NCBI GenBank assembly: GCA_029573825.1
Contig: JAKQCH010000075.1
Span: 1 to 32,750, forward strand
Direction of reading: 5' to 3'
Source of the DNA: Spirochaetota bacterium
Lineage (GTDB): Bacteria; Spirochaetota; UBA4802; JAGODF01
DNA length: 32,750 nucleotides
Made by a program: the position numbers and the translations under genes. The notes under the pieces were generated by a model, which searched no databases, was not told the DNA's origin, and was given only the letters and a program-made list of their open reading frames with translations. Shown here one piece after another: positions 1 through 32,750 of the stretch (positions within the stretch are counted from its first letter, which is position 1; each line of letters starts with the position of its first letter).

Positions 1-1
1 C

Positions 2-589
2 CTTGGCCGAATTAATCAGGCTGCGGGGTTCAGGCTTCTCGCTCACGCGGGGGAGGGCGGTGTCGTATCGGTGTCAAAGATTGTTCCTGTGGCGGGAGGA
101 GTTCTGAGCGGACTCTTCGACGCTGTGGGATGTTATATCACAGGGAAGGCCGCGAAGAGAATTTTTGGCGGAGGAAAAGTTCCGGACAATGAGGAGTATA
201 CTGTCGTACTCTACGAAGAACATCTTTCCCGTATCATTACCTCCGCGTCAAAATATGTCCGGAGCATTACTCTCCCCGAAGACAACCGGATCGTGGTGAG
301 GTTTTCAGGAATTCTGCATGGTCTCTCCCTCCGGTTTCTCTCATTTGCTGATGATGTGCTGCAGTTTGAGATAGAGGGATGGCCGGTAACCCGGTGGATT
401 GCGGGGAAAGTCCTGGACCATGCGGCAAAAAGATTGCCGGGACAGACCGGGAGCTGCGTTTCCCGAAAACGAAATGTGATCAGCATACAGATAAATAATC
501 TGGTTCGGGAATATACCGGTAACCTGAAGGGGATTACGCTGAGTGCTCTTGATATTCGCAAAGGAAAAATCAGTCTGACCCTCCGGTAA
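2..589 (+). CDS. EcsC-family protein, 5'-truncated by the window edge
   Basis: The frame is open from base 2 to the TAA at 587-589, so the gene begins before the window. The first visible residues (LGRINQAAGF, then a Gly/Val-rich stretch KIVPVAGGVLSGLFDAV and GKAAKRIF) match the C-terminal end of the EcsC domain, an uncharacterised family named after Bacillus EcsC. A GTG at 71 could be taken as a start, but it lies inside this conserved stretch, so I treat it as internal. After the EcsC part come about 135 residues of mixed alpha/beta character (from about base 180) that I cannot assign. They may be a C-terminal accessory domain. No signal peptide can be judged because the N terminus is missing. 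There is no clear terminator hairpin after the stop. The family call is fairly sure; the cellular role is unknown. Confidence 0.7.
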   Translation, partial: LGRINQAAGFRLLAHAGEGGVVSVSKIVPVAGGVLSGLFDAVGCYITGKAAKRIFGGGKVPDNEEYTVVLYEEHLSRIITSASKYVRSITLPEDNRIVVRFSGILHGLSLRFLSFADDVLQFEIEGWPVTRWIAGKVLDHAAKRLPGQTGSCVSRKRNVISIQINNLVREYTGNLKGITLSALDIRKGKISLTLR

Positions 590-674
590 CTTTTTATGAA
601 AATATCAATAACTCTGTTAAAAAAGCAGTATCTGTAAAAGTGTACAAAAAATCACAATAATCATGCATATAAAT

Positions 675-703
675 TTGACATAATCCCAATTGTGTTCTAT
701 TAT
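675..703 (+). promoter_or_regulatory. Sigma-70-type promoter of the PilZ gene
   Basis: TTGACA at 675-680, a 17-base spacer, then TATTAT at 698-703. The -35 is perfect and the -10 matches 5 of 6 positions. Transcription would start near 710, about 30 bases before the PilZ start codon. This is one of the two best promoters in the window and implies vegetative, housekeeping expression. Confidence 0.75.
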
Positions 704-738
704 TAATCCTGTCGGCATACATACACCGGGGGGGATTC

Positions 739-1122
739 ATGGATGACAGGAGAGAATATGAACGTTACGAAAGGGATATCAGGGTTGAGTATGAATATTT
801 TAGTATTCGGGAAACGGAAGAGGGGAAAAATGCCTCCCGGTCATCCGGAAAGATTGTCAATATCAGCCTCGGAGGTGTTTTTCTGCTTTCTGATACACCC
901 CTTGAGCAGGATATGCCGGTGTCCATGTTTTTTAAACGGAAAGATGAATCGAACGGACGGGACGATGTCGTTCTTATTACCAGTGGAACTGTGCTGAGGT
1001 CCGGACATGTGTATGATGACTTTGTGATGATGAAGAAATTTGATCTTTCCGCCAATGACGGCAGCTACTTCGCTGTCGTGAAATTTGAAAAGCCGGTGTT
1101 TGATCTGACGTCGGTATTGTAA
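739..1122 (+). CDS. PilZ-domain protein (probable c-di-GMP receptor)
   Basis: A 127-residue stand-alone PilZ domain. The two c-di-GMP-binding signatures are visible. An Arg-rich RxxxR-type motif lies near the N terminus (DRREYERYERD, residues 2-12), and the (D/N)xSxxG motif is NISLGG at about residues 41-46, followed by a beta-rich body. In this family c-di-GMP is held between the Arg motif and the NxSxxG loop, so binding is plausible. The start ATG at 739 is supported by a G-rich Shine-Dalgarno stretch at about 729-735. There is no signal peptide or membrane segment, so it should be cytoplasmic. It is monocistronic, with its own strong promoter upstream and a convergent gene downstream. The output partner cannot be read from the context. 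PilZ proteins usually act on motility, exopolysaccharide or gene expression. Confidence 0.85.
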   Translation: MDDRREYERYERDIRVEYEYFSIRETEEGKNASRSSGKIVNISLGGVFLLSDTPLEQDMPVSMFFKRKDESNGRDDVVLITSGTVLRSGHVYDDFVMMKKFDLSANDGSYFAVVKFEKPVFDLTSVL

Positions 1123-1140
1123 TATGCTTTTCCATACGTA

Positions 1141-1166
1141 ATAAAAGAGGCGCCACATGGCGCCTC
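1141..1166 (-). terminator. Rho-independent terminator of the EF-G-like gene
   Basis: Perfect 8-bp stem (1147-1154 with 1159-1166, GAGGCGCC/GGCGCCTC) with a 4-base loop. Read on the minus strand it is followed by TTTTAT. It lies 10 bases beyond the stop of the minus-strand EF-G-like gene. On the plus strand no T tract follows, so it terminates mainly the minus-strand transcript. Confidence 0.8.
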
Positions 1167-1176
1167 ACGGATGTCA

Positions 1177-3285
1177 CTATTTGTTTGCTTCATCTTCAAG
1201 AAATTTCTTTCTTTCCTCGATTACCTTGTCCGCAATCCTTCCGGAAATCGGGTCGTAGTGGGAAAATTTCATTTCAAATGTCGCTTTACCGCTGGTCATT
1301 GCCCGGAGGTCAATGGTGTAGCGGAGCATCTCTGCGAGGGGAACCTGTGCCTTGACAACGGACACAGCGCTGCTGGATTCATCGGTGCTCCCCATTCCCA
1401 TGACTTTTCCCCGCCTGCTGGTGATATCATTCAGTATATCACCCATAAAATCCTTGTCCACGTAGATGTCGACATCCATTACCGGTTCAAGAAGAATGGG
1501 TCCTGCGGCTTCGAGAGATTTTTTGAGGCAGTTCCTCGCGGCAATCTTGAAGGACATTTCTGATGAGTCAACATCATGATATGAGCCGAAATACAGTTCA
1601 ACACCCACGTCGACGATGGGAAATCTGGCGAGTACACCATCCCCCATTCCTTCCTTGACCCCTTTTTCAACACCGGGGATGTACTGTTTGGGGACAACAC
1701 CTCCCACGATGCTGTCTTTGAATTCATAACCAGCACCGCGATCAAGGGGCCATACTCTGAAATGTACTTCACCGTACTGGCCGTGACCGCCGCTCTGTTT
1801 CTTGTGTTTGTACTGCGCTTCGGCTTTTTTTGTTATCGTTTCCCTGTATGCGACACGGGGAACATCGGTCACAACATCGAGTTTAAATTTTTCACTCAGG
1901 GTCTTCAGAATGATATTCAGCTGCATTTCACCCATGCCTGAGAGAACGGTCTGCTTCGTTTCCGCGTTGAATTCGTATGTGATTGTCGGATTTTCATCGG
2001 TGATTCGCGCAAACACCTGACCGATCTTGTCCTCATCGCCCTTTTTTGCCGATTCAATGGCATAGGAAAAAACAGGATGGGGAAGGTTGATAACCGGCAG
2101 TATGACAGGCTTTTTGGGATCGCACACGGTGTCCCCGGTAGCTGTCTTTTCAAGTTTCACAATGACACCGATGTCTCCTGCTGAGAGTTTCGGAACATCG
2201 AACTGCTTGTTGCCAATCATGGTGAACAGCTTGGAGGTGCGCTCTTTTACGCCTTTGCTGGTATTCAGGATTTCAGTGTCAGGGTTGAGTTCGCCGGAAA
2301 TAATCTTCACATAATTAAAGCGTCCGGCGTACTGATCAATATATGTTTTCCATACAACAGCGGAAAGCGGTTCATCAGACCCGCTCCTGACAACAATTTC
2401 TTTTGTGCTGTCGTCCGGATTGAACCCTGTATACTCCTTACCCATTACAGGGCTCGGGGCAAACCGTTTAATCACGTTAAGAAGGTTTTTAATGCCGATA
2501 ACCTTTGTTGCCGAGCCGCATATTACCGGACTCAGTTTTGCCTGGGCAACGAGTGTCCGTATGCCCGTTGCAACCTCTTCATCAGTCAGTGTTTCCCCTT
2601 CAAGAAATTTTTCAATGAGTTCATCATCACTTTCTGCGGCAAGTTCAACAAGGCTTGTGCGGGCGACATCAGTGGTATCCTTCATGTCGGCGGGTACGTC
2701 GGTTATAAGAATGTTTTTCCCGTCGCCTTTTGGCGACATCGCTTTCATGTCAATGAGATCAATAACACCGGTGAATGTTTCAGCGCTTCCTACCGGTATG
2801 CAGAGCGATGCGAGGTTTGCTCCAAGGTCCTGCTTGACAGTTTCAACAATATCAAAGCTCGCGCGTTCTTTGTCCATCTTGTTTACAAAGAATATCGTGG
2901 GAATGTTGTGTGCTTTTATGTACCGCCATGCTTTTTCTGTTTCAATCTGCACACCGTCAACAGAATCGATAACCATAATAGCGGCGTCGGCAGCCTGCAG
3001 CGCGGCACGGGCTTCACCGATGAAGTCCGACATTCCCGGCGTGTCAATGATGTTTATCTTAACGTCGTCAATCTCCACGAAACCCATGGCGCTCCGAATG
3101 GACATCTGCCTGTTCTTTTCTTCGTCGTCATAGTCCGATGTGAGGGAACCCTGCGCGGGATTTCCGATCTTGTCAATGTTGCCGGTGACAAAAAGGATTG
3201 CGTCCAGAAGTGTTGATTTTCCTGTACTGCCGTGTCCGATAATTGCCACGTTGCGGATTTGCTCAGACTTATATTCCTTAAGCAT
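1177..3285 (-). CDS. Elongation factor G-like translational GTPase (EF-G2 type)
   Basis: A 702-residue, full-length EF-G-like protein: GTPase domain, domain II, and domains III-V. The G motifs are G1 GHGSTGKST (17-25), G3 DTPG (81-84), G4 NKMD (135-138) and G5 around CGSA. The G1 sequence and the region NRQMSI (about 58-63), which replaces the usual RGITI of G2, mark it as a divergent EF-G paralogue of the EF-G2 group rather than the main translocase. In spirochaetes and some other phyla two EF-Gs divide translocation and ribosome recycling. Which job this one does cannot be told from sequence. Start choice: a GGAGGT lies at 3298-3293, only 1 base from an ATG at 3291 but 7 bases from the ATG at 3285, so 3285 is preferred. 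It is a single gene with a terminator right after it. It is not next to rpsL, rpsG or tuf, which also fits a paralogue. Confidence 0.9.
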   Translation of the reverse strand: MLKEYKSEQIRNVAIIGHGSTGKSTLLDAILFVTGNIDKIGNPAQGSLTSDYDDEEKNRQMSIRSAMGFVEIDDVKINIIDTPGMSDFIGEARAALQAADAAIMVIDSVDGVQIETEKAWRYIKAHNIPTIFFVNKMDKERASFDIVETVKQDLGANLASLCIPVGSAETFTGVIDLIDMKAMSPKGDGKNILITDVPADMKDTTDVARTSLVELAAESDDELIEKFLEGETLTDEEVATGIRTLVAQAKLSPVICGSATKVIGIKNLLNVIKRFAPSPVMGKEYTGFNPDDSTKEIVVRSGSDEPLSAVVWKTYIDQYAGRFNYVKIISGELNPDTEILNTSKGVKERTSKLFTMIGNKQFDVPKLSAGDIGVIVKLEKTATGDTVCDPKKPVILPVINLPHPVFSYAIESAKKGDEDKIGQVFARITDENPTITYEFNAETKQTVLSGMGEMQLNIILKTLSEKFKLDVVTDVPRVAYRETITKKAEAQYKHKKQSGGHGQYGEVHFRVWPLDRGAGYEFKDSIVGGVVPKQYIPGVEKGVKEGMGDGVLARFPIVDVGVELYFGSYHDVDSSEMSFKIAARNCLKKSLEAAGPILLEPVMDVDIYVDKDFMGDILNDITSRRGKVMGMGSTDESSSAVSVVKAQVPLAEMLRYTIDLRAMTSGKATFEMKFSHYDPISGRIADKVIEERKKFLEDEANK

Positions 3286-3405
3286 ACTCATGACCTCCAG
3301 AAGTTTCCGAAATTATAAAAATAATAATACATGTATTAATGAAAAATATGGTTTCCATGCTGAATGAGGGGGAAAAGACCATATCTCATGATTCTGGATC
3401 AAGGC

Positions 3406-3434
3406 TTGTAAAACTAATAACAGGTCAATATTTT
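3406..3434 (+). promoter_or_regulatory. Possible promoter of the pseudouridine synthase gene
   Basis: TTGTAA (3406-3411), 17 bases, then TATTTT (3429-3434) in the divergent gap between the EF-G-like gene and the pseudouridine synthase gene. Both boxes match the sigma-70 consensus only in part. It would leave a leader of about 120 bases before the start I prefer (3562). Confidence 0.3.
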
Positions 3435-3561
3435 GTAAAGTAATTTATTTATGAAATTGCAGATTGCGGCGGGAGCTATACCTTGTATTTTTTTATTTTG
3501 TGTTGATATTACCCTGCTCAGAGATGAAAATGGCGGTATAAGCAGAAAGAGGTATGCGTTC

Positions 3562-4287
3562 ATGTCACTGAATGTTCTCTATGAAGATAATCACCTGATT
3601 GCCGTGAATAAACCCGCCGGGATTCTGTCCCAGCAGGATTACACGGGACAGCCTTCACTACTGGATATGGTTAAGGAGTATGTAAAAGTGCGGTATAATA
3701 AGCCGGGGAATGTTTTCATCGGACTTGTGCACCGGCTTGACCGGCCCGTTTCAGGATCGATTGTATTTGCGAGAACATCGAAAGCCGCGAAGAGGCTCTC
3801 GGAACAGTTCCGGGAGAAGGACACGGAAAAGATATACTGTGCCGTGGTGGGAACTGTGGGATGCAATACTCTGCATGACAACGAAGTCGGTGCGTGGATA
3901 TGTCTTGAGCAAAATGTTGAACGTCGGGGGGACAAATCGGTTGTTGTAAAAAATAAAACGGCGGCATCGCAGCGCTGCATACTGGAGTATACTCCCGCGG
4001 CTTTCACAGAGAGAGAGGCGCTGCTTCTTGTGCGCCTCATTACAGGGCGAAAACATCAGATCCGTGCCCAGCTTGCTTCCATGGGCATGCCGGTCCTCGG
4101 GGACAGGCATTACGGGGCATCCCCCCTTCAGGTGACAGAGGCAATCTGTCTCCATTCATTTTCTCTGAAGATTATGCATCCTACCACCGGGGATTACCTT
4201 GAATTCCGCTCTCCCCTCCCGCGGTACATGTCAGAGCGGTTTAATGGATTTGAAGATATCGACGGGGTACTCGGGGAGTATATCTGA
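3562..4287 (+). CDS. RluA-family RNA pseudouridine synthase
   Basis: A 241-residue catalytic domain of the RluA family, which converts uridine to pseudouridine in rRNA or tRNA. The signature HRLDRPVSG contains the catalytic aspartate (D60). The N-terminal strand LYEDNHLIAVNKPAG is also typical, as is the C-terminal GRKHQIRAQLA block. There is no S4 domain, so it resembles the short stand-alone members. The frame is open back to an ATG at 3451. The ATG at 3562 has an AGAGGT Shine-Dalgarno 8 bases upstream and begins exactly where family members begin, so the extra 37 residues are probably leader. The RNA target cannot be assigned, because RluA, RluC, RluD and TruC share this core. The gene converges with the next one, with only 5 bases between stop codons. 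Confidence 0.88.
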   Translation: MSLNVLYEDNHLIAVNKPAGILSQQDYTGQPSLLDMVKEYVKVRYNKPGNVFIGLVHRLDRPVSGSIVFARTSKAAKRLSEQFREKDTEKIYCAVVGTVGCNTLHDNEVGAWICLEQNVERRGDKSVVVKNKTAASQRCILEYTPAAFTEREALLLVRLITGRKHQIRAQLASMGMPVLGDRHYGASPLQVTEAICLHSFSLKIMHPTTGDYLEFRSPLPRYMSERFNGFEDIDGVLGEYI

Positions 4288-4292
4288 TTCTG

Positions 4293-5381
4293 TTACTGGA
4301 TTTTATCGACAACCATGTCAATGTCGAATGGTTTCTGTATGGTGACAATGTTCCCATCCTCAGGGAACATGTCCGGCGAAAAATCACCGCCGTGAATTAT
4401 AATGAACTGCGCGCTATTCTTATGTGAAGAGATGATGGCGGTCATTTCAGCCTCAGACTGCCTGATGCAGCCGTAATCAATAATGACGGTGGTCGAATCG
4501 CCAAGGTGTTCTCTGATATCTTCGGGGTGAATTTTACGGGTCGTGAAGCCCCGTTCATGAAGGGTTTCCCGCAGTACCATTTCAATGATGATGTCGTCAA
4601 AGCAGAGCAGCACAAGTTTGCCCCCGGCGCCCGCTTCGGTTTTTTCCTGGTCCTTCCTGATTTCCTCGACTGTCTGCAGAAAAACTGCAGAGGGGAACGA
4701 TATGATTATTTCAATGCCATACTCCGCAGCGAAATCTGACAGCGTAACGATGGCGCCGATATTGCGGAGGTTCTCAAAAGGAGTGCTGAGGCCGATGGTG
4801 ATGTGGTATTGACCATCGTCTGAATAGGAAAACAGAAGTCTGGTAAACTTGCTGATGTCGGGCATGTTGTCCTTCAGCCCTGAAAAGGATATTTTTATCC
4901 TGACATTTGAATGGTCTTCATCAATAGTGACGAGACATTCTGAAGCGGCGTCCATGAATTGTGCAATAGAAATAAAAATACTATACAGGGAATCGCGGAG
5001 TATTACCCGTGATGTGTTGATGCTGGAATGGCGGGAGGCCGGGTTTACCCTGAAGGTTCCCGTCTGAAGCAGGGTGCTGATATCGCCGGTGACGCTTTCC
5101 ACCAGTTCTCTGCAGTCAATCTCTTCGTATGTGGGGTCAATAATTGTTTTGATAAAATCGGCGCGTTCCTGGAAGTACATATACGAGAGGGTGGTGAGGG
5201 AGGTGATGACATGTTTGAATCCTTCGGGGATGCTGCTCCCGAACCATTCTTCTGCCCGGGTCGTCAGAAAATCAATATTGTGGTGCAGGGCATTGAGGAA
5301 CGTGGTGTTCCGCAACTCATATTCATCATGAATCCTTTTCAGGGACTGATTGATGAGATTTTCTATTATTTCCCTTTTCAT
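4293..5381 (-). CDS. Degenerate histidine-kinase-like protein with C-terminal receiver-like domain
   Basis: A 362-residue protein of unknown function. The N-terminal half (about 1-110) is helical and resembles a DHp dimerisation region, with two adjacent His in ALHHNIDFL but no clean H-box. The middle (about 120-225) has the alternating strands of a kinase ATP-lid fold but no convincing N, G1 or G2 boxes. The last 110 residues look like a receiver domain: a hydrophobic strand followed by an FDD acid pair, then VIIDYG with the presumed phospho-acceptor Asp, and IQKPF with the conserved Lys. I infer a signalling protein that has lost kinase catalysis but may still be phosphorylated. There is no good Shine-Dalgarno before the ATG at 5381. 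The frame stays open back to the rlmN stop 63 bases upstream and is the same frame as rlmN. Co-transcription with rlmN is likely. Confidence 0.65.
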   Translation of the reverse strand: MKREIIENLINQSLKRIHDEYELRNTTFLNALHHNIDFLTTRAEEWFGSSIPEGFKHVITSLTTLSYMYFQERADFIKTIIDPTYEEIDCRELVESVTGDISTLLQTGTFRVNPASRHSSINTSRVILRDSLYSIFISIAQFMDAASECLVTIDEDHSNVRIKISFSGLKDNMPDISKFTRLLFSYSDDGQYHITIGLSTPFENLRNIGAIVTLSDFAAEYGIEIIISFPSAVFLQTVEEIRKDQEKTEAGAGGKLVLLCFDDIIIEMVLRETLHERGFTTRKIHPEDIREHLGDSTTVIIDYGCIRQSEAEMTAIISSHKNSAQFIIIHGGDFSPDMFPEDGNIVTIQKPFDIDMVVDKIQ

Positions 5382-5444
5382 CCGCGTAAACTTGTTATGG
5401 TTCTCCTGGTATTCAATTGCTGAAAAAATATCCTCTGAACGTCT

Positions 5445-6560
5445 TTACGTTCCGCATTGCTGAACATGTTCTTCAATAATAGTTTCGGCGTCCGCACAGT
5501 CTTTGTTAATAACAATAGTCAGTTTTTCATCATACCGCTTTCCTGAAAGCTGTCCGCATGCGGCGGATATATCGCTTCCGAGACTTTTTCTTATGGAAAT
5601 TGGAATGTTCATTATCATGAGTTCCCTGATGAAGTCGTCAACTTTTTCAGGGGAGGGGATGTCAAGGGAATGTTTCCCTTCGTTCAGTTTAATCAGGTTT
5701 AGTTTGATCCTGCTGTAACGGAACATCTTTTTTAAACGCATGGCATCTTCTTTCGAAATGTTGTCGCCGCGCATTACATATTCAAGGGTCACCCGGTTCC
5801 TTGAAACGGGAAATTTTCGTTCAAGGAGTTCGGAGATATTACTGATGGGATATTTTTTTTCAACGGGCATTACCTTTTGCCGTTTTTCAGGCAGGGTGTC
5901 ATTGAGGGACAGGGCAAGGTTGTATGGCCTTTTCTCATCAATAAACCGTTCAATTCCCGGAAGGACGCCGCAGGTGGATATTGTTATTTTGCGGGTCGAT
6001 ATATGAAATCCGAATGAGTAATTCATGATATCTGCGGCCTTGAGGACATTGTCATAATTCATGAAAGGCTCTCCCATCCCCATGAACACGATGTTGTTGT
6101 TTTTGAGACCGGAGAGCCTTCTCACATGGCACACCTGGTCAATTATTTCAGCTGTTTCCAGGTTGCGCCGGAATCCGATTTTTGCAGTTTCGCAGAAGCT
6201 GCACCCCATGGCGCACCCGATCTGGCTTGAAATACAGATAGTAAGACGCCCGTCCTCAGTGCCGTCATTTTTAAGGAGGACAGATTCAATGAAGTTATCA
6301 TCGCATGTGCGGAACAGAAATTTTTCAGTACCGTCGCGCGACACCTGCCGTTCCTCAAGGGAGAGGGGGGAGAGTACATACTGCTCAGCAAGGGTGCGCC
6401 GGAGGTCCTTCGAGAAATTTGTCATCTCCATGAAGGAGTCGATGTTTCTCTCGTAAAGCCAGTTAAAGAGCTGTTGTGCCCTGTAAGGTTTTTCATTTAG
6501 AGAGGCAAAGAGCACCTCTGCCTCGGGGAGTGTCATATTTTTAATAAATAAAGGCTTCAT
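5445..6560 (-). CDS. rlmN: 23S rRNA (adenine2503-C2)-methyltransferase RlmN (also tRNA A37)
   Basis: A radical-SAM methyltransferase of 371 residues, normal for the family. The 4Fe-4S motif is CxxxCxxC at C116, C120 and C123 (GCAMGCSFC). The upstream Cys of CISSQIGC (C109) and the mechanistic Cys of AACGQL (C335), which forms the protein-RNA crosslink in RlmN, are both present. The SAM-binding GMGEP stands at 161-165. RlmN methylates A2503 in the peptidyl-transferase region and A37 of some tRNAs. The frame runs upstream to an ATG at 6656, but family alignment and a likely promoter inside that extension favour MKPLFIKNM at 6560. An ACAGGA is present 13 bases before it, rather far. The degenerate kinase/receiver gene follows in the same operon. 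Confidence 0.9.
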   Translation of the reverse strand: MKPLFIKNMTLPEAEVLFASLNEKPYRAQQLFNWLYERNIDSFMEMTNFSKDLRRTLAEQYVLSPLSLEERQVSRDGTEKFLFRTCDDNFIESVLLKNDGTEDGRLTICISSQIGCAMGCSFCETAKIGFRRNLETAEIIDQVCHVRRLSGLKNNNIVFMGMGEPFMNYDNVLKAADIMNYSFGFHISTRKITISTCGVLPGIERFIDEKRPYNLALSLNDTLPEKRQKVMPVEKKYPISNISELLERKFPVSRNRVTLEYVMRGDNISKEDAMRLKKMFRYSRIKLNLIKLNEGKHSLDIPSPEKVDDFIRELMIMNIPISIRKSLGSDISAACGQLSGKRYDEKLTIVINKDCADAETIIEEHVQQCGT

Positions 6561-6614
6561 TGATGGTATTACATCCTGTGATGATATAATGGTAATATAA
6601 TGAAGCATATCACA

Positions 6615-6642
6615 TTTATACAAATGATTTTTATGCAACCAA
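6615..6642 (-). promoter_or_regulatory. Possible rlmN promoter
   Basis: On the minus strand TTGGTT (6642-6637), 16 bases, then TATAAA (6620-6615). It would start transcription about 45-50 bases upstream of the ATG at 6560. A second option is TTGTCA (6656-6651), 17 bases, TAAAAA (6633-6628). The surrounding gap is very A+T-rich, so false matches are easy. Confidence 0.3.
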
Positions 6643-6649
6643 ATTTTTG

Positions 6650-6696
6650 TTGACAATATTACATAATAATTATTCGTGCTACATTATGTTTATAAT
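6650..6696 (+). promoter_or_regulatory. Control region of the TonB-dependent receptor gene with palindromes
   Basis: A perfect -35 hexamer TTGACA lies at 6650-6655, but no good -10 sits 16-18 bases on. A TATAAT is at 6691-6696. Between them lie a perfect 10-base palindrome (AATAATTATT, 6665-6674) and a 7-bp inverted repeat (ACATAAT 6661-6667 with ATTATGT 6683-6689). A+T palindromes in front of TonB receptors are often metal-repressor (Fur-type) operators. That is inference, as the 19-base Fur consensus is not fully met. Confidence 0.3.
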
Positions 6697-6796
6697 AATA
6701 ATATCAGTGCTATTTTAAAAATACAAACTTCCGGCATGGTGATATCGGGAATTATATGCATCCAGGTCTTGAGTACCTGCCGGGAAGGAGGAAGCA

Positions 6797-8764
6797 GTGA
6801 GAAAGACGGTATATTTTATTGCGTGCAGTGTTATGTGCTCTGTGATACTGATTTCCGGAATATCATTTGCAGAGGATACTGCTGCAGATAGTGACCAGGG
6901 GGCGCAGGGGGTTTTCAGGTTCAGGGAGATCGTAGTAAAAGATAAGAAGGATCAGCCGGGAACAGTTTCGGTTCTCGGAGAAAAGGAGGTGAAGCAGTCC
7001 ACCAAAACAGATATTATCGGAGTAATAAGCGAAAATGTATCCAGTTTCCATACAGGTCAGAACCGAATGATGGGGTATGGTATTGCAAACTCAAATTCTG
7101 CAAAAATGAGTATACGGGGCATGGGTGTTTCAAGCTGGGGGCCAACTACAGGATTCCCTATTTACGTTGACGGATTCAGCACGGAAGCGCACATTTTCTC
7201 CCACCCGATGCCGGATGTTCTGGGAATGAAAAATATTGAGCGTATCGAAGTGTATCATGGACCTCAGCCGGTACTCTTCGGATCAGGAGCAATGGCCGGA
7301 GCGGTCAATGTTATCACGAAACGTCAGGAAGTTGACGGATATAAGACTATTGTATCAGGTTCCTACGGAACTGATAATACCACGGATGATTATATTCAGC
7401 ATCGCGGAAAAATGGGAATCATGGATTATGCGGCGTCCTATAACTTCAGGCACACGGACGGACACAGGGAGGAGGAAATAAACGGAACGGAATGCACCTC
7501 TGAATTTACCTCCCATAACGGGACAGCCCGTTTTGGTGTGCAGATGGGTGATCATTTCTATGTCAATGTTAACAGTTATATCGCGCATTTTAAAATGCAT
7601 GATCCCGGTCCGACAAACAGGGTTTTCTCTACAACCGAACTTGAAGTATTTGATGTTACAAGGGGAGGCGGCTCATTAAGCGTTCACAATACCTTTGAAA
7701 AAGCTGAAGGTTTTGTACAGGTTGCCTATAATCAGGGAAATCATACAATAACAGAACCTGCAAATGATACAGTAACATTTCAATCTGTTGATAAAACCTA
7801 CACCGCTAAGCTGCAGGAAACACTCAAAGTAATTGACGGTAACCGCGTTACTGTTGGAGCGGAATATAAAAAATACGGTGGTGATATTACAGATGATGCT
7901 AATACCGGCAAGCTGGAAGATGAATATCTTACTGATCTTTCTGCGTATGGTCTCGTTTCGCAACAAATAACCCGTTATTTGTTACTGTCAGCCGGAGGAA
8001 GATATACTGATAATAATAAATATGGCGGTTACAGCGCATATCAGGGAGGAATAATCGTAACTCCTGTAAAAACTACCAAAATATTTGCAAATGCAGCAAA
8101 AGGATTTAATATCCCCGGTATCCGTTATCGTTTTAATCTTGTGGGTATGCCTGGTCTTGTGAACGATATTAACAATGATCTTGAACCGGAAACAATGACA
8201 ACCTATGAGGCCGGAGTGGAGCAGACACTCTTTGAATACCTGACACTCGGGGCAACGGGCTATAAAATTTATTCACAAAACAGAATCCTTCTGGATAAAG
8301 CCCAGAAGAAATGGGTTAACGCAGACTATGATATCAATTATAAGGGTGTGGAACTCTTCGCACGGTTCAGCTATAAGGATATTGCCGGTGCCCGTATCGC
8401 GTATTCATTCATTGACAACAGGTATTCTATCGGCGGCGAACAGGATATGCTGGCATTTGTACCCAGACATAAAACAGTGTTTGGAATATTCGGAACGCTA
8501 TATAATGTGTATGTAGGTCTGAATGGAGAATATGTGCGGACAATATATCAGGATTATCCTACCTTTAAGCTTGATAATTATTTTGTGTTGAACGCGAAAG
8601 TTGCTTATACATTTCTCCAGCGATATCAGGTCTTTGTTAATTTGAATAACATTACAGACCAGCAGTATACTACATTTATCAGATCGAATAGTATGGGAAC
8701 AGTGTATGGCGATTACGATGTGCCTGGTTTCAATATGCTTGCAGGACTTACTGTGGAATTCTGA
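6797..8764 (+). CDS. TonB-dependent outer-membrane receptor
   Basis: A 655-residue TonB-dependent receptor. It starts with a GTG at 6797, supported by AAGGAGG at 6785-6791. A signal peptide (about residues 1-25, ending ISFAED) is followed by a TonB-box-like EIVVKD at about 44-49. The plug domain contains IYVDGF, IERIEVYHGPQPVLFGSGAMAGAVNVITKR and related motifs. Then comes the 22-strand-type barrel, ending in phenylalanine (GLTVEF) as outer-membrane barrels do. Such receptors import siderophores, cobalamin, metals or sugars using energy from TonB-ExbB-ExbD. None of these three, nor an ABC importer, lies nearby, so the substrate is unknown. The gene stands alone between divergent rlmN and convergent alr. 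By eye the barrel region is more A+T-rich than neighbouring housekeeping genes. That could reflect transfer or simply barrel composition. Confidence 0.93.
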   Translation: MRKTVYFIACSVMCSVILISGISFAEDTAADSDQGAQGVFRFREIVVKDKKDQPGTVSVLGEKEVKQSTKTDIIGVISENVSSFHTGQNRMMGYGIANSNSAKMSIRGMGVSSWGPTTGFPIYVDGFSTEAHIFSHPMPDVLGMKNIERIEVYHGPQPVLFGSGAMAGAVNVITKRQEVDGYKTIVSGSYGTDNTTDDYIQHRGKMGIMDYAASYNFRHTDGHREEEINGTECTSEFTSHNGTARFGVQMGDHFYVNVNSYIAHFKMHDPGPTNRVFSTTELEVFDVTRGGGSLSVHNTFEKAEGFVQVAYNQGNHTITEPANDTVTFQSVDKTYTAKLQETLKVIDGNRVTVGAEYKKYGGDITDDANTGKLEDEYLTDLSAYGLVSQQITRYLLLSAGGRYTDNNKYGGYSAYQGGIIVTPVKTTKIFANAAKGFNIPGIRYRFNLVGMPGLVNDINNDLEPETMTTYEAGVEQTLFEYLTLGATGYKIYSQNRILLDKAQKKWVNADYDINYKGVELFARFSYKDIAGARIAYSFIDNRYSIGGEQDMLAFVPRHKTVFGIFGTLYNVYVGLNGEYVRTIYQDYPTFKLDNYFVLNAKVAYTFLQRYQVFVNLNNITDQQYTTFIRSNSMGTVYGDYDVPGFNMLAGLTVEF

Positions 8765-8841
8765 TAATATTCAGATACTGCCTTTTTTGTCCCTTCACGT
8801 TCAGCAGGGGGCCGGGTAACCGTTCCTCTGCTGTCGACATG

Positions 8842-9960
8842 TCAGTCATCATTGACGTATATGCGGGGGACCCGCTTCGACATGCCGCATGTCACTTCGT
8901 AAGGAATTGTGCCGATCATTTCCGCAATGGTTTCCGCGGTGATTGTTTCCTGCCCGAACAGTATAACCTCTTCTCCCGGAGGGTAGGTGTCATTTCCAAT
9001 GTCCACAAGTATCTGGTCCATGCAGACTTTACCGACCACGGGATACTCCTTTCCCTGAATAAGAACCTTCCCTCTGTTCGAGAGAAACCTGCTGTAGCCG
9101 TCGCCGTAGCCCACGGGAATTGTGGCAATATTTGTTTCGCGGTTCGTCGTATGGATCAGGCCGTAGGATATTCCGGTCCCCGGGGGAACACGCTTTACGA
9201 AAACAATACAGCTTTTCAGGGTCATTGCGGGGGTGATAACAATGCTCTTCCGGCAGTCAGGCGAGGGTGCGTATCCATAGGCCATAACACCGGGGCGTAT
9301 CATCGTGAAATACGATTCACCGAAATTCAGGATAGCGGCGCTGTTGGCGGCATGCTGCAGGGGGATGGTGATCCCCCGTGATGATATATCCGCGAGAATG
9401 TCCCTGAATAGTGAAATCTGCTCTCTGGTGAATGGTGATGCGGGATCATCAGAGACCGGAAAATGGGTGAAAATTCCTTCAAGGCTGATATTGCCGAGGG
9501 AGGAGATTTTCTCTGCGATATCCGCTGCATGTCCGGAACGGCAGCCGATTCTTCCCATGCCGGTATCAACTTTCAGGTGAAGCGGCGCACGGATGCCGCG
9601 CAGCTCTGCGCGTTCATTGATGGAAGCCGGGAGGGAGTATTCTGCGACGGTTTGCGTCAGAGCGTATTCAAGGATTGTGTCGATGGTTTCTGTATCCGGA
9701 AGAATCAGGCCGAGGATCAGTATGGGCAGCGTAATTCCTGCTTCCCGCAGCTCAATCCCTTCAATTGGTGAAGACACCCCTAACATGTCAGCAAGATGAT
9801 GTCGCTCGACATATCGGGCCACGGGCACCGCCCCGTGGCCGTAGCCGTCAGCCTTTATCGCCATAAGAATCCTGACATGGCTTCCCGCCTTCTCTTTTAT
9901 GTTGCGGAGGTTGTTGCCGATGGCGGTACAATCGATTTCAATTCGTGTGTGCTGCAGCAT
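8842..9960 (-). CDS. alr: Alanine racemase
   Basis: A 372-residue, full-length PLP-dependent alanine racemase that makes D-alanine for peptidoglycan. The PLP-binding lysine is K36 in AIKADGYGHG. The LHLKVDTGMGRIG block carries K130, the position that is carbamylated in several homologues, and R137. The second catalytic base is Y266 in GISYGLIHTT. IPVGYGDGY and KVCMDQ follow as usual. The start ATG at 9960 gives the conventional N terminus, although no strong Shine-Dalgarno precedes it. It acts in the cytoplasm. It is apparently monocistronic and divergent from the response-regulator gene. A weak imperfect hairpin (8802-8833) lies between its stop and the convergent receptor gene but lacks a T tract. 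Confidence 0.95.
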   Translation of the reverse strand: MLQHTRIEIDCTAIGNNLRNIKEKAGSHVRILMAIKADGYGHGAVPVARYVERHHLADMLGVSSPIEGIELREAGITLPILILGLILPDTETIDTILEYALTQTVAEYSLPASINERAELRGIRAPLHLKVDTGMGRIGCRSGHAADIAEKISSLGNISLEGIFTHFPVSDDPASPFTREQISLFRDILADISSRGITIPLQHAANSAAILNFGESYFTMIRPGVMAYGYAPSPDCRKSIVITPAMTLKSCIVFVKRVPPGTGISYGLIHTTNRETNIATIPVGYGDGYSRFLSNRGKVLIQGKEYPVVGKVCMDQILVDIGNDTYPPGEEVILFGQETITAETIAEMIGTIPYEVTCGMSKRVPRIYVNDD

Positions 9961-10063
9961 AGTAAGCTGGTTATCTACCCGTAGAGAAATTCGTCAAATA
10001 ATTTTTTTTGAAACTCGGGAAAGATTTTTATAGTGACCCTGAAATATGATTGCATTTTTTATA

Positions 10064-10092
10064 TTGACAGATGGTTTTGTATTATTTACTAT
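10064..10092 (+). promoter_or_regulatory. Sigma-70-type promoter of the receiver-domain gene
   Basis: TTGACA (10064-10069), 17 bases, TACTAT (10087-10092). Transcription would start near 10099. That places any start codon before that point (an ATG at 10071 is in frame) upstream of the transcript, and supports the ATG at 10125. Confidence 0.7.
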
Positions 10093-10124
10093 ACAAGCTT
10101 ACGAGAATCCGATGGAGAAGTACG

Positions 10125-10565
10125 ATGAAGAGTGCCCATGATTTCCCAAACCTCAACCCTAAAAATCCCGATGGTGTGAAACCGAACGGAAAGCCGTATC
10201 AGCTGATTATTGTTGAAGATAAAGATTTTCACCGGAAACAGCTGGTACAGATACTGGAATCCGAAGGATACCGGATTTTAGGTGCGTTTCAGAATGGGAA
10301 AGAAGCGCTTTCGTTTTATGAAAAGAATAAAAACGATGTTGACCTCATTACGACAAATCTTGATATGCCTGTTATGGACGGGTATTCTTTTCTCTTTGAA
10401 CTGAGTCAGAAAGAGCTGAAAGCGAAACTGGTATTTATCAGTGAAGAGACCACAAAAGGGGTGGTGCAGGATTTATTAAAAATGGGTGCTGCAGATTTTA
10501 TACTCAAACCGATTCAGCGGGGGCGGGTCCTTGAGAGAATTAAACTTGCCCTCCAGAGAAAATAA
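10125..10565 (+). CDS. Single-domain response regulator with Asn at the phospho-acceptor position
   Basis: A 146-residue CheY-like receiver with a 25-residue N-terminal extension rich in Asn and Pro. Receiver landmarks are E31-D32 (VEDKD, acid pair), S106 (FISEE, switch Ser/Thr) and K128 (LKPI). At the phospho-acceptor site the usual Asp is Asn78, read by alignment with the invariant MPxMDG that follows (TTNLDMPVMDG against the CheY pattern SDWNMPNMDG). The codon is AAT, one base from the Asp codon GAT. Normal aspartyl phosphorylation is therefore not expected, making this a pseudo-receiver. Start ATG 10125 has GGAG 7 bases upstream and lies after the promoter at 10064-10092. There is no output domain. 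The next gene, 75 bases downstream on the same strand, is a tail-anchored protein and may be a partner. Confidence 0.85.
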   Translation: MKSAHDFPNLNPKNPDGVKPNGKPYQLIIVEDKDFHRKQLVQILESEGYRILGAFQNGKEALSFYEKNKNDVDLITTNLDMPVMDGYSFLFELSQKELKAKLVFISEETTKGVVQDLLKMGAADFILKPIQRGRVLERIKLALQRK

Positions 10566-10640
10566 TATTTTTTAAGTGGGAACAATCATTTTTTACGATA
10601 ATATACTATACTACTTCAAACTACTTCAACTGGAATTGTA

Positions 10641-11723
10641 ATGAGCGAAGAACTTGATTCCGCAGTCAGTTCCCTGGGTGAACAGACAAAGAAGCTGAAT
10701 ATCGCCCTTTATTATGTGAATGGCGATATGCAGAAGGCAAAACAGATGGTTGCGGGGACATATAAGGACCTTTATGCCCTGAAATGCAATTTTACTTCCT
10801 CATCGCTATATGGCGCGTTTCTGATTCATTACAATCACATGAGCTTTAAAATAACGAATATTTATGTCGCCGTCGGTCCTTCGTACGCGGTGCAGAGCAT
10901 TGAGGCGGGAGACGACTGGAGGACTTTCGAGAAGGCCATTCACAGCTATATTGAGTCCGGCGAACAGGATGACATCCTCAGCCGTACACTGCGTGATAAG
11001 CTTACCAACAGTTTCTCATTCCTTTTTATTGGCGATCTCAACAAATATCTTAAAGCGAATAATGATATCTCCCTGAACAGGATGTTTCAGAAGGTCATTC
11101 AGGATTCACTCGGCCTTCAGCGTGTTGAAGCAAATATGATGTATCAGGCCATAACATCCCTTGAAATGGAACTTTTCTCGATCACCGCGCGGAAGCTTGA
11201 TCAGCAGTTGATTGACAGCCAGAAATCGAAGGATGAACAGCCTGTACAGCCGGCACAGCCTGAAAAGACTGTTTCATCGGAACCGAAGGTGGGACAGGAC
11301 GGGGTCAAGCTTATCATACACTGCAGTTTGATCCTGTCACCGATTAAGGGAAAGGATATTTCAAAACTTCTTCCCGGCGACAGGGTGAAGGTGAACATTG
11401 TCGACAACAATCCCAAGGCGGTTACTGTCGCGGAAGCGTTTGATGCATATAAGGACAACAAGTTTCTTCCCATAATCGGAAGGATAAAGTCGATACAGCA
11501 GGTCCCCGGTTCCGGGTATCTGATTTATGCGGTAATCGCGAAGGGAATTATCGCGAAGATCATTGAAGAGGAAGACAATATACGGGTTGCAATGGACCCT
11601 GCCTACAGCGTTACCGCGACGGAAGAGGCTGAAGCCAAGTCCAATCTCCCCATTATCATGATAGTTATGACCGCAATAGCTATCGCTATCGGTGTGATTA
11701 TCGTCCTCCTGAATCTCTTATAG
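10641..11723 (+). CDS. Tail-anchored membrane protein of unknown function
   Basis: I do not recognise a family for this 360-residue protein. Residues 1-195 are mixed alpha/beta, without signal peptide. About 196-220 is a low-complexity linker rich in Gln, Pro, Glu and Lys ([18 protein letters not shown]). Residues 223-315 form a second beta-rich domain. The last 26 residues (about 335-360) are one hydrophobic helix, so the protein should be anchored by its C terminus with both domains in the cytoplasm. The start at 10641 has only a weak GGAAT upstream. It follows the Asn-receiver gene and ends 6 bases inside the convergent hisF stop region (stops overlap). The layout suggests a membrane-attached signalling or secretion-related adaptor, but this is inference. 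Confidence 0.75.
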
Positions 11724-12482
11724 GACCGACCTGACGGGGATATCCCGTGTTCGCAGATATTCTTTTACTTCCCGTATGGATATCTCCCGGAAATGGAAGA
11801 TTGAGGCGGCAAGCACCGCGTCAGCTTTTCCCGCAGTGAGACCTTCGTACATGTGTTCAATAGTGCCGACACCCCCGGAAGCGATTACAGGGACCGGTAC
11901 CGCATCAGCGATTTTCCCTGTCAGTTCAATATCATACCCTTCACGTGTGCCGTCGCGGTCCATACTTGTAAGAAGTATTTCACCTGCCCCCAGGTCGCAG
12001 GCTTGTCGGGCCCATTCGATGGCATCCAGTTCAGTCGGTGTTCTCCCTCCGTGAAGATACACGGTCCAGCTTCCGCGGTCATTCCGCTTTGCGTCGATGG
12101 CGACAAGTATACACTGGGAGCCGAAGCGCATCGCGGATTCATTAATAATAACCGGATTTTCAACCGCAGCGGTGTTCATTGAAACTTTATCGGCTCCGTT
12201 TTCAAGAATTTCCCGTACATCGTCCACTGTACGGATTCCCCCTCCCACGGTAAAGGGTATGTTGACTGTTTCCGCTACATCTTTCACCATTTTCAGAATA
12301 ATGTTTCTTCTGTCGGAAGAGGCGGTGATATCAAGAAATACCAGTTCATCGGCTCCCTCCTCATCGTAAAAGATGCCATGTGCTACGGGGTCGCCGGCAT
12401 CCTGAAGATTGACAAAATTTATTCCCTTCACTACCCGCCCGTTCATCACGTCAAGGCAGGGGATAATTCGTTTCGCGAGCAT
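11718..12482 (-). CDS. hisF: Imidazole glycerol phosphate synthase, cyclase subunit
   Basis: A 254-residue (beta/alpha)8 barrel, full length. The two catalytic aspartates are D11 (PCLDV) and D130 (VAIDAKR). The phosphate-binding Gly-rich turns FTVGGGIRT and VIASGGVG are present. HisF uses ammonia delivered by HisH to cyclise PRFAR to IGP and AICAR in histidine synthesis. The frame is open upstream to 12659, but the ATG at 12482 has an AAGGAAAGAG Shine-Dalgarno and gives exactly the family N terminus ([12 protein letters not shown]). No hisH or other his gene is nearby, so it is a dispersed his locus. It is the last gene of a minus-strand run whose upstream members are the sigma factor and its partners, with a 100-base gap in front of it. 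Confidence 0.95.
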
Positions 12483-12582
12483 ACTCTTTCCTTTCGATAT
12501 CATGCTTTTTCTGTCGTCAAACTGCACGGTATATTTCTCTCTGTCCACAGCAAAAAGCGTTTTCTGTTTCAGATGTGTAACA

Positions 12583-13323
12583 TTATTGCAGTTTTCCCGC
12601 AATTTCACCTGAAAAGTTCCTGCATGCTTCGGGAATATCATTTTCCGAGTGTATCTCAACGCTTTTGTAAAATAATATTTTTGATGATGCCGGGTCGATA
12701 ATACGGGCGGTAAAGCGGTATCCCTCGCCGAACCTTATAACCGAACCCATGAGCATATTTTTTATAATATGGTCTTCGGTGTCACGGGAGGAGAATACTG
12801 CAATCCTCTTTCCCGGGAGCCGGGATGAGAGTTCCGTTTTTAACGCGGCAGTTATGTTCCGGGCTATGGATGTATCAACCCCGCTGTTGTCAAAGGGAAT
12901 TATTCCCACATGATAGATAACCACAGGGGTGCTCACCGCCTGTGGGGTCTCGTGTCTCCCACCTGTGTTTACAGTGACCGGCTCTGCTGCCTGCTGTATT
13001 TCGGTTTCCAGCGGTTTATTCTTTTCAATAATTCTGTGAACCGTATACACTGCCGCACCGGTAATAGTAATCGTTGTGAGAACAGCCGCAGTCCATGCCG
13101 CAACTGTTGCCTTCATAAGGCTTAGGGTGATTCCTGTTTTCCTCACAAAGAAAAACAGCGAAATAATCAGGAATGTCATAAGCCCGTATTGCCTGTTCTT
13201 CTTTAAGATATGAACAATGGTTTTTTTCCGGGATTTCAGCATTTCCTTTCTGACTGCAGGAGGAAGCGGTTCCGTGAATTTATATGTCGACAGCAATGAT
13301 TCCAGGGATATTTTTTCGTTCAT
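12583..13323 (-). CDS. Membrane protein with TolB/CsgG-like domain, probable sigma-factor partner
   Basis: 246 residues. The N-terminal 46 residues are basic and soluble. Two hydrophobic segments follow (about 47-60 and 70-93), then a Thr/Pro/Glu-rich linker (about 103-132), then a domain (133-246). That domain starts [16 protein letters not shown] and resembles the TolB-N/LpoB/CsgG-type fold (strand, Asn-rich turn, helix, then a [18 protein letters not shown] strand pair). Its ATG overlaps the sigma-factor stop (ATGA, 13320-13323), so the two are translationally coupled. That is the normal arrangement of ECF sigma and anti-sigma genes. The zinc-binding HxxxCxxC of ZAS anti-sigmas is absent, so the anti-sigma role is inference. 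Topology is uncertain: two true membrane spans would return the C-terminal domain to the cytoplasm. Confidence 0.7.
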
Positions 13324-13847
13324 AAGAGGTCCTCCAGGTCTGCAACTCCTTTCATTTTAAAATACTCAATGAGACGCCGCATTACAATACTGTATTGATA
13401 GCGAACCTGTCGTTCTGTCATGCCAAGCTGTCTGCCGGCTTCCCTGTAGGTGAAATTGTATAGTGCAATAAGGTCAAAAAGAAGTTTGTTCCTTTCATTG
13501 CCGAAATTTTCCATGTCTTCAAGGGCTTCTTCAATAATAATCCGGGTGTCCCTGAACCCATTCACAAACATAAGGTTGACATCGTTATAAACCTCGTCAA
13601 TGTCGGTATCAGTTCCACCTTTTTTACGAAAGTGTTCTAACACAACATAGCGCAGGGTTCCCAGAAGCCATTTCCGGGGCGTCTGGACCTCATCGAATTT
13701 TTCATAAAACCGGATAAATACCTCCTGGCAAATATCATGGGTGTCATCGGGATTTCCGATCTTGGAATATACGGTGCAGTATACAATCGGATAGTAATCG
13801 CTGTACACTTCCGTAAATTCCCTGGTTTTTTGATCAAGAGAGTTCAT
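13320..13847 (-). CDS. ECF-like sigma-70 family RNA polymerase sigma factor
   Basis: A 175-residue two-domain sigma factor. Region 2 (about 10-75) shows DYYPIVYCTVYSKIG, DDTHDICQEVFIRFYEKF and the -10-binding segment PRKWLLGTLRYVVLEHFRK. Region 4 (about 117-165) has the helix-turn-helix YREAGRQLGMTERQVRYQYSIVMRRL for the -35 element. There is no region 1.1 or 3, which places it in the group 4 (ECF) class. GAGGAT lies 4 bases before the start ATG at 13847. It overlaps the downstream membrane-protein gene by 4 bases and is preceded by a small lipoprotein gene and a CsgG-like/barrel gene on the same strand. These neighbours suggest that it responds to, and controls, envelope components. I could not identify its promoter motif. 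Confidence 0.85.
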   Translation of the reverse strand: MNSLDQKTREFTEVYSDYYPIVYCTVYSKIGNPDDTHDICQEVFIRFYEKFDEVQTPRKWLLGTLRYVVLEHFRKKGGTDTDIDEVYNDVNLMFVNGFRDTRIIIEEALEDMENFGNERNKLLFDLIALYNFTYREAGRQLGMTERQVRYQYSIVMRRLIEYFKMKGVADLEDLL

Positions 13848-13895
13848 CTATATCCTCATGTCACAATAATAGTTCCGGCAATCACTAAATAATAT

Positions 13896-13950
13896 CATTC
13901 ACCCGTCATGGGAATTCCGGCAGCAAAAAACTGTTTTGTGCCGGTGAATG
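13896..13950 (-). repeat. Nested inverted repeats between the lipoprotein and sigma-factor genes
   Basis: An inner stem pairs 13917-13928 with 13934-13944 (11 bp with one bulged G at 13923, 5-base loop). An outer repeat pairs CATTCACC (13896-13903) with GGTGAATG (13943-13950). The two share two G residues, so they could be alternative folds. The element lies just after the lipoprotein stop and about 50 bases before the sigma start. No T tract follows on the minus strand. It may be an attenuator, a processing site or a terminator without a U run. Confidence 0.45.
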
Positions 13951-13956
13951 TATAAT

Positions 13957-14127
13957 TCACTCGAACTTCGAATTGTCCCACTGTGATGTTCCGAAGACAC
14001 CGGGCTCGAGGTTCTTATTATAAATTGAATCTTCCATTGTGTCCGAACAGGATAATGCAGAAAATGCAAGACAACTCACTGCAAAGAGCGTGACCGCTGC
14101 AAGGGGCAATGGTTTATAAAATTTCAT
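13957..14127 (-). CDS. Small lipoprotein, 56 residues
   Basis: The ATG at 14127 has AAGGATAAAG just upstream and begins a classical lipoprotein signal: basic start (MKFYKP), hydrophobic core, then the lipobox SALSC with Cys27 as the lipidated residue. An in-frame ATG at 14175 would put 16 charged residues in front of the signal, so it is not chosen. The mature part is only about 29 residues (CSDTMEDS... ending WDNSKFE), acidic and without a recognisable domain. It lies 59 bases downstream of the CsgG-like gene and upstream of the sigma factor on the same strand, so it is probably part of that unit. I infer that it is an envelope-anchored signal or accessory peptide. Confidence 0.65.
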   Translation of the reverse strand: MKFYKPLPLAAVTLFAVSCLAFSALSCSDTMEDSIYNKNLEPGVFGTSQWDNSKFE

Positions 14128-14186
14128 GGCTTTATCCTTCCTGTTATATTCTTTATATATAAAAAAGTCTTCCATTGTGGTAATGA

Positions 14187-15209
14187 CTAAAATAACGATT
14201 TTGCACCAATTCCCGTTGATACAAAGTATCCCCGGTGATCATGTTCAAAAAACACAGAATAGTCCTGTACCACTGCGAGGTACCATCTGTAGGAAAGCTT
14301 GATGTGAAATTCCCCTCGGACACTGATAAGGGGATTGTAGTAATAACTGGTGCGGTAATTCCGCTCGCCGTATGTTCTCATTTCAATGTCATCATGTTCA
14401 ATTCTGCTGAAAAGATATCCCCCTCCCAGAGACGGTGTGAATCGGACAAAACTGTTAAGGACAAAGGGCTGGCCGCAATGGACAGTAACCGGCGCGATGT
14501 AATAAGAACGGGTTGAATCCTGCCCGGGATCAATGTAAAAAATCCCGGCAGACAGTGATGTGGTGAATGCCGGTAATGGGAATGTGTTCAGGGAATAGCT
14601 TGTGCGGATGCCGTATCCGCCTCCTGCGCCGTCTGAAAAATCTCCCAGTGGTAATATATATTCCGCAGCTGCCGCAATGGTGAACATTCCCGATATGGGG
14701 GGAATGCCGAGGTAGTAATTGTCAATTCTTTCCGCCATGTCCTCCACGGCATTCTGAATATCGTATTCATCATGGGCAGTTATGGGAAGGCTGACATCGA
14801 TGGTGCCGGTCTGAACATCAATAATTCTTGTTTCAATCCTGAAATGTCCGACTTTATTTATCGATCCCACCACAACTTTTTCAACAGAGACCATTCTGCC
14901 GATTGCGGCGGCACGAAACGGGTCCTTAACCGTACCGTGCCGTTTCCCGTAATGCAGCGCCGCAAGCTGAACACGGCTTCGCTCAAGGAGAACAAACTGC
15001 GGGCATTCGAAAAGCTTTCCTGTCATCATGTCGGATACGGCATTTCCCATGGAGGAGGGGCAGTTGTTGGCGTCAAAGTTCATAATGGCAATTGTGATTT
15101 TCCGGACTTTTTCAGCGCTGGCGGTATTCTCCCGAACAGGGGCGCTGCCGCTTATAACAGGCAGTGCAATGAATATCAGAGGTATGAGATAACTATGTTT
15201 CATGGTCAT
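14187..15209 (-). CDS. CsgG-like N-terminal domain fused to a predicted outer-membrane barrel
   Basis: 340 residues with a signal peptide (about 1-23). Residues 36-165 match the CsgG/LpoB-type fold: ITIAIMNFDANNC, a helix ending DMMTGKLF, FVLLERSRV, VSVEKVVVGSINKVGHFRIETRIIDVQTG. This domain is common in envelope proteins of spirochaetes. From about 175 to the end the sequence alternates short aromatic beta strands and turns (for example GGGYGIRTSYSL, YYNPLISVRGEF) and ends in phenylalanine (AKSLF), as outer-membrane beta-barrels do. The predicted place is the outer membrane with the CsgG-like domain in the periplasm. Two ATGs (15209 and 15203) are possible starts, neither with a clear Shine-Dalgarno. 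It is the first gene of a minus-strand run with the small lipoprotein, sigma factor and TolB-like membrane protein. Function unknown. Confidence 0.75.
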   Translation of the reverse strand: MTMKHSYLIPLIFIALPVISGSAPVRENTASAEKVRKITIAIMNFDANNCPSSMGNAVSDMMTGKLFECPQFVLLERSRVQLAALHYGKRHGTVKDPFRAAAIGRMVSVEKVVVGSINKVGHFRIETRIIDVQTGTIDVSLPITAHDEYDIQNAVEDMAERIDNYYLGIPPISGMFTIAAAAEYILPLGDFSDGAGGGYGIRTSYSLNTFPLPAFTTSLSAGIFYIDPGQDSTRSYYIAPVTVHCGQPFVLNSFVRFTPSLGGGYLFSRIEHDDIEMRTYGERNYRTSYYYNPLISVRGEFHIKLSYRWYLAVVQDYSVFFEHDHRGYFVSTGIGAKSLF

Positions 15210-15282
15210 TGCTTGTAACTAAAAAATTTCATACGAATTACTGTACCGGAATGATCAGCATGCCCCTAAGCTTGTAATAAAA

Positions 15283-15308
15283 AAATCTCCAGCACTATCA
15301 TGAGATTT
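15283..15308 (-). terminator. Possible weak terminator (minus strand)
   Basis: AAATCTC (15283-15289) pairs perfectly with GAGATTT (15302-15308). On the minus strand the stem runs directly into a T-rich tract (complement of the A-run at about 15278-15285). The stem is only 7 bp and A+T-rich, so it is weak. Confidence 0.35.
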
Positions 15309-15349
15309 ACTCCTGAATATGTTTTATCCATGCCGGAAGTCGATAGTAC

Positions 15350-15411
15350 AATGGGACTCTATTATAGTGAGGAAACATCACGTAAAATGACAAAAAAAAA
15401 GAGGTCCCATT
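15350..15411. repeat. Inverted repeat AATGGGAC / GTCCCATT
   Basis: An 8-bp perfect inverted repeat at 15350-15357 and 15404-15411, 46 bases apart. It is flanked outward by a second inverted pair, GTACAA (15346-15351) and TTGTAC (15422-15427), with about 10 extra bases on one side. It could be the end pair of a decayed small mobile element or a regulatory structure. I see no transposase remnant between the arms. Confidence 0.35.
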
Positions 15412-15498
15412 CGGAGCGCTGTTGTACAAATTTTTACAGTGGTTTAAAAAAGTCAACAGATAATGCTGATTTTGCAAATAAAATTGGATGGTACATCT

Positions 15499-15530
15499 TT
15501 CACACAGCAGCTGAATTATTGCTGTGTGAA
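15499..15530. repeat. Strong 11-bp inverted repeat downstream of the zinc-ribbon gene
   Basis: TTCACACAGCA (15499-15509) and its exact reverse complement (15520-15530) around a 10-base loop. It lies about 35 bases past the stop of the minus-strand zinc-ribbon gene, where a terminator is expected, but no T run follows on either strand. A rho-dependent or processing hairpin, or a protein-binding dyad, is possible. Confidence 0.5.
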
Positions 15531-15564
15531 TAGATTGTAATGAATGGTATTTATATAGTGGGTA

Positions 15565-15990
15565 TTATCTGAAAATTGAATATGCAATTTCACTTAATTT
15601 CGTAAGGAGGCTGTATCCGGAGAAATTTGTAACCGTGTGGCTCCCGTCCTCAATTTTTTGAATATAGGAACGCATTTTAGAAAGCTCATCTCTATCAAGC
15701 CAGAAGGCGCCGCAGGAGGGGCAGTAGTCCATTATGATGTCGGAATAATCGAGGAAGTTGACCTTTTTCATTTTCGTGTTTTCACACTCACGGCACAGAA
15801 TTACGGGGTTCGGGTCGGCGTGGGGGTTGTCGTCTATTGAGCAGGACTCAACGTCGCCGCCGCTTTCCTTCAGGAGGTTGTTGAGCTGATGTCTGTGAAG
15901 CCACATGCCGCCGCATGACCTGCACACATCAATTTTTTCTCCATCTTTAACTTCGACAACCAGTGTTTTTTTGCATCGGGGACAGATCAT
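15565..15990 (-). CDS. Double zinc-ribbon protein (zf-TFIIB-like)
   Basis: 141 residues with two zinc ribbons of the bacterial zf-TFIIB type. The first has C3 and C6 (CPRC) with C23 and C26 followed by GGMWLH. The second has C66 and C69 (CREC) with C90 and C93 in CPSCGAFWLDRDEL. The CxxCGGxWLDxxEL pattern is diagnostic for the family, whose members bind zinc and whose function is not established. The C-terminal 35 residues are helical. The start ATG at 15990 has GGGAGG 7 bases upstream, a strong site. A second Cys-rich small open frame (16028-16231) lies 37 bases upstream on the same strand and may be co-transcribed. Confidence 0.85.
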   Translation of the reverse strand: MICPRCKKTLVVEVKDGEKIDVCRSCGGMWLHRHQLNNLLKESGGDVESCSIDDNPHADPNPVILCRECENTKMKKVNFLDYSDIIMDYCPSCGAFWLDRDELSKMRSYIQKIEDGSHTVTNFSGYSLLTKLSEIAYSIFR

Positions 15991-16027
15991 AAAAAAACCT
16001 CCCGGTAAAATTACTTTGCTGTATGCA

Positions 16028-16231
16028 TCATAGTAACTTTTTTATCAGTTTGCATGAAATGTCAAGAGAAAGAATGTAAGGGTAAATGAATTTCTTGAAT
16101 CTGTCAGGAATTTCTATTGACATACATTGCCCTGTAATGCCACATTCATGGTAATGACTGCGGCGTTCCGCGCGCTGATTCACGGAGATTTCACACCCGC
16201 GGCAAATGAAACATGGAACTGACTCTATCAT
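16028..16231 (-). CDS. Possible small Cys-rich (zinc-binding?) protein
   Basis: A 67-residue frame with an ordered set of metal-ligand residues in its first half: C7 and C10 with C13 (CFICRGC), then HYHEC and GQC (a His/Cys pair followed by a Cys). The second half is basic and hydrophobic. A GGAGG lies about 11 bases before the ATG, somewhat far. The next gene on the same strand is a double zinc ribbon 37 bases away, which makes a zinc-protein operon plausible. Against it: it overlaps the start of the plus-strand polyprenyl synthase gene, its family is not one I recognise, and it is short. It may be a chance frame. Confidence 0.4.
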   Translation of the reverse strand: MIESVPCFICRGCEISVNQRAERRSHYHECGITGQCMSIEIPDRFKKFIYPYILSLDISCKLIKKLL

Positions 16232-17318
16232 GACGAAACCAGCCTCCGAAGAAAATTATTTTTCATCATTCAGCAGCCTTTTCGTGCCGAAAATCGACGG
16301 GTTCATGAAAAGTTATTTTCAAAAGAAAAAAGTAAATCCGGAATATGATTTTATCTCAGGGTTCTATGATGATCTTGAGGAGTATAGCCTGCGGAACGGC
16401 AAGCGCGTGCGGCCGCTTCTTCTCCTCCTCGCGTTTGCCGGATACAGTGAAAGCGGGAAGGGTACCGGCGAAATCGTGAAAATCGCCGCAGTCCTTGAAA
16501 TCATGCATAATTTTCTTTTGATACAGGACGATATTATCGACCGCTCGGAGCTGAGGCGCGGCGAGAAGACCCTCCATATCCTGTGCGGGGAGAAATACGG
16601 GCACCTCACCGGAAACCGCAGAATTGGTTCCGATGTCGCCCTGATTCTGGCGGATGTGCTCTTCGCCAATGCCGTTGAAATAATTGCCGATGCGAAGATA
16701 GATATCGCCCTCAAAAACGAATTCCTGAAACTTTTTGCACGGACCTATGAGATGACCGCCTGGGGCCAGATTCTGGACTGCCTCTGTTCCCTTCCCGCGG
16801 AAATATCAGATACATCCATTCCGGATAAAATAGGCACCATCAAGACCGCGTATTATACGGTATATTATCCCATGATGATGGGGCTGCTCCTTTCGGGGAA
16901 GCGTTCAAAGACCGAGGAGAGACGGATACGCGATTTCGCGCTTCCCCTGGGACTCGCGTTCCAGGTGCGGGATGACATTCTGGGGGTTTTCGGCAGCAGC
17001 GATGATATCGGCAAGTCGTCGGAATCAGACCTCGTTGAGGGGAAGCTGACACACCTTATTATTGATACCCTCGCAACCCTTGGGGAACATGATAAAAAGC
17101 TCTTTACTGAAGTTTTCGGGAAAGAGGAGAAAAGCCGGAAGGACATTTCGTATCTGCAAAAAAAGGTGAGTGAAAGCGGTTGCCGTGAGCGGTCGCAGGA
17201 GCGTCTTTCCTGTCTTGTGGAGGAATCGCGAAGGGCCCTTCTCAAATGCGGCATTGACGGGAAGGGGAAAAAACGTCTCGGCAGTTTTATTGACATGGTC
17301 AGTAAAGCAGGAGTGTGA
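16206..17318 (+). CDS. Polyprenyl (geranylgeranyl/farnesyl-type) diphosphate synthase
   Basis: A 370-residue trans-isoprenyl diphosphate synthase. NGKRVRP at 64-70 is the IPP-binding block. The first Asp-rich motif is DDIID (108-112) in HNFLLIQDDIID. The second is DDILG (256-260) in FQVRDDILGVFG, with Gly in place of the last Asp, as in many IdsA-like enzymes. KSSESDLVEGKLTHL follows. The bulky Phe five residues before the first motif resembles short-chain GGPP-type enzymes, so C15-C20 products are likely, but chain length needs testing. Two starts are possible, 16206 and 16230, neither with a good Shine-Dalgarno. The later ATG overlaps the start codon of the minus-strand Cys-rich frame. It overlaps the frame of the next gene at its stop and probably forms an operon with it and mfd. 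Confidence 0.9.
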   Translation: MKHGTDSIMTKPASEENYFSSFSSLFVPKIDGFMKSYFQKKKVNPEYDFISGFYDDLEEYSLRNGKRVRPLLLLLAFAGYSESGKGTGEIVKIAAVLEIMHNFLLIQDDIIDRSELRRGEKTLHILCGEKYGHLTGNRRIGSDVALILADVLFANAVEIIADAKIDIALKNEFLKLFARTYEMTAWGQILDCLCSLPAEISDTSIPDKIGTIKTAYYTVYYPMMMGLLLSGKRSKTEERRIRDFALPLGLAFQVRDDILGVFGSSDDIGKSSESDLVEGKLTHLIIDTLATLGEHDKKLFTEVFGKEEKSRKDISYLQKKVSESGCRERSQERLSCLVEESRRALLKCGIDGKGKKRLGSFIDMVSKAGV

Positions 17319-17341
17319 CCGGGATTCCCGTGGATATCTGT

Positions 17342-18157
17342 ATGAAAAAGGAATGTGATATTGTGAAATCCGGCTTTTCCGGGCAGTGGATGGCGGTGTT
17401 CTGTTTTTTCGTTACCCTGCTTTCGGTGTTTTTTTCCCAGCGTGATGGAAGGGGACAGGGCCTTATCGATCCCATCGATTATCCCTTCGGGACAGTGAAA
17501 AGTACGCGCCCATATATTATCTGGCAGGATATTTATAACCAGCGCGACAGTGGCGTCAATGTCAGGTACCGGCTCACGGTGGAACGGGAAAACGGAACGG
17601 GTCCAGGTCCGCTGGTGTATTCTTTCATGCCGCAGATCTATTACCGCAGCGTGTATATGTGGAGAATCCCCGAACCCCTTCAGAACGGAACATACCGGTA
17701 TACCATCGATCGTGTTCTTGACGGTGCCGCAATGCAGTCCCGGCATTATCATTTCCGACGATATCCTGTCCGGAAAAGTTTTACCGTTGATACCTCTATT
17801 GAAAATGAGCTCGATGACCTGCGTCCGGAATATCTGGTGCAGTATATTTACCTCGACAGAAACAATACCCTGAATAACGGCTACAATGCCCTCTTTTTCG
17901 CGAGCAGCAGCACGGTGACCCTGGGGATAGGTATTCTTTTCTATACTGTGATTGATCTCGGGGTATGGAGTACCGTAATATCGGCCATCTGTTTCGTGTC
18001 CTCGGGAGTCGGGTATTCCGCCGCCGGATATTATACCTGGCAGTATTCCAAAAACCGCAGGAAACTGCAGAAAATTCTTGAGATAGGAAAAAACACTTCA
18101 ATCCGCGGCGGCATTATCGACAGGACCGTTACGGCCGGTGCGGAGCTTTCATTCTAA
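17342..18157 (+). CDS. Exported membrane protein of unknown function
   Basis: 271 residues from the ATG at 17342. A GTG at 17315, overlapping the previous stop, is also in frame, but its AGGAG is only 1-2 bases away. The N terminus is a signal peptide or anchor (hydrophobic about 16-32). Residues 45-150 are beta-rich with repeated Tyr/Arg strands and may be an Ig- or FN3-like fold (IDYPFGTVKSTRPYIIWQD, then NGTYRYTIDRVLDG). Residues 190-230 are a long hydrophobic Gly/Ser-rich stretch, probably a helical hairpin, followed by a basic helix (KNRRKLQKILEIGK). I do not recognise the family. It sits between the prenyl synthase and mfd genes in one apparent transcript, with only 4 bases to the mfd start. 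Confidence 0.65.
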   Translation: MKKECDIVKSGFSGQWMAVFCFFVTLLSVFFSQRDGRGQGLIDPIDYPFGTVKSTRPYIIWQDIYNQRDSGVNVRYRLTVERENGTGPGPLVYSFMPQIYYRSVYMWRIPEPLQNGTYRYTIDRVLDGAAMQSRHYHFRRYPVRKSFTVDTSIENELDDLRPEYLVQYIYLDRNNTLNNGYNALFFASSSTVTLGIGILFYTVIDLGVWSTVISAICFVSSGVGYSAAGYYTWQYSKNRRKLQKILEIGKNTSIRGGIIDRTVTAGAELSF

Positions 18158-18161
18158 TGCC

Positions 18162-21100
18162 ATGATACTTTCATCACTTGTCAGGTCATATATTAAATCC
18201 GGCGAATTCAGCGGGCTTCGTGATACGCCGGGGAAGATATCAATTGAAGGAATCGCTCCGTCTTCTTTTTCCTTTATCATCGCATCTCTTTTCGCGCAGA
18301 ATCCGGTGCAGACCCTGGTTGTGGTGAAAAATTACCAGAGGATGCATGAGCTCTATCTCGACCTCACATGTTTCGCGGACCCCCGGCAGGTGGTGATGCT
18401 CCCGTCATGGGAGACGCTGCCCTACGAATTTGTGTCCCCCTCTGAAAAAATTGAACGTGAGCGCGTGTCGGCGCTGTACCGGCTCCTCAAGGGGGAGCCG
18501 GTGATCGTGGTGACACCACTGGAGTCCCTCCTGCGGGCGATACCGGGAAAGGAATTTTTTCTCAGGAAGGGGTTTACCCTGATGAAAAACGACGAATACC
18601 CCTTTGAGGACCTCGTGGAGCAGTTCGTCGAATACGGCTATTCCCGGGAATACCGCATTGAGTCTCCGGGGCAGTTCTCGGTAAAGGGGAGTATCCTCGA
18701 TATCTTTCCCCCGGCAATGGATAATCCTGTACGTTTCGATTTTTTCGGCGACACCCTCGACTCTATTCGTGAGTTTGATATTAACACCCAGCGTTCCTAC
18801 GGGGAGCGGGATGAGATTACCGTCTATCCCCGGAAGGAGATTATTCTCTCCAAAGGGGAGCGTGATAAAATTTCTGAAGTGATACGGGAGGCAGAAACCA
18901 GAGGACTCAGTGTCCCGGCGGTGAACAGCGGCCCTGAATGTTCTGACGGGACCATGGTCCCGGGGATCGAGGACCTCTTTCCCCTGATCATGGAACCCCG
19001 TTATCTTCCCTCTTTCCTGCGTGACAATGCAGGGATCATCTTTGCCGAGACGACGGAATTAGGCGTCCAGAAGGAGGTTCTGGAGAAGACGTTCAGGGAA
19101 ATGTACCGGAAAAAGGAAAAGACCTCCCTTGCGGTTGCCCCGGAAATTCTGCTGAACACTGTGCTCTATGATGAAATCCTTGAAAGGGCCGTGGAGCTTC
19201 GTGTCTTTACCGCCCGTGTGGATGCCCTGCACTGGAAACTTCGCGGTATCCCGAACTTCCAGGGACGCATCAAAAGTGTCCGGGAGGAAATTTCCCGGCG
19301 TCTTGACGCCGGATGGCGCGTCATTGTTACCACAGGGTTCGAGGGACAGGCGCGCCGGCTATATGATCTTCTGGCCGAGTTCAGGCCCGACAGCGATTTC
19401 GAAAAACTCAGCGAGGAGAATGCCCTTGATATCGTCATTCTTCCCCTAAGGGAGGGATTCGAGATCGAAACGGAGAAGGTCCTTGTTCTCACCGACCATG
19501 AAATATTCGGCAAGAGCTACCGGAAGAAATCCCAGTTCAAAAAGAAATCATCCCGCGCCCTCGAGTCGATCCTTGACCTCAAAGAGGGCGATTATATCGT
19601 ACACGTCAATCACGGGATTGGTATTTTCCGCGGCCTTGAGAGAATGGAGGCCGGTGGTGTGGAACGGGACTTTATTCTCGTTGAGTATGACGGAGGGGAC
19701 AGGCTCTATGTGTCGCTGGACCAGATTACCATGGTGCAGCGTTATATCGGTCTGGAGGGAAAGGCGCCCCGCATTGACGCCCTGGGAAAAAAGTCAGCCT
19801 GGAATAAAATCAAGGAAAAAGTTCAGAAGTCAGTGGAGGAACTGGCGAAGGACCTCATCGAGATATATGCAAAACGCCAGGCGATGAAGGGGTTTCCCTT
19901 TCCTCCGGACACGCTCTGGCAGGAGGAGTTTGAGGCGAAGTTTGAATTCGAGGAGACTCCGGACCAGATCACCGCGATTGAGGATGTCAAGGACGATATG
20001 GAGGCGACGCAGCCGATGGACCGCCTTATCTGCGGCGATGTCGGGTTCGGGAAAACGGAGGTCGCGATACGGTCAGCTTTCAAGGCGGTCATGGCGGGGA
20101 AACAGGTGGCGGTACTGGTCCCCACCACGGTACTCTGTATGCAGCATTTTTCCACATTCAAAAAGAGGTTTGCCGATTACCCGATTAAAATCGAAATGAT
20201 TTCCCGTTTCAGGACACGGGGAGAAGCGGCCGCGGTGAAGTCGGGACTTGCAAACGGCACTGTTGATATCGTTATCGGTACGCATGCTCTTTTGAGCAGG
20301 GATGTTATCTTCAAAAATGTCGGTCTTCTCGTGATCGACGAGGAACAGCGTTTCGGCGTGAAGCACAAGGAGCAGATTAAGAAAATACGGACACTCATTG
20401 ACGTGCTGACCCTTTCGGCAACGCCCATACCACGGACGCTGCACATGGCGATTGCGGGCATCAAGGACATCTCCATCATCCTGACTCCTCCCGAGAACAG
20501 GCAGTCAATTGACACCTATGTGCTTGAAGACAATCCGGATATTGTAAGAATGGCAATCCTCAATGAAATTGAGCGGGGGGGACAGGTGTTCTATGTCCAT
20601 AACCGTGTGGAAACCATCGACATACAGGCGCGGTTGCTCAAGGAACTCGTTCCGGAGGCTTCATTCTGTGTGGCGCACGGCCAGATGAAGGAGCATGAAC
20701 TGGAGGAGGTGGTGATTGATTTTCTTGAGGGAAAACATGAAGTGCTGGTAAGCACCACCATTATTGAATCAGGCCTTGATATGCCCAATGTCAATACGAT
20801 ACTAATCAACCGTGCGGACACATTCGGGCTCTCACAGCTGTATCAGCTGAAGGGACGTGTCGGACGTTCCATTACCAAGGCATACGCCTACCTTTTTTAT
20901 CCTCCCCATGTGCCCCTCAGTGAAACTGCCCAGAAGCGTCTTCAGGTCGTTTCAGAGTTTTCCGAACTGGGGAGCGGTTTCAAAATCGCGATGAAGGATC
21001 TCGAGATCCGCGGGTCCGGTAATATTCTGGGGAAGGAACAGTCCGGCGATATTATGGATGTGGGATTTGACCTGTATTCCCAGATGCTGGAGGATGCGGT

Positions 21101-21578
21101 GAGGGCTTTGAAGGGTGAGAGCGCGGGGCCTCTGTTCCGGACGCCGGTTTTTCTGAAAACAGACTTCTACATCCCGGAATCATATATTGAGGATGAGCGG
21201 CAGAAAATTGAGTTTTATAAGCGCCTTGAGTCATGTGAAACTGTTGAAGAGGTGGAATCCCTTGAAGATGAAATGAAGGACCGCTTCGGCAACATGCCGG
21301 GGGAAGTCGTTATACTCGTCGAGCTGGAGAAGGTGCGGGCGATTGCTTCATCATTGCTAATCGATGAGATTATTGAAGACAGGGAGCGGGAGAAGATAAA
21401 AATCCGTGTTTCAAAAGAAACAAGGATTGCCGTTGAGAAAACTGTTGCCATGATAAAGAAAGACCCGCGTCTTTCTGTAGACCGCGGAGACAGGGAGATA
21501 ATACTGTTCAAACCCGCTGAACGTGAAGATGAAAAAAAAATAAGGGAGCTGAAAAAGTGGTTGCAGCAGCTGCTCTGA
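18162..21578 (+). CDS. mfd: Transcription-repair coupling factor
   Basis: 1138 residues, normal for Mfd. The order is: UvrB-homology N-terminal module; RNA-polymerase-interacting CarD-like domain at about 476-530 (GDYIVHVNHGIGIFRGLER and LYVSLDQITMVQRYIG); SF2 translocase with Walker A GDVGFGKTE (about 625) and the DEEQ box in VIDEEQRFGVKHKEQ (about 725); motif III LSATPIPRTLHMA; motif V-VI IIESGLDMPNVNTILINRAD and QLKGRVGRS; C-terminal D7. Mfd removes RNA polymerase stalled at DNA lesions and recruits UvrA. The ATG at 18162 follows the previous stop by 4 bases. A GTG at 18138 would add 8 residues and overlap that gene. A SurA-like lipoprotein gene follows 222 bases downstream, a common neighbour of mfd. 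Confidence 0.96.
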   Translation: MILSSLVRSYIKSGEFSGLRDTPGKISIEGIAPSSFSFIIASLFAQNPVQTLVVVKNYQRMHELYLDLTCFADPRQVVMLPSWETLPYEFVSPSEKIERERVSALYRLLKGEPVIVVTPLESLLRAIPGKEFFLRKGFTLMKNDEYPFEDLVEQFVEYGYSREYRIESPGQFSVKGSILDIFPPAMDNPVRFDFFGDTLDSIREFDINTQRSYGERDEITVYPRKEIILSKGERDKISEVIREAETRGLSVPAVNSGPECSDGTMVPGIEDLFPLIMEPRYLPSFLRDNAGIIFAETTELGVQKEVLEKTFREMYRKKEKTSLAVAPEILLNTVLYDEILERAVELRVFTARVDALHWKLRGIPNFQGRIKSVREEISRRLDAGWRVIVTTGFEGQARRLYDLLAEFRPDSDFEKLSEENALDIVILPLREGFEIETEKVLVLTDHEIFGKSYRKKSQFKKKSSRALESILDLKEGDYIVHVNHGIGIFRGLERMEAGGVERDFILVEYDGGDRLYVSLDQITMVQRYIGLEGKAPRIDALGKKSAWNKIKEKVQKSVEELAKDLIEIYAKRQAMKGFPFPPDTLWQEEFEAKFEFEETPDQITAIEDVKDDMEATQPMDRLICGDVGFGKTEVAIRSAFKAVMAGKQVAVLVPTTVLCMQHFSTFKKRFADYPIKIEMISRFRTRGEAAAVKSGLANGTVDIVIGTHALLSRDVIFKNVGLLVIDEEQRFGVKHKEQIKKIRTLIDVLTLSATPIPRTLHMAIAGIKDISIILTPPENRQSIDTYVLEDNPDIVRMAILNEIERGGQVFYVHNRVETIDIQARLLKELVPEASFCVAHGQMKEHELEEVVIDFLEGKHEVLVSTTIIESGLDMPNVNTILINRADTFGLSQLYQLKGRVGRSITKAYAYLFYPPHVPLSETAQKRLQVVSEFSELGSGFKIAMKDLEIRGSGNILGKEQSGDIMDVGFDLYSQMLEDAVRALKGESAGPLFRTPVFLKTDFYIPESYIEDERQKIEFYKRLESCETVEEVESLEDEMKDRFGNMPGEVVILVELEKVRAIASSLLIDEIIEDREREKIKIRVSKETRIAVEKTVAMIKKDPRLSVDRGDREIILFKPAEREDEKKIRELKKWLQQLL

Positions 21579-21690
21579 GGGAATACGGTTAAGACGAAAA
21601 AATGAAATGCTATTAATACATTTCGTTCGCAATGTGCCAGTAAAGCGGTTGTATCGAAACATGTTTCCTGCTTGACAATATCCGGAAAAG

Positions 21691-21719
21691 CATGGTTATT
21701 GGCATTCCGGAAACCATGT
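21691..21719. repeat. Inverted repeat in the mfd-lipoprotein gap
   Basis: CATGGTT and AACCATG form a 7-bp inverted repeat, and TCCGG occurs three times around it. No T tract is attached. A TTGACA just upstream (21672-21677) lacks a good -10. The region 21579-21800 holds no gene that I can support. Confidence 0.3.
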
Positions 21720-21800
21720 ATCCGGTAACAAAAAAAGATGTTATTACACATACGTTGAATGTTACATGCAATAGAAATTTTTAACAAGAGGAATAAGTAT

Positions 21801-22550
21801 ATGAACACATTACGTTCTTTAGGGAAGATTTTCCTGGTTCTGACGGTTTTCAGCGCTGCGGTCCTTTCGGTGTCATGCAATAAATTCGGTTCCGGGGACT
21901 GGCTCGTGAAAATTGACGGGGACGCGATTTCAAAAAGTGAATTCAATGAGATTTATTATGCGCACCACAAACAGTTTTTTCAGCAGATGTTCGGACTGCT
22001 CAACGTAAGCAATGAAGACGTTGATAAGTTCGCAGCTGATCCCGCAACAATCCGCAGAATACCAACACTTAACAAGCAGATATTTCTACAGGAAATAGTT
22101 AACCAGAAACTTATATATACCAAAGCGGACGAGGAAGGATTTCTGGGCAAATCTGAACTGCAGACTCTGGTAAATATTTCGCAGGAAACCGCGGTGGTAC
22201 AGTATTATGTGCGGACAAAATTCGACAAGGACATTGCCGTAACCGATCAGGAAGTTGAGGCATTCTATAATGAAAACCGTGCGCGTTTCAAGGCACAGCC
22301 GGTTGAGGCCGCAGAAAAAAGCATACGCCAGTATCTTTCAGCAAACAAGCTCAGAATGAAGATGGCGAAATTTGTCAGCGAATTACGGGAGTCAGCACAG
22401 ATTGACAGGAGCCCGAAAGTGGACGAATTCCTTTCCCAGGGACCCGGTCAGTCAGCGGGAGTACCAGAAGCAGTTCAGGGTGATGCAGGGAGCGCACCCG
22501 CGCCGAAAACAGGGGCTGTAAAACAGCCGCAGCAGCCTGAAGCACAATAA
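21801..22550 (+). CDS. SurA/PrsA-like N-domain lipoprotein (probable periplasmic chaperone)
   Basis: 249 residues from the ATG at 21801, which has AAGAGGA 8 bases upstream. A lipoprotein signal peptide ends at the lipobox LSVSC with Cys26. The mature part begins with WLVKIDGDAISKSEFNEIYYAHH, then QIFLQEIVNQKLIYTKADEEGF, then TDQEVEAFYNENRARFKAQ. This is the helical SurA_N/PpiC-associated fold that holds unfolded outer-membrane proteins. There is no parvulin PPIase domain: after the 'ENRARFKA' segment, where it would begin, the chain runs directly into the C-terminal helix and a Pro/Gln/Ala-rich tail of about 45 residues. It is therefore a chaperone-only variant, if the family call is right. 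It lies downstream of mfd and is followed by a hairpin. Confidence 0.8.
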   Translation: MNTLRSLGKIFLVLTVFSAAVLSVSCNKFGSGDWLVKIDGDAISKSEFNEIYYAHHKQFFQQMFGLLNVSNEDVDKFAADPATIRRIPTLNKQIFLQEIVNQKLIYTKADEEGFLGKSELQTLVNISQETAVVQYYVRTKFDKDIAVTDQEVEAFYNENRARFKAQPVEAAEKSIRQYLSANKLRMKMAKFVSELRESAQIDRSPKVDEFLSQGPGQSAGVPEAVQGDAGSAPAPKTGAVKQPQQPEAQ

Positions 22551-22566
22551 TAGCAATCAATCGAAA

Positions 22567-22596
22567 TGGCCCCGGTGTAGAAGTATGCCGGGGCCA
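22567..22596 (+). terminator. Hairpin terminator after the SurA-like gene
   Basis: A perfect 9-bp G+C-rich stem (22567-22575 with 22588-22596, TGGCCCCGG/CCGGGGCCA) and a 12-base loop, 16 bases after the stop. The following bases are AAAATATTTA, so the T tract is poor, but the stem is strong and the position is right. Confidence 0.55.
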
Positions 22597-22645
22597 AAAT
22601 ATTTATAGCAGCTGTAATGAAGGATGTTAATAAAGGGATATGAGT

Positions 22646-23227
22646 ATGATGAAGCTGATTCGATACATATCTGTTGCACTGGTTTTTAACGGAGTGTTTG
22701 TAATGCTTTCCTGTTCTTCAAAACAGCCTGTACGTGTTCTCAGACAGAAAGTTGCAGCGGGTTCAGGTGTTGCGGTTCTTGTGGACGGCCCCAACAACAT
22801 TAAAAATGTTGTGTTATCGCGTTTTATGGGGAGCAATTTTAAAGTTGTCGCCTTTAACGCAGCGGACCTGTATGCGATGAAGGATGTTTTTGATATCCGG
22901 GACTTTAAAAAAGTATCCCACACTGTCGCCCGCGAAGGTGACGGAAGGTCCCTTGCATCTATGGAGCGGACTTTCGATAATGTGTACAAGCTTCATGTGT
23001 ATAATTTTGAAATTAATAAAGCGGAAACTCTCCGGGAAATACGGAGAAACTGGAATGTAAATTATCTGGTCCTTCTGGAATTGAAAGACTGGGAGGAAGT
23101 AAGCTGGGGCAGGGCAATAAACCTCGATACCTTTGAGCTTATCTGGGTGGAAAATTACCCTGCCAGATATAATGATGATCCTGTTACGATCGTGGACCAT
23201 TTTATCCGCAGCATGACAGGCAGGTGA
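22646..23227 (+). CDS. Lipoprotein of unknown family, paralogous to the C-terminal half of the next gene
   Basis: 193 residues from the ATG at 22646. AAAGGGA lies 7 bases before it, while an ATG at 22640 is only 1 base from that site. The signal peptide ends at the lipobox VMLSC (Cys23). The mature domain (about 40-193) contains VAVLVDGPNN, FMGSNFKVVAFNAADL, a central helix with NVY, NYLVLLELKDWE and DTFELIWVEN, and ends DDPVTIVDHFIRSMT. All of these line up with residues 172-342 of the adjacent downstream protein, so the two share a duplicated domain. The look is that of TolB/CsgG-type envelope domains, but I cannot name the family. It overlaps the next gene by one base and is surely co-transcribed with it. 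Confidence 0.7.
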   Translation: MMKLIRYISVALVFNGVFVMLSCSSKQPVRVLRQKVAAGSGVAVLVDGPNNIKNVVLSRFMGSNFKVVAFNAADLYAMKDVFDIRDFKKVSHTVAREGDGRSLASMERTFDNVYKLHVYNFEINKAETLREIRRNWNVNYLVLLELKDWEEVSWGRAINLDTFELIWVENYPARYNDDPVTIVDHFIRSMTGR

Positions 23228-24303
23228 TGAATTATAAATTCTTTCCGGTCTTATGCGCCTTAATCACAACTCTTCTTTTCCCCGCTGTTTCTCATGGGCG
23301 TCCGGTTGTCGCGTTCGGTTATCTCGGCAATGAATCCGGACAGATCGATTATAATTATATTGAAACAGTTTTCCCGGCTTCATTCGCCTCATCATTGCAG
23401 TCGCTGCGTGACATACAGGTCATGAAGCCTGATCAGGTTAACGCTGCTCTCAATCGATATGGCGCGACCCTCAGGAAAAACTATAAGACCTCGGATTTGC
23501 CGGACCTTGCCGAAAAACTGCAGAGTGATGTTTTCGTGTTTGGAAAATTTTTTCCGCTTGAGGAGAACAGGATTAAAATAGTGCTGCACCTTTATGTCCG
23601 GGGTTCCCGGGAATTGTTTACTTTTACCGATATCGGCAGGATGGAGACTCAGATTTACCGCATTGTTGACAGGGTAAGTGTAAAAATTGTGAACTTTTTA
23701 GGCGAACCCAGCAGGTATCGTGCCGCAGCGATTCCCTCCGGCAGCAGGATCGGAATAGTTTCAAACCTTAATGGCGCTGAGGCCAACAGGTTGTATATGG
23801 CCTTTATGAAAAAAGATTACCGGGTGCTTTCCATACAGAGCGCTGATCTTCACAGCAGAATTGATAATGAGATAATAAATAAATTTAAATACATAAGAAC
23901 GGAAAACAATTCATATCGCGATATTGAGGACTTCAGCATATCACCGCTATTAACCGGCACCTGGGCGGGGAAGGGACATGGTGATACTCTCGCCGCAGTG
24001 AAAAGAATATATAATGTCTATAACAGGGACTATGAAAAAAAAGTAACAAGTTCCATGAAACGTATGTCCCTTGCTTTTAATGATGGTATTGATTATCTGA
24101 TGTTTATCGGTTTTTCGGGCTCACGTACTGCCGCGTGGGTGCGGTGTGTCGATGTCCGGGGCGGTGACTTCGTATGGATGGAAACCGGCGTCATCACCAA
24201 TGACGTTGATCCCGTTGAAGGAATCGTAAACGGTCTGGTACACCGGATGACAGATGAAATAAGAAATCCCTTTGAGTCCAGGAAGTCTGGTTTGGGCAGA
24301 TAA
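23227..24303 (+). CDS. Exported two-domain CsgG/TolB-like protein
   Basis: 358 residues. The ATG at 23227 shares one base with the previous stop; a GTG at 23224 is also possible. A signal peptide covers about 1-24 (ending SHG), with no lipobox Cys. Domain 1 (26-160) looks CsgG/LpoB-like: PVVAFGYLGNESG, helix, DIQVMKPDQVNAALNRYG, SDVFVFGKFFPLEENRIKIVLHLYV. Domain 2 (172-342) is homologous to the whole mature part of the preceding lipoprotein. Shared anchors are FM..(Y/F)(R/K)V, ADL, NVY, a Trp before the DFVW/FELIW strand, and DPV...HRMT. The pair therefore looks like a lipoprotein plus a larger fused paralogue that could associate in the periplasm. Function unknown. Confidence 0.75.
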   Translation: MNYKFFPVLCALITTLLFPAVSHGRPVVAFGYLGNESGQIDYNYIETVFPASFASSLQSLRDIQVMKPDQVNAALNRYGATLRKNYKTSDLPDLAEKLQSDVFVFGKFFPLEENRIKIVLHLYVRGSRELFTFTDIGRMETQIYRIVDRVSVKIVNFLGEPSRYRAAAIPSGSRIGIVSNLNGAEANRLYMAFMKKDYRVLSIQSADLHSRIDNEIINKFKYIRTENNSYRDIEDFSISPLLTGTWAGKGHGDTLAAVKRIYNVYNRDYEKKVTSSMKRMSLAFNDGIDYLMFIGFSGSRTAAWVRCVDVRGGDFVWMETGVITNDVDPVEGIVNGLVHRMTDEIRNPFESRKSGLGR

Positions 24304-24456
24304 AACTGCTCCCCGCATTTGATTATCCCATATAAAAAAGACTTGCAAATAACTCCTTCATTATATAAAAAATTGCTTATTGCTGTCAAAGGATGTTGCG
24401 GCTGTTCAGGGAAAATGATTTTTACTGATCTGTGAGCGTCTGCGCAAAAAACTATA

Positions 24457-25107
24457 ATGTATTATATTATTGGAGATATCCACGGTTCTCTGGAGAAACT
24501 TGAGAAACTATACAGCAGGGTTTCCGGCAGAATCCGGGATTCCGATATTGTGATTTTTCTCGGTGATTATATTGACAGGGGAAAACACTCCTTTGAAGTG
24601 GTCGAGTTCCTCCGTTCCGTTGCGAACGAGAATATGTTTTTCCTGAAGGGGAATCACGAAGAGATGCTCCTTGATTACATCGCGGGAACTGTTGATCATA
24701 GCCTTTATATGTACAATGGCGGTGATGCGACAATCAAAAGTTATACCGGTCATACCGGAAAATTCTCTCTCACAGAAGAGCATAAAGAATTTTTCAGCGG
24801 GTTGATATTATACTATGAGGGAGAGGATTTTATTGCGGTCCATGCGGGGCTCAGGCCGTATACCGGAAATCCGGCCAATCAGGCGGATCATGATCTGCTC
24901 TGGATTCGGGAACCGTTTTACAGGGCAGATTACAGGTGGGATAAGACTGTAATTTTCGGGCATACCCCGACCTTTTATCTTCACGGACGCAAGGGTGAAG
25001 TATATCACGATGAAAAGAGAAATATAATTGGAATTGATACCGGTGCTGTCTATGGAGGAACGCTTACCTGTCTGGTATGGCCGGAGAAAACATTCATTCA
25101 GGCATAG
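24457..25107 (+). CDS. PPP-family serine/threonine protein phosphatase (bacteriophage-lambda-phosphatase-like)
   Basis: 216 residues, a complete calcineurin-type metallophosphatase. Motifs: GDIHG (6-10), GDYIDRG (36-42), GNHEE (65-69), the His of AVHAGLRP and the His of IFGHTP near the C terminus. Together these supply the two-metal site. The combination GDxHG, GDxxDRG and GNHE is diagnostic of the PPP family. Members dephosphorylate phosphoproteins, or in the ApaH branch dinucleoside tetraphosphates. The short length and HTP motif fit the bacterial PrpA/lambda-PP group. There is no signal peptide, so it is cytoplasmic. The start has no good Shine-Dalgarno but is the first codon that keeps the full motif set. 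No kinase gene is adjacent. Confidence 0.9.
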   Translation: MYYIIGDIHGSLEKLEKLYSRVSGRIRDSDIVIFLGDYIDRGKHSFEVVEFLRSVANENMFFLKGNHEEMLLDYIAGTVDHSLYMYNGGDATIKSYTGHTGKFSLTEEHKEFFSGLILYYEGEDFIAVHAGLRPYTGNPANQADHDLLWIREPFYRADYRWDKTVIFGHTPTFYLHGRKGEVYHDEKRNIIGIDTGAVYGGTLTCLVWPEKTFIQA

Positions 25108-25155
25108 CTGGTATCCGATTAAATATAAATGATGTAAGTTTTTATACCAGGAACG

Positions 25156-26406
25156 ATGCGATCGATAATAATGATATCCCGCAGTAAAAGGTGCAGTGTT
25201 TCACGGGGAGGGAACGCCGGGCGGAGTCCCTTCATGGCATGGGGCGTTTTTGTGCTTACAGTTATGGTTGTGGCGTTGCTTACAGGGCGTCTTGATTCCG
25301 GCGATTACCATATAACTGCCACCATCGAGTCCCTCCGGGCCGACAGCATGGTGTATCTTATCTTTCACAAAAAGCCGCTGCAGGAGGAGTATTACATCAT
25401 AGCCAATGAACGAATTATCGGTAAAGTATCTCTCGTTGCTGACAATCATTCATATAAGCGCGGAGGCGCAAATTTCAAAGTGCTGGCGAAATATGTAATA
25501 TTTGAAAACCGCGACAGGGAGCTTCTCCGGACCGGGGACACCGTCGGATTTTCTATTGAGAAAGGAAAAGTTCACCGTGATTTTGCCGATAAGAAAAAAG
25601 TAGTGCGGGTACGGTACCGGGAAACGATTATCGGGAAAAAGGACAGGCGTGTGGGAGTTCTTGTACCGGAAGGCAAATTTGTCATGGGAAGCAATGATGG
25701 CGAACGGGATGAATACCCGGAGCGCATTCTGAACATGCCTGCATTTTATATCGATAAATATGAGGTCTCGAACAGGGATTTTCTCAGATATGTGCGTGCG
25801 ATGAATGTCCGCTTCCCTGTGTCATGGAAAGGATCACCCCGCGATGATGATCTTCCTGCGATTGTAAACTATTATGAAGCGGCTTCCTATGCGAAGTGGG
25901 CTGGGAAACGGCTCCCCACCGAGGATGAATGGGAGAAAGCGGCCCGCGGTGCCGGACTTGAAGTTGAAAAGCAGTGGGATGAAAGCTTTAAAATCATTAA
26001 AAAGACAATTGCATTTCCATGGGGAAACAGCTTTGATCCTTCAAAATTGAACTGCGCGGAGTTCTGGGAAAATCCGGGAGTTGTCAGTGATTACCGGAAA
26101 GAGAACAAGCCCGGATTGCTTCCTGTTAAAGCTTTTGAGGGAAGCGGTGATTCACCCTATGGCGCGGTAAACATGGCGGGAAATGCAAATGAATGGACAG
26201 CATCCTGGTATCGTGCGTATAATGGTAATACCATCAGTAATCCATTATACGGGACGAGGGTAAAAGTCGTTCGGGGAGGGCACTGGCTGAGCAGCAGAAA
26301 CCATGTCAGGGCAATGGACAGAGAGCCCGGGGGCATACCGAGTCTTTATAGTGACAGTGCCGGTTTCCGGTGTGTACGTGAACCGAATATACTGGATAAA
26401 TATTAA
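25156..26406 (+). CDS. Membrane-anchored SUMF1/FGE-fold protein lacking the catalytic cysteines
   Basis: 416 residues. There is one hydrophobic anchor (about 26-43). A domain of about 110 residues follows, beta-rich and of unknown type. From about 170 comes a formylglycine-generating-enzyme (SUMF1) fold: VPEGKFVMGSNDGERDEYPER, FYIDKYEVSNRDFLRYV, YYEAASYAKWAGKRLPTEDEWEKAARG, PYGAVNMAGNANEWTASWY, VVRGGHWLSSRNHVRAMDR and AGFRCVR. In true FGEs the RGGSxLCxxxxC region carries two redox Cys; here it reads GGHWLSSRNHV, with Ser and Val. Oxidation of sulfatase cysteines is therefore unlikely. Non-catalytic members of this fold serve as binding or structural modules. The start at 25156 has AGGA close by (3 bases); an ATG at 25171 is an alternative. 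It follows the phosphatase gene by 48 bases. Confidence 0.85.
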   Translation: MRSIIMISRSKRCSVSRGGNAGRSPFMAWGVFVLTVMVVALLTGRLDSGDYHITATIESLRADSMVYLIFHKKPLQEEYYIIANERIIGKVSLVADNHSYKRGGANFKVLAKYVIFENRDRELLRTGDTVGFSIEKGKVHRDFADKKKVVRVRYRETIIGKKDRRVGVLVPEGKFVMGSNDGERDEYPERILNMPAFYIDKYEVSNRDFLRYVRAMNVRFPVSWKGSPRDDDLPAIVNYYEAASYAKWAGKRLPTEDEWEKAARGAGLEVEKQWDESFKIIKKTIAFPWGNSFDPSKLNCAEFWENPGVVSDYRKENKPGLLPVKAFEGSGDSPYGAVNMAGNANEWTASWYRAYNGNTISNPLYGTRVKVVRGGHWLSSRNHVRAMDREPGGIPSLYSDSAGFRCVREPNILDKY

Positions 26407-26470
26407 TAAACGCGGTCTCACAACATTTCTATTAAATGTTTGAGTAATAAGGTAACAGTTGTTAACAAAG

Positions 26471-26490
26471 GTATCCACAATTGTGCATAA
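26471..26490. promoter_or_regulatory. Inverted pair of DnaA-box-like nonamers
   Basis: GTATCCACA (26471-26479, plus strand, 8 of 9 against TTATCCACA) faces TTATGCACA (minus strand, 26490-26482, a perfect TTATNCACA). They are two bases apart, forming a near-perfect 18-base palindrome (26472-26489) with one mismatched pair. It could bind DnaA or another dyad-recognising regulator. The site lies in the A+T-rich 152-base gap before the SpoIIE-phosphatase gene. Confidence 0.4.
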
Positions 26491-26521
26491 CTTATGTGAA
26501 GTATATTGCATAACATGTGAA
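26485..26521 (+). repeat. Direct repeat GCATAAC-(TT)-ATGTGAA
   Basis: Two copies: 26485-26500 (with TT inserted) and 26508-26521 (without). The two GCATAAC halves are 23 bases apart and the two ATGTGAA halves 21 bases apart, about two DNA turns. Tandem sites on one face of the helix are typical of an operator. They lie 40-75 bases before the start of the downstream gene and overlap the DnaA-like dyad. Confidence 0.45.
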
Positions 26522-26558
26522 TTGCTGTTAATGGAATTTTTCATCACAGGGTAAAACA

Positions 26559-28787
26559 ATGAGACTATTCTACTTCCTGGCGGAAAAAATCAGTTATACG
26601 TTTGCTATCGTGTTTTTAACCATTCCCGGAGGCTGGATGGGGGCCGCATTCGGGTTTTTCCTCGGGACATCATTTGCGATATCTCACTACGATCAGGTAA
26701 CATATGATATTATAAAATGGCTTCCCCTGGCAATTCTCATACCGTCTTTATTGCATTTTCTTCAGTTTGGAATTTTCTCACCATTGAAAATACCGGCACT
26801 GCAGGGATCGTTGCGGAAAATCAACCGGCACTTTTATGGAAGCACCCTCGATTCCGATATTAACGATCAGGAACTGCAGGAACTCTACATCCATCTTTCA
26901 GACCTGCCGATGATCAATTCCCTTTCGTCAATTATTTACGCGGCATTAACGGGCCTCAGCCTGATAGGTTTTATTTATCTGGATTATTATACATCGGGTA
27001 TGTATTCCCTTATACTGATAAAGATCGTCGCGAAAGTGGTGTCCGTCGCGGTGATGACGGTTATACTGCTCTATGGGATGTCAACGTATCTGATCACTGA
27101 AATACTGACCGGCAGGGAACGGGCAACATGCTTCAATGAACTGCGGCGGAGGAAACTTTTCCAGCGTCCAAGAATTTTAATCAGTTTGCGCATTAAGTTT
27201 TCCTTTTTCGTTATTCTGATGATTATTTCACTCCTGACCTTTGCCGCACTTATGCAGTGGAGTATTTTTTACAATGAATTCAATCTTGCCACCGTTGCGG
27301 TTTATATTTTGATATGTACCCTGGCGGGAATATTTCTGATGGCAGTGAATACCCGTTCAATCCTGGGGGTCCTCGGCGAAATGGACCGTGTGACGCGTGA
27401 AATTACTTCAGGGAGACAGGCGGAATTTATGCTGCATTCTCTTGACAGCGAGTTCTCGATGATTGAGTACGCCGTAATTGAAATGTCCTCCCAGATTGAC
27501 GAGTACCGTAAAAATATGGAGCAGAAGGTTGAGCAGCGGACAGGAGAACTCCAGGCTGTTCTTGCTGACCTCAAAGAGCGCGATGATCTGATTCAGAAAC
27601 AGCTGGATATGGCGAGCCTTATTCAGCGGAGCATTCTTCCGGGGCACATTGACGAATGGCTTGAGCTGAAATTCTCGGTTCGCTATATCGCGATGGAAAA
27701 GATAGGTGGTGACTTTTACGATGTGTACCAGCTGAAAGGGGACAAGATGGGTATTCTTGTCGCTGACGTTTCAGGTCATGGTATTCCCGCTGCTCTCGTT
27801 ACCACCATGGCGAAGATCGCTTTCAATAACGCAAGTATGCTGTATGACTCTCCCAAAAGGATTTTCCAGGAGGTCAACCAGAACATCCTTGATCATGTTA
27901 AGACCCAGGATTATTTAACGGCATTTTTTCTGAGCATTGATAATGAGTACAATATTACCTACGCGAACGCGAGTCACCAGAAGGCAATGCTTGTAAGGAC
28001 AGAGGACGGTGTCGTGGAGCACCTTGATACGAACGGTCTGTTTATCGGGGCCATTGAGGATGCGCGGGACACCTATGAGGAAAAGACTACAAAGCTGAAA
28101 TATGGCGATAAAATTCTGCTCTATACCGACGGTATCCCGGAAGCGACAAATATTGACCGTGAGGAGTACTCCGGCCCGCGTTTTGAAGAAACCGTACTGA
28201 AGAACCGTCATCTCGCCCTTGATGATTTCACAAATTACATCATTGAGGATGTGCAGCGTTTCATCGGTAATGCGCAGGTTGAGGATGATATTACCCTTGT
28301 TGTTATCGAACTGGTACGCGATGAAGCGGTTGATGTCGTCAAATCGGCAAATAAGCTCAGTGATGAAAAGAAGTATTATGAAGCGATTGATCATCTGGAG
28401 CGGGGATTGTCGCTGTATCCCAGCAATCGGAAGATTATTTATAATCTCGCAAAAAATTATTTCAGGGTGAATAATTTCGGTAAAGCGGTTGAGTTTATCA
28501 GGGATTATATCGAAAGCGACAAAAAGAACAAGTATGCGTACTATATAGGCGGTGCGGCGTATTATCAGATGATGGATTATAAAAATGCAGTCGATTTCCT
28601 TGAACAGGCGGTTCGTATCGACCCGAATTTTGTAAATGGCCACTTTGCCCTTGCAATCGCTTTTGAAAAAGGCGGAAGGACCAGTGATGCAATTGCAACC
28701 CTCGAGAAGGTAATAAATCTTGACCCGGATAACAAAATTGCGCATTTTGAATTACAGAAGCTGAAAAAAGAAGACGCTGAAAGCTGA
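26559..28787 (+). CDS. Membrane HAMP-PP2C (SpoIIE-type) phosphatase with C-terminal TPR repeats
   Basis: 742 residues. About six membrane helices (around 15-40, 52-75, 122-142, 150-175, 212-232, 243-264) are followed by a HAMP domain (265-317). Then come a coiled-coil linker (318-350), a PP2C/SpoIIE phosphatase domain (370-586) and three or so TPR repeats (about 600-735). Metal-binding Asp are D385 (GGDFYD), D403 (VADVSGHG) and D577 (VEDDITL). The pattern VSGHGIPAAL and LLYTDGIPEA is that of RsbU/SpoIIE enzymes. These dephosphorylate anti-sigma-factor antagonists in partner-switching pathways. No anti-anti-sigma or RsbW-like gene is nearby, so the substrate must be elsewhere. AGGG lies 7 bases before the ATG. 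It heads an apparent operon with the LolA-like, rsmE and coiled-coil genes. Confidence 0.92.
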   Translation: MRLFYFLAEKISYTFAIVFLTIPGGWMGAAFGFFLGTSFAISHYDQVTYDIIKWLPLAILIPSLLHFLQFGIFSPLKIPALQGSLRKINRHFYGSTLDSDINDQELQELYIHLSDLPMINSLSSIIYAALTGLSLIGFIYLDYYTSGMYSLILIKIVAKVVSVAVMTVILLYGMSTYLITEILTGRERATCFNELRRRKLFQRPRILISLRIKFSFFVILMIISLLTFAALMQWSIFYNEFNLATVAVYILICTLAGIFLMAVNTRSILGVLGEMDRVTREITSGRQAEFMLHSLDSEFSMIEYAVIEMSSQIDEYRKNMEQKVEQRTGELQAVLADLKERDDLIQKQLDMASLIQRSILPGHIDEWLELKFSVRYIAMEKIGGDFYDVYQLKGDKMGILVADVSGHGIPAALVTTMAKIAFNNASMLYDSPKRIFQEVNQNILDHVKTQDYLTAFFLSIDNEYNITYANASHQKAMLVRTEDGVVEHLDTNGLFIGAIEDARDTYEEKTTKLKYGDKILLYTDGIPEATNIDREEYSGPRFEETVLKNRHLALDDFTNYIIEDVQRFIGNAQVEDDITLVVIELVRDEAVDVVKSANKLSDEKKYYEAIDHLERGLSLYPSNRKIIYNLAKNYFRVNNFGKAVEFIRDYIESDKKNKYAYYIGGAAYYQMMDYKNAVDFLEQAVRIDPNFVNGHFALAIAFEKGGRTSDAIATLEKVINLDPDNKIAHFELQKLKKEDAES

Positions 28788-28799
28788 TACACTGTTTAT

Positions 28800-29597
28800 A
28801 TGAGACAAATAATTATAAACGGATTTATTTCTGTTTTTCTTGTGTGCCTGGGGGTGATATCCGATTTTTCCGGCAACGGGAGATATGCAACGGCGCAGGA
28901 GGAACGGAAGGTCGAACTTACCGCGCAGGAGATTCTTGCCCGCGTGGATAGCGTAATTGATTACCCGACAGGTGTCGTTCGTGGGAAAATGGTGCATATT
29001 CTCCCCACGGGGAGCACCCACAAAGTTGATTTTGTCGGATATATTTCCCCTGATGACTATCTTTTCTCCTTCAGTACCGCGGAAAGGGGTGAACAGCTCA
29101 AGGTACTGTATAATTACCGCGGTGAGGATATCTGGGTGTACAATGTCCTTTCAACGAAACTCTTCCACAAAATGGGTATCGATAAATATGATTCCATTGT
29201 CTTTACCAATTTTAATTACGTTGATTTTTCCAATTCTGATTTTCAGAGCAATTATACCGCGAAAATTACCGGCGATGCGATTGTGAAGGGAAAAGAATCC
29301 TATGTTATGAGGCTTCAGCCGATTTTCAGGGGCGGGAATTACGGTCAGCTGACGCTGTATGTTTCGAAAGGTGATTACATTCCCCTCCGAATTGATTATC
29401 ATGACGTTGATAAAGTAATTTTTAAAACACTATCCATTGCCGATACGGTCAAAAGGCACGATAGACTTGTACCGGTCAGATATGATATGCTTGATATCAA
29501 AAAAGGAACACTCACCATTCAGACCTTTCACAGCTTTGAAAACAATGTGAATTTCGATAAGAAAATTTTCATGCATCAGCAGCTTGGCGAACGGTAA
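28800..29597 (+). CDS. LolA-like outer-membrane lipoprotein-sorting protein
   Basis: 265 residues with a signal peptide (hydrophobic about 5-24, likely cleavage after the ATA of RYATAQ). The mature part starts LTAQEILARVDSVIDYPTGVVRGKMVHILPTG and continues as a sheet of long strands (VDFVGYISPDDYLFSFSTAERGEQLKVLYNY, GEDIWVYNV, YVMRLQP, GQLTLYVSKGDYIPLRIDYHD, FKTLSI). This is the half-barrel of the LolA/LppX superfamily, in the subgroup annotated as outer-membrane lipoprotein-sorting proteins (COG2834). It would bind lipid or lipoprotein acyl chains in the periplasm. It is 12 bases after the phosphatase gene and its stop overlaps the rsmE start by one base. No MMPL/RND exporter, a frequent partner of this subgroup, is in view. 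Confidence 0.8.
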   Translation: MRQIIINGFISVFLVCLGVISDFSGNGRYATAQEERKVELTAQEILARVDSVIDYPTGVVRGKMVHILPTGSTHKVDFVGYISPDDYLFSFSTAERGEQLKVLYNYRGEDIWVYNVLSTKLFHKMGIDKYDSIVFTNFNYVDFSNSDFQSNYTAKITGDAIVKGKESYVMRLQPIFRGGNYGQLTLYVSKGDYIPLRIDYHDVDKVIFKTLSIADTVKRHDRLVPVRYDMLDIKKGTLTIQTFHSFENNVNFDKKIFMHQQLGER

Positions 29598-30346
29598 TGC
29601 CCCAGTTCTTTGTAGACACAATTTCCGATGATGATACCTGTACCATTGAAGGTGATGATTTTTATCACCTCGTAAAGGTGCGCCGGGTGAAGAAGGGTGA
29701 TGTGATTTCACTCCGTGATGCCGCGGGGACACTGATTGACGGGATTGTCGGGAGTATTGCTGAAACGAAAATTGTCGTGAAAATTTTACGCAGCAGTGAC
29801 AGATGTGAGGATGCTGTCAGACTAACGCTCTGCGTTAGTCTCCTCAAGGGAAAAAAATTTGATCTGGTACTTCAGAAAGCGGTTGAGGTCGGCGTAAGCC
29901 GGATTCTACCTGTTATCACCGAGAGGACCGTACCGGTAATTGAAGATGTGAAAGACCGAAAGGCCAGCCGCTGGCAGAAAATCGCATCGGAAGCGTCAAA
30001 GCAGTCGATGCGGGCATTTCCTCCCGTTGTTGAGGAGCCGGTTTCCTTTCATGAAGCGGTCGCACTGTTTCATGACTGCATTTGTATCATCGCCCATACG
30101 GATAAAAGCTGTATGGGCCTGAAGGAATTTCTCAAAAACGCGGATAAGGGAAAAGAGATTGCTGTCCTTGTGGGGCCGGAAGGCGGTTTTTCGGAAAAGG
30201 AAGTGCGGGAAGCATCTCTCAAAGGATGGCAGGCCTGCAATTTCGGATTTACGGCAATGAGATCGGAGACGGCGGCAATTGTACTGCCCGCGTTGATTAT
30301 TTACGAGTTGAGCAGCATTGACGGGGATTATGGCAACAATCTGTGA
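29597..30346 (+). CDS. rsmE: 16S rRNA (uracil1498-N3)-methyltransferase
   Basis: 249 residues, the usual RsmE length. An N-terminal PUA-like part (FFVDTISDD, HLVKVRRVKKGDVISLRD) is followed by a SPOUT methyltransferase domain. That domain shows KKFDLVLQKAVEVGVSRILPVITER, RWQKIASEASKQSMRAFPPVV, the SAM-binding knot LVGPEGGFSEKEV and FTAMRSETAAIVLPALI. It methylates N3 of U1498 in 16S rRNA, near the P site. The start overlaps the previous stop by one base (TAATG), so translation is coupled. A perfect 9-bp inverted repeat lies inside the gene at 29820-29840 without breaking the frame. Confidence 0.93.
   Translation: MPQFFVDTISDDDTCTIEGDDFYHLVKVRRVKKGDVISLRDAAGTLIDGIVGSIAETKIVVKILRSSDRCEDAVRLTLCVSLLKGKKFDLVLQKAVEVGVSRILPVITERTVPVIEDVKDRKASRWQKIASEASKQSMRAFPPVVEEPVSFHEAVALFHDCICIIAHTDKSCMGLKEFLKNADKGKEIAVLVGPEGGFSEKEVREASLKGWQACNFGFTAMRSETAAIVLPALIIYELSSIDGDYGNNL
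29820..29840 (+). repeat. Perfect 9-bp hairpin inside rsmE
   Basis: GACTAACGC (29820-29828), TCT loop, GCGTTAGTC (29832-29840). It encodes part of the strand RLTLCVSLL. A stem this perfect with a 3-base loop is unusual inside a coding region and could pause ribosomes or mark a small insertion. Confidence 0.5.
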
Positions 30347-30383
30347 GATGGGTGGGGTGTGTGACCATTCCGATGGTGGGGAA

Positions 30384-30608
30384 ATGGAACTAAAGCGGGA
30401 AATAGACACAACCCGTGGTGAGTGGCGAAAGGTGCGGGATGTCCGGCTTGCATTGAAGGAAAAACTTCTGTCCCTTGGGGTTGCGAAGAGTGAAATCCGG
30501 CGGGACAAAAAATACCGTGAATTAAAAAAAGAGCAGGAGCGCCTCACCGGTATTTTAAAGCGTCTGGAAAAGCGTCTCAACAGAGCGCGTTCCGGAAAAG
30601 TGGAATAG
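30384..30608 (+). CDS. Small coiled-coil protein of unknown function
   Basis: 74 residues from the ATG at 30384, which has a GGTGGGGA Shine-Dalgarno a few bases upstream. In-frame ATGs at 30318 and 30330 would start inside rsmE. The chain is almost wholly charged helix with heptad-like spacing (EWRKVRDVRLALKEKLLSLG, then YRELKKEQERLTGILKRLEK) and a basic C terminus. This is compatible with a dimeric or RNA/protein-binding coiled coil. I do not recognise a family. It follows rsmE by 37 bases on the same strand and would be the last gene of that operon. Because highly charged short frames arise easily by chance, confidence is moderate. Confidence 0.5.
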   Translation: MELKREIDTTRGEWRKVRDVRLALKEKLLSLGVAKSEIRRDKKYRELKKEQERLTGILKRLEKRLNRARSGKVE

Positions 30609-30633
30609 GGAGGTGCACTGACCATAAAAGGGG

Positions 30634-30662
30634 TTGATTTTTATTTTTTTTAATACTACATT
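30634..30662 (+). promoter_or_regulatory. Possible promoter of the hybrid kinase gene
   Basis: TTGATT (30634-30639), 17 bases that include a T-run, then TACATT (30657-30662). It is the best pair in the 119-base gap before the kinase gene, but both boxes match only 4 of 6 positions. Confidence 0.3.
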
Positions 30663-30727
30663 GTAATAGTTGCCGCTATTCTCAACAGTGGTGATGTGCT
30701 GACTGACATGTCTTCGGGCAGGTGTGA

Positions 30728-32750
30728 ATGAGACGCGCTTCAATAATGATTGTTGAAGATGAGGCGATTGTTGCCCTTGATATCCGAAAATCGCTTGAAA
30801 AGCGCGGTTATCATGTGTGTTCCGTTGTAGATAACGGTGAAAGTGCTATTGAGGCCATTCCCGGCAATACTCCTGACCTGATACTCATGGACATTATGCT
30901 GCGGGGTACTCTTGATGGCATTGAAACTACCCGCATAATTAACAGCCGCTATGATATCCCCATTATATACCTCACTTCCCATTCTGATGAAGATACCATA
31001 TTGAAGATAAAAGATACCGATGTGTACGGATATCTTCTGAAACCGGTAAATGAAAATGAATTATTTGTGACTGTGGAAATAGTCATCAATAAAACACGCC
31101 TCGAAAACCGGGTGCGCCGGAGTGAGAAAAAATACCGTGACCTCGTTGAAAATATGCAGGAGGGAGTATGGGCCATTGATGACTCGGAGATGACGATCTT
31201 CGTGAACCCGAGGATGGCGGAAATGCTCGGTTATGAAATTGATGAGCTGATTGGAAGGTCCTACTTCGATTTTATGCATAGTTATGAAAGGCACGGAGCT
31301 GAAGAGATGCTGCAAAAACGGAGAAAAGGTATCCGTGAACAGCATAAATTCAGGTTTATCAGAAAGGATGGAGCTGATCTGCATGTCAGTGTCGCAAGTT
31401 CGCCGCTGTTCAATAAAGCCGGTTATGCGGGAACATTGAATTGCGTGCAGGATTTTTCTGACCAGAAAAAGCTTGAGGATGATCTCCGTGAAAGCGAGGA
31501 GAAATACCGCATACTGATTGAAACATCACCGGATGGTGTGTATCTTGTCGGCTTTGACGGGAAAATTCTTTACTGCAACCAGCAGGCGGCCCTGATGCAT
31601 GGTTATCCGTCTTCGGGTTATCTTACCGGTAAAAATATACGGGAGATCATTGAATCAGGTTCCGGCGATGCCGCTGAATCCCTGATTCAGCGGATCCGTA
31701 CCAATAATGTGCTGACAACTGAAGAACTCACGTTCGTTAAAAAGGAAGGGCAGCGCTTTCTTGCTGATATTAACGCATCCATAGTGGTTGACTACTCAGG
31801 AAATCCACGGAGTATATTGCTCGTGAGCCGTGATATTACTGAAAGCAGAAGGATGGAACAGCAGCTGCAGAGAACTCAGAAGCTTGAATCAATTGGTGTA
31901 CTCGCAGGGGGGATAGCCCATGATTTTAATAATATCCTCATGGTTATAGCGGGAAATCTTTCCATTGCAAAGACCGAACTTGACGAAAAAGACAGGCTTT
32001 ATGATATTATTTCCGGAGCCGAAAACGCCACAATGCGGGCACGTGATCTGACACAGCAGCTGCTGGTTTTTTCCCGGGGGGGCAGCCCGGTCAAGAAAAT
32101 TGCCTCCATTGAGGCACTGCTGCGGGATTCCGTAGAATTCGCGCTGCGCGGATCAAAGGTGTTGAATAAGATTGATATTCAGGAAGGACTATGGCCCGCG
32201 GTAATTGACGAGGGACAGATCAACCAGGTGATAAACAACCTTGTCATCAATGCGTGTCAGGCGATGCCGGAAGGTGGAATAATAACTGTTTTTGCGGAGA
32301 ATGCCGTAATTGACGAGAAAAGCGTAATTCCTCTCAGGCCGGGGCGTTATATTAAGATATCGATACAAGACCAGGGCACTGGAATAATGAAAGAGAATTA
32401 TTCCAAAATATTCGATCCCTATTTCACCACAAAAAAAGAGGGAAGCGGGCTGGGCCTTGCAATTGTGTATTCGATTGTCAGAAACCATCGGGGATATGTT
32501 GATCTCGTTTCAGAGGAAGGTTCAGGGACAACATTTTTTGTTTACCTTCCCGCTTCTGACGAACCGCTTGAGAAACGGCAGGAAAAGAACCAGATACCCC
32601 TTGCGGGACGCGGGAGAATACTGGTAATGGATGATGTCGAAGAGATATTGATGACAGTAAGGCTTATGCTGGAGCATCTCGGTTACTCGGTGCAGTGCGC
32701 CAGAGACGGCGAGGAAGCAATATCCATGTATATAGAGGCCCGGGAAACGG
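30728..32750 (+). CDS. Hybrid sensor histidine kinase (REC-PAS-PAS-HisKA-HATPase-REC), 3'-truncated
   Basis: The frame is open from the ATG at 30728 to the window end (674 codons visible). An N-terminal receiver carries VEDE, phospho-acceptor D55 in LMDIMLRG and K105 in LLKPV. Two PAS domains follow (about 135-255 and 258-380), each introduced by an E(K/E)KYR.L linker. The HisKA domain has H398 in GGIAHDFNNIL. HATPase_c has the N box NQVINNLVINACQAM (from 499), G1 DQGTGI and G2 GSGLGLAI (from 572). A second receiver starts with VMDDVEE (D635, D636) and is cut before its phospho-acceptor. There are no membrane segments, so it is a soluble kinase. PAS sensing plus input and output receivers suggests a node in a phosphorelay. 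It stands alone after the rsmE operon. Confidence 0.92.
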   Translation, partial: MRRASIMIVEDEAIVALDIRKSLEKRGYHVCSVVDNGESAIEAIPGNTPDLILMDIMLRGTLDGIETTRIINSRYDIPIIYLTSHSDEDTILKIKDTDVYGYLLKPVNENELFVTVEIVINKTRLENRVRRSEKKYRDLVENMQEGVWAIDDSEMTIFVNPRMAEMLGYEIDELIGRSYFDFMHSYERHGAEEMLQKRRKGIREQHKFRFIRKDGADLHVSVASSPLFNKAGYAGTLNCVQDFSDQKKLEDDLRESEEKYRILIETSPDGVYLVGFDGKILYCNQQAALMHGYPSSGYLTGKNIREIIESGSGDAAESLIQRIRTNNVLTTEELTFVKKEGQRFLADINASIVVDYSGNPRSILLVSRDITESRRMEQQLQRTQKLESIGVLAGGIAHDFNNILMVIAGNLSIAKTELDEKDRLYDIISGAENATMRARDLTQQLLVFSRGGSPVKKIASIEALLRDSVEFALRGSKVLNKIDIQEGLWPAVIDEGQINQVINNLVINACQAMPEGGIITVFAENAVIDEKSVIPLRPGRYIKISIQDQGTGIMKENYSKIFDPYFTTKKEGSGLGLAIVYSIVRNHRGYVDLVSEEGSGTTFFVYLPASDEPLEKRQEKNQIPLAGRGRILVMDDVEEILMTVRLMLEHLGYSVQCARDGEEAISMYIEARET

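Follow-up and report, generated by a model that had tools for sequence, protein, structure and literature searches.

An apparently undescribed ECF sigma factor operon of Spirochaetota with homologous envelope domains in the putative anti-sigma factor and its outer-membrane partner

The window, that is, the whole 32,750-nucleotide stretch of DNA analysed here, contains a four-gene operon at positions 12583-15209, with all genes on the minus strand. In order, the ORF list gives an outer-membrane protein (OMP) of 340 aa (14187-15209), a small lipoprotein of 56 aa (13957-14127, with its ATG at 14127), an ECF-like sigma factor of 175 aa (13320-13847) and a partner protein of 246 aa (12583-13323). 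A motif scan detected, on the same strand and some 150 bp ahead of the OMP gene, a putative sigma-dependent operon promoter, TTTTTTTGTCA-N19-ACTATAATA (15360-15398). The host genome is 69% complete and comprises 600 contigs and 3.4 Mb. The original prediction had described four minus-strand genes in this order: a secreted CsgG-like domain fused to a predicted barrel, a 56-residue lipoprotein, an ECF-like sigma factor, and a membrane protein with a TolB/CsgG-like domain, no zinc anti-sigma motif and a start overlapping the sigma stop. All four ORFs were found, the overlap amounts to 4 nt, and each of these assignments is borne out by the data below. A lack of conserved gene order, which it had named as a refuting outcome, was not observed: the sigma gene and its overlapping partner are near-universal in the family; the exact order OMP-lipoprotein-sigma-partner is limited to four loci, the window included, and the arrangement of most relatives is sigma-partner-OMP. 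Since the order of the genes and the pairing of the domains are met again throughout the taxonomic order of the host, the arrangement is not due to chance. Judged by comparison with relatives, the four genes are a real, conserved operon.

The sigma factor matches Pfam Sigma70_r2 (7e-10) and, above cut-off, TIGR02937 sigma70-ECF (3e-13), the superfamily model spanning residues 11-161. With its 175 residues and according to this model, it has region 4 and lacks regions 1 and 3, as ECF (group 4) factors do. Within the family, region 2 was found in 53 of 53 members, and Pfam region 4, at 1e-3, in 25 of 53 only. Alignment places the protein in an order-specific subfamily, 34-56% identical to the window copy, with an NGFRDTRIII linker and an IxxLEDLL end as hallmarks. 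When 296 genomes of the phylum were searched with a sigma profile at 1e-20, 27 matched, and all of them belong to the window's order; a single genome can hold as many as five copies. Outside this order, the profile found generic ECF similarity only among the 296 genomes. A wider contig search with a sigma peptide pattern, which was a poor one, yielded four true relatives, all in Spirochaetes/Spirochaetota MAGs, so that the order is one of uncultured spirochaetes, and its other matches were mostly generic ECF.

The overlap between sigma and partner genes is a 4-nt ATGA in 52 of the 53 relatives with an intact neighbour and 1 nt in the remaining one; one further partner starts about 100 bp after sigma. 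The partners have in common a basic N-terminal tail of about 65 residues (LLxKYRLxxPV...IxxSKxxxLxxILKxxGxY), followed by a transmembrane (TM) helix. In the window this tail covers approximately residues 1-66 (13126-13323) and is thus longer than the residues 1-46 of the original prediction. It is a putative sigma-binding domain, predicted to be cytoplasmic. Of the 296 genomes, 26 contain a match to a profile of the tail, and each of these is also among the 27 that have sigma. The matches sit directly after sigma with a single exception. The exception, at a contig edge in the window's own genome, is a 107-residue protein made of the tail and the TM helix only. It is mainly on account of this phyletic agreement with sigma that we infer the partner to be an anti-sigma factor. 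Comparison across genomes shows that sigma and the overlapping partner are inherited as one unit, in which the basic tail tracks sigma.

The zinc anti-sigma motif Hx3Cx2C was found in none of 55 family members. Its absence is not unusual for an anti-sigma factor, because about 44% of class I anti-sigma domains have no zinc motif (PMC7406223). As in class I factors, the gene adjoins sigma and the product has an N-terminal helical domain before the TM helix, probably on the cytoplasmic side. The window partner has no convincing Pfam match, and a FecR domain is absent from it. None of 52 partners matches an anti-sigma domain family in Pfam, and a profile search with the N-tail found no solved anti-sigma domain. 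These two negative results could be expected if the partner were not an anti-sigma factor and belonged instead to an envelope complex as a membrane protein that is only translationally coupled to sigma. We regard this as improbable, since the N-tail is the sole constant part of the partner, phyletic pattern and co-variation follow sigma, and 11 of the 52 partners carry a Pfam FecR domain behind the TM helix, which is the topology of FecR-type sigma regulators.

After the tail and the TM helix, the partners diverge into a variable C-terminal domain. Partners carry either a TolB/FlgO-like domain (type A, as in the window) or an SH3-like stretch (type B), which occurs alone or, often, after FecR. 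Type B follows the pattern LYNGxxxxGxIxSRGxxYxVxT..G.V.IP...IK, and "SH3-like" is a reading of this sequence pattern, with no profile match behind the label. The AF2 model of the window partner, built on a 5-row alignment, consists of helices at 7-12, 22-42 and 48-62, a long helix at 69-101 and a confident alpha/beta domain at 136-245 (12589-12918; pLDDT about 73-94). With this domain, Foldseek retrieved TolB (1e-5), PelC, LpoB, FlgT and the periplasmic domain of CadC, so that the predicted fold is of the TolB_N/PelC/LpoB kind. One TM helix is likely. The C-domain is probably periplasmic, as are its relatives and its FecR counterparts, and the basic stretch that joins helix 48-62 to the TM helix is in keeping with this placement; a topology with two TM helices and a cytoplasmic C-domain, which predicted helix 48-62 could suggest, is less probable.

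The OMP is composed of a signal peptide, a periplasmic type-A domain and a predicted small C-terminal beta-barrel. In Pfam, CsgG (9e-4) and TolB_N (0.008) both lie just below cut-off; the CsgG match scores 19.1 bits against a cut-off of 20.8 and extends over 74 residues only, short of a full family match. A CsgG curli secretion channel was considered and rejected: the full match and the curli operon are lacking, and the neighbours are sigma genes. In the AF2 model, from a 3-row alignment, residues 36-168 (14706-15104) form a confident domain (pLDDT mostly 70-91) that has the strand order of the partner C-domain plus two extra helices, and Foldseek relates it to TolB, LpoB and CsgG. The barrel is modelled at low confidence, with about seven to eight beta strands and a pLDDT of about 30. 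An HMM of the OMP domain matches the anti-sigma domain, with profile matches down to 5e-14, and hhalign gives probabilities of ~99% for A-A and 50-88% for B-B, as compared to <1% for cross-type pairs. On these profile comparisons, the type-A domains of the OMP and of the partner are homologous, which gives substance to the earlier remark that two of the four proteins carry a similar alpha/beta envelope domain.

OMP homologues stand beside sigma in many loci, upstream in the window, L034, L047, L061 and L062, and in others directly after the partner. They are of two kinds, one with a CsgG/TolB-like N-domain and a C-terminal membrane part, the other with an SH3-like N-domain and a barrel, some members having FN3 after the N-domain. 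Every type-A partner is adjoined by a CsgG-domain OMP gene. When the type of the partner C-domain was compared to that of the OMP N-domain in the HMM table of loci, 27 A/A pairs, 7 to 9 B/B pairs and no mixed pair were counted. The A/A count is made of 26 relatives and the window; in L034, at a contig edge, only the barrel of the OMP is left, and G042 adds one more A/A locus. Seven B/B pairs rest on HMM matches, and the count of nine adds two with weak B domains recognised by visual inspection (L042, L091); three B-type OMPs lie 2.6-3.5 kb off, one of them on the other strand. Fisher's test gives p = 1e-8 for 27/0/0/9 and 1.9e-7 for 27/0/0/7 (exact formula), values that correct for shared ancestry only in part. 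At least four changes of type map to well-supported branches of the sigma tree, and the best tree has six. OMP type followed partner type in four of four independent pairs (sign test, p=0.125), a number of pairs with which this test cannot reach significance. About one third of the family loci have no OMP gene within ~5 kb, all of them with B-type or unclassified partners, and some near contig ends. In several loci, type-B FecR partners are accompanied by lipoproteins with FecR and SH3-like domains, another instance of one domain being present on either side.

Because the ~60 sigma/partner pairs of the examined genomes are too few for residue-level coevolution, partial Mantel tests were used on 26 type-A loci; shared ancestry of the sequences makes such tests liberal. 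Given sigma, the partner C-domain co-varies with the OMP N-domain (r=0.42, p=5e-4). Given the OMP, the N-tail co-varies with sigma (r=0.46, p=5e-4). The correlation of the N-tail with the OMP given sigma is only 0.13 (p=0.09), and that of the C-domain with sigma given the OMP is 0.43 (p=1e-3). Contacts of the N-tail with sigma and of the C-domain with the OMP would be expected to give nearly this pattern. Overall, the comparisons show that the C-domain of the partner agrees in type with the N-domain of the OMP next to it and that the two co-vary. The idea, already present in the original prediction, of an anti-sigma factor that reads the OMP through similar domains has thus gained strong comparative support from phyletic agreement, domain pairing and co-variation.

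The lipoprotein, whose lipobox reads ..ALSC/SDTMED.., recurs between OMP and sigma in L034, L047 and L062 with the same ending (SCSDxMxDxIYxKxLExGxFxxSxWDxSxFE-like) and is absent from L061. By this distribution, it is a member of the window's subclade of the module.

For the promoter, a two-block motif was trained on 49 sigma-upstream regions of relatives, the window being left out. The EM procedure, seeded with a T-run seen in the same data, converged on ATTTTTTGTca-N17/19-ACTaTATaA, with most sites between -55 and -90 relative to the aligned start of sigma. The site at 15360-15398 on the minus strand is the best on both strands of the window, with a score of 14.0 as compared to 9.8 for the next. 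The pattern TTTTTGTC-N14..24-ATAAT occurs once in the window for 0.01 expected, and the genome of 3.4 Mb has a single instance of TTTTTTGTS-N19..22-CTATAA. When whole clades were left out of the training, 22 of 49 sites scored above the 95th percentile of 289 control upstream regions. Among OMP-first relatives, L047, L061 and L062 have no comparable site before their OMP genes, and an unseeded dyad count of promoters was swamped by A/T runs. A regulon search in the host genome, allowing 2 mismatches, gave 8 sites against 15 for a reversed control pattern, and nothing beyond the operon's own site. A structured 5' leader was rejected (z 0.17). By these comparisons, the promoter-like site of the operon is specific to the family. 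Our reading of the putative site is auto-regulation of the four-gene operon. As the single promoter-like site stands before the whole operon, the OMP itself is probably among the targets.

One may go further and hold that sigma and partner are a true sigma/anti-sigma pair for which OMP and lipoprotein are regulated targets and not inputs, the shared domain being left from an ancestral duplication. The position of the promoter-like site ahead of OMP, lipoprotein, sigma and partner would suit this account. The abundance of CsgG-domain OMPs would suit it as well: they are common in these genomes, with up to 12 matches each, and most therefore act without a sigma factor. However, a concordant switch of domain type is expected from contact and not from mere co-regulation, the two periplasmic domains co-vary beyond the sigma tree, and the one partner that ends after its TM helix (L058) has no OMP beside it. 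We thus hold this alternative to be unlikely, while it deserves to be taken seriously.

The preferred and, in our view, probable explanation is an ECF sigma/anti-sigma operon of the cell-surface-signalling type that acts across the envelope without a TonB receptor, through a homotypic pair of OMP and anti-sigma domains. In the resting state, the N-tail would hold sigma at the inner membrane, and the periplasmic CsgG/TolB-like domain of the anti-sigma factor would bind the homologous domain of the OMP, the small lipoprotein perhaps modulating the pair. A change in the OMP or in the outer-membrane environment would alter the domain pair, upon which sigma could be released by a conformational change or by proteolysis. 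The released sigma would transcribe its own operon from the site at 15360-15398, giving positive feedback. The cue may come from the cell surface or lie in the abundance or misassembly of the OMP. Elsewhere in the family, this core of sigma and N-tail would be coupled to an SH3-like pair, in some loci together with FecR. Beyond this single operon, it is quite possible, if short of probable, that the loci represent an undescribed class in which the sigma/N-tail core was re-wired in evolution by exchanging matched homologous domain pairs between anti-sigma factor and OMP, both being either TolB/CsgG-like or SH3-like; the core would have been duplicated up to five-fold in a genome, every copy under an auto-regulated promoter of its own.

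A sub-case of the preferred explanation, with which its probability overlaps, reverses the direction of the homotypic pair: the anti-sigma factor would sense OMP assembly or abundance, and the N-domain of unassembled OMP would titrate it and so adjust OMP synthesis. This would be akin to the OMP-peptide input of DegS/RseA. An auto-regulated operon that contains the OMP itself and the domain matching are both consistent with it; by sequence, however, it is inseparable from surface sensing, and we see it as rather unlikely.

In the last alternative, cell-surface signalling would be of the ordinary FecI/FecR/FecA kind, and the TonB receptor encoded at 6797-8764 would be the transducer. FecR domains do occur in sister loci and the receptor gene is 4 kb away. 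However, it lies on the opposite strand with unrelated genes in between, the window partner is of the kind without a FecR domain, and the receptor has only plug and barrel, with no N-terminal signalling (STN) domain. It was rejected as a transducer, and the alternative is highly improbable.

Trans-envelope sigma signalling is best understood from TonB receptors and their STN domains. The type-A and type-B pairs would be two more domain pairs that serve this role, and they come from a phylum in which little is known of outer-membrane sensing. Both type-A domains are predicted to have the fold of the TolB_N/LpoB/PelC/CsgG/FlgT superfamily, whose members serve Tol-Pal, peptidoglycan synthesis, secretion and the flagellum. 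A TolB/CsgG-like fold in a membrane regulator is found in CadC; we know of no anti-sigma factor with this fold. A search of the available literature found no paper linking spirochaetes, anti-sigma and CsgG. Overall, the module is real, conserved and apparently undescribed, and the comparative data point to trans-envelope signalling by an ECF/anti-ECF pair, in which the N-domain of the anti-sigma factor is new and the sensor domains come in matched pairs that can be exchanged. Should domain matching prove to be the rule, the switches within this family could serve as exchange experiments made by nature. A partner family is also suggested for part of the numerous uncharacterised CsgG-domain outer-membrane proteins.

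Compared with the class I anti-sigma domains of RseA, RsiW and RskA, the N-tail is likewise a short helical domain, predicted to be cytoplasmic, before a TM helix, and the zinc motif that it lacks is optional in that class; it differs by its ~65 residues, as compared to a mean of 101, and by having no detectable profile match (PMC7406223). The closest taxonomic precedent is Leptospira LIC_12757/LIC_12756, an ECF sigma factor with a FecR-like membrane anti-sigma factor whose 73-residue N-domain is the anti-sigma determinant (PMC12155086, PMC13118517). The type-B FecR members of the family resemble this pair in architecture. Unlike the Leptospira pair, the sigma factor and N-tail of the window family are confined to the window's order in the 296-genome phylum sample, and a matched OMP partner is not named in the available parts of the Leptospira reports. 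The receptor of the Leptospira FecR-like anti-sigma factor is unidentified; if domain matching joins receptor to regulator, receptors of such orphan anti-sigma factors would be predictable from sequence. With FecI/FecR/FecA systems such as PupI-PupR-PupB, the window operon shares an ECF sigma factor, an overlapping regulator, here predicted to have a cytoplasmic N-domain, one TM helix and a periplasmic domain, and an outer-membrane partner (PMC7186176). The likeness to PupR/PupB extends to the domain pair, as the C-terminal STN subdomain of the regulator PupR has the fold of the N-terminal signalling domain (NTSD) of its partner PupB, a precedent for a homotypic pair (PMC7186176). In contrast to these systems, the operon has no TonB receptor and no STN domain but a predicted small barrel with, across the family, a CsgG/TolB-like or SH3-like domain, its short N-tail is unrelated, and the domain pair has been switched several times within one family.

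The SH3-like domain recurs on both sides in the FecR-type sigma modules at loci L049, L059, L069, L074 and L079. These modules are accompanied by FecR + SH3-like lipoproteins, and sometimes also by a TM + SH3-like protein of 137-143 residues. At three further loci, L070, L076 and L082, the sigma modules carry short type-B (SH3-like) partners and are followed by a conserved cytoplasmic enzyme of 617 residues, CoA-transferase-like as judged by eye; L070 and L082 also encode a secreted protein there, 238-263 residues long.

The genome of the window encodes a second anti-sigma N-tail at locus L212 (G000:C473, 167-490). The protein, 107 residues long, consists of the N-tail and TM only, and the contig edge removes its sigma gene. 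A natural truncation resembling it, of 94 residues and without an OMP partner, is found at locus L058.

Within the window, the 150-nt leader of the operon contains an imperfect direct repeat, ATTTTTTTATTACAAGC / ATTTTTTAGTTACAAGC (15212-15290), and its RNA fold is not unusual (z 0.17). A lipoprotein and a secreted protein, encoded as a pair at 22640-24303, have TolB/CsgG-like features apparent by eye; a Pfam search of the pair matched nothing. The TonB-dependent receptor at 6797-8764 has a plug and a barrel, the N-terminal signalling domain being absent.

At locus L191 (3869-6145), a CsgG-domain OMP gene adjoins one for a membrane protein that carries FecR and what looks like a type-A (TolB/CsgG-like) domain; sigma is absent. 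Four anchored phage-tail-collar-like proteins come after these two genes. Tail-collar-like genes also lie 5′ of the OMP gene in L047, L062 and L190, the one in L062 matching Pfam Collar (2e-13).
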